Below are positions 1 to 64,000 of a DNA stretch of 64,000 nucleotides, in pieces. Made by a program: the position numbers and the translations under genes. Positions within the stretch are counted from its first letter, which is position 1; every line of letters starts with the position of its first letter. Under the pieces are notes generated by a model that worked only from the letters and a program-made list of their open reading frames with translations, did not search any database and was not told the origin of the DNA. Location of the stretch: contig NZ_CP049143.1 of assembly GCF_011044495.1 (NCBI RefSeq), forward strand, positions 1,426,001 to 1,490,000, read 5' to 3'. The DNA is from Roseimicrobium sp. ORNL1. Lineage in GTDB: Bacteria; Verrucomicrobiota; Verrucomicrobiia; Verrucomicrobiales; Verrucomicrobiaceae.

Positions 1-2525
1 GTAATCCGAAATGGGCCGGCTATCATCCTGGCTACAATCCCCAAAACTGGAATCTCTCGCTTCCAGATGACACGCCCCTTGCACAAGATGAAAAACGCAT
101 CCAGGCGTGCCTGCAACTGGAGCTTTTCTGCCCCTCCGTGGGTTGGGGCAAGCTTCATCCCGAGCTTACCTTCGTTCTGGATGGCACGGCCGTGAGTGCC
201 ATTACGGTCAGTGGCCAGTCGATCTTCAGCACCACGGGAGACCTTGTCGTAAAGTCAGAAGGCTCCAAGGATGGCAATGACTCGGGTGTCAGAGGCATTT
301 TCGAGCAGCGGGATGCCTCTCCCAGCGGTGGCACGGCGAGCTTTAAAAATCTCGTGGTTGACAAGCGAGTTCACACCATCGGGAGAATGTCTGCTGATCC
401 GGATTACAACTCTGGGGCGGGTGGTGGTGAGCATGCCAACATGGCCAACCTCGACCTGGTTAGCAGTTTCATCACGGTCAAGCGCGATCAGTACATGACG
501 TTTACCGTGCCGAGGCCGATCAAGCTCGATATCTATGACGATCACGACTGGCAGGGCAGGGAGCCCATCCAGACCATCAATCTCACCTTCCCGGTGGGAC
601 CGACGACGGTGATGACGCCCGATATTGTCTGTAATACCACGGCGAGGCGTGACTTCTACAATACGAATGGCGACAGATACCTGCAAAGAGCCATTGAGGC
701 GCCCCGTTGGTGGGCATTCAACTGGGCCGGTGCCGTGAACCGCTATAAAGGTGACGCTGAAGACTATCTCCGCAGGCCGGAGAATATCAAGGAGCGCATA
801 AAGGAGGAGTATGTGGGCGACAACATCCGCTGCTGTGGACGGCTGCGCATCGATGGGCGAACCGATGGTGTTTTTGAGGCTCCCAATCAGTCTGCGAACA
901 ACAAGTTTCCCACGGATCAGCAGTTTATTTATGGGGCATCCCCCACCTACAACCTCGTCAAGAACAAGTTTACTGACCGGGACAACCCCAAGGAGCATTA
1001 TGGGACAGATGTCGTCCGCAGCATCATTCCCAAGTATGGGGACTACCGGCTCATCGCCGCGCGGCGCGTGGTGCCGGGCGACATGTGGGTGCCTCATCCG
1101 CTCTGGGACTATAAGGATATTGCGATGGCACATAATCTCACTTCCGCCGATTCGGACAGGGAGCCCGGATTTGATCGCAGTGGCCAGCCAGGCGTGGAAG
1201 ATGATCCCACCCGACGGCTGGTGAAGAATACCAACCAGGCGGAGAGCTACGAAAACCCCAAGATTCCCGACATGCCGCATACTCCCGAAGCAGCGGCGGC
1301 GGCGGCAAGGTACCGCGATTTTGACAATGCCGTGGGACCCACGAGAGATGGTGCCTATATCAACAAGCCGGATGAGGGTAATTTCTCCGCCAGGTACTTC
1401 TGGATTCAGAATGCCACGCGGCTGTACAGAAACGCCTACTTCCACAAAACTTGGGAGACGGACTCGGCTGGGGACATGTATTTTACTCCCAACCGGATGA
1501 TTCAGTCGCCGGTGATGTTTGGTTCCCTCCCCACTGGTGTCTTTGGTGGACAGCCGGGGCCCCAGGCAGATGCAGCTACCCACGGAGTGCCGTGGAGAAC
1601 GCTGCTGTTCCGGCCTGATGTTACCTACCCGTCCGGCGGCGCCAGCCATGCAGGCATGGTGGTGCCCAGGGATCACTATGTGCTGGATCTCTTCTTCATG
1701 CCCGTAGTCGAACCCTACGCCATCAGCGAGCCGCTCTCGGTGGCTGGCAGGATCAACGTGAATTACCAGATTATGCCGTTCACCCACATCCGGCGCGCGA
1801 CTGGTCTTCATGCCGTCCTTAAGGGCGAGCTGATGAACGCGGTTCCGAAAAAGCAGGGGAAGAATTATCTGAAGGCCAAAGACCCCAACGTGTTTCCTCA
1901 GAAATTCTGGGAGGAGAACCGCTCTGACAAGGCGATCCCCAACGATCAGATCCAGTACTTCCATCGCAAGATCAATATTGCGGAAACGCTCAAGCAGCTT
2001 GACGAACGGTTCAACCTGTCCACCAAGGCACCTGCCGACGGAAGGGGATTGCTGCGGTCCGCAAGCCAGTTCTGCGAGATTCACCTCATCCCGGCGGATT
2101 TGCCCTCGGGCGCCGTCGCGGGCTATGCGAACGCCAATATCAATATCCAGGCGATCAGCAATGATACCACGCGGAAACAGGAGCTGGGTCGCTTCTGGGA
2201 GGCGCACGCCTTGACAGGTGATAACATGCGCGAACGTCCGTATGCGAACATCTATCCCCGGATCACATCGCGCACAAACACCTTCCGGGTGCACGTGCGG
2301 GCCCAGTCCATCCGGAAGGCTCGTTCCACGGATCCCGCGGTGTTTGTTCCCGAGGCGGACTCAGTGCTGAGCGAATATCGTGGTTCTACCCTGATCGAAC
2401 GTTACATTGATCCGAATGATACTCGCATTCCGGAGTATGCAGATGGTACGAATCCGCTTGGCAAGCCGCCCCTTGATTCGTTCTACCGCTTCCGCGTGCT
2501 GGAGAACAAGCGCTTTGTTCCGTGA
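1..2525 (+). CDS. Verru_Chthon cassette protein A (5' end missing)
   Basis: The frame is open from base 3 with no stop, so the gene begins left of the window and the GTG at 138 is not the true start. About 840 residues are visible, ending at TGA 2523-2525. The product is a large protein rich in Asn, Tyr, Trp and Pro, without transmembrane segments in the visible part. The identification rests mainly on context: three prepilin-like genes follow in the order B, C, D known as the Verru_Chthon cassette of Verrucomicrobia, in which A is the very large first protein. Family knowledge is that A carries an N-terminal hydrophobic pilin-like segment, which would lie outside this window. Function is unknown; a surface or pseudopilus-tip role is inference. 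A 679-residue antisense frame over the same bases is a shadow. Confidence 0.75.
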   Translation, partial: NPKWAGYHPGYNPQNWNLSLPDDTPLAQDEKRIQACLQLELFCPSVGWGKLHPELTFVLDGTAVSAITVSGQSIFSTTGDLVVKSEGSKDGNDSGVRGIFEQRDASPSGGTASFKNLVVDKRVHTIGRMSADPDYNSGAGGGEHANMANLDLVSSFITVKRDQYMTFTVPRPIKLDIYDDHDWQGREPIQTINLTFPVGPTTVMTPDIVCNTTARRDFYNTNGDRYLQRAIEAPRWWAFNWAGAVNRYKGDAEDYLRRPENIKERIKEEYVGDNIRCCGRLRIDGRTDGVFEAPNQSANNKFPTDQQFIYGASPTYNLVKNKFTDRDNPKEHYGTDVVRSIIPKYGDYRLIAARRVVPGDMWVPHPLWDYKDIAMAHNLTSADSDREPGFDRSGQPGVEDDPTRRLVKNTNQAESYENPKIPDMPHTPEAAAAAARYRDFDNAVGPTRDGAYINKPDEGNFSARYFWIQNATRLYRNAYFHKTWETDSAGDMYFTPNRMIQSPVMFGSLPTGVFGGQPGPQADAATHGVPWRTLLFRPDVTYPSGGASHAGMVVPRDHYVLDLFFMPVVEPYAISEPLSVAGRINVNYQIMPFTHIRRATGLHAVLKGELMNAVPKKQGKNYLKAKDPNVFPQKFWEENRSDKAIPNDQIQYFHRKINIAETLKQLDERFNLSTKAPADGRGLLRSASQFCEIHLIPADLPSGAVAGYANANINIQAISNDTTRKQELGRFWEAHALTGDNMRERPYANIYPRITSRTNTFRVHVRAQSIRKARSTDPAVFVPEADSVLSEYRGSTLIERYIDPNDTRIPEYADGTNPLGKPPLDSFYRFRVLENKRFVP

Positions 2526-2565
2526 AGCCGTCCGTTTCGGTGCGCCAGGCAATTTTCACAGCATC

Positions 2566-3057
2566 ATGAATCCTTTTCTTAAATCGATTACCCGACGTTT
2601 CCGGAAGGGGGGCTTCTCCCTGCCAGAAGTCACCATCGCCGTGGGGATCACCGCCTTGGGCATTGTGGCTATCTTGGGACTGCTCCCGCAGGGCTATGAC
2701 ATGGCCATGAAGACCTCCCAGCTGACTGCTGAGAGTCGCATCGTCCAGCAGATCACGGGAGAATTCAATACGGGGGATTGGTCGGAGATGGACCGGGCAG
2801 GAGGCGCTGGCAACCGATGGTTCGACGATCAGGGGCTGGAAACGAATAGTCGTTCGGATCTAGGCCTCTCTTATGTGGTGAGAGTGGAGGTGCCCTCACC
2901 GGATGTGCAGCTCCCTGGTTCCACCGCGAGTGGCGGAATGGAAAAGAACCTTCGCCGGATCATCATCAAGGTGGCTGCTTCTACCAATCCTGATTATCCC
3001 TTTACCGACTCGCGACGTTTTTCCACCATCACGGCTTTTGTCGCAAAAACCAACTAA
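2566..3057 (+). CDS. Verru_Chthon cassette protein B, prepilin-like
   Basis: Predicted product of 163 residues. I choose ATG 2566 rather than an upstream start overlapping gene A, because it gives a short basic leader ending in KGG followed by FSLPEVTIAVGITALGIVAI, a type IV pilin / type II pseudopilin N-terminus with the conserved Glu at position 5 of the mature protein (cleavage expected between Gly and Phe). The rest is a small soluble domain, as in minor pseudopilins. It starts 40 bases after gene A and ends 7 bases before gene C, so the cassette is probably one transcript. It should be processed by a prepilin peptidase and inserted in the inner membrane. Function beyond that is unknown. 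Confidence 0.85.
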   Translation: MNPFLKSITRRFRKGGFSLPEVTIAVGITALGIVAILGLLPQGYDMAMKTSQLTAESRIVQQITGEFNTGDWSEMDRAGGAGNRWFDDQGLETNSRSDLGLSYVVRVEVPSPDVQLPGSTASGGMEKNLRRIIIKVAASTNPDYPFTDSRRFSTITAFVAKTN

Positions 3058-3064
3058 AAGAGTC

Positions 3065-4171
3065 ATGACACATTTTGCAAGCATGGTGCCGCACCGCGGC
3101 AGTTCCAGGCCCCAAGCGGCGAGTCGTGCCTTCACCCTTGTGGAACTCCTCGTTTCCATGACGGTGCTGACGATTCTTCTCCTGATCGTGACCAATGTCA
3201 TCAGTGAGACACAGAAGGCATGGAGCCAGGCATCTTCACGCGTTTCCCAGTTCCGTGAAGCTCGCGCGGCCTTTGACGTCCTTACCCGAAATATCAGCCA
3301 GGCGACCCTGAATACGTATTGGGATTACAAGCGTTCCAATCCGAACGACATCGCGGAGGTTCCTTCGAAATACGAGCGGACGTCAGAGCTTTCCTTCATC
3401 GTGGGCCAGGGGTCAGCTTTGCTGCGCAATTCGTCAAATTCGCAGAATGTCTCCTCTCATGCTATTTTCTTTCAGGCACCACTTGGCAATACTCAGGAGG
3501 GCGAAAACGCCAACCTGACCAATTTGCTCTGCGCCAGGGGCTACTACGTGTTGTATGGAAATGACGCTCCGTTTCTTCCCGGATTCTTGCCTGCCAACTA
3601 TGCCAAAAACCGGTTCAGGTTGATGGAATATTCGCCCACGGCGGAGACAAATCGTATCTACGCTGACGGGTTCCGGCCTACCGACTCAAACAATAGCAGC
3701 GTCTGGTTTGAGAGGGACGCCATGGCTCCGATCTCGGCGACTGAAACCGCTGCCAATCGTAGTCCTGCAAGGCCCATTGCTGAGAACATCATTGCGCTGA
3801 TCATATCACCCCGCGTTTCACCGAAAGAGGCAGGAAGCGTGGATCCGACGTACATTGCGCCGTTCTACGATTATGACTCCACCAAGAGAGCTAATCAGTC
3901 GGCTCAGTCGCCAGATGGTCAAGGTACTCAACACCTGATACCACCGCTGCTGGAGGTCACGATGGTGGCGCTTGATGGGCCGTCGGCTGAGAAGCTCGAG
4001 TTGCAGACGCACTCGCCGAATTTTGTCTCTGAGGCCGGGGCTGCGTTTACCAACGCGAACTCCTACCAGGGGGATATTCAGGCCTTGGAGGACGAGCTTA
4101 TCAAACGCCGCCTGAACTTCCGGGTCTTTCGTGCCACCATCCCCATGCGCTCTTCCAAGTGGAGCCTGTAG
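3065..4171 (+). CDS. Verru_Chthon cassette protein C, prepilin-like
   Basis: Predicted product of 368 residues from ATG 3065. After a leader of about 24 residues comes AFTLVELLVSMTVLTILLLI, a prepilin methylation segment with Glu at mature position 5; the residue before the expected cleavage is Arg-Ala rather than the usual Gly, so processing could be atypical. The long C-terminal region is polar and resembles the GspJ-like size class of minor pseudopilins. It lies 7 bases downstream of gene B and 38 bases upstream of gene D. The length fits the third member of the Verru_Chthon cassette. The partners should be the other cassette pseudopilins; the cargo or substrate is not known. Confidence 0.85.
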   Translation: MTHFASMVPHRGSSRPQAASRAFTLVELLVSMTVLTILLLIVTNVISETQKAWSQASSRVSQFREARAAFDVLTRNISQATLNTYWDYKRSNPNDIAEVPSKYERTSELSFIVGQGSALLRNSSNSQNVSSHAIFFQAPLGNTQEGENANLTNLLCARGYYVLYGNDAPFLPGFLPANYAKNRFRLMEYSPTAETNRIYADGFRPTDSNNSSVWFERDAMAPISATETAANRSPARPIAENIIALIISPRVSPKEAGSVDPTYIAPFYDYDSTKRANQSAQSPDGQGTQHLIPPLLEVTMVALDGPSAEKLELQTHSPNFVSEAGAAFTNANSYQGDIQALEDELIKRRLNFRVFRATIPMRSSKWSL

Positions 4172-4209
4172 AGTGAGCACAGTGTATCATGGTTTAACTA
4201 TCTTATCAT

Positions 4210-4872
4210 ATGACTTGGCACCTCAAAATGAGCGCTCGCATTCGTGGAGGCTTCACGCTCATCGAAATGCTGGTGGTGATCACCATCATCGGACTTCTTA
4301 TTGCCTTAACAGTGCCGGCTCTGACCCGCACGATGGAGGCCAATCGCCTGACATCGGCGGGAGAAGGTTTCACCAATCGTATTTCCCAAGCCCAGCAATT
4401 GGCTGCAGCGAGAAACAAGCGCATGCAGGTGTGGTTTATCCGGTCCTCGTCGACAGACTCCATTGACAATACGAACGCCTTCCGCTCGTACGCCATCTGT
4501 GAGGTTCCTTCAGACGGCACCCAGGCGAAAATTATCGCCGGTCCCTTTCCGGTGGAGACGGGAATTGTGATCGCTGACTCGGCAACTTTGTCACCGCTGG
4601 TGACGGGCCCCATGATTCCCGTGCCTGAGCAGATGTCTCCGGCTCCCGACGCCAGAGCATCCGTCGTTGAGCTTGCACCGGACGGTGGCATGAAAAAGAT
4701 GAAGAGCGGTGCCAATGGGCTCGTGGGCGAGGACACGCCTCTGGCCAACTGCTTCCTCACGTTTGTGAAGGATATTCCTTCGGAGCTATCGGCTTCCGTG
4801 CCTACGAACTTCTACACCGTCCAAATCGATCCTTTCACGTCTCGCGCACGGACCTTCCGCCCAACTTTTTAG
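4210..4872 (+). CDS. Verru_Chthon cassette protein D, prepilin-like
   Basis: Predicted product of 220 residues from ATG 4210, or 214 from ATG 4228. The second start would give the compact leader MSARIRGG directly before FTLIEMLVVITIIGLLIALT, a textbook prepilin cleavage site and helix, and may be the true one; neither has an obvious Shine-Dalgarno sequence. The size and single N-terminal helix resemble GspH-type pseudopilins. It is the last gene of the cassette, and the next 200 bases hold no gene before the tRNA. Together with B and C it would form a short pseudopilus-like structure; this is inference from the family, since no secretion ATPase or platform gene is in the window. Confidence 0.85.
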   Translation: MTWHLKMSARIRGGFTLIEMLVVITIIGLLIALTVPALTRTMEANRLTSAGEGFTNRISQAQQLAAARNKRMQVWFIRSSSTDSIDNTNAFRSYAICEVPSDGTQAKIIAGPFPVETGIVIADSATLSPLVTGPMIPVPEQMSPAPDARASVVELAPDGGMKKMKSGANGLVGEDTPLANCFLTFVKDIPSELSASVPTNFYTVQIDPFTSRARTFRPTF

Positions 4873-5086
4873 GCGAAGGAGGGAGTCGTATTTGCCGGAA
4901 AGTCGATGTCGCCCGATTGCTTCGTTACAGCGAAGTGCTGCAGGCCAAATTACATTTGGTCGGCTTTTCATCTGACGGTTCGCAGACGGCAGATGAGCGA
5001 GGGAAAGAATTTGTTCCCAAGTCAGTTAACTTTGTAAATTTCAGTTGCGCATCCACAAGGGTAAGTTAAAGAGACTGCCCACCATT

Positions 5087-5161
5087 TTCCTGAGTAGCTC
5101 AGCGGTAGAGCGGGTGGCTGTTAACCACCATGTCGTAGGTTCGATCCCTACCTCAGGAGCC
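5087..5161 (+). tRNA. tRNA-Asn (anticodon GTT)
   Basis: A complete cloverleaf can be read. The acceptor stem TCCTGAG pairs with CTCAGGA, the D arm contains TAGCTCAGCGGTAGAGC, the anticodon stem GGTGG/CCACC encloses a loop with anticodon GTT, and the T arm is GTAGG-TTCGATC-CCTAC. The discriminator base is G at 5158 and the CCA end is encoded at 5159-5161. The anticodon reads Asn codons AAC/AAU. The gene is solitary and followed at once by a strong terminator. Confidence 0.96.
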
Positions 5162-5166
5162 AACTT

Positions 5167-5202
5167 TAAAGCCTCTCATTTCGAGAGGCTTTTTTGTTTT
5201 TT
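5167..5202 (+). terminator. Rho-independent terminator after tRNA-Asn
   Basis: AAGCCTCTC (5168-5176) pairs perfectly with GAGAGGCTT (5182-5190) around a five-base loop and is followed by a T-rich run broken by one G. It lies six bases past the CCA end of the tRNA. Confidence 0.9.
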
Positions 5203-6060
5203 TGATCTGTGGCCGTTTAACCGCAGAGGGAGGTGAGTGTTAAGGAAGGGGCCAAGAGCGGGAACCAGGCGCCGCCTTCAACTGAGAGCGAAAGCACTCC
5301 GCATGGAGAGGCATAGCGTAGAAGAGTTCGCCAGCTTCTATTTCATGCAGATGAGGCGTCAGCGATGGTGATGATGAAATGGCGAGTGCAGATGGCGTTG
5401 CGCTCGATGCCGTGGAGAGCGGTGGCAAGCGATTGAATCCGAGGTGGTATTGAGCAGGGGAGTGCAGTCGCCCAAATCAGTGTGGGTATTGGCGAGCCTG
5501 TGGCCCTGGAGCATGACTTGGGCTTGGTTCGAACCGTGTCGTGATGGTCTGATGCCGCCGTGTGCCACGACGCAACGTACAGAGCCCTGTTGGAGGGAGA
5601 GAGTGGATTACTCATCCCCTGCGAGATGTCCTTGGAGCAGGCGGAGCAGAACTCACATCGCTGTTGGGAGCGTTGTCGATCGCTTCGTGGTCATGGATCC
5701 GGCTTGAAGAAATGGTGAACTGCAATGTCTCATTCCAGCGCGTAAGGCGACGAGACCAAGGGAACTGGGCGATGGGGATGGGTGAAAAGCGAGTTGTGCA
5801 GAGATTGCTCCGGTGCAGTGGTTGCGGTTGTTCGATCGGAATGAAAATCGAAATCCAGTTTGTCCTTGCGATAACAAAAGCAAGGTTTCAGAACATGTCC
5901 AATTTATCTATACAATAGCATAATTGTGCAAAGCTGGGCAAAGTCGCTCCGTATTGCGCAATTTAGGGCAATGTGTGCGCAAAAATTAAACGGTTGTTCA
6001 CCGAAGGTGCCTTGCGAAATACACGAGCCCCTTGTAATTTCTGTAACAATCATCACCTCT
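5203..6060. other. Gene-poor stretch downstream of tRNA-Asn
   Basis: No convincing gene is visible in about 860 bases. The open frames present (for example 5562-5918 plus strand and 5343-5615 minus strand) are short, overlap each other, lack recognisable motifs and have no clear ribosome sites. From about 5860 the sequence becomes noticeably A/T-rich and contains TATACAAT-like sequence near 5910, which may hold the promoter of the gene at 6061. I see no integrase gene and no copy of the tRNA 3' end, so evidence for an integrated element is lacking. Confidence 0.5.
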
Positions 6061-6717
6061 ATGAAAGAACTAATAGCCATCGTAGGTATCGTCACGATGC
6101 TGGGTGTTCACCCAGTGAAAGCTGATTGCACATTCGGCGGACCCGGGATTACGCCTGGAACCAAGAAGTGCACCGCGTTCCCCGCCATCCTGGAAGTGGA
6201 AACGGAAGGTTGCTACAAATTCACGTACCAGGGCTGCGAAGCCAAGGGGAACGTGGGTTCCGGTGGCACTGGTACTGGCAACAACAATAATAATGACGAC
6301 GATGATCGCCATCGCTGGGACGATGACGATGATGACGACAACAACGGTGATGGCACCGGCCCCATTGAGCTCGAAGCTACTTGCAAGGATGACAAGGCCC
6401 AGCCCAAGTCCTGCAGCAGCAAGGTGAATTACACCAAGGTGGACGAATTCAACACCTCTCCGATCAAGACGTGCAATTCGACTCCCACAACCTTCAAGTG
6501 CGGTACCAAGGACACGAAGCCCATGAAGTGCAAGCTGAAGTTCGATTGCAAGGGTAAGGCGACGAAGCCCAATGGCTGCTTCAACGTCTGCGGATCCATC
6601 CAAAAGGACCCGACTCCCCCGGTGGGCACTTTGACCTTCGCGGTGGGTTCTTACGCCCTGCATGAAGTGGGCGTGGGCACCACGCCTCCCGGTGTTGCGA
6701 CCGTCACTCGTGACTAA
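6061..6717 (+). CDS. Secreted Cys-rich protein with Asp/Asn low-complexity linker
   Basis: Predicted product of 218 residues from ATG 6061; the frame is open further upstream but this start gives a clean signal peptide (MKELIAIVGIVTMLGV, cleavage expected after VKA). The mature part has at least twelve cysteines, many in short Lys-rich contexts such as KCGTKDTKPMKC and FDCKGKATKPNGC, which suggests a disulfide-bonded extracellular protein. Residues about 70-100 form a linker of Gly, Asn and long Asp runs that could bind calcium. No known family is recognised. It is monocistronic: preceded by an A/T-rich region and followed by a strong terminator. Confidence 0.75.
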   Translation: MKELIAIVGIVTMLGVHPVKADCTFGGPGITPGTKKCTAFPAILEVETEGCYKFTYQGCEAKGNVGSGGTGTGNNNNNDDDDRHRWDDDDDDDNNGDGTGPIELEATCKDDKAQPKSCSSKVNYTKVDEFNTSPIKTCNSTPTTFKCGTKDTKPMKCKLKFDCKGKATKPNGCFNVCGSIQKDPTPPVGTLTFAVGSYALHEVGVGTTPPGVATVTRD

Positions 6718-6735
6718 GTTTTTGAATTGACCGTG

Positions 6736-6770
6736 AACAGGCGGCGGATTTATCCGCCGCCTGTTTTTTT
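6736..6770 (+). terminator. Strong Rho-independent terminator
   Basis: A perfect 13-bp stem (6736-6748 with 6753-6765) around the tetraloop TTTA runs into a run of T. It ends the transcript of the secreted Cys-rich gene, whose stop codon is 20 bases upstream. Confidence 0.93.
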
Positions 6771-6924
6771 GTGCTCTGCATCGTGATGCGTCAGAGAGTG
6801 TGACTTGAGCGAAACATCTAGCGCGTCCATATTTTTACATGAAGCCGTACGCCTGGTGCGATGTGTGATGGAAGCAATGTGAGCGGCCATTGCCGGTCAG
6901 ACCCCGCTGCTCATTTCAGGACCC

Positions 6925-8403
6925 ATGGAATCTCCAAAGTACCGCAGCTTGCGTGAGCGCCTATTTGCGCCGGTGGACATTGCATTCCTGGTGTTCTTCC
7001 GACTGGGCTTTGCCGGAATCATGCTTTGGGAGGTGTATCGCTACTTCAGCCTGGGCAGGATCAAGCCGTACTACATCGAAGAAGGTTTTCGCTTCAAATA
7101 CTACGGCTTCGGATGGATTGAGCCCTGGCCGGGCGATGGGATGTACTGGCATTTTTATGCCATGGGGGCGTTCTTGGTGTGCATGCTTGTGGGCTTTTGC
7201 TATCGGGTGGCAGCTCTTCTTTTTGCCTGTGCCTTCACCTATATGTTCCTGCTGGATCAGGCATATTATCTCAATCACTTCTACCTGGTCTGCCTGATTT
7301 CGTTTCTCATGGTGCTGGTGCCGGCGCACCGTGCGTGGTCGGTGGATGCGTGGCTCAGGCCGCGGCTTCGCTCGCAGACCGTTCCTACGTGGAGTTTATG
7401 GCTATTGCGTGCCCAGATTGGCATCGTGTATTTCTACGGAGGGCTGGCGAAGATGGGGCCCGACTGGCTCCGAGGAGAGCCCATGCGCGAGTGGCTCGCG
7501 GATCGTGCGGGAAAATTCCCCGCTTTTGGACACTACTTTTTTGAAGAATGGGTAGTCTATGGTTTTGCGTACGGCGGGATGCTATTCGACCTGCTTGTGG
7601 TACCGCTCCTTTTGTGGAAGCCGACTCGCTGGCTGGGATTTCTGTGGGCTCTTTCGTTCCATCTCATCAACAACCAGCTCTTCAACATCGGGATCTTTCC
7701 GTGGTTCATGCTGTGCGCCACGCTCATTTTCCTGCCACCGGATTTCCCGAAACGCATCTGGAGGTTTCTGGTCCGCTGGTTTCCCATCCTTTTCCTCGGG
7801 AAGAAAGTGGAGCCTCACATTGCGACGCCTGCTTCTCCCTCAAATCTATCTGCTGCCATTGGGGATTCGGGTTCATGGACCCTGGGACGGCGCGTCCTGG
7901 TGACATTCCTCGGGCTGTATCTACTCGCGCAGTGCCTCATTCCATTCCGCCACCTGTTATACCCGGGCGATGTGAACTGGACGGAGGAGGGGCATCGCTT
8001 TTCCTGGCGGATGAAGCTTCGGGGCAAGGATGGAGGGGCAGTTTTCAAGGTAGTGCAGCCGTCCACGGGGCGCTTCTGGGAGTTTCATCCCGAGGGGAAC
8101 CTGACGCTGAAGCAGGTGGAGGAGATGGCGGGGCGCCCAGATATGGTCTTGCAGTTCGCGCATCATCTCGCCTGGGCGTTTGGAAAGAAGGGCTACGGCG
8201 AGGTCGAGGTATACGCGAACGTGATGGTGTCGTTGAACGGCCGGGAACCTGAGCTGATGATCGATCCCAAGGTGGACCTCGCGAAGGTGAAACGGAGCCT
8301 CGCGCACAACACCTGGATTCTTCCCCTGAAAGGAGAGCTTCCCAAGCCCCAACCGAATCGCCGCGCGAACTATGTGTACGAACAGAAAGAGGCGGCGGAG
8401 TAG
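6925..8403 (+). CDS. HTTM-domain (vitamin K-dependent gamma-carboxylase-like) membrane protein
   Basis: Predicted product of 492 residues from ATG 6925. The first 290 residues are polytopic (about seven helices) and match the HTTM / VKG carboxylase transmembrane domain. Recognisable pieces are YFYGGLAKMGPDW around residue 169-181 and HLINNQLFNIGIFPW near 250. Lys176 stands where the human gamma-glutamyl carboxylase has its proposed catalytic-base lysine (AGVKKLDADW); this comparison is from memory. Residues about 320-480 form a soluble C-terminal part after one more membrane helix. Bacterial members have no proven substrate. No peptide substrate gene is obvious next to it, although the Cys-rich secreted protein lies 200 bases upstream. 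Confidence 0.85.
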   Translation: MESPKYRSLRERLFAPVDIAFLVFFRLGFAGIMLWEVYRYFSLGRIKPYYIEEGFRFKYYGFGWIEPWPGDGMYWHFYAMGAFLVCMLVGFCYRVAALLFACAFTYMFLLDQAYYLNHFYLVCLISFLMVLVPAHRAWSVDAWLRPRLRSQTVPTWSLWLLRAQIGIVYFYGGLAKMGPDWLRGEPMREWLADRAGKFPAFGHYFFEEWVVYGFAYGGMLFDLLVVPLLLWKPTRWLGFLWALSFHLINNQLFNIGIFPWFMLCATLIFLPPDFPKRIWRFLVRWFPILFLGKKVEPHIATPASPSNLSAAIGDSGSWTLGRRVLVTFLGLYLLAQCLIPFRHLLYPGDVNWTEEGHRFSWRMKLRGKDGGAVFKVVQPSTGRFWEFHPEGNLTLKQVEEMAGRPDMVLQFAHHLAWAFGKKGYGEVEVYANVMVSLNGREPELMIDPKVDLAKVKRSLAHNTWILPLKGELPKPQPNRRANYVYEQKEAAE

Positions 8404-8532
8404 TGCTGGGAGGCCCCCGTTTTCTGAGGCCAGTCACAAGTTCTGAGTGTTGCATGCGCCATGACCACCTGCAGCGGTGAGAATCGTGCCAGCCTGGCGC
8501 GGGTGGCGTCTCCATCGCGGCTGGGCGTATGT

Positions 8533-9354
8533 TCAGGGCCTCACCAGAAACGACGTGGAGACCACTGGCGGGACTTTGCGGGGCGCAGGTCCCTGGAGGT
8601 TCACTTCAAAGGGGCGTGCGAGGGAGTTCCCGGCGAGGTCTTCCAGAAAGGAGTCTGCCTGGAGTGAAAGCGTTCCGGCTTTCCAGGGGCTGTCTGGAGT
8701 GAAGGTCCACACCTGCTCACCAGCGGTGGTCGTGGTGGTGCCGGGGAGGGCGGTGCCGGCGTCGCTGGAAACGTGAAGGCAGCGCTGGAGAAGCGCGTGG
8801 TCGAGCGGCGCGGGGAATTTCACCTGCAGGGGCTGCCGCGTGCCAGCGGCGGGCGGGGTGATTTTCCAATCGGCGATGTTGAGCTGTTGCGTGGTGCGCT
8901 CGGTGACGAAGAAGGACTTCTCCACATCCTTGCCCAAGGGCACGCCGCGCTCGGACTTCCACGCGCCGCTGATGATGAGTTTGCAGCGTTTGCCCGGCAC
9001 GAGCACGGGGCCGATTTCGACGTTGAGGTTCACGCCGGTCTTCTGTCGGCCGGGGTGGAACCACAGCGTGAGACGCAGGCCGTCTTCGGACCAAAGCTCG
9101 GTTTCACGGAAGGGCTCAGGCACCACCTTGCCATCGGCATCCATCACGCTGCAGTGCTGCAGGAAGACACCTTGCTGCATGGGCTCGCTGAAGTGCAGGT
9201 AGAACTTCAGGTGATTCGCGGGCAGCGCGGAGCCGCTGGGATGAATGCTGCTCAACTGGGGCGGTGGCGGCAGAGGGGCGGGAGATGGTTCGCCTGCGAA
9301 GGCGGGCCAACACCACCCCAATGCCAAGGCACAGGAGAGCAGCGCACGTTTCAT
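8533..9354 (-). CDS. Exported protein with Ig-like (SbsA/Big_5-type) repeats
   Basis: Predicted product of 273 residues from ATG 9354, with a signal peptide ending around WPAFA. The body contains two stretches of the pattern 'SSIHPSGSALP...LKFYLHFSEPMQQG' and 'ITPPAAGTRQPLQVKFPAPLDHALLQ', which look like the bacterial Ig-like domain found in SbsA-type surface proteins (PF13205); this is recognition by pattern, not search. It is the last gene of a leftward group of three exported proteins: the gene before it ends 13 bases upstream. The 129 bases between its stop and the convergent HTTM gene hold nothing I can name. Confidence 0.6.
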   Translation of the reverse strand: MKRALLSCALALGWCWPAFAGEPSPAPLPPPPQLSSIHPSGSALPANHLKFYLHFSEPMQQGVFLQHCSVMDADGKVVPEPFRETELWSEDGLRLTLWFHPGRQKTGVNLNVEIGPVLVPGKRCKLIISGAWKSERGVPLGKDVEKSFFVTERTTQQLNIADWKITPPAAGTRQPLQVKFPAPLDHALLQRCLHVSSDAGTALPGTTTTTAGEQVWTFTPDSPWKAGTLSLQADSFLEDLAGNSLARPFEVNLQGPAPRKVPPVVSTSFLVRP

Positions 9355-9367
9355 CACCAGTGATTCC

Positions 9368-10492
9368 TCAGGGCAACGCGGCTACTTCGAGCTTCAGCTT
9401 GTCGCCATCCTCGCGGAGCACCACCATGCGGGTGTCATCGAGGCGGTCGATTTGCACGGCGCCGAAGAGGGAGTCGAGGATTTCGATGCCGGGCGTTTCG
9501 GTGGGATTCTTCACATTCCGGCGCAGGGCCTTCTCGTTCGTTTCTTCAGGCGCAGTGCGGTTGATGAGATCCATGTTGATACGCACACCCCAGTACTTGG
9601 AGGGGCCGAAGAGTGGCTGGTGGAAGCGCTGGGTATTAGTCACAACCCAGGAGCCCTTGGCATTCGTGTAGGCGAAGACATCGAGCGGGCGATTGCCGCT
9701 GCCGAGTTCCACCACGCTGGTGCCGCGGACGTTGGCGCCGGAGGAAAGGTCCTTCAGGGAGAACTTCGCGAGCGGTGTACAGGCGAAGGCGCCGAGCACG
9801 CAGGGAGTGCCATTGTCATTGTGCGGGATGAAGCTCTGGATGGGAGCCTTCGTTTCCCACTTGCCGTGCGCCACATGGTACGTCTCCGCGCTGTAGATGG
9901 TGCCGGAGGCAGAGGCATCGAGTGGAAGCGGGATGGAGAAGATTTTGCTGCTGAATTCCTCATTGCTCTGTCCCGTGACCAGCACGCGATCATGCGTCAT
10001 GGCGAGGTCGGAGAGAGTGCGCACGGCGGTGGTCTCGCTCTTGGGCAGGGCCACGCGGACGTGTTCGAGCTTGGAGAGGTCCAGCTTGGTGGCCTTGCCA
10101 TCTGGAGAGATGAACACAATAGCCACGCTCTTCGCGTCGGTGTCGCGCACGGAGAAGTAGATGTTGCCGCTCGCATTGGCAGCCATGTCTACGATCTGGA
10201 TCTTGTCAGCCGTGGTGCCGAGCGCGCCGGCGATGGCGCCTGCGGTATCGGCCACAGGTTGGGCCAGGGCCTTCGTGGCGCCTGTGTCACCGGTGCTCAC
10301 GGCGACCACGGCAGGGATGCTGGGCTCAGCGATGAGGAGGACGCCATCGGCACCGAAGGAAATCGGGCCGATGGATTTCAAGGCGGGATCACCCTTGGTG
10401 GGGTTCTTCAAGGACTGCGCAGCATGAAGGGGTGCTGTCTGCAGGGTGAGGGCTGCCACGGCGGACAGCGCCAGGAGTCGGGCGGTAGGCAT
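9368..10492 (-). CDS. Exported beta-propeller-like protein, function unknown
   Basis: Predicted product of 374 residues from ATG 10492 with a signal peptide (MPTARLLALSAVAALTL, cut near LHAA). The mature protein repeats short motifs of the type ISFGADGVLLIAE, MAANASGNIYFSV and LAMTHDRVLVTGQ, which is the spacing of blades in NHL/SMP-30-like beta-propellers. No catalytic signature is visible. It sits 88 bases downstream of the exported PHP protein and 13 bases upstream of the Ig-like exported protein, so the three are probably co-transcribed and may act together in the periplasm or on the surface. Confidence 0.6.
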   Translation of the reverse strand: MPTARLLALSAVAALTLQTAPLHAAQSLKNPTKGDPALKSIGPISFGADGVLLIAEPSIPAVVAVSTGDTGATKALAQPVADTAGAIAGALGTTADKIQIVDMAANASGNIYFSVRDTDAKSVAIVFISPDGKATKLDLSKLEHVRVALPKSETTAVRTLSDLAMTHDRVLVTGQSNEEFSSKIFSIPLPLDASASGTIYSAETYHVAHGKWETKAPIQSFIPHNDNGTPCVLGAFACTPLAKFSLKDLSSGANVRGTSVVELGSGNRPLDVFAYTNAKGSWVVTNTQRFHQPLFGPSKYWGVRINMDLINRTAPEETNEKALRRNVKNPTETPGIEILDSLFGAVQIDRLDDTRMVVLREDGDKLKLEVAALP

Positions 10493-10580
10493 GAGTGCGG
10501 AAGGTTCGGGTTGAGAACACGGACGCTGACACTGACTCTTCGGGGGCCGGGAGTCAGGAAACGCGGTCTGGGAGGCGGGC

Positions 10581-11942
10581 CTATCGGGCTGTCGTGCTCT
10601 TTGCGTTCACCTTCCAACCCACGGGCTGGGTCCAGGCCATCTGGGTCTGGTTCTCGTACGTGGGGTTCACGTGCGGCTTTGTGGAAGTGATGACGGCGCG
10701 CACGTAGAGTTCATCGCCCGTCAGCTTGTACTCCACTGTCTCGCCGGAGAGGGTGGCAAAGGTCTTGCCGATGTCCGCGGAGTACACCTTGCGCATGGGC
10801 TGGGGATCCTTTTCCGCATTGGTGGGCTGCTCGCTCACGGTGGGGTCATACTTCTTGGGTGTACCCACAATCTTCGTGGTGTAGGACACCCCGGGTTCTC
10901 CCTTGATGCGGATATTCAGGACGCCATCATTGAACTGCACGTCGTCAAGCGTCACGCCGGTGGAGGCATAGAAGTCACCGGCACGCATGGCGGAGATGAG
11001 CGCATCGGGCTTGAGTGATTTGGCCCGCACCATGACCCAACCGCGGCCGGGGGCGCTGTCTTCACCGTGGTAGTGGTGGGAGTCATCCGTGCCCAGCCCG
11101 TAGAGCGGGGGCGAATCAAGCTTGCTGATGCGGATGGTATTCGCAATGTCCCAGAGCATCTCGTGGCCGTAGCGGGTGGCATCGCCGAGATAGTTGATGC
11201 TGGGGTGGCCGTTGAAGATCTCGAAGAAGTTTTCCTCCAGCACTTCTGCCATGTCCTCGGCGGTGAGAGCCCAGCGGAAATTGGGATGATTGATGTGGGT
11301 CAGCATGGGCTGGCCAGTGCGCTTCTCCTGCTCGCGGACGGCCTGCAGATTCTTGCGGATCACATCCTTGAAGCTGGTGCCTTCCACGGGCTTGAGCTCT
11401 TCCTTCAGGTTGAAGGCCACCATGTGAATCGGCGCCTTCAGTTCTGGGGTTACTGGGAAGTTCGCACTCAGTTCTTCGGCAGGAACGAGGAGGAACTCGC
11501 CTTCCTTTTCAAACTTGGGACGGTACTCTTCCAGCATCTTGAGGCGCACCTCCTTCACGCCATCCTTCTCGCGGCGCTCCACCCAGGAATCGCCGAAGCG
11601 CTCGAGGTATTTGGCCATCGCAGTTTTGCCGACAGACTTCTGCCGCTTCAGGATGGTGGGCTCGGCCATCCAGACTTCCTTCGCGTGAAGGACGTTGTGG
11701 TCGGAGAGCGCGAGGAAGTTGTAGCCACGCTGGTGGTACCAATCCACGATCATCTCGGGGAAGTCATTGCCGTCGCTCCACAGGCTGTGCGTGTGGGTGT
11801 TTCCCTTGTACCAGCGGGGCTGGGCGTTTTCCGTGCCGGCGGCGGTTTCTTTTGCCTGGGCCGGTTTGGAGTTGGCGATGAGACCGACCGCGGCAACGCC
11901 GGCGGCGGCGAGCAGCAGGGAGGGAAGGGTGAAGCGTGGCAT
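10581..11942 (-). CDS. Exported PHP-family metal-dependent phosphoesterase
   Basis: Predicted product of 453 residues from ATG 11942 (an upstream TTG is possible). An N-terminal hydrophobic segment is followed by KPAQA, a likely export signal. The catalytic domain shows PHP metal-ligand motifs: NTHTHSLWSDG near residue 50, ALSDHN near 80, THINHPN in the middle and GTDDSHHYH near 290. PHP domains hydrolyse phosphoesters using a cluster of two or three metals; substrate here is unknown. It heads the leftward three-gene group and is separated by 70 bases from the divergent polysaccharide deacetylase, so that gap probably carries promoters in both directions. Confidence 0.8.
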   Translation of the reverse strand: MPRFTLPSLLLAAAGVAAVGLIANSKPAQAKETAAGTENAQPRWYKGNTHTHSLWSDGNDFPEMIVDWYHQRGYNFLALSDHNVLHAKEVWMAEPTILKRQKSVGKTAMAKYLERFGDSWVERREKDGVKEVRLKMLEEYRPKFEKEGEFLLVPAEELSANFPVTPELKAPIHMVAFNLKEELKPVEGTSFKDVIRKNLQAVREQEKRTGQPMLTHINHPNFRWALTAEDMAEVLEENFFEIFNGHPSINYLGDATRYGHEMLWDIANTIRISKLDSPPLYGLGTDDSHHYHGEDSAPGRGWVMVRAKSLKPDALISAMRAGDFYASTGVTLDDVQFNDGVLNIRIKGEPGVSYTTKIVGTPKKYDPTVSEQPTNAEKDPQPMRKVYSADIGKTFATLSGETVEYKLTGDELYVRAVITSTKPHVNPTYENQTQMAWTQPVGWKVNAKSTTAR

Positions 11943-12012
11943 CCGAAGCAAACGAAAGGGGGGAGCCGGGTCCTTTCACCGGGATCTGCTGGATTGTCAG
12001 GTGACGGTTTCG

Positions 12013-12834
12013 ATGCTTCAGAGACGCATGCGCTGGAGACGGACGTTGAGACATGTGGTGATCTTCTGGAATGTGCTCGCTCCCTTTGCGGCCATCACCC
12101 TCGTGCTGGGAAGTTACACCTGGTTGGGGTTGGCAGTCGTGGTGGTTGGACACGCCATGTGGCTGACTTCCACCATGATTCCCTCGTGCCAGTGGTGTGG
12201 CGAGGTGGTGACATCCTTGGCACAGGCCCGTGGAGACGGGGATTCGGCAGGTGCTGAGGGCCAGGACAAGGAGGTGTGGCTCACGATCGATGACGGCCCG
12301 CACCCGGAGGACACGCCGCATCTGCTGGACCTGCTGGATGCGCATCAGGCGAAAGCGACGTTCTTCTTCATCGGAGCCCATGCGAAGAAGCATCGCAAGC
12401 TGGTGCGGCAGGTGATCAAGCGCGGCCATGAAGTGGCAAACCACACGATGAATCACCCGCAATACTGGTTTTGGGCTTATGGGCCTGGGGCGGCGGATCG
12501 AGAAATGGATGAATGCCAGAAAGTGCTCGGCGATGTTGCGGACGTGACGCCGCGATGGTTTCGCGCGCCTGCAGGATTTAAGAATCCGATTGTGCAGCGG
12601 CACGCGGAGAAGACGGGCATGCGCGTGGTGGGCTGGTCCGCACGGGGACGAGACGGTGTGGTGACGGACAAGGAGCAGGTGCTGCAGCGATTGTATTCTG
12701 AGATCCGGCCGGGAGGCATCATCCTCATGCACGAGGGACGTGTGGCGGATAATGGGGGAAGGCTGGCGCCGCAGGTGCTCGGGGCGCTGCTGGAGTGGCT
12801 GGGTAAGAATGGGTACCGGTGTGTGGTGCCGTAA
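12013..12834 (+). CDS. Polysaccharide deacetylase (NodB family), membrane anchored
   Basis: Predicted product of 273 residues from ATG 12013 (ATG 12028 also possible). Two N-terminal hydrophobic segments are followed by a NodB homology domain: LTIDDGPHPED gives the catalytic Asp and the metal Asp, NHTMNHPQ gives the two metal histidines, WFRAPAGF is motif 3, and ILMHEG near the C-terminus carries the second catalytic histidine. The reaction would be removal of acetyl groups from N-acetylated sugars of cell-wall or capsule polymers. It is divergent from the PHP gene. Confidence 0.88.
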   Translation: MLQRRMRWRRTLRHVVIFWNVLAPFAAITLVLGSYTWLGLAVVVVGHAMWLTSTMIPSCQWCGEVVTSLAQARGDGDSAGAEGQDKEVWLTIDDGPHPEDTPHLLDLLDAHQAKATFFFIGAHAKKHRKLVRQVIKRGHEVANHTMNHPQYWFWAYGPGAADREMDECQKVLGDVADVTPRWFRAPAGFKNPIVQRHAEKTGMRVVGWSARGRDGVVTDKEQVLQRLYSEIRPGGIILMHEGRVADNGGRLAPQVLGALLEWLGKNGYRCVVP

Positions 12835-12891
12835 GAGCTTCCGGTGCCGAAATGAAATGTGTTGAGGTCGCGCGATTGATTCCACACAGAG

Positions 12892-13293
12892 ATGAAAACC
12901 AGACCGTACAAGCGCCACGTTCTTCCGTTCCTGTTGCTGCTTTTGGCGATGCTGGTTCTTGGCCCGGGAACGTCTGCCGCAGAAGAGACGAAGCTGAGCC
13001 TCTTCGAAGCCACAGCAGCCTTGAGTCGCATGGTTTTAGGAAAGGACTGGGATGCGGTGCCGCATGCACGGCCGGTGCCTCCCGCGGATCAATTCAAAAT
13101 GGACAAGGCGGGGCAATACACAGCTGGCCCATGGGCCATCCGTCTGGAGCGGAGAACATTTGTCTTCACCTTGTCTCACAAGGATGGAGGGTTCTGGCAA
13201 CGCAGCGGAATATGTGCCCAGGACGACAAGCTCAAATGGCAAGCCAAGGTCGAACGAGAACTGCGCACTGCGCACTGCGCACTGACACCCTAG
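12892..13293 (+). CDS. Small exported hypothetical protein
   Basis: Predicted product of 133 residues from ATG 12892 with a strong signal peptide (VLPFLLLLLAMLVLGPG, cut near TSAAEE). The remaining 100 residues match no family I recognise. The 3' end contains three tandem copies of the octamer-like unit gcgcactg (about 13263-13286), which encode the C-terminus and could be a recent slippage product. Its stop overlaps the stop of the convergent methyltransferase by four bases. Confidence 0.55.
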   Translation: MKTRPYKRHVLPFLLLLLAMLVLGPGTSAAEETKLSLFEATAALSRMVLGKDWDAVPHARPVPPADQFKMDKAGQYTAGPWAIRLERRTFVFTLSHKDGGFWQRSGICAQDDKLKWQAKVERELRTAHCALTP

Positions 13294-13964
13294 CTCCGCT
13301 TCCGCCGGCACACCATCAGGTGATTGTTGAAGAGCGCGCCTTTTCCCGGTGTCTGCATCTCCGTGATCTCCAATCCGGCATTCTCAAAGACGGTACCCAG
13401 TTCTTCCAGCGTGGGGTAACTTTCCGGAGGAGACTTCATCAGGCCAAAGGTGGCCATGACCTTGTCGGTGCCTGCGGTGATGCGATAGCGCCAGCTGGTG
13501 TCGCGAATGCCGCTGCGAATGATGAAGCTGCCGTCCGGAGACACGTGCGAGGCGCATTGCTGAAGGAGGGCGGCTTGTTCTTTGGCAGGCAGGTAGTGCA
13601 GCACATCCAGCAGGCACACGTGTCCCCGTGAGTCGGGCCACGCCTGCCGGGCATCCAGCGCATGGTAGCGCGGTGTAGGCGTGTACTGGGAAGCCACGTC
13701 CTGGGCGGACTTGATCTTTGCCGCATCAAAATCGATGCCGGTGTAGGCGGCGGAGACCCCGCTCTCGCGCAGATAAAAACCGAGCAGACCGCGGCCACAG
13801 CCCACGTCGAGCACGGGGAGATCCGTGGCGCGCAGCCAGGGCAACAGCGAAGCAAAAAGTGGGTCAACGGTGAGCTTCCACTTCACCCACTCCTGGTCGA
13901 ACTTCGTGGCGAAGCGGACCGAGATGGCTTTTGCGATGGTCTTGCGCTCTGGAGCGATTTCCAC
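13290..13964 (-). CDS. Class I SAM-dependent methyltransferase
   Basis: Predicted product of 224 residues from a GTG start at 13964; no ATG exists near the N-terminus. Motif I is LDVGCGRGLLGFYL, followed by GIDFD at the end of strand 2 (acidic residue binding the ribose), DARQAW, and LLDVLHYLP for motif IV. The C-terminal part is a standard Rossmann-type methyltransferase. The substrate cannot be told. It begins 16 bases after the lipoprotein gene, so the two are likely in one transcript; the squalene/phytoene synthase lies further upstream on the same strand. Confidence 0.85.
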   Translation of the reverse strand: MEIAPERKTIAKAISVRFATKFDQEWVKWKLTVDPLFASLLPWLRATDLPVLDVGCGRGLLGFYLRESGVSAAYTGIDFDAAKIKSAQDVASQYTPTPRYHALDARQAWPDSRGHVCLLDVLHYLPAKEQAALLQQCASHVSPDGSFIIRSGIRDTSWRYRITAGTDKVMATFGLMKSPPESYPTLEELGTVFENAGLEITEMQTPGKGALFNNHLMVCRRKRS

Positions 13965-13980
13965 GCCGCCGGGATGGGGA

Positions 13981-14595
13981 TTAGAGGATGTCCGGGCCGT
14001 AGGGGGGCGAGGGGCTCAGGCTGGCGCGCAAGGCGCTGTCATCCAGAGCGCGGTCCACCACATCCTGCAGGGCGCGGGAGGCCAGCTCACGAAGCATGGG
14101 TACCGGGGAACCGCTGCCGGGAAGGTAGGCGCTGTTCTCACGCTCGCCGCTGTAGATGCGGCTGAAGACCACCTGGCCGCTGCTCACGCGCACCACGTTC
14201 ACGCGAATCTTCGCATACGCAGCGGGGCGGATGACCTGGTCGCAGTCCAGCTTGAGGATCTCGCCGGTCAGCACATAGGGAGCGCCGCGTCCGGCCAGCA
14301 TGCCACGGCTGCTCATGCCGTGGGCAAAGGCATTGCGCACCACCTGGTCCACCGGGATGCGGGTGTTCACACGCTCCAACGGGGTGCCGATGGGGGTGCG
14401 CACGGTGCCGATGTAGTAGCTGCCTTCACGGCGCATGTCCGCGAAGCGTCCGACGGACATCTTGCGGGGGCCGGGCGTGCCTTGGGAAAGGTTGGGCTGG
14501 TAGTCGAGGCTTACTGCTGTCGACGAGCAGTTTGCCAGCAGCAGGCCACCGGCCAGCGCCATAAGGCATCGCAGAAATGAAGCGCGGGAAATCAT
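13981..14595 (-). CDS. Predicted lipoprotein
   Basis: Predicted product of 204 residues from ATG 14595. The N-terminus has a lipoprotein signal: hydrophobic core ALAGGLLLANC with lipobox Cys near residue 23. The mature part contains VSLDYQPNLS and VGRFADMRREG followed by a VLTGEILKLD stretch, reminiscent of outer-membrane-associated lipoproteins that report stress or assist transport (YajG-like), but the match is loose. It lies immediately upstream of the methyltransferase. Confidence 0.65.
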   Translation of the reverse strand: MISRASFLRCLMALAGGLLLANCSSTAVSLDYQPNLSQGTPGPRKMSVGRFADMRREGSYYIGTVRTPIGTPLERVNTRIPVDQVVRNAFAHGMSSRGMLAGRGAPYVLTGEILKLDCDQVIRPAAYAKIRVNVVRVSSGQVVFSRIYSGERENSAYLPGSGSPVPMLRELASRALQDVVDRALDDSALRASLSPSPPYGPDIL

Positions 14596-14725
14596 GTGGT
14601 CGATGTACCATGAAGCCGGAGGCGAATCAACACGCGATGTCCCGCGTGGTTGGCGTGCGCCCCCGGCGTATTATTCAGGGAAAATGGCTGCCGCCGCTCT
14701 AGGTGTGGTGGCGGCAGATTTCAGG

Positions 14726-15685
14726 TCACGGAACGCGGAAGACCTTGCCGGTCGTGGGATCCATGGCCAGCGAGCCGGTGGGCAGGCCGGTGACGTCCAG
14801 CTCGTTGTAGGGCGGGTAGGGGCTCTTCACGAGGCCGGCCTTGGTGGTCCGGGTCCCGGTGAGGGTCGAGCCGGTGCTCGCGGGCGCCGGGGTGTCAGCG
14901 ACTTTGTCCTTGGTCGCGTTGTTGGAGGCGACCACGGTTTCCTTCGGCGTTTCGGCGGGAGGATTGTTCTTGGGAGTCTCCGTGACGGTCTTCTTCTGTG
15001 GCTTGCTCTCAGGGAGCGATTCCTCGACCTCCTTCTTCGGCTGCTCAGACTTCCTGGAGAAGAGGCCGCTCTTGGGCTGGGGCTGGGACTGCGGAGGTGA
15101 TTCTTCCACCTTCTTGTGCTCTTCAGCGTGAGGCTTCTGCTTCACCGGGGCCGGCGGCTGCTCCTGCACTGTTTCACGGCGCTGCGCCTGGGCGGGTTCG
15201 GGCGCCTTTTCCTTCTCCTGACGTGGAGTGCTGTAGGGCATGTCCCGGGCCTCCTGCTGGTAGGGCTGGGGCTGGGACAGGTGGTTCTGATTTTGATTCT
15301 GAGCCTGCGGATGCGGCGGCGGCCCCGGAGGACGGGACGACTGAGGCGGCATTTGGTACTGCTGCTGTGGCTGCTGCTGATACCCAGCGCCATCGTAGTC
15401 GGCTACGGGGGGAGGACTGTCCAGGTTATAGCGGCGACCACCTTGGGCACCGTAGCCGTGCGTGGGCGCGGAGTTCGGAGGCGGGGCATAGCCCTGATAG
15501 CGATTGTCTGGCTCTTCGCCCCAGACGAGATCCTTGACGAAATTCAAGAAACGGGTTCCCACACGCGGCTTCGGCTGTTGCGGGGGATACTGCTGGGCAA
15601 ACGCGCTGGTGGCACAAGCACCCAGAACACACAGGGCCATGACCGCTTTGGGCATGACGAAGCCTGGCTGGAGGGAGGTCTTCAT
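14726..15685 (-). CDS. Exported Pro/Gln-rich low-complexity protein
   Basis: Predicted product of 319 residues from ATG 15685 (ATG 15694 and an earlier start are in frame but would precede the signal peptide). The signal peptide ends at TSAFA. The mature chain is dominated by Pro, Gln, Lys, Glu and Ser, with a short structured C-terminus containing YPPYNELDVTGLPTGSLAMDP. Such a chain may span the periplasm or cell wall like a TonB-type linker; this is inference. The opposite strand has long open frames here only because of the biased composition. Confidence 0.6.
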   Translation of the reverse strand: MKTSLQPGFVMPKAVMALCVLGACATSAFAQQYPPQQPKPRVGTRFLNFVKDLVWGEEPDNRYQGYAPPPNSAPTHGYGAQGGRRYNLDSPPPVADYDGAGYQQQPQQQYQMPPQSSRPPGPPPHPQAQNQNQNHLSQPQPYQQEARDMPYSTPRQEKEKAPEPAQAQRRETVQEQPPAPVKQKPHAEEHKKVEESPPQSQPQPKSGLFSRKSEQPKKEVEESLPESKPQKKTVTETPKNNPPAETPKETVVASNNATKDKVADTPAPASTGSTLTGTRTTKAGLVKSPYPPYNELDVTGLPTGSLAMDPTTGKVFRVP

Positions 15686-15812
15686 GGCAAACATACAGTC
15701 AGGCTGATTATTAAGAAATGCAAGCCATTTGGCTTGACGCGTCGAGCGTTTTTCCTTCGATGGATTTTTTTGCACGCGCGATGGACGAGTGCAGCCGACG
15801 CGTTATTCAGCC

Positions 15813-16682
15813 TCAACTGGTGCGAAGCAGGCCTTTTGCAGTGTAGGCGCCGAGGATGGCGATTTTTCGCAGCTTGCTCAGGCCGATGCGCGGGCCGAAG
15901 ACGTGGAAGTGGCGCTGGCGTATTTTCTCCAGGATTTCACCATACATCTGGCCCATCATCTCCGCAGCCAGCATGTGCCTGCGATCCTCCTTGGGCAGGA
16001 GACTCGCGGCCTGGGTGAAAAAGGCACGCGCACGATCGTGCTGGAACTGCATGAGCGCCTCGAACTCCGGCGTGTGTCGGCCTTCCAGAAGATCCACTTC
16101 GTTGACACCGAAACGCTCCAGGTCCTCCTGCGGCAGGTAGATGCGGCCATTGCGCGCATCCTCTGCCACATCGCGGATGATGTTCGTGAGCTGTAGGGCG
16201 TAACCCAGGGCCACGGCGTATTCTTTGCAGGCGGGGTTCTTGTATCCGAAGATCTCGATGCTCACCAGCCCCACGACGCAGGCGACCTTGTAACAATACG
16301 CCAGCAGATCCTCGTAGGTGCGGTAGCGGGTGGTGACCAGGTCTGAAGCCACACCATTCACGATCTCCGCCAGCAGCGTGGGATCGATGGGGTAGGTCTT
16401 GGGCAGTTCGGCGACCTCAGCCTGCAGGTCGTCCGGCTCCTCGAAGCCGTGAAGGATGCCGTGCTTCCACCCGTCCAGTGCACGCTGCCGTTCCGCGACG
16501 GTGTCCACGGGTTCGTCCGCGATGTCGTCAATGACCCGGCAGAAGGCGTAGAAGGTCATCATGTCCTCCTTGCGTTGGCGGGGCAGGGTGGAGAGTGCGA
16601 AGGCGAGGTTCGACTTCGCGCGACGCGCGATCTCACGCCCCACCGGGGGGGCTGCTGCTCGGCTTGGCTTTTTCTCAGACAT
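15813..16682 (-). CDS. Squalene/phytoene synthase family protein
   Basis: Predicted product of 289 residues from ATG 16682, overlapping the stop of the upstream membrane-protein gene by eight bases. The first Asp-rich motif is VIDDIAD (D52, D53, D56) and the second is RDVAEDARNGRIYLP (D171, D175), both binding diphosphate-Mg. The chain matches trans-isoprenyl head-to-head condensing enzymes that make presqualene diphosphate/squalene (HpnD-like) or phytoene (CrtB). The YCYKVACVVGLVSIEIFG stretch resembles HpnD or CrtB rather than HpnC. No squalene cyclase or phytoene desaturase is in the window, so the product cannot be decided. Confidence 0.85.
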   Translation of the reverse strand: MSEKKPSRAAAPPVGREIARRAKSNLAFALSTLPRQRKEDMMTFYAFCRVIDDIADEPVDTVAERQRALDGWKHGILHGFEEPDDLQAEVAELPKTYPIDPTLLAEIVNGVASDLVTTRYRTYEDLLAYCYKVACVVGLVSIEIFGYKNPACKEYAVALGYALQLTNIIRDVAEDARNGRIYLPQEDLERFGVNEVDLLEGRHTPEFEALMQFQHDRARAFFTQAASLLPKEDRRHMLAAEMMGQMYGEILEKIRQRHFHVFGPRIGLSKLRKIAILGAYTAKGLLRTS

Positions 16683-17538
16683 GGGAGGGGTCATCATCAA
16701 GATACCCACCCCGAAGCAGAAGCAAGGCAGCGCTGACGAAAAGCCAGCTATGCAGGGCGGCTTCCAGGACGCTGGCGGCGAGGAGTTGGGTGACCACCCG
16801 GGCCGGGGGAATGACCGCCGGGAGGAGGTGCAGGCTGTACTCCAGCAGCGCCAGGAGCGGCACGGCCGTGAGGGCGAGCATGAGCATGGGCAGCCACACA
16901 CGCGCCCACCAGCGCACGGTGGCGCTTCCCGCCTTCAGGAAATCCACGCGCGCCGCGGCGGCGGCCAGGGGCAGGGGGCCTAGAAAAATGAGGAACTCCG
17001 GCATCACCCACTCGCGCAGCAACCGCGTGGGAGAGTCAGTGCGCTCGGCCATCCACCACCAGGCACCGTGAATCACCGCGAGCACGAGAATGGTTTTCCA
17101 CCGGACGAGGGCAGCGCGCACACCGGCATCTGGCAGGAGGGATTCCCGCGAGGCGACGAAGTAGCAGCAGAGCCACATCTGGCTGGCGGCGCTGAAGAGT
17201 CCCATGATGACCGAGCCAATGATCGTGCCTGCCAGGACGGGTGGCGGATGGATGGCCTGGTGGAAGAGCATGGCAAAGCGCTGCCAGCCTCGCACGGCGC
17301 AGTCCAGAAACACCTCCGGCCAGGGGGAGAGCGGGTGTGCTACGGCGAGTGGTGCCGAGGCTCCGGTGCGAAGACTCCACCATTCATGCACCATGAGGGA
17401 AGCCATGAGCCACAGGAATGGAGCGGGATGCCGCCCCAGCCATGTCAGGGCATCGCGGAAGAGCCGCGCCTGCGGGTGAATCACCAGGTGCAGCACCACA
17501 CACAAGGCGAAGGCCCCCAGCCAGAGAAATGGATCCAT
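16675..17538 (-). CDS. Polytopic membrane protein, function unknown
   Basis: Predicted product of 287 residues from ATG 17538; an in-frame TTG at 17583 would add 15 residues. At least six hydrophobic helices are visible (for example FLWLGAFALCVVLHLVIH, FLWLMASLMVHEWW, ILVLAVIHGAWWWM). The gene overlaps the squalene/phytoene synthase start by eight bases, so translation is probably coupled and a role linked to isoprenoid lipid is plausible but unproven. No family recognised. Confidence 0.6.
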   Translation of the reverse strand: MDPFLWLGAFALCVVLHLVIHPQARLFRDALTWLGRHPAPFLWLMASLMVHEWWSLRTGASAPLAVAHPLSPWPEVFLDCAVRGWQRFAMLFHQAIHPPPVLAGTIIGSVIMGLFSAASQMWLCCYFVASRESLLPDAGVRAALVRWKTILVLAVIHGAWWWMAERTDSPTRLLREWVMPEFLIFLGPLPLAAAAARVDFLKAGSATVRWWARVWLPMLMLALTAVPLLALLEYSLHLLPAVIPPARVVTQLLAASVLEAALHSWLFVSAALLLLRGGYLDDDPSHV

Positions 17539-17685
17539 TTCACCGGGGGGCGCTACGCTGGCAATGAGGGGGCTTCTTGGCAAAACCTAGACGGGCGCCA
17601 TGTTGGAACGCGGATGCACGGGTGCGCAAGTGTGAAGGTGCGGCATGGCATTGCGAATGACTTCAGATTCCGGTAAGGATTTGCC

Positions 17686-18156
17686 ATGTCGCACGCGCAT
17701 CGTGGCCTTTTGCATCATCTCATCATCAGTGTGACGAATGTGACCCGCTCGGCGCCGTTCTACGGCGCCATGTTCCGCCATCTGGGATATGAACTGGGTG
17801 GCCACAGCCATGGCGGGGCCTATGAGTATGAGGACTGGCGGAGGATGGATCACGATACGCCACATGAGATCAGCATCGTCACGGCGGATCCTTCATTGGC
17901 CTCGTTGCCGCACAAGCGCGGTGCGGTGGGGCATCATCACCACCTTGCCTTTTGCGCGCTGGATCGTGTGGACGTGGAACGCTTCCGCGCGGAGGTGCTT
18001 CTTCCACTGGCGGCGGCGGGTGAGTGCATCATTGAGGATGCGCCGTGTGATTGTCCGGAGCATGGGGAAGGTTATTACGCCACCTTCTTCTCCGACCCGG
18101 ATGGGCTGAAGTATGAGTTCGTGTTCAACCCGAATCACCAGAAGCGGGATGCCTGA
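17686..18156 (+). CDS. VOC (glyoxalase/bleomycin-resistance) superfamily protein
   Basis: Predicted product of 156 residues from ATG 17686 with an AAGGA ribosome site six bases upstream. The pattern is a single VOC domain: HLIISVTNVTRSAPFYGAMF at the start, GHHHHLAFCA in the middle and FFSDPDGLKYEFVF at the end. The His and Glu at these places are the usual metal ligands. VOC proteins catalyse diverse reactions at a metal centre (lyases, dioxygenases, resistance binding proteins); the substrate is not evident. Its stop overlaps the next gene's start region. Confidence 0.85.
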   Translation: MSHAHRGLLHHLIISVTNVTRSAPFYGAMFRHLGYELGGHSHGGAYEYEDWRRMDHDTPHEISIVTADPSLASLPHKRGAVGHHHHLAFCALDRVDVERFRAEVLLPLAAAGECIIEDAPCDCPEHGEGYYATFFSDPDGLKYEFVFNPNHQKRDA

Positions 18157-18733
18157 ATCGCTGAGCAACGAACAATACGCGCTCATGCGGGTCCGGTACT
18201 ACGTGTGGTCCGGATTCTACTCGTCCCAGGACATCGAAGACATCCTGTATAAGGACGATTTCAGGCCCGGCCAGATCGATGTCGACTGGGTGAGGACATG
18301 CATTGACCACGAGTTCGCAACAAAGCTCGAGCAGCAACTCGAATGGCCTGAGGAAACGGACTGCGACCGGCTCGATGAGGCATTCGCTGCTCTTGAGCAT
18401 CTTCAGATGATCGCGCTGCAGAATGCCGGCCTTACCCAGTCCGACGGCATGGAAGATGTGAGCGAAGTATGGCACGAGCGTGGCGGCGAGAAATCAAGGA
18501 TTGTTGGTTACTGCTTCTACCATGCGCAGGACTTGGAGAGAGTGATAAAAGGTAAAGTGCTTCAACTCACCTTCGGGGACATCGGTGGTGACGATGAGAA
18601 GGGCGTGGCCATTGGGAACATGGTCTGCGACGCGTTCCGGAGGCTCGGCTTCACCGTGGTGTGGAATGAGGACATCAAGACGAGGATCCAGATCCCGGGC
18701 ATAGCCTGGAAAAGGCGGACGCCAGAGTATTAG
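18149..18733 (+). CDS. DUF6891-like protein of unknown function
   Basis: Predicted product of 194 residues from ATG 18149, which overlaps the last codons of the VOC gene, suggesting translational coupling. Features include a Tyr/Trp-rich N-terminus (VRYYVWSGFYSSQDI), a helical middle (LDEAFAALEHLQMIALQNAG) and a C-terminal IVGYCFYHAQDLERVIKG followed by LQLTFGDIGGDD. From memory this arrangement matches DUF6891 proteins, cytosolic and uncharacterised. No signal peptide or membrane segment. Confidence 0.65.
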   Translation: MPESLSNEQYALMRVRYYVWSGFYSSQDIEDILYKDDFRPGQIDVDWVRTCIDHEFATKLEQQLEWPEETDCDRLDEAFAALEHLQMIALQNAGLTQSDGMEDVSEVWHERGGEKSRIVGYCFYHAQDLERVIKGKVLQLTFGDIGGDDEKGVAIGNMVCDAFRRLGFTVVWNEDIKTRIQIPGIAWKRRTPEY

Positions 18734-18824
18734 GGCGTCGCGGAGACATCGTGGAATCGAATATAAGAGGACTGTCTCGTGAGTTGGCTGAGTCGAGATG
18801 GCTTGAAGCGAACCTTCAGGGGCG

Positions 18825-19063
18825 CCACCTTGCGCGCAGCGCCGTGGAGTGCGTGTGCGAAGCACCGCTTTGGGATGGGAGCCTTAGTGCGGAGCTTGGA
18901 CGAGGGTGAATCGCGTAGTGTGCGACACCAGTTTTCTTTAGGCATCACCGGCGCACTGCTTCAGTTTCATGTAGCGTGGTAATTCCGGAGTCTTGAGGGA
19001 TGGTGCATCACACGCCAAGGCGGTGCTTCGCACACACCCTCCAAGGCGTTGCGCACAAGGTGG
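18825..19063. repeat. Long inverted repeat (49-bp arms) in intergenic region
   Basis: Arm 18825-18873 and arm 19015-19063 are reverse complements at 43 of 49 positions, including an unbroken 16-base core GTGTGCGAAGCACCGC. They are separated by 141 bases without an open frame. The arrangement is that of a miniature inverted-repeat element or a very long transcript hairpin. The gap between the flanking genes (18734-19239) contains nothing else I recognise. Confidence 0.8.
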
Positions 19064-19239
19064 TTCACCTAATCCATATGCATCATCGCACGGGCTGTTG
19101 TTGTCACGAGACGCTCATTGAAGAGCAACGTTCTGACAAAGCGCCCGGCAAATCTCTCTGAATTCAATCCGTCCAAAACGCGTCTCAGCGGGGAAGGGTG
19201 TGTCACTGCATCGCACGAATAAGAAAGGAGGGCAACGCC

Positions 19240-19629
19240 ATGATATCCATTCTCCGCAAGGTATCGTCGTCAAATCCTGGCCGGCTAAGCGCGGTTTGCT
19301 TGAGCTTGATGCTGGCCAGTGTGCTGCTTATGAATGGGCTCATGGGCCGGGAACCGTCCAAGGCACGCGAAGAGACGGCCAGGGCCATGGCAAAATATGA
19401 GGAGGCACAGGCCAGGGCAGATGCCAAAGCGGTTGAAGAGACAGAGACGGCACGGGCGAGGGGAATCGAGGAGCGAGCCAAGGGGAAACCGAAGTGGATC
19501 GAGGAAGGTGAAAAGGCCCGTGCCAAGGCGATTGAAGAACAAGGCAAGGCGAACGCGAAGTGGATCGAGGAAGCTGGCAAAGCGAGGGCCAAAGCGAGGG
19601 AAGAACGGGCAAAAAATTTCGGCAGATAA
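19240..19629 (+). CDS. Exported helical protein made of 11-residue repeats
   Basis: Predicted product of 129 residues from ATG 19240, chosen because of an excellent AAGGAGGG ribosome site eight bases upstream. Residues 15-36 are hydrophobic (signal or anchor). Residues 50-127 are Ala, Lys, Glu and Arg with the pair EE preceded by V, I, I, I, I and R at positions 65, 76, 87, 98, 109 and 120: a strict period of 11. KWIEE recurs at 85 and 107, so the unit is also duplicated at 22 residues. This is a hendecad-type amphipathic helix or coiled coil. No family recognised. Confidence 0.75.
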   Translation: MISILRKVSSSNPGRLSAVCLSLMLASVLLMNGLMGREPSKAREETARAMAKYEEAQARADAKAVEETETARARGIEERAKGKPKWIEEGEKARAKAIEEQGKANAKWIEEAGKARAKAREERAKNFGR

Positions 19630-19729
19630 CAATTCCGACATCGCAGTTCTTGTTTTTCTTCCGGATATCCGGTGATACAATGTGCCGGAGTGCGCCTGCA
19701 ACGACGCGGCGTGCGGCCATTTGCGTCCC

Positions 19730-20443
19730 ATGGTCACGCCTGAAGAGCATGTGGTACCCGGTGCCGGAGGAGACTTTTCTAGAAAGGTCTGGCTCCTGGA
19801 GCCTCCGCATGGCCATGCGGCCACACGGCTCTGTCTCTTCCTGGACGGGGAGTACTATGTGAACCAGATGGCGGCACCGTCGTTGATCCATGGTTTGCAA
19901 AAGGACGGTGCCATCTCGCCTGTAACATGCGTCTTCGTCTCACATGTGGATGGCGCGGCACGGCACCGGGATCTGACTTGCAGCAGGGATCATGCGGCCT
20001 TCATCGCGAATGATGTGATCCGGTGGATTCGCGAGCGGCATCCCAAGCTGGCGAAAGGAGGTCACCTCATTGCCGGGCCCAGCCTGGGAGGGCTGGCCTC
20101 TGCTTACACGGCACTGCTCTACCCGCAGGTGTTTGCTCGCTGCCTGAGCCACTCCGGATCCTTCTGGTGGGCAGAGGAGTGGCTCACCACCCAACTGCGC
20201 CAGATGCCGCACTCACGGCTGCATTTCTGGCTGAGCGTGGGGAGCCAGGAGACGGGGTTCGGCATTTCACATCCACCCTCGGGATTGAGGCAGGAGGTGT
20301 CGCAGATCCACGCTTGCGAGCGCTTCGCCACCGCGCTGGCAGGGCATGACCATCACGTGCACTACCGAGTCTATGAAGGCGGGCACGAAATGGGGCAGTG
20401 GCGGGAGGAACTGCCCAATGCGCTGCAATGGCTGCTGCCGTGA
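19730..20443 (+). CDS. Alpha/beta-hydrolase esterase (esterase D/Fes-like)
   Basis: Predicted product of 237 residues from ATG 19730; GTG 19682 would add 16 Cys-rich residues and is possible, neither has a clear ribosome site. The fold pattern is that of the putative esterase family (PF00756): VWLLEPP...LCLFLDGEYY, then the nucleophile elbow GPSLGG with catalytic Ser, SHSGSFWW, and the late His in YEGGHEMGQW. No signal peptide is seen, so it is probably cytosolic. Substrates in the family include acyl-glutathione, siderophore esters and feruloyl esters; the substrate here is not evident. Confidence 0.75.
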   Translation: MVTPEEHVVPGAGGDFSRKVWLLEPPHGHAATRLCLFLDGEYYVNQMAAPSLIHGLQKDGAISPVTCVFVSHVDGAARHRDLTCSRDHAAFIANDVIRWIRERHPKLAKGGHLIAGPSLGGLASAYTALLYPQVFARCLSHSGSFWWAEEWLTTQLRQMPHSRLHFWLSVGSQETGFGISHPPSGLRQEVSQIHACERFATALAGHDHHVHYRVYEGGHEMGQWREELPNALQWLLP

Positions 20444-20470
20444 TGGGCCACTGCGGCAGATGAGCGCGGA

Positions 20471-22018
20471 TCAGCGCCAGGGCAGCACATACACGGACGG
20501 CTGCGAGATGGTGGCTCCGGAGACGACGTTGTAGTTCGTGCCTCCGTGCTGCTGATAGGTGCCGGTGCTGAAGGAGGACTGCGCGTCAATCGTCGCCAGC
20601 GCGTGCACCTTGCCTTTGGCGTCCACGGCCATCGAGGAATGGCGGGCGTGGTAGCGCTCCAGGACAGCGACTTCACCACCGGGGAGATTCTTGTGGAAGA
20701 AGGATTCCGAGCGGGAGTTGCCGGTGAGTCCGCGGGGTGCTGACCACTTCTCGCCATCGAAGGACAGCGCTGCCACATCGGTGCTGTCGGACAGGCCGGC
20801 GGCTCCCTGACTCCACTGCATCGTGATGTGTGCGGTGCCGTGGATACCGCTGGCGAGTTGGAAATTCTGAATCGTGTCCTTCGCATCGCGTCCGGTGAAG
20901 ATGACGGTGCGCTGACCCGTCAGCGGATCCAGATCCCAGAGCTCCGCCTTCGCAGTGGAGTCGGGGTAGGGGATGTGGATCACGTGGATGCGGCCGGTGG
21001 CATCGGCGAACATCTGGGAGGGGTAGTTGAAGGTGTTGCGAGTCTGATACTTGGGATCTGAGGCCAGGACGTGGAGTGTGCCGCTGTGCCACAGGATGAG
21101 TTCCTGCGCGTTCTGATACTTCCGCTCGGCCAGCACGATCACTCCGCCTTTGGAATCCGGGAGTGCGCAGAGATTGCTAGGGCGATTGTAGGTGGGATTA
21201 TCCGAGGGGATGCTGCCTTCAGGCACGATGACGGTGCCGTCTCCACCCGTGGCTGGGCAATGCAGGATCACGCCGCCCTGCTCTCCCCACACGACCTGCA
21301 GCGAGCCATCGGTCGCATTGCAGAAGCAGAAGGAGCGCACGCTCCCGAGATTCCCCACGGTCTGGGTTGCATCCCAGCCACGCCCATTCCAACGCCGAAG
21401 CATGAGCGTGCCCTCCACATAGCCGCCGGGGCCATCCAGGGTGGATTCCGCGACCACGATATTGTCTTTTCCAAAGCGGACCCAGGCCGCGAAGACGTTG
21501 CCATGGATGTCCTGGCCCATCCGCGGATAGCTCGATCCATTTCCAGTGCCATCGTCCGAAATGGCCTCTGGCGCAGACCACGTGGCGCCGCCATCCCGGG
21601 AGGCGCGGTGATAGATGAACACCGGCTTCCCATAGGTGGCTTTTTCCTGAAACACGGCATGCCAGGTGCCGTCCGGCCCAATGATGCAGGCGGAGCCCGC
21701 CGCGTGCTCAAATTGGGACAACCTCACTCCGACGCCGAGGGCATTGCCATTGCTGTTGCCACCTGCTTCGGTGCTGCTGCTTCCGCCGCCAGAGGATCCA
21801 TTCCCATTGGAGCCGCTGCTGCCGGCCGTTGTCGGGGATTTTTTGGAAAACCCAATCCAGAGCGCGGCTCCCACCACGACAACGATCACGGCAAACACCA
21901 GTGCTGCTCCGCACCCAATCAGCGCATACATCCCGCGCTTGCCGGATGCCTTGGGCGGTAGTGGTGGCACGGGCGCTGGCGGCTGGGGTGACGAGGGGAG
22001 GGGAGGCACTGCTGGCAT
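20471..22018 (-). CDS. Membrane-anchored sialidase-like beta-propeller protein
   Basis: Predicted product of 515 residues from ATG 22018; an in-frame GTG lies at 22036. The N-terminus is a Pro-rich cytoplasmic tail, followed by one transmembrane helix (ALIGCGAALVFAVIVVVVGAALW) and a Ser/Gly/Asn linker. The extracellular part repeats Asp-box-like elements of a propeller (SRDGGATWSAPEAI, DGEKWSAPRGLT, DGTWHAVFQ), as in sialidases and BNR-repeat proteins. Catalytic sialidase residues cannot be confirmed. It converges with the esterase gene, with 27 bases between. Confidence 0.65.
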   Translation of the reverse strand: MPAVPPLPSSPQPPAPVPPLPPKASGKRGMYALIGCGAALVFAVIVVVVGAALWIGFSKKSPTTAGSSGSNGNGSSGGGSSSTEAGGNSNGNALGVGVRLSQFEHAAGSACIIGPDGTWHAVFQEKATYGKPVFIYHRASRDGGATWSAPEAISDDGTGNGSSYPRMGQDIHGNVFAAWVRFGKDNIVVAESTLDGPGGYVEGTLMLRRWNGRGWDATQTVGNLGSVRSFCFCNATDGSLQVVWGEQGGVILHCPATGGDGTVIVPEGSIPSDNPTYNRPSNLCALPDSKGGVIVLAERKYQNAQELILWHSGTLHVLASDPKYQTRNTFNYPSQMFADATGRIHVIHIPYPDSTAKAELWDLDPLTGQRTVIFTGRDAKDTIQNFQLASGIHGTAHITMQWSQGAAGLSDSTDVAALSFDGEKWSAPRGLTGNSRSESFFHKNLPGGEVAVLERYHARHSSMAVDAKGKVHALATIDAQSSFSTGTYQQHGGTNYNVVSGATISQPSVYVLPWR

Positions 22019-22162
22019 GGCGGACTTTTGGTGCACGCCATGGGAAACCCGTTCGCCTTCAAACGCAAACCGTATCTAAATGAATACTCATCGAAAAAGG
22101 TGTGCAAACCGCGCGCTGCTGCACTTTGCAAGGGCGGTTTCCCCAATCTGAAGGTCGCCTGA

Positions 22163-23350
22163 TTACTTGATGGGTCCCCAGTGGCTGGTCAGCGGCCAGT
22201 AGCAGAACCAACCTGGGCCAACGAGATTTTGCCGGGGCACCGCTCCCCAGAAGCGGCTGTCGCTGCTGTGGTTGCTGTTGTCACCCAAGGCCATGAACTC
22301 GTCATCGGGGAAGGTGCGGAGTGTTTTCTCACCCGCGCCGATGGACGAGTATCCGTAATAGCCCGGCTCCTTCTGATCGATCACCCTGCGGATGCCGGGT
22401 TCGGTGGCCGGCTTGCCATTGATGATCAATTCTGGAGGATCGATGTAGAGAGTGTCCCCGGGCACGCCTGCCAGACGCTTGATGTAATGCTGTGAGCCCC
22501 AGTTCGGATTGAAGCGAGATTCCTGTTCGATTCCGGCGATGTTCTTTGTAGTGAAGACGAAGACTTCACCGCGTTCCGGCCGCCGGAAATGGTAGGCGAA
22601 TTTGTTCACGATAACGTGGTCACCGTTGCGCACGATGCCGCGGGCGAGGAGTTGCCCCTTTTGCACCCGCGTGCCTGAGGGGACCTGAAGCACCTGCTCC
22701 ACCGTGCGGTCGGGATTGTCCATGCCGACCTGGCGGGTGTTCACACCGAGATGACGGGCGATCTGCAGCTCACCGAGAAGCTGGGTCATCGGAGCATTGA
22801 TCTTGATGGTGTGTCCATCCTTGAAGTGCAGCCTGCAGAAGCGCCGGAAAATGAAGAAGGGGTGTTCGGTGATGGTGACCGGCGATGCCAGTTCGCCGTC
22901 GTGATCAGACACCACATTGAGGTACGTGGTGCCGGTAAACCAGCCGCCCGCCTTCCCGAGGAATCCAGGATTGGGGTCTTCCTCCCGGTACTCTGCCGTG
23001 ATGCCATTCAGCGTGGGCTGCATGGATCCAGTGGGAATCTGGAAGGGCTGGGCGATGTACGTGCGGATGCCCAGAGCGATGACGATGGAAACGAAGAAGA
23101 CCTCGATATTCTCCGCCAGCTCGGACGTGCGCATCTCCGGCAGCGCCTTTTCACAGGTCCGGTTGATGTCCTTGGTGAGGTCCTCGATCTTCTTGGCGTC
23201 CTTCTCCTTGATCGCGTCCTTCAGCGCGTCCCGCTGCTTCTCAATCTCATCCAGCTTCGCCGGCGGAAGCAGGTCCCGCTTGTAGTGGAGGAAACGGGTG
23301 ACTCCCTTGTAGAGGAGCTTGGCCTGCTTGAGGTAGCGGGGCTGGAACAT
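22163..23350 (-). CDS. lepB: Signal peptidase I
   Basis: Predicted product of 395 residues from ATG 23350; a longer frame to 23437 exists but would run through the repeat arm that borders the neighbouring cassette. After a coiled N-terminal region comes one transmembrane helix and the catalytic Ser109 in IPTGSMQPTL, the catalytic Lys291 in HYIKRLAGVPGD, and the box E motif GDNSNHSSDSRFWG. An insertion of about 100 residues separates the Ser and Lys boxes, making it longer than E. coli LepB. It cleaves signal peptides of exported proteins at the membrane. It is downstream of lepA on the same strand, the classical lepA-lepB order, but interrupted by the four-helix-bundle gene. Confidence 0.93.
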   Translation of the reverse strand: MFQPRYLKQAKLLYKGVTRFLHYKRDLLPPAKLDEIEKQRDALKDAIKEKDAKKIEDLTKDINRTCEKALPEMRTSELAENIEVFFVSIVIALGIRTYIAQPFQIPTGSMQPTLNGITAEYREEDPNPGFLGKAGGWFTGTTYLNVVSDHDGELASPVTITEHPFFIFRRFCRLHFKDGHTIKINAPMTQLLGELQIARHLGVNTRQVGMDNPDRTVEQVLQVPSGTRVQKGQLLARGIVRNGDHVIVNKFAYHFRRPERGEVFVFTTKNIAGIEQESRFNPNWGSQHYIKRLAGVPGDTLYIDPPELIINGKPATEPGIRRVIDQKEPGYYGYSSIGAGEKTLRTFPDDEFMALGDNSNHSSDSRFWGAVPRQNLVGPGWFCYWPLTSHWGPIK

Positions 23351-23361
23351 GAGGAGGAGGA

Positions 23362-23869
23362 GGAAGACGCGGAGAAACGGAGAGCGGGAGACGCGGAGGA
23401 GGGAATCAACGGATGGACCACTTTTCGGGCTGGTCAATCATGGTCACTAGCATGGCGAGGATTTCTTCGTAGAGGGCATCGAGCCGCGTCCGATCGGTTT
23501 CTGTGATGTAAGAGCAGCGATTGGCAAACTCCAGATGGGTTTGCGTTTCTGCCGCTTCACCCTCGGAATCGTTGAGCTTGTTCACCCAAGCTCCCGGGTA
23601 GCGTCGCTTGCGCCAGGCTTCGGAAATGTTCGCCGGCACAGAGCGTGATGACCGCCGAATCTGGTCAGTCAGGGAAAACCTCTCCTCTGAGGGCCATTTC
23701 TTGGAAAGCTCGAATACCGCCATGGCTGCATCCATGGACTTCTGCCAAACAATCAAATCCCGGAACGATCGAATGTTTGGCATACACGTATGAGGCTCGA
23801 CTCTACACTACAGATCTCGTTCCACGATGCATCTCCGTGTCTCCCCCTCTCCCTTTCTCCGCGTCTTCC
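23362..23869. mobile_element. Inverted-repeat cassette carrying a four-helix-bundle gene
   Basis: Arm 23362-23399 (plus strand GGAAGACGCGGAGAAA...) and arm 23832-23869 are reverse complements at 34 of 38 positions. They bracket one gene (23406-23783) completely. The cassette fills the lepA-lepB gap: its right arm ends four bases before the lepA stop codon and its left arm lies 11 bases from the lepB start. No transposase is inside, so if mobile it would depend on an enzyme in trans. No target duplication was identified. Confidence 0.7.
23406..23783 (-). CDS. Four helix bundle protein (23S rRNA intervening-sequence protein family)
   Basis: Predicted product of 125 residues from ATG 23783. The motifs SFRDLIVWQKSMDAAMAVFEL, FSLTDQIRRSSRSVPANISEA and AETQTHLEFANRC are diagnostic of the four-helix-bundle family TIGR02436, whose members are encoded in 23S rRNA intervening sequences of Leptospira and as scattered copies in many genomes, and which is related to the Avd accessory protein of diversity-generating retroelements. 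The biochemical role is unknown, probably nucleic-acid binding. Here the gene lies inside a 34/38 inverted repeat. No reverse transcriptase or rRNA gene is nearby. Confidence 0.9.
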   Translation of the reverse strand: MPNIRSFRDLIVWQKSMDAAMAVFELSKKWPSEERFSLTDQIRRSSRSVPANISEAWRKRRYPGAWVNKLNDSEGEAAETQTHLEFANRCSYITETDRTRLDALYEEILAMLVTMIDQPEKWSIR

Positions 23870-23873
23870 GCCG

Positions 23874-25673
23874 CTAGCCTCCCGTCTTCAGCACCTCGAT
23901 GAACGCTTCCTGCGGGATGTTCACGCGGCCGATGGACTTCATGCGCTTCTTGCCTTCCTTCTGCTTCTCCAGGAGTTTGCGTTTACGGGAGATGTCACCG
24001 CCGTAGCACTTGGCGGTCACGTCCTTGCGGAGGGCGCTGATGCTTTCGCGGGCGATGACCTTGCCGCCGATGGCGGCTTGGATGGCGACGACGAAGAGCT
24101 GTTGGGGGATGACCTCTTTTAGCTTCGCGGCGAGGGCGCGGCCTCGGGACTCCGCCTTGCTGCGGTGCACGATGCACGCGAAGGCATCCACCGGCTCGCT
24201 GGCGATGAGCATGTCCATCTTCACGAGGTCGCTGGGCTGGTAGCCGGCGTGCTCGTAGTCCATGCTGCCGTAGCCGCGGGTGATGCTCTTCAGCTTGTCG
24301 TTGAAGTCCACGAGGATTTCGTTCAGCGGAATGAGGCTGTGCAGCAGCACGCGGTTGTCATCCAGCGTCTCGGTGTGATCCACACTGCCGCGCTTATCCA
24401 TGACGAGCTGCATCATGTCGCCGATGTATTCATTCGGCACCATGAGGAAGATTTTCACCATGGGCTCGCGGATTTCCGCGATCATCTGCGTGGGCGGGAG
24501 GAAGCAGGGATTGTCCACCAGGACCTCGGTGCCATCCGTCTTGGTGACTTCGTAGATAACGCTCGGGTACGTCGAGATGACGTCCATGTTGAACTCACGG
24601 CGCAGACGCTCCTGCACGATTTCCATGTGCAGCAGGCCAAGGAAACCGCAGCGGAAGCCGAAGCCGAGTGCGGCGCTGCTCTCCGCCATGAAGGTGAAGG
24701 CGGAGTCATTGATCTGCAGCTTGCCCACGGCCATCTTCAGCGCTTCGAAGTCCTCGGAGCTCACGGGATAGATGCCGCTGAACACGAGCGGATGAATTTC
24801 CTTGAAGCCGGGCAGCGGGGTCGGCGCAGGGTGGCGCATCTCGGTGACGGTGTCACCGATCTTCACATCCGCGGTGGTCTTCACGTTGGCGATGAAGTAG
24901 CCCACATCACCGGGGCCGAGCTTGTCCACGGCCATCATCTTGGGCTTGAAGACGCCCACTTCCTTCACTTCGTTGTCCAGGCCGGAGGCCATCATGCGGA
25001 TCTTCTGCCCGCGCTGAATGGTGCCGCTCATGACACGGACGTAGGAGACGACGCCGCGATACGGGTCGAAGACGGAGTCAAACACCGAGGCGCGCAGGTA
25101 GCCATCATGCGGATCCGTGGGTGCCGGGATCAGGCGGATGATGGCCTCCAGGATGTCGGTGATGCCGAGACCCATCTTGGCACTGGCGGGCACGGCTTCG
25201 TCCGAGGGAAGCTGCAGAATGTCCTCAAGTTGCTTCTTGCAGCGCTCAATGTCGGCGCTGGGGAGGTCGATCTTGTTGATGACCGGGATGACGTGCAGCT
25301 TCTGCTGCAGCGCGAGATTCAGGTTGGCGACGGTCTGGGCTTCCACGCCCTGGGAAGCATCCACCAGGAGCAGGGCGCCTTCACAGGCGGCCAGGGAACG
25401 GCTCACTTCGTAGCTGAAGTCCACGTGACCGGGGGTGTCCAGCAGGTTGAGCTTGTAGGTCTTCCCGTCCTTCGCCTTGTAGTGCATCGTGACCGGGTGG
25501 GCCTTGATGGTGATGCCACGCTCACGCTCCAGGTCCATGGCATCGAGAAGCTGATCCTGCTTCTGGCGCTCCGTGATGGTCTTGGTGGATTCCAAAAGAC
25601 GATCGGAGAGCGTGGTCTTCCCGTGGTCGATGTGGGCGATGATGGAGAAGTTGCGTGTGAGGGAGATGGGCAT
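23874..25673 (-). CDS. lepA: Elongation factor 4 (LepA), ribosome-associated GTPase
   Basis: Predicted product of 599 residues from ATG 25673, the usual length; an upstream extension to 25730 lacks family similarity. G1 is AHIDHGKTT, the switch region has [11 protein letters not shown]3 is DTPGHVDF, G4 NKIDLP and G5 SAKMGLG. The LepA-specific C-terminal domain is present ([33 protein letters not shown]). LepA binds ribosomes, acting in translation and 30S biogenesis. The stop codon TAG at 23874-23876 lies four bases from the inverted-repeat cassette. Confidence 0.97.
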
Positions 25674-25795
25674 CGGCGCGGAGCGGGAAAAGGGGGTAAT
25701 GGAGGTACACCTGTTTGCCGTCATACGCAAGCAGTGTGGCGGAGGCCTCTTGCTAGCAGGGTACCGCGATGCCTAGGGAGCCCAATTCCGTAGGG

Positions 25796-27676
25796 TTACG
25801 GTGCTCTGGCTGGATCAAGTTCTACCGTCACCAGCGCTTCGTGAACAGCTTCCCGATCTGCTGTGGATGTAGCTGCTGCTGCTTCAAGAGCTTTAGCAAA
25901 GGCCCAGAAATCAGTCTTTTGCGCTTTGAGGAGAAGAGGAAGTGCTCTGATCCAAATCTCCGCAGCCTTTTCAGTTCCCTTACCTGGATGAATCGCTTCC
26001 AAGTTAATAGATGCGAGGTAGAAAGCACGATTTAAGATGCCATTGCCAACAACAAAATCGCCGTGTTTACTGGGGCTGTAGTCACTCATGGTCGCCGGTT
26101 GGGGATCGTTGCCGAGCATTGAATCGTCCTTGTAAGCTGTTCCTGGAGCCTTGATTGACCTAAGCGGACGCCGATCTCCACCAGAGGGGTCTTCGCCGCG
26201 GAGCCAAGCAACCCCACCTTCTGCTAGCACCCATCGCGCAGTTGTAGCGGTCTCGCCCTCTTTCCGTTGTTGAATGACCATAGGAAGGACGTCTGCGTAG
26301 GAGAAGAAAATTGTTCCTAATTGCGGGCCTACAGCTTCGGCCGGCAGGTAGAGGAATACCATACTGTGATAGGTGACATCCGGCAGGTACTGCACTTGTG
26401 GTGGAGCAGAGTATTCCCCTTCGTTCGGTCGAAAAAAGGCGTTCCTAACGCTGCTTTTGAGCAGCACTAGTGGCGGAGCCGAATATGTCTGGCCAAAAAG
26501 TGCATTGAGTTGTTTGACTGCGTATTCCATGTCGGCTTCAATTTTCTGCCGGGCAATGGGATCTTCGGGCCCTGCTTTTAGGGGGGAGTGGAAAGAGTCT
26601 TCTCTGGATCGCTTTTCCGCTTCGGATTGGAGCTTTTTCACCCGAATGACTAATTCTGGAACCGCTCCTTGTTGGCTATGGCTGACCATAGCAAGCAGGG
26701 CGGAGGAGTAGAATTCGGATGCTTGCTGGTATTCCCCGGCCTGTTCAGCGAGAGTTGCTGCAAGAAGCTGGAGTTGATACCATCCAGGGACGTTACCAGC
26801 GAGCGGAGTGATTTGTTGCAGCGACTTGGTGAATCCCGCCTGTGAATTCCTACCCATAGATGCGGACCTGCGATGTTTCGCCGCATCACGCAATACCTGC
26901 ACAAGTATTGGAAACTCATCCGGTTGCAATATTTCCACTTTGTTATTAGAGTCACGCCCTAGTCGTTGACGTAGAATCTCATACGCCATGCGTTCCGCGA
27001 TCAAGCTCAGCGAAACATCGGTTTCTGGAGGTTTGGTTTCCATCTCCAGTCGGAGGGCACCCTTAACGTCAACTGCGGCAAGATCGCCGCTCACATGGAC
27101 CTGTTTGTTCGAGTTTTCGTAATAGGTGAAGTGCAATGTCCGGTTGCTGGCGAGCTGGCGGTTTAACCAGTGAATCACTCCCCCGACGTCCACGCCACTT
27201 ACACTTACTTGTAGGGCCGGAGCATCCAGCAACCTAGTGCCGAGCTCGATCCCTCCTGCGTTCCAAATGGGAACAGATTCCGGCACCCTGACTGAGCCTG
27301 CAATTCCAGATAACTCTCTCGTGGTTATTGGGGGCTTCTGCTCTTCCGGTTTGATTGCCTTCGGCTCAGCAGACATCTCCGGGGTGAGTATGAGATGCTT
27401 GAATCGGTTGTCGGACTCGGTTGTATCAATAAGCTCCAGCTGAGAGTCTTGAATCTCCAAGGTAACTTCACGCAGACGGGCTTGGAGCATCTGGGCAAGA
27501 GCCTTCCCGATTTTGCCATCGGGATCCTCTTTCCCTACTACGGTAAACTCAGCAATCACGATATCCCCTCCTCCAGTGATTGCATTGCTTAAGGAGCGGA
27601 TGTACCAGACGCATCCGACGAGCAGCCCCAAGCCAACGGCAACATAGAATGCCACCTTAAATGCGAGATCCAACAT
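25796..27676 (-). CDS. Membrane-anchored protein with degenerate thermolysin (M4)-like C-terminal domain
   Basis: Predicted product of 626 residues from ATG 27676 (an in-frame GTG is at 27694). One N-terminal helix (VAFYVAVGLGLLVGCVWYI) anchors a long extracytoplasmic region whose middle is helical and TPR-like. The last 170 residues follow thermolysin closely by eye: GEDPSGGDRRPLRSI (thermolysin GEDIYTPG...ALRSM), GNGILNRAFYLAS (SGIINKAAYLLS) and GTEKAAEIWIRALPLLL (GRDKMGKIFYRALVYYL). The HExxH helix is absent, the Glu of NEAISD is replaced in SYADVL, and the His before SGIIN is Val. It is therefore likely a pseudoenzyme. By eye the gene is more A/T-rich than its neighbours. Confidence 0.6.
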   Translation of the reverse strand: MLDLAFKVAFYVAVGLGLLVGCVWYIRSLSNAITGGGDIVIAEFTVVGKEDPDGKIGKALAQMLQARLREVTLEIQDSQLELIDTTESDNRFKHLILTPEMSAEPKAIKPEEQKPPITTRELSGIAGSVRVPESVPIWNAGGIELGTRLLDAPALQVSVSGVDVGGVIHWLNRQLASNRTLHFTYYENSNKQVHVSGDLAAVDVKGALRLEMETKPPETDVSLSLIAERMAYEILRQRLGRDSNNKVEILQPDEFPILVQVLRDAAKHRRSASMGRNSQAGFTKSLQQITPLAGNVPGWYQLQLLAATLAEQAGEYQQASEFYSSALLAMVSHSQQGAVPELVIRVKKLQSEAEKRSREDSFHSPLKAGPEDPIARQKIEADMEYAVKQLNALFGQTYSAPPLVLLKSSVRNAFFRPNEGEYSAPPQVQYLPDVTYHSMVFLYLPAEAVGPQLGTIFFSYADVLPMVIQQRKEGETATTARWVLAEGGVAWLRGEDPSGGDRRPLRSIKAPGTAYKDDSMLGNDPQPATMSDYSPSKHGDFVVGNGILNRAFYLASINLEAIHPGKGTEKAAEIWIRALPLLLKAQKTDFWAFAKALEAAAATSTADREAVHEALVTVELDPARAP

Positions 27677-27934
27677 AGGTAGACGTTTCCACACGGCAAC
27701 AATTTGGCTTAGGCCCGCGACCAGCCTCGCTTTGAACGGATGCTATGTCGAGAAAATTTTCTGATATTATGGTGGAATATGGAAAAACGGTGACTAGGGA
27801 GGACGATCACGCAATGTCGCCTTGATTCTAGGCAGTCTCCTGACATAGAGGCCTGAAATCCACCCCCAGGGGCCTGTTCATGCGTATACCCTTGGGAAAG
27901 CACGTTGCGCTTTACATGGGGGGCATTCTCCCCC

Positions 27935-28759
27935 ATGTCTACTGCCCCCGATTTTGACCGACCCATGAGCCGCCAAGAAAATCTCGATACCTTCTTCCGC
28001 GACGGCAAGACCGTCATCCTTCCTATTGACCATGGCGTGGCCATTCCAGTTCCGGAGCTGAGCAACCCCTTCCAGCTCATCGAGGACGTAAATCCCTATG
28101 TGGACGGATTTGTGCTGAACCTGGGCCTGGCCCTGCGCACGGGCGACCTGCTCACGGGCAAGGGCATCTGCCTCCGCACGGATGTGTACAACACCCGCAT
28201 CACCGGACGCGGAGCGGGCAGCATCAATGTGTATGGCCTCGGCGAGGCGGAAATGGTGGGCGCCACGGCGGTGATGAACATGCTGTACCCCGGCGCGGAA
28301 AACGAAGAGACCGTGACCCAGAATTGCGCAGACCTCATCAGTGAGAGCCTCGACGTGGATCTGCCGGTGATTCTGGAGACGCTCCCGGTCGGCCTGGGCC
28401 AGCGCGAGCACTACACGGTGGAGAAGATTGGCTTTGCCGTGCGCCTCGCGGCGGAACTCGGCGCGGACATCATCAAGACAGCGTACCCGGTGAACGGTAC
28501 TTCCGATGACTTCAAGCGCATCGTGGAGAATGCCTTCGGCGTGCCGGTGATTGTGCTCGGCGGTGCGGCGATGAACAGCGACCTCGACCTGCTCTCCATG
28601 GTGCATGATGCCATGAAGGCCGGCGCCGTGGGTATCGCGATTGGCCGCAATGTGTGGCAGCACCAGTCTCCCGTTGCCATTGCACGCAGCCTCTCGGCGA
28701 TTGTGCACGAAGGCGCGAAGGTGGAAGAGGCGCTGACGCTGCTGAAGGAGCCGATCTAA
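27935..28759 (+). CDS. Class I aldolase of the DeoC/FbaB (DhnA) type
   Basis: Predicted product of 274 residues from ATG 27935; ATG 27965 would also keep the domain whole. The TIM-barrel signatures are TVILPIDHGVAIPVP at the first strand, ADIIKTAYPVNG with the Schiff-base Lys, and VIVLGGAAMN plus AVGIAIGRNVWQ for the phosphate-binding site. These fit archaeal-type class I fructose-bisphosphate aldolase and its relatives (LsrF, 2-amino-3,7-dideoxy-hept-6-ulosonate synthase). The exact substrate cannot be read from the sequence. It is divergent from the M4-like gene with 258 bases between them. Confidence 0.85.
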   Translation: MSTAPDFDRPMSRQENLDTFFRDGKTVILPIDHGVAIPVPELSNPFQLIEDVNPYVDGFVLNLGLALRTGDLLTGKGICLRTDVYNTRITGRGAGSINVYGLGEAEMVGATAVMNMLYPGAENEETVTQNCADLISESLDVDLPVILETLPVGLGQREHYTVEKIGFAVRLAAELGADIIKTAYPVNGTSDDFKRIVENAFGVPVIVLGGAAMNSDLDLLSMVHDAMKAGAVGIAIGRNVWQHQSPVAIARSLSAIVHEGAKVEEALTLLKEPI

Positions 28760-28847
28760 GGAGATTGGCTTCGGCTTGGACTGCCGGGATTGGATTTTCT
28801 GTCCAAAACCGGCGTCGAACGGACGTATTTCACGGGGCAGAATTTGT

Positions 28848-28867
28848 ATATGCCCTTGAGGGCATAT
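28848..28867 (+). promoter_or_regulatory. Palindrome upstream of a secreted-protein gene
   Basis: ATATGCCC and GGGCATAT form a perfect eight-base inverted repeat around TTGA, ending 19 bases before the ATG at 28887. It could be an operator or a hairpin in the leader. There is no T run, so it is not a terminator for the aldolase gene. Confidence 0.45.
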
Positions 28868-28886
28868 GATCATTTTTCCATCATTC

Positions 28887-29537
28887 ATGAAAGCACGCTT
28901 CCTTCCACTCCTGTTGTCCGCGCTCGCCATCACGGCCACGGCTTCCGCCGAGCCCAAGAAGTACGCCTATGACTGCGAGTCTTGGGAGCTGGGCGAACCG
29001 CCGAAGGATGTCTTTGTGGTGGAAGGCAAGTTCAACGTGGTGGCCAAGGACGGCGGCAAGGCGCTGCAGGTGGAAGTGGGTGAGCTCACGGACTCCAATG
29101 CCTTGCTGGGCGACTCCGCCGCGGGCAGTGCCAGCATTGAAGCGAAGGTCTTTGGCACCAAGCAGGGCCGCAGTGTGCCGAAGTTCGCCGTGGGCGTGCA
29201 TGGCCAGAGTGGCTATCGTCTGATTGCATTCGCCGCGCGCAAGGAACTGCAGCTCACGAAGGGCGATGAAGTGATCAAAGTCGTGCCGCTGACCTGGAAG
29301 AGTGATGAGTGGTTCAAGCTCAAGCTCGAGGTGAAGAAGGTGGACGAGAAGAAGTGGACCATCACGGCCAAGGCTTGGCCTGCCTCCGGTGAGGAGCCGA
29401 AGGAAGCGCTCATCACACATGAGGACGCTACCCTGAAGGGTCAGGGCAAGTGCTCGATCTGGGGGACGACGTTCTCGAACACGCCGATTCTGTTTGATGA
29501 CGTGAAGATTGAGATCGACGCGGCACCGGCGAAGTGA
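28887..29537 (+). CDS. Exported protein, possible LamG/DUF1080-like beta-sandwich
   Basis: Predicted product of 216 residues from ATG 28887, which starts a signal peptide (MKARFLPLLLSALAITATASA). The mature part begins YAYDCESWELGEPPKD and shows alternating strands (SIEAKVFGTKQG, RLIAFAARKELQLTKG, WFKLKLEVKKV, ILFDDVKIEI) typical of concanavalin-like sandwiches such as DUF1080 / 3-keto-disaccharide hydrolase domains. The family assignment is by pattern only. It may be co-transcribed with the aldolase 127 bases upstream, or driven separately via the palindrome; it ends at a clear terminator. Confidence 0.6.
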   Translation: MKARFLPLLLSALAITATASAEPKKYAYDCESWELGEPPKDVFVVEGKFNVVAKDGGKALQVEVGELTDSNALLGDSAAGSASIEAKVFGTKQGRSVPKFAVGVHGQSGYRLIAFAARKELQLTKGDEVIKVVPLTWKSDEWFKLKLEVKKVDEKKWTITAKAWPASGEEPKEALITHEDATLKGQGKCSIWGTTFSNTPILFDDVKIEIDAAPAK

Positions 29538-29583
29538 GGGGCCAACGTAGAAGGTTTCTCCAGAAGCCTTTCAGGGAAGTGCG

Positions 29584-29616
29584 AAAGGCTCCGAAAGGGG
29601 CCTTTTTTGTTTTTGA
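29584..29616 (+). terminator. Rho-independent terminator with GAAA tetraloop
   Basis: AAAGGCTCC (29584 onward) pairs with GGGGCCTTT, one pair being T-G, around the loop GAAA, and is followed by a T run interrupted by one G. It ends the transcript of the secreted protein gene 47 bases upstream. Confidence 0.88.
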
Positions 29617-29795
29617 GGCGTGGTGCGGCAGGGCAATGCGGAGAGCACCGGGTTCACGGGTGCGGGTTTGGGTGCAGGGTGTTCAACGCAGAGACACAGA
29701 GACGCAGAGGAACTTCGGAGACTGAAAGATACAAATACAGCTTCTACAAAACCTGGAGCATTGAGGTGCAACGCATTTTTGGACCAGCGAGTGTC

Positions 29796-30650
29796 TTAGT
29801 TTAGGTTTCTGGATTGGGTCTCAAACTGATTGGGGGTGAGGTAACCGATGGCGGAGTGCTTGCGCTGGTTGTTGTAGTAGCCCTCGATGTACTCAAAGAG
29901 TTCCAGTCGTGCATCGGTGAGATCTTCAAAGCGGCCTCCTTGAAGCATCTCGCGCTTGAGGGTACCCATGAAGGACTCTGTCCACGCATTGTCATAGGGG
30001 TTGGCTCGCCCCGACATGCTCTGGCGCAGGCCGGCACGCGTGAGCACGGAACGGAAGGCCGTGCTGCCATACTGGCTGCCCCGGTCGCTGTGGAAGACAA
30101 TGCCGCTGGCTTTGGGATGGGTTTGCAGGGCTTGTTCCAAGGCATGGACGACGAGTTCTGCACGCATATGTGATGCGAGACTCCAGCCCACAATGCGACG
30201 CGAGCCCAAATCCATGACCACGGCCAGATAGAGCCAGTTTGCCGTAGTGGGAATGAAGGTGATGTCTGCGACCCAGGCCTCGCCGGGCTTCTGCGGCACG
30301 GGCTGCTGGGCCAGCAGATTGGAAGAGGGACGGTCTGCCCGGCCATCGCTGGTTTTGGGCAGGTAGTTCTTGGGTTGGATGGCCTTGAGGCCCCGTGTTT
30401 TGAGGATGCGGCGCAGCCTCGAAGGCGCACACACGATGCCATGGTCACACAGCTCCTCATGGATCCTGCGGTAGCCATAGCGGCACCGGTTGCGTTTGAA
30501 GATCTCCTCGATGAGTTCCCCCAGGCGAGCGTCTTGCTCATGGCGTGAGATAGGCTTTGCCGCATGGTAAAAGCTGCTGCGGGGCAGCTCCAGGACGTCG
30601 CAGATCTTGCGCACACTCCCACCGGTCTGGCGCTGGAGTTGCAGGATCAT
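29796..30650 (-). CDS. IS3-family transposase OrfB (DDE integrase)
   Basis: Predicted product of 284 residues from ATG 30650, overlapping the OrfA stop as ATGA. An HTH_21-type region (RCRYGYRRIHEEL) precedes the rve catalytic core. The DDE triad is visible: Asp in WVADITFIPT, Asp in VFHSDRGSQY and Glu in NAWTESFMGTLKRE, followed by YYNNQRKHSAIGYLTP. All parts are intact. The frame is also open upstream through the frameshift site, so the active enzyme is probably an OrfAB fusion. Confidence 0.95.
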   Translation of the reverse strand: MILQLQRQTGGSVRKICDVLELPRSSFYHAAKPISRHEQDARLGELIEEIFKRNRCRYGYRRIHEELCDHGIVCAPSRLRRILKTRGLKAIQPKNYLPKTSDGRADRPSSNLLAQQPVPQKPGEAWVADITFIPTTANWLYLAVVMDLGSRRIVGWSLASHMRAELVVHALEQALQTHPKASGIVFHSDRGSQYGSTAFRSVLTRAGLRQSMSGRANPYDNAWTESFMGTLKREMLQGGRFEDLTDARLELFEYIEGYYNNQRKHSAIGYLTPNQFETQSRNLN

Positions 30651-30967
30651 TTCGCGAGTTTGGACGGCGATGGCGTGCCCAGGATGACAGCGGCCTTTTT
30701 TAAAATGTCGTTCTCCAGGCGCAGGTTGGCGATTTCACGCCGCAGCCGGTGCAGCTCGTTGGCTTCGCCCTCCTCGCCTCCGGCTCGTTGGTCTGCGCCC
30801 ACGAGCTGCACCGGCTGCCTTTGGGACCGGGTCCAACGGTAAAGGATGCCAGTGCCAATGCCGAGTTCTTCAGCCACCTCGGACACACTCTTGCCCATGC
30901 GGACCAACTCCACGGCATGGGTTTTAAAATCACTGCTGTAACGCTTTTTTCGGGTCACGGTACTCAT
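30647..30967 (-). CDS. IS3-family transposase OrfA (helix-turn-helix)
   Basis: Predicted product of 106 residues from ATG 30967. The N-terminus KKRYSSDFKTHAVELVRMGK and VSEVAEELGIGTGILYRW form the Tnp_1 helix-turn-helix that binds the IS ends; the C-terminal ELHRLRREIANLRLENDILKKA is the leucine-zipper used for multimerisation. The slippery heptamer A-AAA-AAG is at 30701-30695 on this strand, in the zero frame, and a minus-one shift there enters the OrfB frame without meeting a stop. Confidence 0.93.
   Translation of the reverse strand: MSTVTRKKRYSSDFKTHAVELVRMGKSVSEVAEELGIGTGILYRWTRSQRQPVQLVGADQRAGGEEGEANELHRLRREIANLRLENDILKKAAVILGTPSPSKLAK
30695..30701 (-). promoter_or_regulatory. Programmed minus-one frameshift site of the IS
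   Basis: Reading the minus strand, TTA AAA AAG in the OrfA frame contains A-AAA-AAG, the heptamer used by IS911 and IS150. After a minus-one slip the frame continues as GRCHPGHAIAVQTREMILQ into OrfB with no stop. A downstream stimulatory hairpin was not assessed. Confidence 0.75.
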
Positions 30968-31025
30968 ACGGCTTGTCTCTTATCCCGTGGTCCAAGAAAT
31001 TAGCGCACCTCACATGACCTCAAGA

Positions 31026-31118
31026 AAGGAGCGCGGCCTTTCCAGGCCGCCGGGTTGCTTGGTCCGACAGCGTCAAAAGGGGAATTCCCCCTGCGGCCTG
31101 GAAAGGCCAAGCTCCCTT
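31026..31118. repeat. Small palindromic element with GGCCTTTCCAGGCC cores
   Basis: The left arm 31026-31054 and right arm 31088-31118 are near reverse complements, each containing GGCCTTTCCAGGCCGC or its complement, with a 33-base centre. No open frame is inside. The element lies between the IS end and the right outer repeat arm, so it was part of the outer element or a separate insertion. Confidence 0.7.
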
Positions 31119-31204
31119 CAACCACACAACCCTCAGTCTCCGAAGTTCCTCTGCGTCTCTGCGTCTCTGTGTTGAATCCAATGCAGCCTGCCACACCCAA
31201 CATT

Positions 31205-34200
31205 TCAGTGTGCAACTCCACCCCACGCGCCGCCACCGGGGGTCTCGATGCGCAAACGGTCGCCCGCGTGTACATCGCGCGTCACGCTGGATGGCAATTC
31301 CTCTTCAGTCCCCTCCGCATGCACCAGCGTCTGCTTCCCGCAGACACCAGCGCCTCCGCCATCTACGCCATACGGCGCTACTTTCCGATGCTGGGTGAGC
31401 AGCGAGATCGTGAGGGGCTCCAGAAACTCCACTTCGCGAAGGATGCCGTTACCGCCATTCCATTCGCCCTTCCCGCCTGACTCGCGACGAATCGCAAACT
31501 GCCGCAAGCGCACGGGATAGCGCCGCTCGATGATCTCCGGATCGGTAATGGCCGTGTTCGTCATGTGCGAGTGCATGGCGTCGCTGCCATGGAAGCCAGG
31601 ACCTGCGCCTGTGCCGCCGCAGAGCGTTTCGTAATAGCCGAAACGCGCATTGCCGAAGAGGAAGTTGTTCATCGTACCCTGGCTGCTGGCCTGGAGTTTC
31701 AGGGCCTTGAGCAGGGTGTCGACGACACGCTGGCTGACTTCGGTGTTACCGCCGACGACGGCTGGGCATTGGGCGGGGTCGTCTGTGAAGATAGGGCTCA
31801 GGAAGGAGCCTTCGGGTAGGATGGTGTCCACATCTTCGAGCAAGCCTTCATTGAGTGGCAGGTCTTCTTGAAGTGCGAGTCGCAGGACATAGAGCACGGT
31901 GCTGCGCAAGATGGCAGGTGTGGCATTCAGATTCGCGGGATGCTGCCCAGACGTTCCCGTGAAGTCGAGTTGCAGTCGCTCGCTCTTCTTCCGCAAGGCA
32001 ACACGAATGAGGTGGCCATCATCGAGTGATTCCTCAGCGCTGCCTTCGGGAATGGAATCAAGAAAGCGGCGCATGAGCAGCCGGGACTCGCGGAGCAGCC
32101 AGTGCATGGCTTCATTTGTGTCTGCCACGCGAGCGAGTTCACGCAGGCGGTCCGTTCCCAGCAGGTTGGCAGCGAGTTGGGCCTGGAGATCGGCGAGATT
32201 GTCCTCTATGCCACGTGTGGGATACGGAGCTTGAGTGAGGAGTGCTCGCATCGAATCCAGATTCACGACACCATCGCGCCGCAGAATCATCGGAGGAATG
32301 ACCACGCCTTCTTCCACGAGCGAGGTGGCGTTCGCAGGCATGGAGCCGGGAGACTTGCCACCAATCTCCGCGTGATGCGCGCGATTCGCCACGATGCCCA
32401 GCAGGCGATGCTCGTCGTCATGCACTGGCGTGATGAGGGTGACATCAGGAAGATGGGAGCCACCAAACGCGGGATGATTCGTGATGATGGTATCGCCTTC
32501 GCGAAGTTCGCAGACTTTCATCACCTCACGCACACACACGCCGAGCGCGCCGAGGTGCACGGGAATGTGCGGAGCGCTGACCACGAGGCGGCCCTCGGCA
32601 TCCAGCAAGGCGCAGGAGAAGTCGAGTCGCTCGCGGATGTTCGTGGAAAGCGCGGTGCGACGCAGCAGGGCGCCCATGTCTTCCACGATGCTCGTGAAGC
32701 GATGCCGCATGAGATCCGGAGGGATGCTTTTCTCGTCGCCGCTGGGAGCGCCGGCGCCAGAGGTAGTTGCCTTGCGTAGGATCCAACCGGCGCCGGGATG
32801 GTCAGTGCCGCTCCAGCCATGGCTAATCACCAGCGTGCTGAAGGCGTCTTGAACAAGCTGCGGGCCATTCACTTCTGAAGTCGTTTTTCGATCAAGAGGC
32901 GGGAGATCTTCATTCGTGGCAGCGCGGGCAATGACACGCAGGCTGACGAGCTCCACCGGCTTGCCCGCAGGGGGAGTGTAGCCGAAGAGATGGGTGTAGC
33001 GTTGGGCGAATGTGCGGTGCAGCGTTTTTGGATCTTCGAACTCGATCTGCAGCGGCGTTTCCTGTCCCTTCAGGCGCAGCTCTGCGATCTGCCGGAAGGT
33101 CGCTGTCGTGTGAGGTGATGATGTGTGTGGCAAATGTGCCTGTGAGGGGACCGAAGCAAGTTGCGTCTCTGCACTTGCCCGCAGTTCCTGTAGCAATGTG
33201 GGCACTTCGGGAGAGATCTCCTCCAGCAGTCGCAGCACCTGCTTCTCCGCGAAACGCTCCGGCAGTGCTTCCTGCAATCCCACCGCACTGAGGATGCCGG
33301 CGTGATGTGGTGCGAGGATGGTGGTGATGCCGAGATTCTCCGCGACATCGCAGGCGTGTTGCGGGCCAGCACCACCGAAGGCGAGCAGCGCGTAGTCGGA
33401 GGGACGGTAGCCTTCCAGCACGGAGATTTTCCGGATGGCATCCGCCATGTGCTCGGTGGCGAGTGCGAGGAGTTGCTTCAGCAGCTCCTCGCGTGAAAGT
33501 CCACGATGCGCTTCGGCATTCACCGTGTGCAGGAGTTCGGTGAGTCGCACTTCCGCAGATTCACGGCTCAGCGGGATGGGTGCACGTGCCGGATCAAAGC
33601 GACCCATGAGCAGGTTTACATCCGTGACGGTGAGAGGGCCGCCTTTGCCGTAACAAGCAGGGCCGGGATCGGAGCCAGCACTCTGCGGACCCACGGTGAG
33701 GCCTTGTGGTGTCCACGCACAGATGGAGCCGCCGCCAGCCGCCACGGTTTCGATGGCCACACTGGGGCTCAGCAAGGTGATGCCGCCGACTGTTTGCGTG
33801 AAGCGATAGCCTGCTGCGCCATCGAGTCGTGCGACATCCGTGCTGGTGCCGCCCATGTCGAAGGTGATGATGCGCGTGAAGCCGAGACGCTGTGCCGCGT
33901 GCAAGGCGCCGAGCACGCCGGCAGCGGGTCCGCTGAGAAGCAGATCCTTGGGCTTGATGCTGGAGGCGGGTTCCAGCCCCGCGGCACTCGTCATCATGAG
34001 CAGCGTACTCGAGCCGTCCTGAGGCAGGGGAGAGCTGACATCCGTGATGAATTGCGAGACAGGTCCCGTGAGGTAGGCATTCACCACGGCGCTCTGGGCC
34101 CGCGGGAGGATGCGGATGAAAGGTGCGAGCTCGCTGCTGAGTGAGACGTGCGTGAAGCCGCACTGCAGAAGGACGTCCCGCACCTGCTGCTCATGGGCGG

Positions 34201-35014
34201 GATTCACATCGCTATGCAGCAGGCTCACGGCGGCGGTCGTGATGCCGTGCTGCACGCATGGCATTGCCGCTGCGCGCAGGGCTTCAACATCCAAGGTGGT
34301 GATGGCTTTGCCTGTGGCGCCCAGGCGTTCGTGCACCTCGCACACGGTATCATAGTGGACCTCGCGCGGCTCATGCTTCAGCGCGAAAAGATGCCGTCGG
34401 CGCTGGTCACCTATCAGGAGCAAGTCACCGAATCCCGCCGTGATGAAGAAAGCCACGCGTGAGCCCTTGCGCTCCAGTAGAGCATTCGTCGCACGCGTAG
34501 TGGCGAGTCGGAAATGCACAGGTGGAAACTCCGCGCCAGGAGCCGTGGAGGTGAGTAATCTCGCGCCGAGCACGGGGGCGGCTTCGCCCGTGGTGAGTTC
34601 CACGGCGGCTCCCGCGTGGAAGAGGTTCAGTGCGGCGGAGTCCCTCACGTCGAGTTCAAGCATCGTATCGTTGTCACGCTCTTGTGAGCGTTGGACCCGG
34701 ACTTCTTGCTGCGCCGCCGAGACAGGACGCACGATGAATCCGCTGAAAAAATCCGCCGACACGTCCCGCCTTCCTTGCAGCACCAGCGTGCGAGGTTCGA
34801 TGATCTCGCGGATGGTGGCTCGCAGGCATCCGGTGGAGAGCACTTTCACGCGATGTTCATGGCCGTCCGGCGCGATGCCGTGGCAATCCGTGAATGTGCC
34901 GCCGGTGTCCGCTGCTATCCGCCACATACGATTGCGTGATGTTGGGAGAGTGCCGCCTTCCGAGTCATTCTCGAACGTACTGAGTGGTGAATCGGGTGTC
35001 AAATAGGTGGCCAT
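31205..35014 (-). CDS. Fused hydantoinase/5-oxoprolinase (HyuA-HyuB type)
   Basis: Predicted product of 1269 residues from ATG 35014; ATG 34927 just before [14 protein letters not shown] is an alternative. The first half is the Hydant_A part with N-terminal [10 protein letters not shown] and the actin-like ATP motif [15 protein letters not shown]. The second half is the Hydant_B part with [29 protein letters not shown] and [14 protein letters not shown]. Length and order match eukaryotic-type 5-oxoprolinase, which opens 5-oxo-L-proline to glutamate using ATP; N-methylhydantoinase or acetone-carboxylase relatives usually have split subunits. No transporter or pxpABC genes are adjacent. Confidence 0.88.
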
Positions 35015-35160
35015 CTGGTGCTCGCGTGATCGGTGCGCGTTGTGGATTTGCTCGCGGATGCATGGTTGGATTGAAAAAAGATCTATTCCGCCCGCCACAA
35101 TGATGAAAGCAGCAGCAGTTGGTTTCGTTCTTCACGCACCCGGACCACCGGGATGCACGC

Positions 35161-37158
35161 ATGACACTTTTGCACCGCTTCCTCCTTGCCGTTTCGGTCG
35201 TTGCTCTTGGCATAGGGCGTACTCACGCCGCTGATTTCGTTCTGGCCTCCAGGAGCATTGCGCCGGCTCCCATCGTGGTACCGAAGGATGCGCCGCCGCG
35301 GACGAAGCAGGCAGCGGAGGAACTGGCGCGTTGCCTGGAGAAGATGAGTGGTGCGAAGCCGCAGGTCCTCGAGGGAACCCCTGCAGAAATGCCGGCGCGT
35401 GCCATCTGGGTGGGATACCAGCCTGCGGTGAAGTCGGCGTTCCCGCAGGTGGATTTCGAGTTCAAGCATCCCGAGGAAATCTTGATCGTGGCGAATGACA
35501 AACATGTGGTCATCGCGGGTCGCGATCGCTGGATTCCGGGAGGGAGGACCGTCAAGGATCGCAATCGCAAGACGTTTGATGTGCAGCACGAGTCCGGCAC
35601 GGCGAATGCGGTGTACACGTTTTTGCAGGGCCAGTTGGGCGTGCGCTGGTTCTGGCCAGGTGAACTGGGTGAGGACGTGGTGAAGAGCGAGGAAATCAAA
35701 ATCGCTCCGATGGAATACCGCTATCACCCCAGCATCGTGGGGCGCTCAGGTGTGTTTCATTATTCCAATCAGTCGGATGTCGGCTACGGACGCTCGCAGG
35801 ATTGGACGCTGCATCAGCGGTTGATGCTGGACTCCTTCCCTATGGAAGGTGGGCATGGGTTCGGCGACTGGTGGGAGCGCTATCACGAGACGCATCCGGA
35901 AATCTTCGCGCTGCAGCCGGATGGCACGCGAAGTGGCTTCCCGAATCCACGCACGGTGAAGCTGTGCTCTTCCAATCCGAAGGTGTGGGAGCTGTGGCTG
36001 AAGCAGGTGGAGGAGGAACTCGCAAAAGATCCGGGGCAGACCCTTTTCAACGCGTCGCCGAATGACGGCTGGTCCAGTGGCCACTGCGTGTGCAAGGAGT
36101 GCTCCGCGTGGGATCACCCGGATGGCGAGCCGCGTGTCTTCAACTGGTACAAGCAGAATGCCCAGCGCCCGGCGCTTTCTGATCGCGACGTGACCTTTGC
36201 GAACACGCTCGCGGGGCTGCTGGAGCAGAAGTATCCCGGCAAGGGCTACCAGGTGATGATGCTGAGCTATGGGCATTCACGGCCAGCGCCCATTGCGGCG
36301 CGTCCAGCGAAGAATGTGGTCATTGCCAGTGTGGCAAATTTCCTGGGCAGGACCGGCTTGGTGGATCGCGGCTCCACGCGAGGTGATACGTATCGTCAAC
36401 AGTGGGATGCCTGGACCAAGGTCACTTCCGAACTTCTCTGGAGGCCCAACACGGGCAGTCCCGCAGGCTGGCAGCAGGGGCTGCCAGATCTCTCCACGCA
36501 GCAGACGGCAAGTGACCTCAAGGCGGTGGCTGCGGCAGGATGCAAAGGCATCTACATCGACGGCGTGTGGGAACACTGGGCCACCATGGGACCGCAGTAT
36601 TATGTGATGGGGCAGCTCGTGTGGAATCCCTCTCTGGATACGGCAGCGGTGCTGGAGGACTACTATCGCCGTGCCTTCGGTCCTGCCGCGTCACACGTGC
36701 GTGCGTACTATGAAGGCATCGAAAAGGCGCGTATGGCGTTCACGGCGGAGAATCTCGAGGCTGGCGTGTTTGATTTCCCCAAGCTGTACACGCCGGAGTT
36801 GTTGCGGGATTCGCAGACCAACCTCGATGCCGCGAAGGAAGCAGCCAAATCAAGCAGTGAGGTGTATCAGAGGCGCGTTGAGTTTGTGCAGGCTGGGCTG
36901 ACGTACACGGCGCTCATCCTCGACAACATCCGCCTCATGGATGGTTATTGGAAGAAGAAGGACCCGGCCGTGGCTGCGAAGGTGCTGGAGAACTGGAAGG
37001 AAGTGGAGCGCGTGATCGCAGAGCATCCCCCTGCCATCAATGCCGGGCCGGTGCGTCCCATCACTCCCCGCATGGTCGGGTTGCATCCAGAGTACCCGGA
37101 TCGCGCCAAGAAAAAGAAGACCGCGAAGAAGGCGGTGGATGATTTGGATGCGAATTGA
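35161..37158 (+). CDS. Exported DUF4838 protein (alpha-glucuronidase-like)
   Basis: Predicted product of 665 residues from ATG 35161, starting a signal peptide cut after THA. The N-terminal domain (VPKDAPPRTKQAAEELARCLEKMSG) resembles the alpha-glucuronidase N-terminal domain found in front of DUF4838. The central domain carries EGGHGFGDWW, HPEIFALQPDG, NASPNDGWSSGHCVCKECSAWD and YIDGVWEHWATMG, which fit DUF4838 glycosidase-like barrels of Bacteroidetes, Planctomycetes and Verrucomicrobia. The C-terminus is Lys-rich. It likely acts on polysaccharide outside the cytoplasm; the substrate is unknown. It is divergent from the oxoprolinase gene. Confidence 0.8.
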   Translation: MTLLHRFLLAVSVVALGIGRTHAADFVLASRSIAPAPIVVPKDAPPRTKQAAEELARCLEKMSGAKPQVLEGTPAEMPARAIWVGYQPAVKSAFPQVDFEFKHPEEILIVANDKHVVIAGRDRWIPGGRTVKDRNRKTFDVQHESGTANAVYTFLQGQLGVRWFWPGELGEDVVKSEEIKIAPMEYRYHPSIVGRSGVFHYSNQSDVGYGRSQDWTLHQRLMLDSFPMEGGHGFGDWWERYHETHPEIFALQPDGTRSGFPNPRTVKLCSSNPKVWELWLKQVEEELAKDPGQTLFNASPNDGWSSGHCVCKECSAWDHPDGEPRVFNWYKQNAQRPALSDRDVTFANTLAGLLEQKYPGKGYQVMMLSYGHSRPAPIAARPAKNVVIASVANFLGRTGLVDRGSTRGDTYRQQWDAWTKVTSELLWRPNTGSPAGWQQGLPDLSTQQTASDLKAVAAAGCKGIYIDGVWEHWATMGPQYYVMGQLVWNPSLDTAAVLEDYYRRAFGPAASHVRAYYEGIEKARMAFTAENLEAGVFDFPKLYTPELLRDSQTNLDAAKEAAKSSSEVYQRRVEFVQAGLTYTALILDNIRLMDGYWKKKDPAVAAKVLENWKEVERVIAEHPPAINAGPVRPITPRMVGLHPEYPDRAKKKKTAKKAVDDLDAN

Positions 37159-37257
37159 TTGATGAGCGGGGGCACAAGGTGCGCCCCCCCTGAAACTCTT
37201 TGCCAAAGAGTTGCTGAGCTCACCGTGGCTCGAACGTGAGCGCAATGATACAGAAGT

Positions 37258-37462
37258 TGTGACGCGAAGCGTCCCTGGACTGCGTGCAGCCCTGCTGCCG
37301 CTTTCCTAAAGTGCAGCCTGCTGCACGCTTCACTGCGACGAAGTCGCCAAGCTTTTTTGGACGCGTCGAGGTACAAGCGGGTGTCACCATCGCCACAGCA
37401 GGCTGTGGACTCTGGAAAGCGGCAGCAGGGCTGCACGCAGTCCAGGGACGCTGCGCGTCACA
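37258..37462. repeat. Long near-perfect inverted repeat (49-bp arms) between convergent genes
   Basis: Arm 37258-37306 and arm 37414-37462 are reverse complements at 48 of 49 positions, and a second block (CAGCCTGCTG) continues the pairing inward. The whole 205 bases could fold into one long hairpin. There is no open frame. It lies in the 450-base gap between the DUF4838 gene and the convergent flavoprotein gene. The rest of the gap has only a small palindrome at 37529-37546 (CGCCTTC/GAAGGCG), whose outer sequence recurs inverted at 37580-37589. Confidence 0.85.
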
Positions 37463-37608
37463 GCATCCGGATCAGTCGCATATGTCAGCTTGCTCTAACG
37501 CCGATTATCAATAAGAACGGCGGGAGAACGCCTTCAAGCGAAGGCGACTCCGCAAACGATCACGAGTCTGCTCGTTAGAGAAGGCGTTCATCTGACATGC
37601 TGAGAACT

Positions 37609-38760
37609 TCAGTACACGTCGCGACGATACCGCTTGGAGGCCTTCAGGTTCTCCATGTACGCGTTCACTTCGTCGGGGGACTTGCCGCCTTCCTTGGCCA
37701 CGATCTGGCGCAGTGCGTTGTCCACGTCCACGGCCATGCGTGAGGCATCGCCGCACACGTAGAAGATGGCGCCCTGTTCGAGCCAGTCATACATGTCCTT
37801 GCCGTGATCCAGCATTCGATGCTGCACATAGAGCTTCTTCTCCTGGTCGCGGGAGAAGGCAGTGTCGAGCTTTGTCAGCGTGCCGTCGGCGAGGTAGTTG
37901 TCCCACTCATCCTTGTAGAAGAAGCAGGAGCTGCAGTTGATTTCGCCGAAGAAGAGCCAAGACTTGCCCTTCGCGCCGGTGGCCTTGCGCTCTTGCACGA
38001 AGGAACGGAAGGGCGCGATGCCGGTGCCGGGTCCCACCATGATGATGGGTGTTTCATCCGTGGGCTCGGGAAGACGGAAGCCTGCGCCGGACTTGATGAA
38101 GGTCGGCAGGGGCGTGGATTCATCCACACGGTCCGCGAGGAAGGTGGAGCACACACCGCCGCGCTGGCGGCCATGGCTCTCATAGCGCACGGTGGCCACA
38201 GTCAGGTGCACCTGCTCAGGGCACGCGCGGAGGCTGGAGGAGATGGAATAGAGACGCACCACCAGCTTGCGCAGCAGGCCGGCGATTTCCGGAGCGTCGA
38301 AAGAGGCACCGGGATTCTCGGCGACGACGTCCAGCACGTCCTTGCCCCAGAGGTAGTTCTTGAGGTCTTCCTTCTTCTCGGGCGTAGCGAGAGCGGCGAG
38401 GTCGCTGTTGCCGGCCTTCTCGGCGACGGAGCGGATGAGCTTGCCGTCCACTTCGGTGATGGAGTACACCTCGGTCAGTGCCTGGCGCAGGCTGATGGTG
38501 CCGCCCTTGGGATTGGCCACTTCTTCCGAGCCGGAGAGTTTGAGCAGGCTGAGGAGTTCATCCACCAGCTTCGGGTCGTTCGTCGGCATTACTGCGAGGG
38601 AGTCGCCGGGCAGGTATTCCATGCCGCTGCCGGAGAGATCGATCTCGTAGTGGCGGGTGTTCTTGGCCGCGCCAGCGCCGGTCAGGTCGTATGCGCGCTT
38701 CAGGTGCGCGATGAAGGGATTCTTGACGTTGTAGGGCGACTTGGGGGCGGCGGTGCTCAT
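37609..38760 (-). CDS. Sulfite reductase-type flavoprotein (FAD/NADPH domains only)
   Basis: Predicted product of 383 residues from ATG 38760. The chain corresponds to the C-terminal two thirds of CysJ. FAD binding is shown by RLYSISSS and GGVCSTFLAD, NADPH binding by GPGTGIAPFRSFVQER and FFGEINCSSCFFY, and the C-terminus ends YRRDVY as in the family. The N-terminal flavodoxin (FMN) domain is missing, so electrons would need to be passed to a separate carrier or directly to a partner. No hemoprotein subunit (CysI) is in the window. Role in assimilatory sulfite reduction is likely but unproven. Confidence 0.88.
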   Translation of the reverse strand: MSTAAPKSPYNVKNPFIAHLKRAYDLTGAGAAKNTRHYEIDLSGSGMEYLPGDSLAVMPTNDPKLVDELLSLLKLSGSEEVANPKGGTISLRQALTEVYSITEVDGKLIRSVAEKAGNSDLAALATPEKKEDLKNYLWGKDVLDVVAENPGASFDAPEIAGLLRKLVVRLYSISSSLRACPEQVHLTVATVRYESHGRQRGGVCSTFLADRVDESTPLPTFIKSGAGFRLPEPTDETPIIMVGPGTGIAPFRSFVQERKATGAKGKSWLFFGEINCSSCFFYKDEWDNYLADGTLTKLDTAFSRDQEKKLYVQHRMLDHGKDMYDWLEQGAIFYVCGDASRMAVDVDNALRQIVAKEGGKSPDEVNAYMENLKASKRYRRDVY

Positions 38761-39180
38761 GGACGGGTTTCAGGAAAAGGGGCGGGCAAATTAGGGATTT
38801 GAGAGTCAGTGTCAAGAAGGGGTGCAAGGCGGAGCCCGTCCGCTGCAAGGGATGGTCAGCAGCGGCGCCTCCTCAAAAGAAAAAGAAGCAGCTTCGAGGC
38901 CAGAAATGGCGGCTAGAGTCTCTCTCCACCATTGGCCTGCCAAGTGGACGGTTCATGCAGCACCCTGCTGTGGGTCACTGTGACGAAGTGTCGAGGTGAC
39001 GGTCCGATTTCAAAGTGTTCTATGTCAGCCTCAACTTAAAACACTTTCAAAACCTGGTACCACTTCGGCATTTCGACACACAACGAGGATGAGCCAAGCG
39101 GGAAGTCGGGCAGAATGCGTTGATTTTATGTTCAAAAGAACACTTGAGTTGCGCGGATTTGGCCTCACCTTTTCCACCTG
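38761..39180. other. Intergenic region between divergent genes
   Basis: About 420 bases separate the flavoprotein gene (minus) from the radical SAM gene (plus). I see no gene, repeat or RNA structure that I can support. Both promoters must lie here. Confidence 0.4.
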
Positions 39181-40248
39181 ATGGACCCGTCTGCCCTGCC
39201 TCCTACTCGTCCGCGTGGCCGCGGGGCAGGGGAGAATCCGGACCAGCGTTTTGCCCAGCTCCACGTGGCGTATGAGGAGGGCGAGGCTCCTGCCAAGGTT
39301 CAGACGAAGTACCTCATCGACCACTCCCAGTCGGTCATCTCGAAAAACGACAGCCCGGACATCGGATTCACAGTCAGCCTGAATCCCTACCGGGGTTGCG
39401 AGCACGGGTGTGCCTACTGTTACGCGAGGCCCACGCACGAATACCTGGGGTTCAGCGCGGGATTGGACTTTGAGTCGCGCATCATGGTGAAGCAGGATGC
39501 GCCCGCACTGCTGCGTGCGGCCCTGGCCAAGCCGTCCTACAAACCTTCCACCATGGCGCTCAGCGGAGTGACGGACTGCTACCAGCCAGTAGAGAAGAAA
39601 CTGCGCATCACGCGTCGATGCCTGGAGGTGCTGGCCGAGTGCCGGCATCCGGTCTCCATCATCACGAAGAATCATCTCGTGGTGCGGGATCTCGATTTGT
39701 TGAAGGAACTGGCGAAGTACCAGGCGGTGGTGGTGTTCTTCTCTGTCACCTCACTCGACCCCAAGTTGGCGCACATTCTTGAACCACGCGCCTCGGCCCC
39801 GCAGCAGAGACTGGAGGCCATGCGCACGCTGCATGAGGCGGGCATTCCGGTGGGCGTGTCTGCAGCGCCCATGATTCCCGCGATCAATGATCACGAGATG
39901 CCCGCCATCCTGGAGGCCGCGGCGAATTGTGGCGCGGCGGGTGCAGCATACACGGTGGTGCGATTGCCTTTTTCCGTGAAGGAGGTCTTTTCTTCGTGGC
40001 TGGATGAGTATTTCCCGGAGAGGAAGGAGAAGGTGCTCGGACGCATTCGTGAGTGCCAGGGAGAGACTTTGGCGCATCGCGACTTTGGGACGCGCATGCA
40101 CGGCGAGGGTGTGTGGGCAGACCAGATTGAGCAGGTGTTTCGCGTGAGCAAGATTCGCAGCGGCATCGCGGCGCGGAAGATTCCGAAGATGAGCAGTGCG
40201 TCGTTTCGGCGGCCTGCGGTGGGCGGGCAGATGGAGCTGGGGATCTAG
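39181..40248 (+). CDS. PA0069-family radical SAM protein
   Basis: Predicted product of 355 residues from ATG 39181. The radical SAM cluster motif is C73-x3-C77-x2-C80 in YRGCEHGCAYCYARPTHEYLG, with the characteristic preceding segment SPDIGFTVSLNPY. Later motifs YQPVEKKLRITRRCLEVL and TKNHLVVRDLDLL are typical of the PA0069 / SplB-like group. The enzyme should bind a 4Fe-4S cluster and cleave S-adenosylmethionine; the substrate of the family is unknown, with DNA-lesion repair suggested by distant relation to spore photoproduct lyase. It is monocistronic in appearance. Confidence 0.9.
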   Translation: MDPSALPPTRPRGRGAGENPDQRFAQLHVAYEEGEAPAKVQTKYLIDHSQSVISKNDSPDIGFTVSLNPYRGCEHGCAYCYARPTHEYLGFSAGLDFESRIMVKQDAPALLRAALAKPSYKPSTMALSGVTDCYQPVEKKLRITRRCLEVLAECRHPVSIITKNHLVVRDLDLLKELAKYQAVVVFFSVTSLDPKLAHILEPRASAPQQRLEAMRTLHEAGIPVGVSAAPMIPAINDHEMPAILEAAANCGAAGAAYTVVRLPFSVKEVFSSWLDEYFPERKEKVLGRIRECQGETLAHRDFGTRMHGEGVWADQIEQVFRVSKIRSGIAARKIPKMSSASFRRPAVGGQMELGI

Positions 40249-40305
40249 TAGTGTGTCCCTGAGCCTGCCGGATACATCATCGATCAGAGTGCCATCGCGG
40301 AGACT

Positions 40306-41088
40306 TCACTTCGCGTTCATGCTGTCGCGCAGGCTGATCAAGATTTCTTCGGAGTCCTTCACCTGAATCATTCCCAAGTGGGGATATTCCAGGTCAATGA
40401 TCACATACACAGTCACTGAGAGTACGAGTGCGAACGCCATGGGATGAAGCGAAAGCCATGGACGCCGGTTTGCCATGTCGTAGCCGGCGAACAACGAACT
40501 GGCGAGAGAGAGCACCGCCAGCATCGCGGTGATGACGATAGGCGGATGCATTTTCGAGGCCTCGGTCCGCAGGGTGGCAGTGTCGAACATCGAGTTCAGC
40601 GCTGGAAGAAGCAGCATGGGTGGGGGACTGGCGCCCGTGCCCTGCGTAGATGAGACGGCCAGGGTCCAGATTTTCGATTGCAGTTCGGCTGTCTTCTGGA
40701 GTTCCGCCTTGGCAGCATCAAGATCAGGCAGCTTCCGATAAGTTTCGATTCTGGAGTCGAGGTAGCCTCTGAAAAGGTCGCGCATGGCTGGCTGCGTATC
40801 CACCGGGAGAAGATCCACGCGGAGCCATGCAGTACCGATGTCATTGCACTCTTGAGTGATGATTTTGCGGCGATCATCAAATCGCGACAACGCCCCTGAG
40901 AAGAGAAAGGCCAGAGTCAATCCGAGCAAACCGAAGACAGCACCTTCGATGGCGCTGATCCCCGTAGTAGCAGATTCGCCCTCCTTTGAGAACCTGGCCT
41001 TCCCAAGCCGCTTTCCCAATTCAATACACAGGAGGATTCCCACGAACAGAAAGCACACAAAGAGGATTCCCGTTGCGATGATGCTCAT
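40306..41088 (-). CDS. DUF4239 (bestrophin-like) membrane protein
   Basis: Predicted product of 260 residues from ATG 41088; the frame extends to a TTG at 41139. Two N-terminal helices (IIATGILFVCFLFVGILLCI and AIEGAVFGLLGLTLAFLFSGAL), a long polar helical middle containing RRKIITQECNDIGTAWLRVDLLP, and two C-terminal helices match DUF4239 proteins. Family knowledge is limited to a bestrophin-like membrane topology; transport is speculative. It stands alone between the radical SAM gene and a large membrane protein on the same strand. Confidence 0.75.
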   Translation of the reverse strand: MSIIATGILFVCFLFVGILLCIELGKRLGKARFSKEGESATTGISAIEGAVFGLLGLTLAFLFSGALSRFDDRRKIITQECNDIGTAWLRVDLLPVDTQPAMRDLFRGYLDSRIETYRKLPDLDAAKAELQKTAELQSKIWTLAVSSTQGTGASPPPMLLLPALNSMFDTATLRTEASKMHPPIVITAMLAVLSLASSLFAGYDMANRRPWLSLHPMAFALVLSVTVYVIIDLEYPHLGMIQVKDSEEILISLRDSMNAK

Positions 41089-41272
41089 ACGTGGAATTGG
41101 GCGCGGTTGCGAGTAGTCTGTGCGCACATCATCCTTCAATAGAGATGGGGTGAGGGGCCATCGGACCTAGGTCTTACTGTGGGGCAGTGAGAAGGAACAC
41201 ATCGGTACTGTCACCCGCGACGCCCGGCAGAAGGACCTCGTGCGTTTGGAAACTGAAACGCCCGGGGGCGCC

Positions 41273-43192
41273 TTACGGAGATATCTCTCGGAAAAAGTAA
41301 GGCGCACCTGGCATTATCAGATCGCTCTTCGGCGTGACCTCGACACGCAGCTTCGTGATCTTCCGCTCCTTCACGTCGAGCGCCCAGAACTCAATAGGCT
41401 TCTCCGGTGCCGCGAGCTTCACACGCACCTGCCAGGGATACATCTCTTTTACCGGTACGTCCTGCACATTGCCGAACTCGTAGTCGAGACCATAGATGCG
41501 TAGCAGGTGCTTCGGCGCGTATTGGCCAAGGCTGATGACGCGGCCCTCTTGCACTAGCAGGATAGCATCCACGGGCTGGCCAACGTTGAAGCGGGCATAG
41601 CCCTTGAGATCCAGCGTGCCATCTTCCAGCAGGCGGGCTTCGGTCACATCCGCTTTCTCCTGAGGCAGAGGTTTCTTCTCCCGGACAAAGTGACTCAGCT
41701 CGGGCGTGCTCAGCGGTTTCGTGCGGAGGAGATTGAGACTCTGGAGCGTGTTGATGGCATCCAGTACATTCCAGTTTTTCTTCACCATGTCGAGGGTCTC
41801 GATGCTGATGAGACCGCGCTGCTCATTGAGGTGCGGCATGAAGATCTGCAAGACCTGCGCCTGCCTTCGAGCGAGGTGCCACTGGTGGGTGAGGTGCAGG
41901 CCGTATTGCCACACGGGAATCTGCGCGACGCAGAAGGCGGTGATGGCGACGACTCCCAAGGTGCCCACGAAACTCTGCCCACCGGTCTTGAGTTCCGGCA
42001 GTTCATCGGGATGCTTCTCGCGCCAGCGTTCTCCGGCGCGGCGGAAGACGGTGCCGAGTGTCGCGGTGATGGCGATGCCTGCGACCAGCAAGTACTGGCT
42101 CGCGGCAAGGTAACGTGGCGTCACGGCGCGATGCTCACCGATGTCTGACGCGCGCTTACTCACGAGCAGGCCGATCACCACGACGTACAAGGCCAGCGCC
42201 ATCCACGGCAACACGGCTTTCAGCAGGCGTGCGCGCAGGGTGAAGAGAACCAGCACCGCGATCCAGGCGACGGTCCATTTGCCCATCGTCACGGCAGTAT
42301 CGAGCGGGTGGTCCACAAACGGTGAGCGCGCGAACCAGGTGCCGAGGAAGGCGAAGAAGAAGTTCAGCGCGGCCTTGAGCCGTCCCCCCTCAAGCAGACT
42401 GCCACCCGTTTCGAAGGCGTTGTCACCCGGTTTGAGGTTGTAGGCGTGATACGCCACGTTGATGAAGTTCGTGAAGTAGCAGCCGATGGTGACACCCGCG
42501 ATCACCAGCCAGATAGCGGAAAGGATGAGGCGCTGCTTCACGCTGCCGAGCGTGGGCTGGAAGAGGAAGATTCCCAGCATCACCGGCCACACGCCGATGC
42601 CGTGCGCGAAGCTGTGCGTGGCCATTTCTGCCAGCACGACCGCGCCAGCGAAACGCAACCACACGCCCGCGGTGCTGGGTTGTTCACGGGGATTCAGCAG
42701 GAGCAGGCAGCCGAGCACCCCGGCCATGGGAATCGCCGCCCACATGGCGGAGCCCCAGAGCAGAATCTGAAAGTGCATGGGGCAGAAGAGCAGCAGGTTG
42801 AACGCAAACATCAGCGGCCAGCGCCACGGTGAATTCCCCATGGTGCGGCCCAGCAGGAACCAGAGCATGACGGCATTCGCGGTGAAGATGAGGAGCGCCG
42901 CGTAGTTCTCCCAACGGAAGTCCCCGCCGCTCAGGTGGGACATGGCGATGATCATGAGCCGCGGCACCACGATGCGGTGCTGGATCTGCGGCGCGTAGAG
43001 GTCATGCCAGGTGAGCGTGCCGTCGTGCCACTTTTTCAGCAGGGGGGCATTCTCCCACATGTCCCAGCAGCCGACGTCCACGGCCGTGTGTTTCATGAGG
43101 AAGGCCGCGTACAGCGCGGGGGAAAAGACCAGTAGGAAAAGCAGGCAGCGAAGAAAAAGGCTGCGGGGCGGGAGGTCGGTGGCCTGGTTCAT
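41273..43192 (-). CDS. Large polytopic membrane protein with soluble C-terminal domain (GT-C-like)
   Basis: Predicted product of 639 residues from ATG 43192. About eleven hydrophobic helices in residues 10-420 are followed by a soluble region of 200 residues. An acidic first loop (VDVGCWDMWENAPLLKKWHDG) after helix 1 followed by QIQHRIVVPRL resembles the first periplasmic loop of GT-C glycosyltransferases. The same plan (helix, loop DDWMYISMFEKERAGTL...MEHRMAFVRG, then helices and SFASG or SFAHGI) is seen in the gene at 49381, so the two are probably distant paralogs. Substrate unknown. It is divergent from the planctomycete cytochrome gene. Confidence 0.65.
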   Translation of the reverse strand: MNQATDLPPRSLFLRCLLFLLVFSPALYAAFLMKHTAVDVGCWDMWENAPLLKKWHDGTLTWHDLYAPQIQHRIVVPRLMIIAMSHLSGGDFRWENYAALLIFTANAVMLWFLLGRTMGNSPWRWPLMFAFNLLLFCPMHFQILLWGSAMWAAIPMAGVLGCLLLLNPREQPSTAGVWLRFAGAVVLAEMATHSFAHGIGVWPVMLGIFLFQPTLGSVKQRLILSAIWLVIAGVTIGCYFTNFINVAYHAYNLKPGDNAFETGGSLLEGGRLKAALNFFFAFLGTWFARSPFVDHPLDTAVTMGKWTVAWIAVLVLFTLRARLLKAVLPWMALALYVVVIGLLVSKRASDIGEHRAVTPRYLAASQYLLVAGIAITATLGTVFRRAGERWREKHPDELPELKTGGQSFVGTLGVVAITAFCVAQIPVWQYGLHLTHQWHLARRQAQVLQIFMPHLNEQRGLISIETLDMVKKNWNVLDAINTLQSLNLLRTKPLSTPELSHFVREKKPLPQEKADVTEARLLEDGTLDLKGYARFNVGQPVDAILLVQEGRVISLGQYAPKHLLRIYGLDYEFGNVQDVPVKEMYPWQVRVKLAAPEKPIEFWALDVKERKITKLRVEVTPKSDLIMPGAPYFFREISP

Positions 43193-43314
43193 GGGAGAGT
43201 GCCGGACCGAGTATTAGCATCAGGTGGGGTATCGGCACGAACCTTTTGCCATGTCTGGGTCGGCTTGACGGGGCGGCATTGTCCCGTAGAATCCCGCGGT
43301 TTGCTTGGATTTTT

Positions 43315-46300
43315 ATGGTAAAAGTTTCCTCCTCCCTTCAGCCGAGGGTTCTCTCCGGTCGGCGGTTGGGGTGTGGCCTGGCGGGATTCGCGTGGCTCTT
43401 GAACATGGCATCGATGTGGGCGGCGGGAGTGCCCGAGCAACCGGACTACAACAAGCACGTCCGGCCCATCCTGGCAGCGGCCTGCTTCAAATGTCACGGC
43501 GCCGATGAAAAGCAGCGTAAAGGCAAGCTGAGGCTGGATGACCGCGCCGCTGCCGTGGACAAGCACGCCATCGTGCCCGGCCAGCCGGACGAGAGCGAGT
43601 TGGTCAAACGCATCCTCACTTCCGAAGAAGATGAGGTGATGCCCCCAGTAAAGGAGCACAAGGACCTCACGGTGGAGCAAAAGGAAATCCTGCGCCGCTG
43701 GATTGCCGGGGGTGCGGAATATAAGAAGCACTGGGCCTTCATCCCGCCGGTGAAAGCTGAGGTGCCGGAGGTTGCCGGGATGGACGGCTCCGACGTGCAT
43801 GCCATCGATGCCTTTGTACTGCAGCGTCTCCGTGACGAGCATCTGCAGCCTGCCCCTGCGGCGGCGAAGGAGCGCTGGCTGCGGCGGGTGACTCTGGACC
43901 TCACGGGCCTTCCGCCTTCGCTGGAGGAAATCGATGCCTTCCTCGCGGATGGCTCACAAGAGGCCAAGGGCAAGGTGGTAGACCGTCTGCTGGCGGACAA
44001 AAACTTCGGCGAGCATCTGGCGACGGACTGGCTGGATGTGGCGCGGTATGCGGACACGTACGGGCGCCACGAAGACGCGGAATCCGCTGTGTGGCGCTAT
44101 CGCGACTGGGTGGTGGATGCCTTCAACGCAAACCTGCCGTACGACCAGTTTGTCGTCTGGCAGACGGCAGGAGACCTTCTGCCCAATCCCACGCGTTCGC
44201 AGTATATCGCCACGGCGTTCAACCGTCTCGTGCAGCAGTCCAATGAGGCGGGGAGCAATGAAGAGGAGTTCCGCCAGGAGCACGTGGCGGATCGCGTGAA
44301 GACGAATGCCACCGCCTTCCTGGGCCTCACCATGGAGTGCGCTCGCTGCCATGATCACAAGTATGACCCGATCTCCATGCGGGACTACTACAGCTTCTCC
44401 GGCTTCTTTAATAACATCGATGAGCTCGGCCTCTTCGCGCGGCAGACGGCGGGCATCCCATCCCCTTCGCTGCTCATCCTGGCTCCCGGGGACGAGACAA
44501 AGCTGACGGCGATCCAAAAGCAGATCACGGAAAAGCAGAAGGAACTGGCTGGCATTCGTGATGGCGCGAAGGAGCGCTTCAAGAGCTGGTGTGAGTCCAA
44601 TGGCATGCCTGGCGTGGCCAAACCGGTGGCGTATTATGATTTCGCCACGCTCAAGGGGAAGAAGGCCTCAGACAAGAAGATGCTCTATGATCTGGTGCAT
44701 CCGAGTGAAGCTCCCGCCACCGTGAGACAGACTCCGCAGGCGATTTCCCACGGCGAGAATACCGCCATCCGCTTCCAGAATGACAACACCATGGAAATGC
44801 CGGAGACGGTGGGAGCCTTCCGTCGGAGTGATGCGTTCTCACTTGCGTTCTGGTTCGAGAACATGGTGGACCAAGAGAAGGCGGTGCTGGTGCATCGCAC
44901 ACGCGGCGCGCTGGATGCGGCCTCACGTGGTTATGAGGTCACGCTCAATCATGGACACGTGGAGTTTTCCCTGGCGCACTTCGCTCCGGGAAACTCCATC
45001 CGCATTCGCAGCAAGAATGTCCTGCCGCTGAATCAGTGGATGCATCTGGCGGCGAGCTATGATGGATCGAGCAAGGCCGCGGGTCTTAAGCTCTTTCTCG
45101 ATGGCAAGCCGATGGAGTGTGAGGTGGTGCGTGATAACCTGTATCGCGACATCCTGTATCGGAAGGAGTGGGGTGATTTTGATGACTCCAAGATTCAGGA
45201 CAACGGCACGCCGGTGATCAAGCTGTCGCTCGCATGGCGGTATAATGATATGGGGCTGAAGGATGGCGCCTTTGATGAGTTCATGGTCTTTGACCGCGCG
45301 CTCACCCAGCCGGAAGCAGCGACCCTCGCCGGCACCGCGACCGCGGCGCCGGAGCGAGGCTGGTGGGACAAGCTTTGGGGGAATCATCCCATGCCGGCGA
45401 ACATCGACGACTGGCTCGATGCCTGGCTGCGCGACACGGATGATGCGTGGAAGAAGGCCGCCGCCCAGCTGTACACGCTTCGCACGCAGGAGGATGATCT
45501 GATCAATAGTGCGGATGAAATCATGGTCATGCGTGAGCAGACACAGCCGCGCCCGACGCATGTGCTGACACGGGGACAATTTGATCAGCCGGGAGATGCA
45601 GTCACTCCAGAGACGCCTTCCGCGCTTCCTCCCATGGCCGCGGGTTTGCCCAAGAACAGGCTCGGTCTCGCGCAGTGGATGGTGGATCGGCAGAATCCCC
45701 TGACGGCACGTGTGGCGGTGAACCGGATGTGGCAGCACTTCTTCGGCATGGGACTGGTGGCCACGCAGGAGGACTTTGGGATTCAGGGGGAATTGCCTTC
45801 CCACCCTGAGCTGCTGGACTGGCTGGCGTGTGACTTCATGGAGCATGGCTGGGACATGAAGCGCCTGTGCCGCATGATCGTGCTCTCGCAAACGTATGGT
45901 CAGAGCGCGATACCCGCGGACCGCGCGCTGGAAAGCAATGACCCGCAGAACCGGCTGCTCGCCCGAGGCCCGCGCCATCGCATGACTGCGGAAGAGGTCC
46001 GGGACACCGCGCTGGTGGTGAGTGGTCTGTTGATGCGGGCCAGCGGTGGCGCGCCGGTGAAGCCGTATCAGCCGGAGGGACTGTATGAGGACTCCGGCAT
46101 CCAGGCGCACTACACGCAGGATCATGGCGACAGTCTCTGGCGTCGCAGTCTCTACACCTTCCGCAAGCGCACCATGCCTCCGCCGAACATGATTGTGTTC
46201 GATGCTCCCTCGCGTGAGTTCTGCCGTGTGCGGCGTGAGTGCACGAACACGCCCCTGCAAGCGCTGACGCTGTTGAATGATCCGCAGTTCCTGGAGAGCT

Positions 46301-46599
46301 GCCGGGTGTGCGCCGAGCACGAGTTGCAGCAGCATCCCCGCGATCTGGATGCCTGCATCGCGGAATCCTTCCGCCGCTGGACTTCACGAGCCCCGAAGGC
46401 AGAGGAGCTGGCGGTGCTGCGAAAGTTGTTTGATGAAGAACGCGCGTGGTATGCGGCGCATCCCCAGGAGGCAGCCGACGTGCGCCGTGCCAACGGCGAG
46501 GCGGCGGTGGATGCATCCCTGCCGGATGCGGATGTCGCGGCGCTGACAGCCGTGGAGCGCGCGCTCCTGTGTGATGATGAAACGCTTGTGATCCAGTGA
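43315..46599 (+). CDS. PSCyt1-DUF1549-LamG-DUF1553 protein (planctomycete cytochrome)
   Basis: Predicted product of 1094 residues from ATG 43315, which precedes a signal peptide; the longer frame from 43246 adds an unlikely N-terminus. Domain order: PSCyt1 with CFKCHGADEKQRKGKLRLDD near residue 58, DUF1549 (LRRVTLDLTGLPPS, WLDVARYADTYG) with a second CxxCH in MECARCHDHKYDPI, a LamG-like insert around 500-650 (AFSLAFWFENMV, LKLFLDGKPM), and C-terminal DUF1553 (NRLGLAQWMVDRQNPLTARV, VNRMWQHFFG, CTNTPLQALTLLNDPQF). Two heme sites are predicted. It is followed 10 bases later by DUF1501, the usual partner. Role in the periplasm, perhaps in polysaccharide metabolism, is unproven. Confidence 0.93.
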   Translation: MVKVSSSLQPRVLSGRRLGCGLAGFAWLLNMASMWAAGVPEQPDYNKHVRPILAAACFKCHGADEKQRKGKLRLDDRAAAVDKHAIVPGQPDESELVKRILTSEEDEVMPPVKEHKDLTVEQKEILRRWIAGGAEYKKHWAFIPPVKAEVPEVAGMDGSDVHAIDAFVLQRLRDEHLQPAPAAAKERWLRRVTLDLTGLPPSLEEIDAFLADGSQEAKGKVVDRLLADKNFGEHLATDWLDVARYADTYGRHEDAESAVWRYRDWVVDAFNANLPYDQFVVWQTAGDLLPNPTRSQYIATAFNRLVQQSNEAGSNEEEFRQEHVADRVKTNATAFLGLTMECARCHDHKYDPISMRDYYSFSGFFNNIDELGLFARQTAGIPSPSLLILAPGDETKLTAIQKQITEKQKELAGIRDGAKERFKSWCESNGMPGVAKPVAYYDFATLKGKKASDKKMLYDLVHPSEAPATVRQTPQAISHGENTAIRFQNDNTMEMPETVGAFRRSDAFSLAFWFENMVDQEKAVLVHRTRGALDAASRGYEVTLNHGHVEFSLAHFAPGNSIRIRSKNVLPLNQWMHLAASYDGSSKAAGLKLFLDGKPMECEVVRDNLYRDILYRKEWGDFDDSKIQDNGTPVIKLSLAWRYNDMGLKDGAFDEFMVFDRALTQPEAATLAGTATAAPERGWWDKLWGNHPMPANIDDWLDAWLRDTDDAWKKAAAQLYTLRTQEDDLINSADEIMVMREQTQPRPTHVLTRGQFDQPGDAVTPETPSALPPMAAGLPKNRLGLAQWMVDRQNPLTARVAVNRMWQHFFGMGLVATQEDFGIQGELPSHPELLDWLACDFMEHGWDMKRLCRMIVLSQTYGQSAIPADRALESNDPQNRLLARGPRHRMTAEEVRDTALVVSGLLMRASGGAPVKPYQPEGLYEDSGIQAHYTQDHGDSLWRRSLYTFRKRTMPPPNMIVFDAPSREFCRVRRECTNTPLQALTLLNDPQFLESCRVCAEHELQQHPRDLDACIAESFRRWTSRAPKAEELAVLRKLFDEERAWYAAHPQEAADVRRANGEAAVDASLPDADVAALTAVERALLCDDETLVIQ

Positions 46600-46609
46600 C
46601 TGCATTTGC

Positions 46610-48037
46610 ATGAACCCCGCGCTCAATCGCCGCCATTTCCTGAACCGTCTCACCCAGGGGCTGGGTGGCATCGCGCTGGCGGATCTCCTGGGTGGAGTGG
46701 CTCATGCGGCAGGGGAGGGCACGCCGGGATTGCCCGGCTTTCCCCACTTCCCGCCGAAGGTGAAGCGGGTGATCTTCATGTTCATGAGCGGGGGCATGAC
46801 CCAGCATGAGACCTTTGACTACAAGCCAGAGTTGCAGAAGCGCTTGGGACAGGAGTTGCCTGATTCCTACAAGAGCGGAAGGCAGGCCCTGCTGGGCATG
46901 TCCGGCAACCAGGCTCAGTTCCCGCTGGTAGGGTCGGCGTTCAAGTTTGCCCAGCATGGCCAGAGCGGTGCGTGGGTGAGTGAGGCCCTCCCTCATCTGG
47001 CGAAGATGGCGGATGACATCTGCTTCATCAAAAGCATGAAGTCGGACGCGGTGAATCATGATCCCGCGATGACCTTCATGCACACCGGCGCGCAGTTGCC
47101 GGGACGTCCCAGCATGGGAGCCTGGGTCACGTACGGGCTCGGCAGTGAGAATGCGAACCTGCCTTCCTTCGTGGTGCTGGTGAGCAAGAGTGGCTTCGAC
47201 CAGCCGCTTTCCACGCGCTTGTGGGACAGTGGATTCCTGCCTTCGCAGTATCAGGGCGTGCAGTTCCGCGCGGCGAAGGATGCCGTGCTGTACCTGGGCA
47301 ATCCCAAGGGTGCGACACAGGAGAACACGAGGCATATCCTCAATGCCATGCAGTCGCTGGCGAAGGTGAAGGATGGTCCCGAGACGGAAATCCACGCGCG
47401 CATGGAGCAGTTTGAGATGGCCTTCCGCATGCAGACCTCCATCCCCGGCGTCACGGATCTCTCGGGTGAACCAGACAGCGTTTTTGAAATGTATGGCCCA
47501 GAGTCGCGCAAGCCGGGCAGCTTCGCTTCAAACTGCATCCTGGCGCGTCGGTTGGCCGAGAAGGGCGTGCGTTTTGTGCAGCTCTTCCAGCCGAACTGGG
47601 ACATGCACGGTCACATTGTGCGTGATTTGACGAAGAGCACCACCATTGTGGACCAACCCGCTGCCGCGCTCCTGCAGGATCTCAAGCAGCGTGATATGCT
47701 GAAGGACACACTGGTGGTCTTCGGCACGGAGTTTGGCCGCACGCCCTACAGCCAGGGCCGTCTGCGTGGGGATCCTCCGGACTATGGCCGTGAGCATCAT
47801 CGCGACTGTTTCACCATGTGGATGGCGGGCGGCGGGGTGCGTGGAGGTATCACGCATGGCGCCTCGGATGAACTCGGTTTCGGTGTGGCCCAGGATCCGG
47901 TGACTGTGAATGACCTGCATGCCACCATGCTACATCTGCTGGGGGTGGACCATGAACGGTTCACCTACCGCTTCCAGGGACGCGATTTCCGTCTCACGGA
48001 TGTGGCGGGAAATGTCGTGCGCCCGATTCTTGCGTAG
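46610..48037 (+). CDS. DUF1501 protein, Tat-exported
   Basis: Predicted product of 475 residues from ATG 46610. The N-terminus NRRHFLNRLTQGLGGIAL is a twin-arginine signal. The rest matches DUF1501, a sulfatase/alkaline-phosphatase-fold family: FMFMSGGMTQHETFDYKPEL, GRPSMGAWVTYGLGSEN, LVVFGTEFGRTPYSQG and GREHHRDCFTMWMAGGGVRGG. DUF1501 genes almost always follow DUF1549/DUF1553 genes in Planctomycetes and Verrucomicrobia, and this pair is separated by 10 bases. The enzymatic activity of the family has not been settled. Confidence 0.93.
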   Translation: MNPALNRRHFLNRLTQGLGGIALADLLGGVAHAAGEGTPGLPGFPHFPPKVKRVIFMFMSGGMTQHETFDYKPELQKRLGQELPDSYKSGRQALLGMSGNQAQFPLVGSAFKFAQHGQSGAWVSEALPHLAKMADDICFIKSMKSDAVNHDPAMTFMHTGAQLPGRPSMGAWVTYGLGSENANLPSFVVLVSKSGFDQPLSTRLWDSGFLPSQYQGVQFRAAKDAVLYLGNPKGATQENTRHILNAMQSLAKVKDGPETEIHARMEQFEMAFRMQTSIPGVTDLSGEPDSVFEMYGPESRKPGSFASNCILARRLAEKGVRFVQLFQPNWDMHGHIVRDLTKSTTIVDQPAAALLQDLKQRDMLKDTLVVFGTEFGRTPYSQGRLRGDPPDYGREHHRDCFTMWMAGGGVRGGITHGASDELGFGVAQDPVTVNDLHATMLHLLGVDHERFTYRFQGRDFRLTDVAGNVVRPILA

Positions 48038-48090
48038 GCGGGAGTTGCGCTTGCATCCCCCGCGCCTTGCCTGACTTTGCCCCACCGTTC

Positions 48091-49086
48091 ATGAGCGTTG
48101 TCCCCGCCTCCCATCTCCCCAAGCTCTGCGTCGTCATTCCCTGCTACAACGAGGAGGAATCCATTCCTGTGCTCGTGGAGAAACTGACGCCGGTGCTTGA
48201 GGCGGAGACGGGCGGCTCATGGGCCATCCTCTTTGTGGACGATGGCAGTCGGGACTCGACGGCCAGTCTCATTTGGGCTTTGCATGAAAAGGATGCCCGG
48301 TATCAGGGCGTGCGCCTGAGCCGGAATTTCGGCCACCAGCCCGCGGTATGGACCGGCATTCAGCATGCGCGAGGTGAGTGCATTGGTGTCATTGATTGTG
48401 ACCTGCAGGACCCTCCGGAGGTGCTCATGGAGCTTTATCGCAAGGTGGTGAACGAAGGCTTCGACGTGATCTCGGGCGTGCGTGGCAAACGTGAGGAATG
48501 CCCCTGGTGGCTGCAACTCGCGTACCGCACCTTCTATCGCGTCATGAACTGGCTCGCCGAGCATGACTACACGCTGGACAGCGGCGACTTCTGCGTGGTG
48601 AACCGTCGCGCGCATGAAGCGCTCAAGCGTCTGGGCGAAGCGACCCCCGTGCATCGTGGTTTGCGCTCGTGGGTGGGCTTCAAGCAAAGCACGGTGAGCT
48701 ACCAGCGCCCGCCGCGTCTTCATGGCCAGAGCAAGTACAACCTGCGCCGCCTCACGGTGCTGGCCATGAACAACCTGGTGAACTTCAGCACGGCACCGCT
48801 CCGGCTGGCGACCTTTGTGGGTCTGTTCATGGGCGTGATCACGCTCTTCGCCGCCGGCCTGTTCCTCGCGAACCGTGTGTTTCCCTCCTTCTCGCTTTTT
48901 GGATACTATGTCGGTGAGAACGCCGGTACCGCGACCCTGGTGCTGTACCTGTCCTTCATCGCCAGCGCCCTGTTCTTCTGCATCGGCATCTTGGGGGAAT
49001 ACCTCGCGGTGGTGGTCAAGGAAGTGAAGAAGCGCCCGGTGGCCGTGGTGGCGGAGGTGACGGAGGAAAATTCAAATCGAGGGTGA
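48091..49086 (+). CDS. Family 2 glycosyltransferase (DPM1/GtrB-like)
   Basis: Predicted product of 331 residues from ATG 48091. The GT-A fold starts with VVIPCYNEEESIPVLVEKL, has VDDGSRDST, the DxD-type motif GVIDCDLQDPP and the acceptor-site loop LHGQSKYNL. Two C-terminal helices (FVGLFMGVITLFAAGLFL and VLYLSFIASALFFCIGILG) fit polyprenyl-phosphate sugar transferases such as GtrB/DPM1, which load a sugar onto undecaprenyl phosphate at the inner face of the membrane. The nearby polytopic protein at 49381 could be the GT-C enzyme that uses such a donor; that is inference. Confidence 0.9.
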   Translation: MSVVPASHLPKLCVVIPCYNEEESIPVLVEKLTPVLEAETGGSWAILFVDDGSRDSTASLIWALHEKDARYQGVRLSRNFGHQPAVWTGIQHARGECIGVIDCDLQDPPEVLMELYRKVVNEGFDVISGVRGKREECPWWLQLAYRTFYRVMNWLAEHDYTLDSGDFCVVNRRAHEALKRLGEATPVHRGLRSWVGFKQSTVSYQRPPRLHGQSKYNLRRLTVLAMNNLVNFSTAPLRLATFVGLFMGVITLFAAGLFLANRVFPSFSLFGYYVGENAGTATLVLYLSFIASALFFCIGILGEYLAVVVKEVKKRPVAVVAEVTEENSNRG

Positions 49087-49088
49087 GC

Positions 49089-49235
49089 ATGGAACCCGGT
49101 TCGGAAGAGGAAGAATTGGACCGCAGGCTTCTGGCGGCCTTGGAGGCTTACGCTGCGGGCGAACGTGGACAGCCTGCTGAACTGGTGTTTCAGAGGCTTC
49201 GTAAAGACTATGGTCTTCCGAGTGAGGTCGAATGA
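49089..49235 (+). CDS. Small orphan protein resembling addiction-module antitoxin C-termini
   Basis: A 48-residue frame begins at ATG 49089, two bases after the glycosyltransferase stop, with GAGGGTGA just upstream as a possible ribosome site. It reads as one acidic helix-rich peptide with the ending RGQPAELVFQRLRKDYGLP. The PAE-VF-RLR pattern is common at the C-terminus of ParD/RelB-type antitoxins. No toxin gene follows: the next 145 bases to the membrane-protein start have no frame. It may be a remnant, an orphan antitoxin, or a chance frame. Confidence 0.45.
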   Translation: MEPGSEEEELDRRLLAALEAYAAGERGQPAELVFQRLRKDYGLPSEVE

Positions 49236-49380
49236 GGGGCGGGATGTTGTCCCCCCCAGTGAATGGGAGGCATGGCTGATAGTCCAGATTCCCTTGCTCC
49301 CCGGCCCCTCGCGTGCTTAGTGGGCCGTCCCAAGCCCCCTATGGGAGTTTGCGGACATTGCGATATGCCGACCGCTCCCG

Positions 49381-51462
49381 ATGAACAAGCTTAAGGACTC
49401 CCTCATCCGGGTCTGGCCGGCGTTGCGTCTTTTTCTCCGGTGGCTGCTGGTGCTGCTGCCCGTCGCGGGACTGTTTCTGCTGATTCGCGAGTATGCGGTG
49501 AACATCCCCTTCCTGGATGACTGGATGTACATCTCGATGTTCGAGAAGGAGCGGGCGGGCACGTTGACGCTGCACGATTTCTTCATGGTGCAGATGGAGC
49601 ACCGCATGGCCTTTGTGCGGGGCATGATGCTGGTGTTCTACAAGCTTCTCCCCGGGAACTGGACGATCCAGATGTTCTTCTCGTGGCTGCTTCTAGGGCT
49701 CACGTATGTGAATGTGGCGGTGCTTTTCAAGAAGACGACCGGGAGGGCTTTCGCAGCCTGGTGGCCATTGCTGGCGCTCGCCGGGCTCGCCATCTTCTGC
49801 CCGGTGCAGTACCGGATTGTGCTGTGGAGCATGATGTTCCAGGTGGCGGCGCTGGGCTTCTTCCTGAGCGGCGCGCTGCTGGCGATTGTGAGCAATCTGC
49901 CGCTGTGGCTGCGCTGGGTGATTGGCATTGTGTGCGCGAGTCTGGCCACGCAGTCCTTCGCCTCCGGTATCCTGGTGTGGCTGCTGCCGCTGCCCCTCGT
50001 ATGGTTCACCCCGGCGGTGAAGGGCATGCGGGCGCGGACGGTTTTCACCGTGCTCTGGCTCGTGGTTTTCGGAGTGACGATGAAGCTCTACTTCACCAAT
50101 CTGGTGAACGAAGTGGAGCCCATGTTCGCCTACAAGCAGGGCGAAGAGGAGACCATGCGCAAGGACGTGAAGGGCATGATCTCCAATCTGGATCATACGA
50201 CTGCCTATGTGTTCCGTTTCCTGGGGAATCACCTCTGCCGTGGCTCCAGTTTCTCCATGATGGACGTCAGCCTCGTCATCGGTGGCGCGTCATTTGCCCT
50301 GTATCTCGCGGCATTCGGCTATCTGGTAGGAAACTGGCGTCGCGAGGAACTCCGTGGGCAGCTCGGCCCATGGCTGATGTTTGGCGCGTACTCAATCGGC
50401 ACCGGGGTGCTGGTGGCGATGGGACGCAGTTGGGCCTCCAGCACGGGGGACAACGCCATTGCCCCACGGTATGTGATTCACGCGGTGCCGCTGACAGTGG
50501 CCCTGATTGCGCTCATCTGGATCATCGCGCAGGACATTCTCAAACGCCGGCCGGAGTGGCAGGGCGGCATCCAGCGTTTCATCCAGGGAAGTGGCATGGC
50601 GCTTCTGGCGGTGCTCATCCTCTCCTGGGCGCAGGGCTGGAGGTTGATGGACATGTGGCATTCCTCGCGCCTGCGCGGTGCGGTGAATACCCGCTTCTTC
50701 AATGCGCTCTACCAGGTGGAGGATGCGGTCCCGGCCAATCGCGACCATGCCCGTCGCGCGGAAAAAATGGGACTGCTGAACCCTCCGATGCTGAAGGACT
50801 GCATGCTGTCGAACTTCAAGCTGCAACCCTCGCTGCTCAGTTCCACCACCGCGAACTTCCGATCCATGAAGATCGAGCAGGAGGAGGTGAAGAAAGGCCG
50901 GGACAAGGACAAGGACAAGGGTAAGGAAAAGGAAGGCGAGGAGTCCCAAAACACGGCGGCTGAAGGCCAGCCCAATGCTGGGGTGGAGCAGCGGTACGTG
51001 GCCCGGGTGGAAGGCTTCGCCTGCCTGCGGGGTCGCGATCGCGTGGCGGATGGGGTATTTTTCACCCGACGCATCCCGGAGACCGGAGACTGGGAGATCT
51101 TCCACGTCGTGCAGGTGAGTGGCATGCCGCTCTTCCTCTTCGAGATGCTGAACAAGGATACCCAGTTCGTCCACGTGCCCAGCGGACACATCGCGCAGGA
51201 TGGCCTGGCGGGATTCACCGGGAGCTTCGTCATGACGCAGCTTCCTCCCGGGGTGCACGACATCATGGCATGGGCCTATGACGCGCACGAGGACAGCGTG
51301 TACCCCATGGCGCCCTTCTACCAGCTCGATAACCGGTCGGAGGTGCCTCGCGTGAAACGGCTGGGCATGGATCCCGCGGCGGTGCACATCGACAAGTTCC
51401 TCGGCAAGGGTGGCAAGCCCGCGCCCAAGGAGGAGGCAAAGGAAAAGACGGTCGCTGAGTAG
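49381..51462 (+). CDS. Large polytopic membrane protein with C-terminal soluble domain (GT-C-like)
   Basis: Predicted product of 693 residues from ATG 49381. Helix 1 (WLLVLLPVAGLFLLIREYAV) is followed by an acidic loop IPFLDDWMYISMFEKE and HRMAFVRGMM, then about ten further helices up to residue 430, as in GT-C glycosyltransferases using a lipid-linked sugar. The C-terminal 260 residues are soluble and contain a Lys/Glu/Asp-rich linker (about 505-525) and an ordered segment ending DIMAWAYDAHEDSVYPMAPF. It resembles the protein at 41273 in plan. It follows a DPM1-like transferase gene, which is consistent with a lipid-carrier sugar pathway. Confidence 0.65.
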   Translation: MNKLKDSLIRVWPALRLFLRWLLVLLPVAGLFLLIREYAVNIPFLDDWMYISMFEKERAGTLTLHDFFMVQMEHRMAFVRGMMLVFYKLLPGNWTIQMFFSWLLLGLTYVNVAVLFKKTTGRAFAAWWPLLALAGLAIFCPVQYRIVLWSMMFQVAALGFFLSGALLAIVSNLPLWLRWVIGIVCASLATQSFASGILVWLLPLPLVWFTPAVKGMRARTVFTVLWLVVFGVTMKLYFTNLVNEVEPMFAYKQGEEETMRKDVKGMISNLDHTTAYVFRFLGNHLCRGSSFSMMDVSLVIGGASFALYLAAFGYLVGNWRREELRGQLGPWLMFGAYSIGTGVLVAMGRSWASSTGDNAIAPRYVIHAVPLTVALIALIWIIAQDILKRRPEWQGGIQRFIQGSGMALLAVLILSWAQGWRLMDMWHSSRLRGAVNTRFFNALYQVEDAVPANRDHARRAEKMGLLNPPMLKDCMLSNFKLQPSLLSSTTANFRSMKIEQEEVKKGRDKDKDKGKEKEGEESQNTAAEGQPNAGVEQRYVARVEGFACLRGRDRVADGVFFTRRIPETGDWEIFHVVQVSGMPLFLFEMLNKDTQFVHVPSGHIAQDGLAGFTGSFVMTQLPPGVHDIMAWAYDAHEDSVYPMAPFYQLDNRSEVPRVKRLGMDPAAVHIDKFLGKGGKPAPKEEAKEKTVAE

Positions 51463-51570
51463 CAGGCAGCCGGAGCGCTCGCCCGGGAAAAATGCAGAAT
51501 GCCTGCTCTCGCATTTGGTGCTGGTGTTGTTGATCAGAACGGCGGGCTAGGTGCGTACATCACGCACGCC

Positions 51571-52530
51571 ATGCCCGACCCTTCCTGCTCTGTCACCACC
51601 CGCCGCCGCTGGCTGGGTGGGGTTGCCTCCCTCTTCACGGGGAGCGTGCTCGCCGCACCAACTGCCGGGACGACGGCTGCGGGTGCTGGAGGCAAGGCCT
51701 TCCGCTTCGTCCACATGACGGACATCCACGTGCAGCCAGAGCGTGGTGCGGTGGAGGGGCTCAAGCAGTGTCTGCACTCGGTGAATGCGCTGCCTGAGGC
51801 GCCTGATTTCTGCATCACGGGCGGGGACTTGATCATGGATGCCCTGGAGGTGGGACCGGATCGGCTGAAGCAGCAGTGGCAGATCTTTGACGAGTGCATC
51901 CAGACGCTGGAGAAGCCGGTATATCATACCCTCGGGAATCATGATGTGGTGGGATGGTCTGCGAAGTCGGTCATCATGCCCGGCGAGACGGACTACGGGA
52001 AGAAGCTCTTCTCCGACCGCTACGGCCAGGGTCGCACGTACCGGAGCTTTGACCACCAGGGCTGGCATTTCATCCTGCTGGATTCCATCGGCCAGGATCC
52101 GGTGACGCGCGATTACCTCGGTTGGGTGGATGAGGAACAGCAGGCGTGGCTAAAGGCTGACCTGGAAAAGGCCGGCACGTCCACGCCCATCGTCGTGGTC
52201 ACCCATGTGCCTTTCTACAGTGTGTGGGGACAGATGAATGGCGACCCGCGGAAGGGCGAAAGTCCGCGAGGTCTTGTGAACAACGCGCATGTGCTGCGCA
52301 AGCTCTTTGCCCCCTACCAAGTGAAGCTCGTCCTCAGCGGGCACGGCCATGTGCTGGAGCGCATCGACTTCCACGGCACCTCGTACATTCAGGGCGGGGC
52401 CGTGTGCGGCATGTGGTGGAAGGGCCCTGTCTTCGGTAATCCGGAGGGCTTCGGGGTCGTTACCTGCCATCCGGACGGAACTTTCGCCTACGATTACCAC
52501 GGCTACGGGTGGAAGGTGGTAAAAGCATGA
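51571..52530 (+). CDS. Exported calcineurin-like metallophosphoesterase
   Basis: Predicted product of 319 residues from ATG 51571; the frame from 51499 would put extra residues in front of the twin-arginine-like signal TTRRRWLGGVASLFTG. The five phosphoesterase blocks are visible: MTDIHVQ, ITGGDLIMDA, YHTLGNHDVVG, VVTHVPFYS and LSGHGHVLE, giving the ligands for two metals. The C-terminus (GGAVCGMWWKGP) is usual for the purple-acid-phosphatase-like group in PVC bacteria. The substrate is unknown. It follows the GT-C-like gene by 108 bases. Confidence 0.88.
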   Translation: MPDPSCSVTTRRRWLGGVASLFTGSVLAAPTAGTTAAGAGGKAFRFVHMTDIHVQPERGAVEGLKQCLHSVNALPEAPDFCITGGDLIMDALEVGPDRLKQQWQIFDECIQTLEKPVYHTLGNHDVVGWSAKSVIMPGETDYGKKLFSDRYGQGRTYRSFDHQGWHFILLDSIGQDPVTRDYLGWVDEEQQAWLKADLEKAGTSTPIVVVTHVPFYSVWGQMNGDPRKGESPRGLVNNAHVLRKLFAPYQVKLVLSGHGHVLERIDFHGTSYIQGGAVCGMWWKGPVFGNPEGFGVVTCHPDGTFAYDYHGYGWKVVKA

Positions 52531-52614
52531 GTTTGAACTAATGAATGGTTGAGTTTTTCTAGAGTAAGGGTATTGCCTACGCCGCCTTTTCCTCCTTCTT
52601 TTTCGCCCCAGGCA

Positions 52615-53739
52615 ATGCGCATTCTGCTCGCCCTCGACAAATTCAAAGGCTCGCTCACTGCCAAGCAGGCGGCGGATGCCGTGACGCGCGGGCTGCAGCG
52701 CGGAGGGGTGGATGCGGACATCGAAATCTGCCCGATAGCCGATGGCGGTGAGGGCTTTACAGAAGCTATCATCACAGCCCTTGGCGGGCAGTGGCAGGAA
52801 GCTCCGGCCCACGATGCCCAGGGTCGGCCGGTCATGGCCCGGTACGGGCTGATCCGTCACGACGACCATCTGGAGGCCATCATGGAGATGAGCGCCGCCT
52901 CGGGGCTCGCCCTGGTGAATGACCTCCCCCTCGACCCGGCCACGGCCAGCACGGCGGGCACCGGGGAAATGATGCTGCACGCCATGCAGCACGGGGCGCA
53001 GCGGATTCTCATTGGCATTGGCGGTAGCGCCACGAATGACGGAGGCACCGGCATGGCCTCGGTGCTGGGGTGCCAGTTTCTGGGTGAAAATGAGCAGCCT
53101 GTGGGACGGCTGCCTGGGGACCTGGACAAGGTCCGCCGCATCGCCAAGGAACGCATGCTGAACTGCGAGGTCGTGGTGGCCTGCGACGTGTCCAACCCCC
53201 TTCTCGGCGAGCACGGATGCACCCAGGTGTATGGCCCGCAGAAGGGTGTGAAAGATGTGGCCTACTTCGAAGGGCGCATGACGCGGCTCGCGGACATGGT
53301 GACGCGTGACCTGGGCTGTGACCATCGCAACAACTCAGGCGCCGGCGCCGCAGGTGGTCTTGGCTTCGGCCTCATGAGCTTCTGCGGTGCGCAGCTGAAG
53401 TGCGGTTTTGATTTGGTGGCAGATGTCACTGGCCTGCTGGAGCGCGTGAAGCGGGCAGATATCGTGATTACCGGCGAGGGCAAGCTGGACGCCCAGACTC
53501 TGCACGGGAAAGGCCCCATGGGCGTGGCCGAGATGGCCCGGGATGCCGGGAAGCCCGTCATTGGCGTGGGTGGCATCATTGACGACAGCGAAGGATTGCG
53601 CAGCCGTTTCCAGGCCCTCTGGCAGGTGAAGCCGGAGGCCATGGCCATCCCCGAAGCCGTGGCGCGTGCGGCAGAACTGCTGGAGGAAACGGTGGCCAAA
53701 CACAGTGGCGAGATTGTCCATCTTGTGCGCCAGGCGTAA
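52615..53739 (+). CDS. Glycerate kinase (GlxK/GarK family)
   Basis: Predicted product of 374 residues from ATG 52615, the start that aligns with the family N-terminus MRILLALDKFKGSLTAKQA. Other signatures are CPIADGGEGF, GIGGSATNDGGTGMASVLG, and VITGEGKLDAQTLHGKGP. The reaction is phosphorylation of D-glycerate with ATP, to 2-phosphoglycerate in GarK-type enzymes. Length is normal. It stands between the metallophosphatase and fabD on the same strand, with no evident pathway partners. Confidence 0.93.
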   Translation: MRILLALDKFKGSLTAKQAADAVTRGLQRGGVDADIEICPIADGGEGFTEAIITALGGQWQEAPAHDAQGRPVMARYGLIRHDDHLEAIMEMSAASGLALVNDLPLDPATASTAGTGEMMLHAMQHGAQRILIGIGGSATNDGGTGMASVLGCQFLGENEQPVGRLPGDLDKVRRIAKERMLNCEVVVACDVSNPLLGEHGCTQVYGPQKGVKDVAYFEGRMTRLADMVTRDLGCDHRNNSGAGAAGGLGFGLMSFCGAQLKCGFDLVADVTGLLERVKRADIVITGEGKLDAQTLHGKGPMGVAEMARDAGKPVIGVGGIIDDSEGLRSRFQALWQVKPEAMAIPEAVARAAELLEETVAKHSGEIVHLVRQA

Positions 53740-53802
53740 CGCTGGACGCGGAATCCACTTTTATTTGCGCCCGGCCCGGCAAGAGGCTAGAGCCAGCGGT
53801 CT

Positions 53803-54735
53803 ATGAGCAAGAAAGTCGTGTTGTTGTTTGCCGGTCAGGGCGCGCAGAAGGTGGGCATGGGCCAGGATCTCGCCGGCGCCTCCCCGAAGGTGAAGGCCAT
53901 GTTTGACCGCGCCAACGAAGTGCTCGGCTTCAACCTCACGGACACGATGTTCAACGGTCCGATTGATGAGCTCACACGCACCTCGCGCTGCCAGCCCGCG
54001 CTGTATGTGCACGGCCTTGCCGTTCTGGAAGCGCTGAAGGAGCGTGTGCCTTCCCTCGATATCGCCGCATGTGCAGGACTTTCGCTGGGGGAATTCACCG
54101 CCCATGCCGCGGCGGGCACCTTTGATTTCGAAACCGGCCTCAAGCTGGTGTTCCAGCGCGGCAGCTTCATGGAAGAAGCTTGTGAAGAGACGAAGGGCAG
54201 CATGGCCGCGCTCATTGGCGGTGAAGAGTCCGCCGTGCGTGACCTCGCCGCCGAGTGCAATGTGGATGTGGCAAACCTGAACGCGCCGGGACAGATTGTG
54301 CTGAGCGGCAGCGTCGAAGGCATCAAGCAGGCTGTGGCGAAGGCGAAGGAGAAGGGCATTCGCAAAGCGGTGGAACTCACCGTGGCCGGCGCTTATCACA
54401 GTCGCCTCATGAGGTCCGCACAGGACAAGCTGGCCGCCGTGCTGAAGACCACTCCGGTGCAGATGCCGAACGTGCCGGTGGTCAGCAACTACGAAGCGGA
54501 TGTCGTGACGAGCGACATCGTGATCAAAAGCACGCTGGAGCGCCAAGTCACCGGCTCCGTGCGCTGGTCCGAGTCCATGCAGCTTTTGTTGAAGGATGGA
54601 AACGACCTATTCCTCGAGCTCGGACCCGGCGGCGTACTCGCAGGCCTGATGGGCCGCATTCAAAAGGGCACGAAGGTGCTGACGATTGAGGACGTCGCGA
54701 GCCTGGACGCGGCGGTGGCGGAGCTGGGTGCGTAA
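53803..54735 (+). CDS. fabD: Malonyl-CoA:acyl carrier protein transacylase
   Basis: Predicted product of 310 residues from ATG 53803. The N-terminus VVLLFAGQGAQKVGMG is the substrate loop, the nucleophile is Ser94 in GLSLGEFTA, the Arg-containing segment VFQRGSFME follows, and the catalytic His199 is in AGAYHSRLM. It transfers malonyl from CoA to ACP for fatty acid synthesis. No other fab gene is in the window, so the gene is separated from the usual fabH-fabD-fabG-acpP cluster. Confidence 0.95.
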   Translation: MSKKVVLLFAGQGAQKVGMGQDLAGASPKVKAMFDRANEVLGFNLTDTMFNGPIDELTRTSRCQPALYVHGLAVLEALKERVPSLDIAACAGLSLGEFTAHAAAGTFDFETGLKLVFQRGSFMEEACEETKGSMAALIGGEESAVRDLAAECNVDVANLNAPGQIVLSGSVEGIKQAVAKAKEKGIRKAVELTVAGAYHSRLMRSAQDKLAAVLKTTPVQMPNVPVVSNYEADVVTSDIVIKSTLERQVTGSVRWSESMQLLLKDGNDLFLELGPGGVLAGLMGRIQKGTKVLTIEDVASLDAAVAELGA

Positions 54736-54747
54736 GTCTTGTCAGTT

Positions 54748-55122
54748 ATGACGACCGCAGCCCAAGTCTCTTCAAACACACTGCGGGAGGCGCTTGTGAA
54801 GTGGGAGAGGCTCCGGCTGTGGTACAACGCAGTGATGTTTATTGTTGGCTGGTCGATTTCCTACCACCTGAAGTGGCATATGGATCAGCAAGCAATGCTT
54901 GGGTATTGGGGGAGCGCTGTTCTCTTCGGCGTGACTGCCAATGTCTTCTTCACGCTGGGACCTGCATGTGAGTGTTACTGTCTCGCGTTTCGTAACAGGG
55001 GATTCGGAAGAGGTCGAATCGTCCTGTTCGTGCTGGGGCTGGGCGTATCACTGGCCGCAGCAGGTCTATTTTCTTTGTCTCTCACCCTGATGTACGGAGC
55101 GATTTTCGGAGGGCCGCGTTAG
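54748..55122 (+). CDS. Small membrane protein, related to the next gene
   Basis: Predicted product of 124 residues from ATG 54748 (a TTG at 54739 is in frame). Three hydrophobic helices are seen: VMFIVGWSI, VLFGVTANVFFTLG and IVLFVLGLGVSLAAAGLFSLSLTLMYG. LWYNAVMFIVGWS and ANVFFTLGPACECY correspond to LYNVVICFFGWS and ANACFAVGPLLEW in the next gene, so the two are tandem homologs. No family is recognised. It follows fabD by 12 bases. Confidence 0.6.
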   Translation: MTTAAQVSSNTLREALVKWERLRLWYNAVMFIVGWSISYHLKWHMDQQAMLGYWGSAVLFGVTANVFFTLGPACECYCLAFRNRGFGRGRIVLFVLGLGVSLAAAGLFSLSLTLMYGAIFGGPR

Positions 55123-55176
55123 GTCGCACAGGAGTTGGGGATTGTCAGGGATTGAGCAATCCCCTAGTTTTTGTGC

Positions 55177-55584
55177 ATGCAGCCGGTACCCAGCACGCAT
55201 CAAGTGGCAGCCTCAAGTCCCCCGGTGATTCCATGGAGCCTGCTTTGGGTGCTGTACAATGTCGTGATTTGCTTCTTTGGCTGGTCTTTCTGGGAACTTG
55301 AGTCGTACAACAAGTTTCCCGGTGGAATGACCATCCTTGAGCCATGGGAATGGTGGATGCGGGTGATTGGAGTGTGGGGATTGGCGAATGCGTGCTTCGC
55401 AGTTGGACCGCTTCTGGAGTGGGTTCTGCGTCGGTGGTTCCAGCGCACGCTGGTTACCCGGGGAGTCTTTGTCTTCCTCATTCTTGTCGTGTCTGTGATT
55501 CTGATCACTGACTGGGCCAGCCACTTCAGGACTGACTACCTCAGGGCAGGGGAATCCGCCACATTGCGAATGCGGGACTTATGA
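55177..55584 (+). CDS. Small membrane protein, paralog of the preceding gene
   Basis: Predicted product of 135 residues from ATG 55177. The layout is a polar N-terminus, then helices near LLWVLYNVVICFFGWSFW, WWMRVIGVWGLANACFAVG and GVFVFLILVVSVILITDW. Shared motifs with the preceding gene are YN-V-FGW and AN-F-GP-E. The proteins have diverged considerably, so the duplication is not recent. Function unknown. Confidence 0.55.
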   Translation: MQPVPSTHQVAASSPPVIPWSLLWVLYNVVICFFGWSFWELESYNKFPGGMTILEPWEWWMRVIGVWGLANACFAVGPLLEWVLRRWFQRTLVTRGVFVFLILVVSVILITDWASHFRTDYLRAGESATLRMRDL

Positions 55585-55673
55585 CCCTGTAACTGAGAAG
55601 ACCGAACCGTCGCTTGCTGCCAACCTCGACAAGCTCCATGGCTGTTGGGTGGCGTCAGACGCTGACCTAAAAC

Positions 55674-56174
55674 ATGAGTGCGTATGCGAGAGTGCGAGAG
55701 ATTTATGTTGGCGGCGAACGGGAAGCCCCAATGAAGTTCGTCTCAAGGATTGAAGCGATGGCGGGCAGGGGGCTGGCGGGTGACCGCTACGCTCTCGGTA
55801 TGGGGTCATATTCCAAGTCCAAAGGAGTGCGTGACGTGACGCTGATCGAGATTGAGGCGTTGTGGGATTTCTTCCATGCATCGGGGATTGATCTTCACCC
55901 CAGCCTCACTCGCCGTAATATCGTCACTGAGGGGGTGAGGCTTTCCGAGTTGATAGGCTGTTCCTTCTCGATTGGCACGGTGTCCTTGTTTGGACTTCGT
56001 GCCTGCCCTCCATGCCGACATCTAGCCAGGCTGGTTGGCATTCCCGAGGTTCTTGGCGGCCTTGCTCATTCAGGAGGCATCTACGCGCAGGTAGTGAGCG
56101 ATGGAATCATCAGCGTCGGCGATGAGGTGGTTTCATCCTCTGCTTCTCCCCGTGATTCCAACGTTCACGCCTGA
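55674..56174 (+). CDS. MOSC-domain protein
   Basis: Predicted product of 166 residues from ATG 55674. MOSC features are GRGLAGDRYALGMG, VTLIEIEAL, RRNIVTEGVRLSELIG, and the conserved cysteine in LFGLRACPPCRHL, the predicted sulfur carrier or molybdenum ligand of the family (YiiM, MOCS C-terminus). GGLAHSGGIYAQVVSDGIISVGD completes the beta-barrel. It may handle molybdenum-cofactor or sulfur transfer; no cofactor genes are adjacent. The 136 bases to the next gene hold no feature I can support. Confidence 0.9.
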   Translation: MSAYARVREIYVGGEREAPMKFVSRIEAMAGRGLAGDRYALGMGSYSKSKGVRDVTLIEIEALWDFFHASGIDLHPSLTRRNIVTEGVRLSELIGCSFSIGTVSLFGLRACPPCRHLARLVGIPEVLGGLAHSGGIYAQVVSDGIISVGDEVVSSSASPRDSNVHA

Positions 56175-56311
56175 TCATGCGCTGCATGCGATCCGTCTAC
56201 CTGCTTCGCGAATTGCATTTGTGAGCTCTTCCAGTATCAACATGCGTTCCAAGCGCACGGCCCGGTGGACGCTGCACTTGGTCGTTAGGCGACTCGCCAA
56301 TCGTACTCTTC

Positions 56312-57060
56312 ATGAAAGCTCTCTACCTATTGCCGGCCGCGCTCCTTTTGGCTTCGTGTTCAGGTTTGCAGCCTACGCCTAAATTCGCGCTGTCGATTCC
56401 TGAGCAGTTTGATCATCACACCGAGCGCCGCACGTTCAAGCAGGGTGAACCTCTGGTGGACGATCCCACATTCGGACCGATTAATCGCGCCGCACGTCCA
56501 ACCACTTTCGTTTCAGGCCAAGCCATCAATCCGTCGTTTGTTTCTTATGCTGGAGGCGGATACGGCACGGGCAGGGAGCGGAGAGGCTGGAGTGTCGAGG
56601 TTCAGGCCGGTGCTTCCGAGCGCGTGTTGCGTGCACTACAGACCGCCAAGGAGGTTATGAGGCCGACTTGGGCTACAACATCAACTCTTCGCCACGGATT
56701 TATCCGCGGTTCACCCGCAAATCATTTCCGTGGGGCGACGCCGTTTCCTTTATTGTCCAGTATCAGAACGACAACACGAACTACGTCCCGAACAACGGGA
56801 TGATGTCCTACGAAGTGCAGGGCGTGACCCACGACCACCGTTATACGGTTCGCGCGAGGTTTGGCATTACTCATCCTCGGCTCGACGAGTTTGGTCCCAA
56901 GGTTAGGGATTACAGCGACGACACATTCAAGCCGGACTCTCCGATGCGTCGTGACCGCGACTATGTGCTTGTCGAACGGTGCCCAGACACAGCATTCCAA
57001 CCAAGCCTCGAGGATATTGACGCGATGCTTCAGACATTGAAGCCAGGAGTTTCCCGCTAA
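56312..57060 (+). pseudogene. Lipoprotein gene interrupted by a single-base frameshift
   Basis: ATG 56312 starts a lipoprotein signal (LLPAALLLASC, lipobox Cys at residue 16). The first frame reads sensibly to ALQTAKE at about 56653, then loses protein character; the second frame takes over with YEADLGYNINSSPRIYPRF and runs to a stop at 57060. Adding one G to the GG at 56653-56654 would join them as ALQTAKE-GYEADLGYNINSS in a chain of about 249 residues. It is either a recent pseudogene or a sequencing error. The downstream half (GDAVSFIVQYQNDN, YEVQGVTHDHRYTV) looks like an exported beta-rich protein. No family recognised. Confidence 0.65.
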
Positions 57061-57159
57061 ACCATTGCTCAGCCATCGCAACCCACCGCTCAACCACCGC
57101 CAACTCCCCCTCGCACTTTCCCCTTTCCAGAGGCACGCATCTCGCTACCGTGAGGTCGC

Positions 57160-57552
57160 ATGCTTCAGGTTGTCTTCAACGAAATCTCCGCCGCCGAGCT
57201 CTCTACTCTTCCCACCCAGGTCCAGTTCACGATCATCGAAGCGATGAATGTGCAGCCGGATGATGTAGAGGAGAATCGCCTCGGCAAGCGCTTCGGTCTG
57301 CTGGAGCGTGGTGGCCAGAAGCTCTACCGCTGCCGTGCCGGTGAATGGCGCGTGTACTTCGCCGTGGAAGGCGCGCATGTGAAGGTGCATCGCGTTTTGC
57401 ACGCCAATACCCTGAAGGATTTCCTTTTCCGCAGCAACCTCGGCGGCGCTGGCGCTACTCCTGCCCCTGCCGGTGAAGATGAGACCCTCGGCCAGTCGAA
57501 GAGCTTCTGGAAGCTCATTGATGAGGGCGAGAAGACGCTGAAGGTGGTCTAG
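57160..57552 (+). CDS. RelE/ParE-like toxin-fold protein, orphan
   Basis: Predicted product of 130 residues from ATG 57160 with GAGG six bases upstream. The core follows the RelE/ParE fold: FNEISAAELSTLPTQVQFTIIEAM as the N-terminal helices, RFGLLERGGQKLYRCRAGEWRVYFAV as the central strands with Arg/Tyr residues, and VKVHRVLHANTLKDFLF at the end. An extension of about 35 residues follows. No antitoxin gene is on either side, so it may be an orphan or have another job. It converges with hslO across a short repeat region. Confidence 0.7.
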   Translation: MLQVVFNEISAAELSTLPTQVQFTIIEAMNVQPDDVEENRLGKRFGLLERGGQKLYRCRAGEWRVYFAVEGAHVKVHRVLHANTLKDFLFRSNLGGAGATPAPAGEDETLGQSKSFWKLIDEGEKTLKVV

Positions 57553-57555
57553 CCG

Positions 57556-57712
57556 GTACGACGGTAAGCGGTGAGCAGTGCGACGGTGGATGAGCCGTTG
57601 TGGTGTCTTACCACTTAGACCTTGGTCGTCGCTGCTCGGACATGATCTGCCATGTGCGTTACGTGCGACAGTAGCTGTTACTGTCCTACTGTCGCACCGC
57701 TCACCGTCGCAC
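57556..57712. repeat. Inverted repeats filling the gap between convergent genes
   Basis: GTACGACGGTAAGCGGTG (57556-57573) is reverse complementary at 16 of 18 positions to 57695-57712. Inside, GTGCGACAGTAG (57663-57674) pairs perfectly with 57686-57697 around 11 bases. The repeats begin three bases after the RelE-like stop and end four bases before the Hsp33 stop. They may act as a two-way terminator, although T runs are lacking. Confidence 0.7.
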
Positions 57713-57716
57713 TGGG

Positions 57717-58547
57717 CTAGGACGCCTTCGCCTGCCACGCCTCGAACTGCTCCTTCGCAGCGCGGTAACGGGCGCCGCAGCGGGGGCACTGCACGGTCAT
57801 GACTTCATCGTCGCCGAAGGCTTCCTTCAGCGCTTCCGGACTGAGCTTGGCGAGGATGGGGTAGAGGCGCTCCACGGTGCAGCCGCACTTCCAGATGTAG
57901 CGCCGTGTCTCCAGGAGACTGAGCGTTTCCTTCTGGTCGATGGTGCGCACGTCTTCCTCGGTGAGGGCGGCGAGCCAGGCTTCGTCGCAATCAGGTTGGG
58001 AGGAAATCATGACGATGTCCTCTTCGGTGTTGCGGAAGAAGCGGGCGAGGCGCTGCTCGCTCTGCTGGTAGTACTGCTCCACGCAGGGAAGGATTTGATT
58101 CCCCTCCACCTGCACGAGGCTCTGCTGTGCGGTGTGACCGATGCGGGTGGTCTGGGCGCTGAAGATGTTCGCGCCCATGTCGCGCACGTCCTCGGTGAAG
58201 ACGCGGCCGGCGATTTGCCCGGGGCGTGTGTTGCCGGTGACGAAGAGATTGATCGCAGGCTTCTGGAAATTCATGGTCCACCCGCAGTTCTCGTCCTGGG
58301 GACGGGAGGCGAGGTGCAGCGTGAGCCCCGCCAGTGCGTCCTTCAGCATGGCGTCCTGCTCATTGGTGTATTGCAGACCGTGGTCTGCGCGGTGCAGGTA
58401 GTAGTCGATGTACAACGGTTCAAAATCCGCCCGCGCCACGAGCGCATTGCGCCCGCGCACGAAATAGGTGCGGACTTCGAGAACGGAGGCGTTGGAGTCT
58501 TCGGACATGGTCAGGTCTTTGGAAAATGGGGGCTGGTCATTTAGCAT
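57717..58547 (-). CDS. hslO: Hsp33-family redox-regulated chaperone
   Basis: Predicted product of 276 residues from ATG 58547, preferred over ATG 58508 because AAGGA lies seven bases upstream. The N-terminal substrate-binding domain contains RTYFVRGRNALVARADFEPLY, LTLHLASRPQDENCGWTMNF and NLFVTGNTRPGQIAGRVFT. The C-terminal zinc switch has CGC (KCGCTVERL) followed by CPRCGARY, the four-cysteine centre that releases zinc on oxidation and activates holdase function. Length is close to the family norm of about 290. The gene is alone on its strand up to the repeats at 58659. Confidence 0.88.
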   Translation of the reverse strand: MLNDQPPFSKDLTMSEDSNASVLEVRTYFVRGRNALVARADFEPLYIDYYLHRADHGLQYTNEQDAMLKDALAGLTLHLASRPQDENCGWTMNFQKPAINLFVTGNTRPGQIAGRVFTEDVRDMGANIFSAQTTRIGHTAQQSLVQVEGNQILPCVEQYYQQSEQRLARFFRNTEEDIVMISSQPDCDEAWLAALTEEDVRTIDQKETLSLLETRRYIWKCGCTVERLYPILAKLSPEALKEAFGDDEVMTVQCPRCGARYRAAKEQFEAWQAKAS

Positions 58548-58658
58548 AAAACGTTCCTTGGTGAAAGAAGGGATACGCGGGAAATGCAGTTTGGGACGGG
58601 GGAGGGGGAAATGGAACGGTATGGGGTCGGAAGCCCTCGAAGCCTGGCAACGTGTCAA

Positions 58659-58802
58659 GGAGTGGGGACATTCCTGTCCCCATTTTGGATGGCATGCCGA
58701 CACGGGGTGGAATCTTCCCGTCAGCATCTTTTGCGTTGTGGATGGGATTTGAAAGGCAATGCTCTTTTCACCTCTAAATGGGGACAGGAATGTCCCCACT
58801 CC
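58659..58802. repeat. REPIN-like pair of palindromes in inverted orientation
   Basis: A 27-base sequence at 58659-58685 (GGAGTGGGGACATTCCTGTC, then CCCATTT) is perfectly reverse complementary to 58776-58802. Each copy holds the palindrome TGGGGACA-TTCC-TGTCCCCA. Two REP-like units facing each other 90 bases apart match the layout of REPINs. No gene is present in the 285-base gap (58548-58832). Confidence 0.8.
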
Positions 58803-58832
58803 CTGGCACGAAGTCACCTTGTGGGAGGTGTT

Positions 58833-61800
58833 TCACTTCGTGCGCAGATACGCCATCAAATCCGCGAGTTGCTCCACAGTGAGTGCAGCTTCCAGACCCT
58901 CAGGCATCAGGGAGAGGCCAGTGCTCTTGAGTGTCTTGATTTGAGGCCGGGCGATGGATTGCTCCACGGCGTCTGCGCCTTTCATGGTGATGCTGGATTC
59001 CGACTCGCCGGTGAGCATGCCGATCAAAATACGACTGTCCTGAAGCTCCACCACGTACTGCGCGAAGTTGGGCGAGACCTCGCGATTGGGGTCGAGGATG
59101 TTGGTCAGCAACTGCTCCGGTGTCCATGCCAGCGTGGTGGCGAGATTTGGGCCTACGTCGCGGCCTTCATCCTTGAAGCGATGGCACACGGCGCACACGG
59201 TTGTGAAGACAAGCTTGCCGCGCGTGGCATCGCCCAGTGTTGATAGCGCTGGCTGATACTTCGCGAGCACTTCGCTGCGACTGCTGGTGGAGAAGAGTTT
59301 TTCGGCGCGGGTCTTGAGCGTCGAGTCCGTGGTTCGCAGCATGAGCGCGCGAGCGGCGGCGGAGATTTCCGCGGGCTTGATGCGTCCTGCTTCAATGGCT
59401 CCCAGAAGCCCGTCCAGCCATTCCTTTTTGCCTGCAAGAGCCTGGAGCGCGGCTTCTCTCGGTGCCGGTGTGAGGGTGGACCATGCCTCAAGCAAGAGGG
59501 TTCCCACGCCGTCATCGCGGCGTGGGCGGAGCACCTGAATCGCGGCAAGGCGGATGCCATCGGGCTCGTGAGGCCCCAACAGTTTCACGGCAATCTCACG
59601 CAACGAGGCGAACTCCAGCAGGGCGAGCAGATTGATGGCTCGCGTGCGTTCCTCCATGGGGAGACTCGCGTTCAGGGCGATGTCCGTCTTCGCTTTTGCC
59701 ACGGACGTGAGCCATGCCTTTGTCTCCGGCTTGATGGCCGAAGTCATGAGTGATTTGTTGGCTTGTCCCAAGGACGCTTGAAGTCCCTCCAGACCCGATT
59801 CCACCGTCCGGGGTACACGGTCGCGCTGGCTCTCAAGGGCGGAGAGGAAGAACAGGCCCTGATTCATCAAGTGCATGTAGGTCGTGCCTCCGGATAGACA
59901 CTTGCCGAAAACCTGTCCCGCATCACGCATGAGCGTTTCCATTTCGGGAGAGCCAGGCAGATCGCGCAGGAGCGTGGCCGTACTGCCGGCGAGGATGTCG
60001 ACGGGCGCGGACAGCAGGGCAGTGCGCATCCACGGATCGCGAAGGTCATTCTTCACTGCAGTCACCAGCGGCTTGATGGCGGCGGTGTGTGTGAAGCTTC
60101 CCAACGAAAGTGCGAGCTGGCGCCGCACGCGGATGTCCGGGTCTGAAGTCATCGACGCCAGTTCACGAAGCAGGGCTGGTGCTGGTGACTGGGAGTTTCC
60201 GCTCGTGGCGGTAATGACGATTTCAGGCGCGAGGGAATGCGCTCCAGGGGTGGAAGGAAGCTGTGCGGAAATCAGTCCCTCAGTCAGCAGCGTGGCATGC
60301 TCGCGAACGTGCGCATCAGCATCGTGCACGGCTGCCACTGCATCGGTGTCCGTGAACTTCCACAATCCATCAAGCGACCAGAGCGCATGCAGACGTGCCA
60401 GGGCGCTGGTGGACTCCCTCAGAGTAGTGCGCAGCTCCGCAACCGCGGCTGTGTCCTGTCGCTCGAAGAGCAAGCGATGCGCGGTGTCGCGATGCCAGGC
60501 GTTGGGGTGCGCGAGAAGCTTCACCAACTCCGCGCTGCTCTTGTCAGCCAGTGGCTCTATCTTCCGCACCTTGTAGCCCTTCGGAGTGAGGCGCCAGATG
60601 CGGCCCTTGTCGATGCCCTTGATGAGGTCAATGGCGGCGTGGATGTCATCCGGCAGGCTCCAGGGGTGCTCGATGGCCTCGCGATACATGTCGCACACGT
60701 GCAGGCAGCCATCGGGCGCGTTGGCGAAGTTCACAGGGCGGAACCAGATGTCACGGCTGGCGCAGAATTCCTTGTCGCCATCCACCCGCGTGGCCTTGAA
60801 GGTGACGCCGTCGGGCGTGAGCTTGAGACGGTAGAAGAGATTACCTGCAACATCCGCCACAAAGGCCATGCCGCGATAGCCTTCCGGATAAGCGTCGCCG
60901 CGGTAAATGGTGATACCGGCGGATGAGGTGACAACACCGGCGCCCACCAGCTCGCTGCGCGGCATGTGATTGGTGGGATCGTTACTCCAACGATCCGCGC
61001 GCAGCACGCGCCAGGCTTCGGGAGGGCTGATGCGATGAACAGGAAGCTGGTCGCCAAACTCAGCGGAGTCGTGCAGGGGATTGACCGCAGGGAGGTAGGG
61101 ATTGCGTGAGAGGTAGCGCGAATCGAGAACGACATGCTGGCAGGGATTGCGAATGTTGCAGAGGAAGCGGTTGCCCCAGTCATCGCGGGTGTTGCCAAAG
61201 CGGGCGCCACCGTCCGTGGCCTCAATCTTCATGGTCACGGGATCCAGCCGTAGATCAGAGCGGCGAATGGTGACGGGCTTTTCATCAGGGTGTATCAGAT
61301 TCTGAACGGTGCCGCCGTTCGTGCCGCCGGCGATGTAGATCTTGTTATCGAGACCCCAGATGGGATTGTTCGCCACCGCCTGGACGTTGAGCTTCTTTAA
61401 TCCGGTGAAGAGCTTCTGCCGCACATCGGCTACACCATCATTGTCCGTGTCCTTGAGATACCAAATGTCTGGCGTGGCCACGACAATGATGCCGCCCTTC
61501 CAGCAAGCGGCGCCGGTGGGCCAGGAGAGATCATGGGCGAAGATGGTGCTGCGGTCGTAGACGCCGTCGCCTTCCGTATCCGTAAGCAGGCGCACTTTGC
61601 CGATGGGGAGGTCGGTGGAATTCTCCTGGCTGGGCTTGTGCTTTGCCTTGTCCGTGTACGGATAGTCATTCATCTCGCACACGAAGGCGCGGCCGTATTC
61701 GTCATAGGTGATGGCGACGGGGTCCGTGACCAGCGGTTCCGCGGCGACGAGGTCCATCGTGAAACCGTCGAGTACGTCGAAGGTGGACGCCGCTTTCTCC

Positions 61801-61916
61801 GGTGGCGTCGCGGGGACGGTAGGGAAGGCGAGTGGCGCGGGAGTTTGGCCTGAGATGAAAAGAGGAACGCAAAGCAGCGAAGCAGCAAAGGGAAGGAGGA
61901 GGGGGTGCGGCTTCAT
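58833..61916 (-). CDS. PVC-type heme-binding CxxCH protein with propeller and HEAT-like repeats
   Basis: Predicted product of 1027 residues from ATG 61916 with a signal peptide (SLLCVPLFISG). The N-terminal 400 residues form the six-bladed propeller called membrane-bound dehydrogenase/DUF7133 (DPVAITYDEYGRAFVCEMNDY, DTEGDGVYDRSTIF, GIIVVATPDIWYL). A helical HEAT-like region follows. The C-terminus has one heme site in VFTTVCAVCHRFKDEGRDVGPNLA. This architecture is nearly restricted to PVC bacteria. It probably oxidises a sugar or related compound in the periplasm, but the substrate is unknown. It is last in an operon after two amidohydrolase genes, 28 bases behind the nearer. Confidence 0.92.
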   Translation of the reverse strand: MKPHPLLLPFAASLLCVPLFISGQTPAPLAFPTVPATPPEKAASTFDVLDGFTMDLVAAEPLVTDPVAITYDEYGRAFVCEMNDYPYTDKAKHKPSQENSTDLPIGKVRLLTDTEGDGVYDRSTIFAHDLSWPTGAACWKGGIIVVATPDIWYLKDTDNDGVADVRQKLFTGLKKLNVQAVANNPIWGLDNKIYIAGGTNGGTVQNLIHPDEKPVTIRRSDLRLDPVTMKIEATDGGARFGNTRDDWGNRFLCNIRNPCQHVVLDSRYLSRNPYLPAVNPLHDSAEFGDQLPVHRISPPEAWRVLRADRWSNDPTNHMPRSELVGAGVVTSSAGITIYRGDAYPEGYRGMAFVADVAGNLFYRLKLTPDGVTFKATRVDGDKEFCASRDIWFRPVNFANAPDGCLHVCDMYREAIEHPWSLPDDIHAAIDLIKGIDKGRIWRLTPKGYKVRKIEPLADKSSAELVKLLAHPNAWHRDTAHRLLFERQDTAAVAELRTTLRESTSALARLHALWSLDGLWKFTDTDAVAAVHDADAHVREHATLLTEGLISAQLPSTPGAHSLAPEIVITATSGNSQSPAPALLRELASMTSDPDIRVRRQLALSLGSFTHTAAIKPLVTAVKNDLRDPWMRTALLSAPVDILAGSTATLLRDLPGSPEMETLMRDAGQVFGKCLSGGTTYMHLMNQGLFFLSALESQRDRVPRTVESGLEGLQASLGQANKSLMTSAIKPETKAWLTSVAKAKTDIALNASLPMEERTRAINLLALLEFASLREIAVKLLGPHEPDGIRLAAIQVLRPRRDDGVGTLLLEAWSTLTPAPREAALQALAGKKEWLDGLLGAIEAGRIKPAEISAAARALMLRTTDSTLKTRAEKLFSTSSRSEVLAKYQPALSTLGDATRGKLVFTTVCAVCHRFKDEGRDVGPNLATTLAWTPEQLLTNILDPNREVSPNFAQYVVELQDSRILIGMLTGESESSITMKGADAVEQSIARPQIKTLKSTGLSLMPEGLEAALTVEQLADLMAYLRTK

Positions 61917-61944
61917 CTGAGTTGAGGGGAAGGGGTGGCGGGTG

Positions 61945-62847
61945 TCAGCTTTGCAGGCAGCGTGCGGCGTTGTCGTGCGTGATGGCGGCGAGTTGCTTTT
62001 CGCTGAGTTCGGACTCCTGGAGTTTCAGTTTGGCGGACTCCCAGTAGAAGAGCGGGGCGTGGGAGCCGAAGACGAGCTTCTCAAGGGGCCAGTCCTTCAA
62101 GAGAGCTTCGATACCGGCGACACCCTCCAGCATGGCGAAGTCCAGCCACACAGGGCAGTCCTGCAGCGCAGTCATGGACATGGCGCGATTGGCATTGAGC
62201 ACCATGACGCGGGCATTGGGGACCTTCTTGAGTATGGCAGGGAGCGGCTTGAGATTCACCGGCTTTACCTGCATCAGTGGATGCTGGGTGCGCTCGTCCT
62301 CCATCTGGACTACTACCTGCACCAGGAACCCCGCCTCGGTAGCGGCTTCCAGGAGTTTCAAGAAAAGAGGATCGTCCAGGGTGTACCCGTGGTAATTCGG
62401 ATGCAGGCGGATGACTCGTTCAGTAGTGAGCGCCACGGAAACACATTGAGAAAAATCATTCTCCCACGAGGGAAGCGTGGGATTGATGGTGAAGGCCGGA
62501 AGGAGAAGGCGAGCACCACCGTGCTCTCTGCCATACTCCGTACAGCGCTCGTGCAGGATGTCATTGGCCTGGGTGACATCGCGGTAGAAGATCCCCTCGA
62601 TGCTGCCTGCCCAGCCGCGGGTGAGGCCTTTCTCACGCAGGAGCCGGCATTGTGTCAGGATTTCGGAAGACTCCTGTCCGCGGTAGTAACGAAACGGCCA
62701 GTGACCGATGGAGATGTTGCAGTCGATGATACCAGATGCTTTTGCTTCCGCGGCTGGTGCAGCATGGAGTGCTGGACCAGCGGCCAACGCTGCGGCTGCC
62801 GTTGCGGCTGTCTGGTGGAGAAAGGAGCGACGGTTCATAATGCTCAT
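61945..62847 (-). CDS. Amidohydrolase-family protein, Tat-exported
   Basis: Predicted product of 300 residues from ATG 62847 (MSIMNRRSFLH; ATG 62838 also possible). NRRSFLHQTAATAAAALAAG is a twin-arginine signal. The barrel matches amidohydrolase 2 (IIDCNISIGHWPF at strand 1, VIRLHPNYHGY, LVQVVVQMEDERTQHP, KLVFGSHAPLFYWE). The usual HxH on strand 1 reads as CNISIGHW, so metal binding may be altered. The start overlaps the stop of the upstream amidohydrolase as ATGA, so translation is coupled. Confidence 0.8.
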   Translation of the reverse strand: MSIMNRRSFLHQTAATAAAALAAGPALHAAPAAEAKASGIIDCNISIGHWPFRYYRGQESSEILTQCRLLREKGLTRGWAGSIEGIFYRDVTQANDILHERCTEYGREHGGARLLLPAFTINPTLPSWENDFSQCVSVALTTERVIRLHPNYHGYTLDDPLFLKLLEAATEAGFLVQVVVQMEDERTQHPLMQVKPVNLKPLPAILKKVPNARVMVLNANRAMSMTALQDCPVWLDFAMLEGVAGIEALLKDWPLEKLVFGSHAPLFYWESAKLKLQESELSEKQLAAITHDNAARCLQS

Positions 62848-63629
62848 GCCTTGATGCCTTTCGCGGTGAGGATGGGAAGCATCATGTTGCGAAGGTTGTC
62901 GCAGAAGATTGCCTGCTTCGATTCATCGGTGATGTTGGCCCCGTGAACCTTGGCGAGCTGGCTGGCGAAGCTACGTCCGCCGCTGTCACTGCCGTAAATG
63001 ACGCGGTTGGTTCCGAGTTCGCGCACGGCCATTTCCGTCATGCCGGCGGTGGGGTCACTGCCGGCAAGATCCACCGAGACATTGGGACAGTCACGGATGG
63101 TCGGGATGCCAATCTCCCAGGTGCCTCCGCTGTGGCCGCAGATGAGCGGTACGTTCGGAAAACGCTTCGCCAGTTCCGCGAACTCGGCAGGTGTCGATTC
63201 ACCCGCGTAGTTGCCCATGGTCTTGTACCAGGTGTGCTGGAAGATGACGGCCTTCAGCTCAGCCGCACGCTGGATGATGGGATCGATCTCCGGCACGTTG
63301 CAGCGCTCGGCGACCCAGAGCTTCACGCCGACCATGGGCCCCTTCGCCACGCAGCGCTCCAGCTCGGCGAGGCTGGTGTCGACGTGCTTGGGGCTGACGT
63401 AGACGAAGCCGAAGGTGCGGTCGGGGTGCTTGCTGATGGCGCGCAGGACTTCGTCGTTTTGTTTTACGAGGTCATCCGCAGCAGGGTCCTGGCTCCACTT
63501 CATGCCCATGTACACGCAGAGGCGCTCGATGCCCATGCGGTCGGCATAGCGCAGGAGCTGGCTCATGCGCTCCTCAGGAGTGAGACCGGGTACGCCGGAG
63601 AGGTGACAGTGGAGATCCCAGATGCGCAT
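62844..63629 (-). CDS. Amidohydrolase-family protein, cytosolic form
   Basis: Predicted product of 261 residues from ATG 63629, without a signal peptide. Strand 1 has IWDLHCHLSG (HxH metal motif), then MVGVKLWVAERC, VIFQHTWYK, LICGHSGGTWE and VIYGSDSGGRSF with the late catalytic Asp. It fits the amidohydrolase 2 family (aminocarboxymuconate-semialdehyde decarboxylase relatives). It is the first gene of the operon and is a homolog of the second. A pair of one exported and one cytosolic member beside a PVC heme protein suggests a shared substrate. Confidence 0.85.
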   Translation of the reverse strand: MRIWDLHCHLSGVPGLTPEERMSQLLRYADRMGIERLCVYMGMKWSQDPAADDLVKQNDEVLRAISKHPDRTFGFVYVSPKHVDTSLAELERCVAKGPMVGVKLWVAERCNVPEIDPIIQRAAELKAVIFQHTWYKTMGNYAGESTPAEFAELAKRFPNVPLICGHSGGTWEIGIPTIRDCPNVSVDLAGSDPTAGMTEMAVRELGTNRVIYGSDSGGRSFASQLAKVHGANITDESKQAIFCDNLRNMMLPILTAKGIKA

Positions 63630-63894
63630 GAAATTAGGGTTGGAGTGGAAGGAGGTGTGGATACGCCATGCGTTCGGGCTTGTTGCCGTTCTTGCGAGTA
63701 TCAGACACAGAAGGTCGACAAGCGGGCATATTCAGAGCAGTCGGATCTGGCCTGACCTGAGAACGGTAGGGGGAATGCATGGGGCGCTGGAGGGCGGACG
63801 GGTCTAAGGAGATCTTGAGCCCGCCTGCATCGGGATGAGCCCGCGTTATTTGTTACTTGAAGCGTGGTGCCGTTCGCCTACAGCGTCCGTATCT

Positions 63895-64000
63895 ATGTGC
63901 GGCAACTCAGAGCCTGACCCTATGGATTCAAAGGACTTTATCACCGAAGACTTCAAACATTTCTCAGACTCCTACCTGAAGAACGAAGAGACCGGGGAAA
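63895..64000 (+). CDS. Start of a protein-coding gene cut by the window end
   Basis: An open frame begins at ATG 63895 or ATG 63922 (same frame) and runs off the window. The visible residues include MDSKDFITEDFKHFSDSYL and a following acidic stretch. No family can be assigned from about 30 residues. The 265 bases between this start and the divergent amidohydrolase operon carry no other gene and must hold promoters in both directions. Confidence 0.5.
   Translation, partial: MCGNSEPDPMDSKDFITEDFKHFSDSYLKNEETGE

What the first reader, a model, noticed from the sequence alone, without database searches (positions are those of the whole stretch)
23362..23869. Four-helix-bundle gene packaged in an inverted-repeat cassette between lepA and lepB
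Two 38-base arms with 34 pairing positions flank exactly one gene, and the cassette fits precisely between the lepA stop (four bases away) and the lepB start. Four-helix-bundle proteins of this family move as intervening sequences in 23S rRNA in other bacteria and are relatives of a retroelement accessory factor. Here it appears as a free-standing non-autonomous mobile unit without a transposase or reverse transcriptase, a possible undescribed element type.
Basis: partly seen in the sequence, partly recalled or inferred. Interest (0 to 1): 0.68.

Follow-up and report, generated by a model that had tools for sequence, protein, structure and literature searches.

The report
Repeat-armed single-gene cassette in operons
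A small gene squeezed between two ordinary bacterial genes is framed by mirror-image stretches of a short repeated DNA word, and the same design, with different words, frames this gene family in many bacterial groups, which points to a little-recognised kind of tiny genetic element.

Summary
In detail: window 23359-23398 and 23833-23872 are inverted arms (36 of 40 paired) around one PF05635 gene between lepA and lepB. It is also part of something larger. The arms are tandem octamers, and most PF05635 (23S_rRNA_IVP) genes examined carry such arms: 6 of 6 above-cut-off loci here, 23 of 24 top family loci, 70 of 78 top loci across phyla; controls 0 of 25 ParE genes, 26 of 392 positions. Units are mostly 7-8 nt, differ between loci, are G-rich read inward, and abut the upstream stop and downstream start. 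Gene-less copies are scattered and fit the genome's own IVP arms better than foreign ones. PDDEXK_3 genes carry similar arms (22 of 25). A published Coxiella 23S rRNA intervening sequence has the same plan: terminal repeat plus tandem heptamers beside the S23p ORF. I read this as an IVS-type element in protein operons with REPIN-like gene-less arms. Gene and arms as a unit: strong. Past movement: likely. No excision, target duplication or enzyme was seen; many family copies are old, at orthologous sites, with the protein under purifying selection.

The parts
23359..23872 (.). whole cassette (arm, gene, arm)
23359..23398 (.). left inverted arm, about five 8-nt units GANNNGGA; lies between the cassette gene and the lepB start
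23833..23872 (.). right inverted arm, 36 of 40 complementary to the left; ends one base from the lepA stop
23406..23783 (-). IVP four-helix-bundle gene (PF05635 / TIGR02436), 125 aa
23874..25730 (-). lepA, upstream neighbour in the same direction (ORF as listed; true start probably further in)
22163..23350 (-). lepB (signal peptidase I), downstream neighbour in the same direction, ATG at 23350

Best explanation
The cassette is a single-gene element of the intervening-sequence (IVS) type sitting in a protein operon instead of a 23S rRNA gene. Gene plus its two repeat-array arms is the inherited unit (shown by statistics). Such units have reached many operon gaps and phyla, and gene-less hairpins and solo arrays exist beside them (shown as a pattern; movement inferred). 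The likely working: the IVP protein, which has five chains in both solved relatives, binds the roughly five repeat units of each arm (inferred). Both arms present the same G-rich, C-poor motif inward, so they act as paired ends in DNA and as a stem in the operon transcript, where RNase III could cut the gene out of the mRNA as it does for IVS RNA (inferred). Strand cutting and joining is supplied in trans (inferred; no candidate enzyme found, none searched for systematically). Arms without a gene are then copied or left behind, much as REPINs relate to RAYT transposases (analogy).
For: Arms flank PF05635 genes at 6 of 6 above-cut-off loci in the own genome; 23 of 24 fully flanked loci among the 29 best fetched from the family; 70 of 78 of the best 80 named loci versus 26 of 392 control positions; 8 of 10 cyanobacterial plasmid loci plus the three fetched earlier; 16 of 19 loci of four genomes, 4 of the 19 being already. 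0 of 25 ParE genes. Best period 7, 14 or 8 in 98 of 107 left arms. Arm similarity rises with protein identity where flanks are not homologous. Own-genome arms find other sites in their own genome (5 of 12 and 8 of 12 arms) but hardly in the other (0 of 12 and 1 of 12), in stretches that hold no IVP gene. Operon-gap placement. dN/dS 0.03-0.11 in the 8 of 10 pairs with finite dS. Fold matches 2gsc, 2rld and Avd 4dwl; 2gsc and 2rld have five chains each. The Coxiella IVS has a 28-bp terminal stem and GACAGAT heptamers.
Against: No excision, circle, target duplication or recent insertion was observed. The six copies in the own genome are all different, and many family copies sit at orthologous sites, so movement is rare or ancient. 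The test for a conserved core inside the unit was negative (8 of 149 arms at p<0.05), so recognition of the unit by the protein is not shown. Five units for five chains is a coincidence of numbers, and the median of 5.0 comes from arms selected to have at least 3.5 units. Similar arms around PDDEXK_3 genes mean the IVP protein cannot be the only factor. The window's own two arms had no hit in the 464 kb sample. In one search the backward-read control pattern matched 15 times against 37 in G000 and about as often as the pattern in G067. Loci without arms exist: 8 of 78, 2 of 10 and 3 of 19, 1 of 24 and the sub-threshold L008. The genome holds many other inverted repeats: 56 in 464 kb, 10 of them flagged as tandem, of which 2 frame an IVP or PDDEXK_3 gene.
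Confidence: 0.55

Rival explanations
1. Resident operon RNA-processing device. The arms exist to form a stem in the mRNA that RNase III cuts, separating upstream and downstream messages; IVP is a domesticated RNA-binding regulator, and the cassette is no longer mobile.
For: 68 of 99 cassettes have both neighbours in the same direction, and arms abut stop and start codons. Low dN/dS at orthologous sites. Arms pair as the outer stem in the minimum-energy fold of the 535-nt transcript. RNase III cuts IVS stems (PMC4990558).
Against: Copies in non-homologous sites with related proteins, cyanobacterial plasmid copies and copies of the arms elsewhere in the genome need spread at some time.
Confidence: 0.25
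2. Ordinary non-autonomous DNA transposon (MITE with a passenger gene) mobilised by a transposase elsewhere in the genome, the protein having no part in it.
For: Terminal inverted repeats, no transposase ORF inside, gene-less copies.
Against: Arms differ completely between loci of one genome, which a single transposase would hardly recognise; arms follow the protein clade; no target duplication seen.
Confidence: 0.12
3. Mutational by-product: short tandem repeats grow by slippage in tight operon gaps, and mirror copies arise by template switching; the gene is incidental.
For: Unit number varies; at orthologous sites both arms change together to some extent (within-locus similarity 0.63 versus 0.52 between loci, within greater in 54 of 80 pairs; biased, because arms were picked as the best-matching stretches). 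The core-plus-spacer test was negative, as slippage would predict.
Against: It does not explain why PF05635 and PDDEXK_3 genes lie inside while ParE genes do not, nor genome-specific copies of the arms.
Confidence: 0.08

Closest known systems
Intervening sequences (IVS) of bacterial 23S rRNA, e.g. Coxiella burnetii IVS with S23p ORF (PMC4990558; outline with abstract, and passages)
   Same: One S23p gene in 428 nt, terminal inverted repeats forming a 28-bp stem, tandem GACAGAT heptamers (two or three, plus a degenerate one) just upstream of the ORF with copy number varying between strains.
   Different: The IVS sits in a 23S rRNA helix and is cut out by RNase III; this one lies between protein genes of an operon, has octamer arms on both sides, and cutting is untested. 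Heptamers on the 3' side of the IVS are not mentioned in the passages I saw.
REPIN-RAYT systems (PMC3116915; outline with abstract, and passages)
   Same: Single-copy gene flanked by its own repeat flavour, gene-less inverted pairs and singlets of that flavour dispersed in the same genome.
   Different: RAYT is a tyrosine transposase and REPs are palindromes; IVP is a four-helix bundle with no known catalysis, and the arms are tandem arrays.
G-rich heptamer repeats GGGNATC / GGGGAYT of Xanthomonas and Nostoc (PMC4692102; outline, sections 13 and 16, and passages)
   Same: 7-nt units, preference for four, 70-75 inverted pairs in the two Xanthomonas genomes, placed between aligned genes just after a stop or before a start, function unknown.
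   Different: The main text has no hit for S23, four helix or intervening and reports few inverted pairs in Nostoc. My test for the link in Gammaproteobacteria gave 0 of 369 and is uninformative.
Avd of diversity-generating retroelements
   Same: Fold: 4dwl_D, TM 0.77/0.89, Foldseek E 0.028.
   Different: Avd model score 21 against a cut-off of 80, and no reverse transcriptase ORF in the cassette.

Membership tests
PF05635 / TIGR02436 (IVP, S23 family) | HMM score above the curated cut-off | tested here: met
   114.2 vs 33.8 bits and 108.3 vs 24 bits
23S rRNA intervening sequence | terminal inverted repeat enclosing a PF05635-type ORF in roughly 0.4-0.5 kb | tested here: met
   514 nt
23S rRNA intervening sequence | inserted in a 23S rRNA helix | tested here: not met
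   lies between two protein genes; no rRNA match in 23000-24200
23S rRNA intervening sequence | excised from the transcript by RNase III | not testable with these tools
   stem predicted only
DNA transposon / MITE | terminal inverted repeats | tested here: met
DNA transposon / MITE | target-site duplication at a clean empty site | tested here: inconclusive
   gaps without the gene exist (8 of 11) but are too diverged for base-level ends; in G064 one arm remains at another site
DNA transposon / MITE | near-identical copies in one genome | tested here: not met
   six different IVP genes with different arms in the own genome; the G025 pair, 85% alike, has homologous flanks
REPIN-RAYT | tyrosine (HUH) transposase gene between the repeats | tested here: not met
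   only PF05635 and a sub-cut-off bAvd match
REPIN-RAYT | same-flavour gene-less repeats dispersed in the host genome | tested here: met
   for the window's own arms only by the looser pattern
Diversity-generating retroelement Avd | Avd equivalog score | tested here: not met
   21 vs cut-off 80
Diversity-generating retroelement Avd | adjacent reverse transcriptase and template/variable repeats | not tested
   no such ORF inside the cassette; the genome was not searched for reverse transcriptases

The most novel reading that the evidence does not exclude
A bacteria-wide, so far unnamed class of minimal mobile elements. One small protein (an IVP ring or a PDDEXK_3 nuclease) recognises its own clade-specific 7-9-nt repeat arms, sends gene-less arms into stop/start junctions of operons, and includes the classical 23S rRNA intervening sequences as the members that landed in rRNA genes. 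The puzzling heptamer repeats of cyanobacteria and Xanthomonas would be its gene-less offspring.
Probability: 0.4. Interest if true: 0.88.

Novelty: new variant of a known kind. Interest (0 to 1): 0.75.

Why it matters
If right, a large, widely annotated but functionless gene family (four helix bundle / S23 protein) gets a defined context and a testable partner, its own repeat arms. The old riddle of 23S rRNA intervening sequences becomes a special case of a general element. Short tandem repeats of unknown origin in bacterial operon gaps get a candidate source. It also supplies a cheap marker for two gene families: inverted 7-9-nt arrays at the flanking stop and start codons.

Tried and rejected
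Core-plus-spacer test of the repeat unit: negative, 8 of 149 arms at p<0.05. Concerted evolution of the two arms: modest and biased by the way arms were chosen (54 of 80); kept as a hint. Clean transposition inside one genome: the G025 pair L329/L330 has homologous flanks, so it looks like a segmental duplication. Clean empty site with target duplication: three searches among G064-G067; at the L046 site G064 lacks the gene and one arm and G066 has about 81 nt, no duplication readable. Link to Xanthomonas GGGAATC repeats: spaced inverted-pair pattern, 0 of 369 genomes, and whether Xanthomonas was in the sample is unknown. Nostoc GGGGAYT arrays were not found in the loci held. Rfam: one match with E up to 1 in 23000-24200, below its gathering score, taken as chance. 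Phage records: no match at E 1e-5 with the window's protein. Papers: ten searches listed none that I recognised as describing arms around free-standing IVP or PDDEXK_3 genes; I opened five papers, and the library is open-access only, so this is weak evidence of absence.

Limits of the counts: 'best' loci were kept by the tools (29 new loci of a longer capped list; 80 of 583), so weak relatives are under-sampled. The query (A2) was built from five sequences of arm-bearing loci. The pool of 135 loci holds one duplicate (L020 = L095) and many orthologues, so loci are not independent. One search used a fixed match length for most loci, so distances to the gene are approximate. Of the 19 loci, four repeat loci (L349, L350, L352, L353); without them it is 12 of 15. 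In one search one partly flanked PDDEXK_3 locus (L280) was slightly out of register, without it, gave 22 of 24. dS is near saturation in several pairs and infinite in two. My notes say seven PF05635 loci in the own genome and 13 informative lepA-lepB gaps; the recount is six above the cut-off (one split in two frames) plus one below, and 11 gaps.

Full report
Observation. The two arms are there: 23359-23398 and 23833-23872, 36 of 40 positions paired, 434 nt apart. The pairing score across the gene is 33 against a shuffle mean of 10.7 and a maximum of 22 in 1000 dinucleotide shuffles; shuffling only the two short gaps, which keeps their G-rich or C-rich make-up, gives 32 against a maximum of 19. 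The single gene inside is PF05635 / TIGR02436. One base separates the right arm from the lepA stop codon, and eight bases separate the left arm from the lepB ATG. Each arm is a run of 8-nt units of the form GANNNGGA.

Is it general? In the own genome PF05635 gives six loci above the cut-off (one split in two frames) plus one weak match. All six have an inverted repeat around the gene (scores 24 to 34); the weak one does not (13). The six have different arm sequences, for example GTTGATAG, ATTTATG, CGGTGAG, AAATGAG. Of 68 genomes of the same family 66 have a match. Of the 29 best loci fetched there, 24 have full flanks; 23 of these score 15 or more and 21 score 18 or more, against 0 of 25 ParE-toxin loci from the same family. 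A scan of named genomes kept the best 80 of 583 loci, in Bacteroidota, Planctomycetota, Acidobacteriota, Proteobacteria, Firmicutes, KSB1, candidate phyla and others. Of the 78 with enough flank, 70 score 15 or more and 58 score 18 or more, against 26 and 3 of 392 control positions in the same loci. Ten cyanobacterial plasmid loci gave 8, three fetched earlier all had arms, and 19 loci from four genomes gave 16, four of the 19 being repeats of loci.

Anatomy. Over 135 pooled loci (one duplicate, many orthologues), 107 had an arm score of at least 18. The best self-match period of their left arms was 7 (48), 14 (22), 8 (28), 10 (5), 9 (2), 4 (1) and 12 (1); self-match at period 7 was 0.546 against 0.31 in shuffled arms, and median arm length is 36 nt. 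Among 149 arms selected for clear periodicity and at least 3.5 units the median is 5.0 units. Read inward, arms are G-rich and C-poor (G 0.334, C 0.125; G exceeds C in 200 of 214 arms). Of 99 cassettes with both neighbours callable by a simple ORF picker, 68 have both neighbours in the gene's direction (81 upstream, 78 downstream). The left arm begins at the upstream stop codon (median 0, quartiles -9 and +6, n=81) and the right arm ends near the downstream start (median 3.5, quartiles -10 and 13, n=78). For comparison, in 464 kb of the own genome 215 of 338 neighbouring ORF pairs are on one strand, and only 7% of same-strand intergenic bases lie in gaps of 60 nt or less, so the enrichment is moderate in direction and strong in tightness.

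The lepA-lepB gap in relatives. Of 30 lepB loci fetched, 11 have lepA next door (gap lengths run between alignment ends). G000, G001 and G062 carry the gene and same-flavour arms, those of G001 pairing only with gaps. G064, G065 and G067 have 122-125 nt without the gene; G005, G004, G006 and G057 have 40-58 nt without it. G012 has 160 nt that hold an inverted pair of another flavour and no gene. So the cassette is absent from this site in 8 of the 11 genomes seen to keep the gene pair, yet present in two genera. Other sites are shared between genera, with dN/dS of 0.03 to 0.11 in the eight of ten pairs where dS was finite, several near saturation. It is old and kept.

Gene-less copies. At L060, in what looks like a liv transporter operon (gene names recalled), further arm pairs without the IVP gene lie in neighbouring gaps. 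The arms of L049 find about 32 other places in G064, G065 and G067. I fetched 18 of them: 17 are single arrays, and one (L199) has an inverted partner about 330 nt away with no convincing IVP match (best E 0.011 in the part of the list that was printed). In 16 of 18 the upstream gene's stop codon lies at or inside the first units. The window's own flavour, by a loose pattern, recurs at several other places in G000 and G001, one of them a gene-less hairpin; the backward-read control pattern also matched (15 against 37 in G000, 38 against 40 in G067), so that count is soft. In a two-by-two test on about 5% of each genome, G000 arms hit G000 in 5 of 12 cases (10 sites) and G067 in 0 of 12. G067 arms hit G067 in 8 of 12 (22 sites) and G000 in 1 of 12. 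118 arms from other taxa hit G000 in 0 and G067 in 5 cases. Both arms of a locus can find the same site, and the window's own two arms found none. None of the 40 stretches holds an IVP gene detectable by tblastn. Where copies exist, then, they fit the genome's own IVP genes.

Arms and protein. In pairs of loci without homologous flanks, arm similarity rises with protein identity, from 4.4 below 20% identity (139 pairs) to 14.1 above 70% (7 pairs), while the reverse-complement control stays near 4; Mantel r is 0.196 against a maximum of 0.094 in 2000 permutations. The window's protein is 64% identical to one on a Leptolyngbya plasmid, whose arms are also GGAGA octamers. A second family shows the same plan: 22 of 25 PDDEXK_3 loci have arms, often with units of 8 or 9 nt and less clear periodicity (12 of 25 pass the tandem cut, against 22 of 24 IVP loci). 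I met it in an unguided scan of 464 kb, which listed 56 inverted repeats, 10 flagged as tandem; two of these 10 frame a PF05635 or PDDEXK_3 gene, and I did not find either family in the others (not each of them was searched).

What it is. Fold and sequence place the protein with 2gsc and 2rld, both of five chains, and more distantly with Avd 4dwl. [quoted passage not shown] That is closely similar anatomy. The most economical reading is that 23S rRNA IVS and these operon cassettes are one kind of element. How it spreads is inferred: paired ends, protein binding to the repeats, catalysis in trans, and dispersal of gene-less arms like REPINs beside RAYTs (PMC3116915, abstract and passages). No movement was observed directly. 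The heptamer repeats of Xanthomonas and Nostoc (PMC4692102, sections 13 and 16 and passages) look like the gene-less form, but my test of that link was uninformative.

Verdict. Mobility is likely in the past but unproven, and the mechanism is open. Novelty: a new variant of a known kind (IVS) with features that may justify a class of its own.

Noticed in passing
L251:5523-6132 (own genome, about 905.5 kb) and L269-L298: PDDEXK_3 (GxxExxY-type, name recalled) nuclease genes are framed by inverted arms in 22 of 25 loci tested, often of 8-9-nt units.
   Followed up: partly
window 29670-29725 / 31133-31188: 56-nt inverted repeat around two ORFs that look like an IS3-type transposase pair (recalled, not searched); the arm core AACGCAGAGACACAGAGACGCAGAGGAACTTCGGAGACTGA, with small changes, is also the arm of the own genome's PDDEXK_3 gene L276 and of an inverted pair in L057 (1681-2011).
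   Followed up: partly
L060:4218-5498 and L057:2922-3489: In what looks like the liv transporter operon, GTTGATGG arms sit in several gaps, with and without the IVP gene.
   Followed up: partly
L076 (G012), lepA-lepB gap of 160 nt: Gene-less inverted repeat of a different flavour at the very site of the window's cassette.
   Followed up: no
L229:1468-1538 (G062): A gene-less hairpin of the window's flavour about 1 kb from the lepA-lepB cassette, seemingly on the far side of lepB.
   Followed up: no
window 37246-37474, 18818-19070, 58651-58810: Three further long inverted repeats of 160-253 nt without tandem units, probably other miniature elements.
   Followed up: no
G001:C1:1152102-1152218: Long unbroken GGAGACAC / GGAGATTC array that seems to follow a stop codon.
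   Followed up: no
PMC10910872, figure legend (one passage seen): A large CRISPR-association screen names the 23S rRNA IVP in a figure legend; the tandem arms might have been taken for arrays. This is a guess.
   Followed up: no
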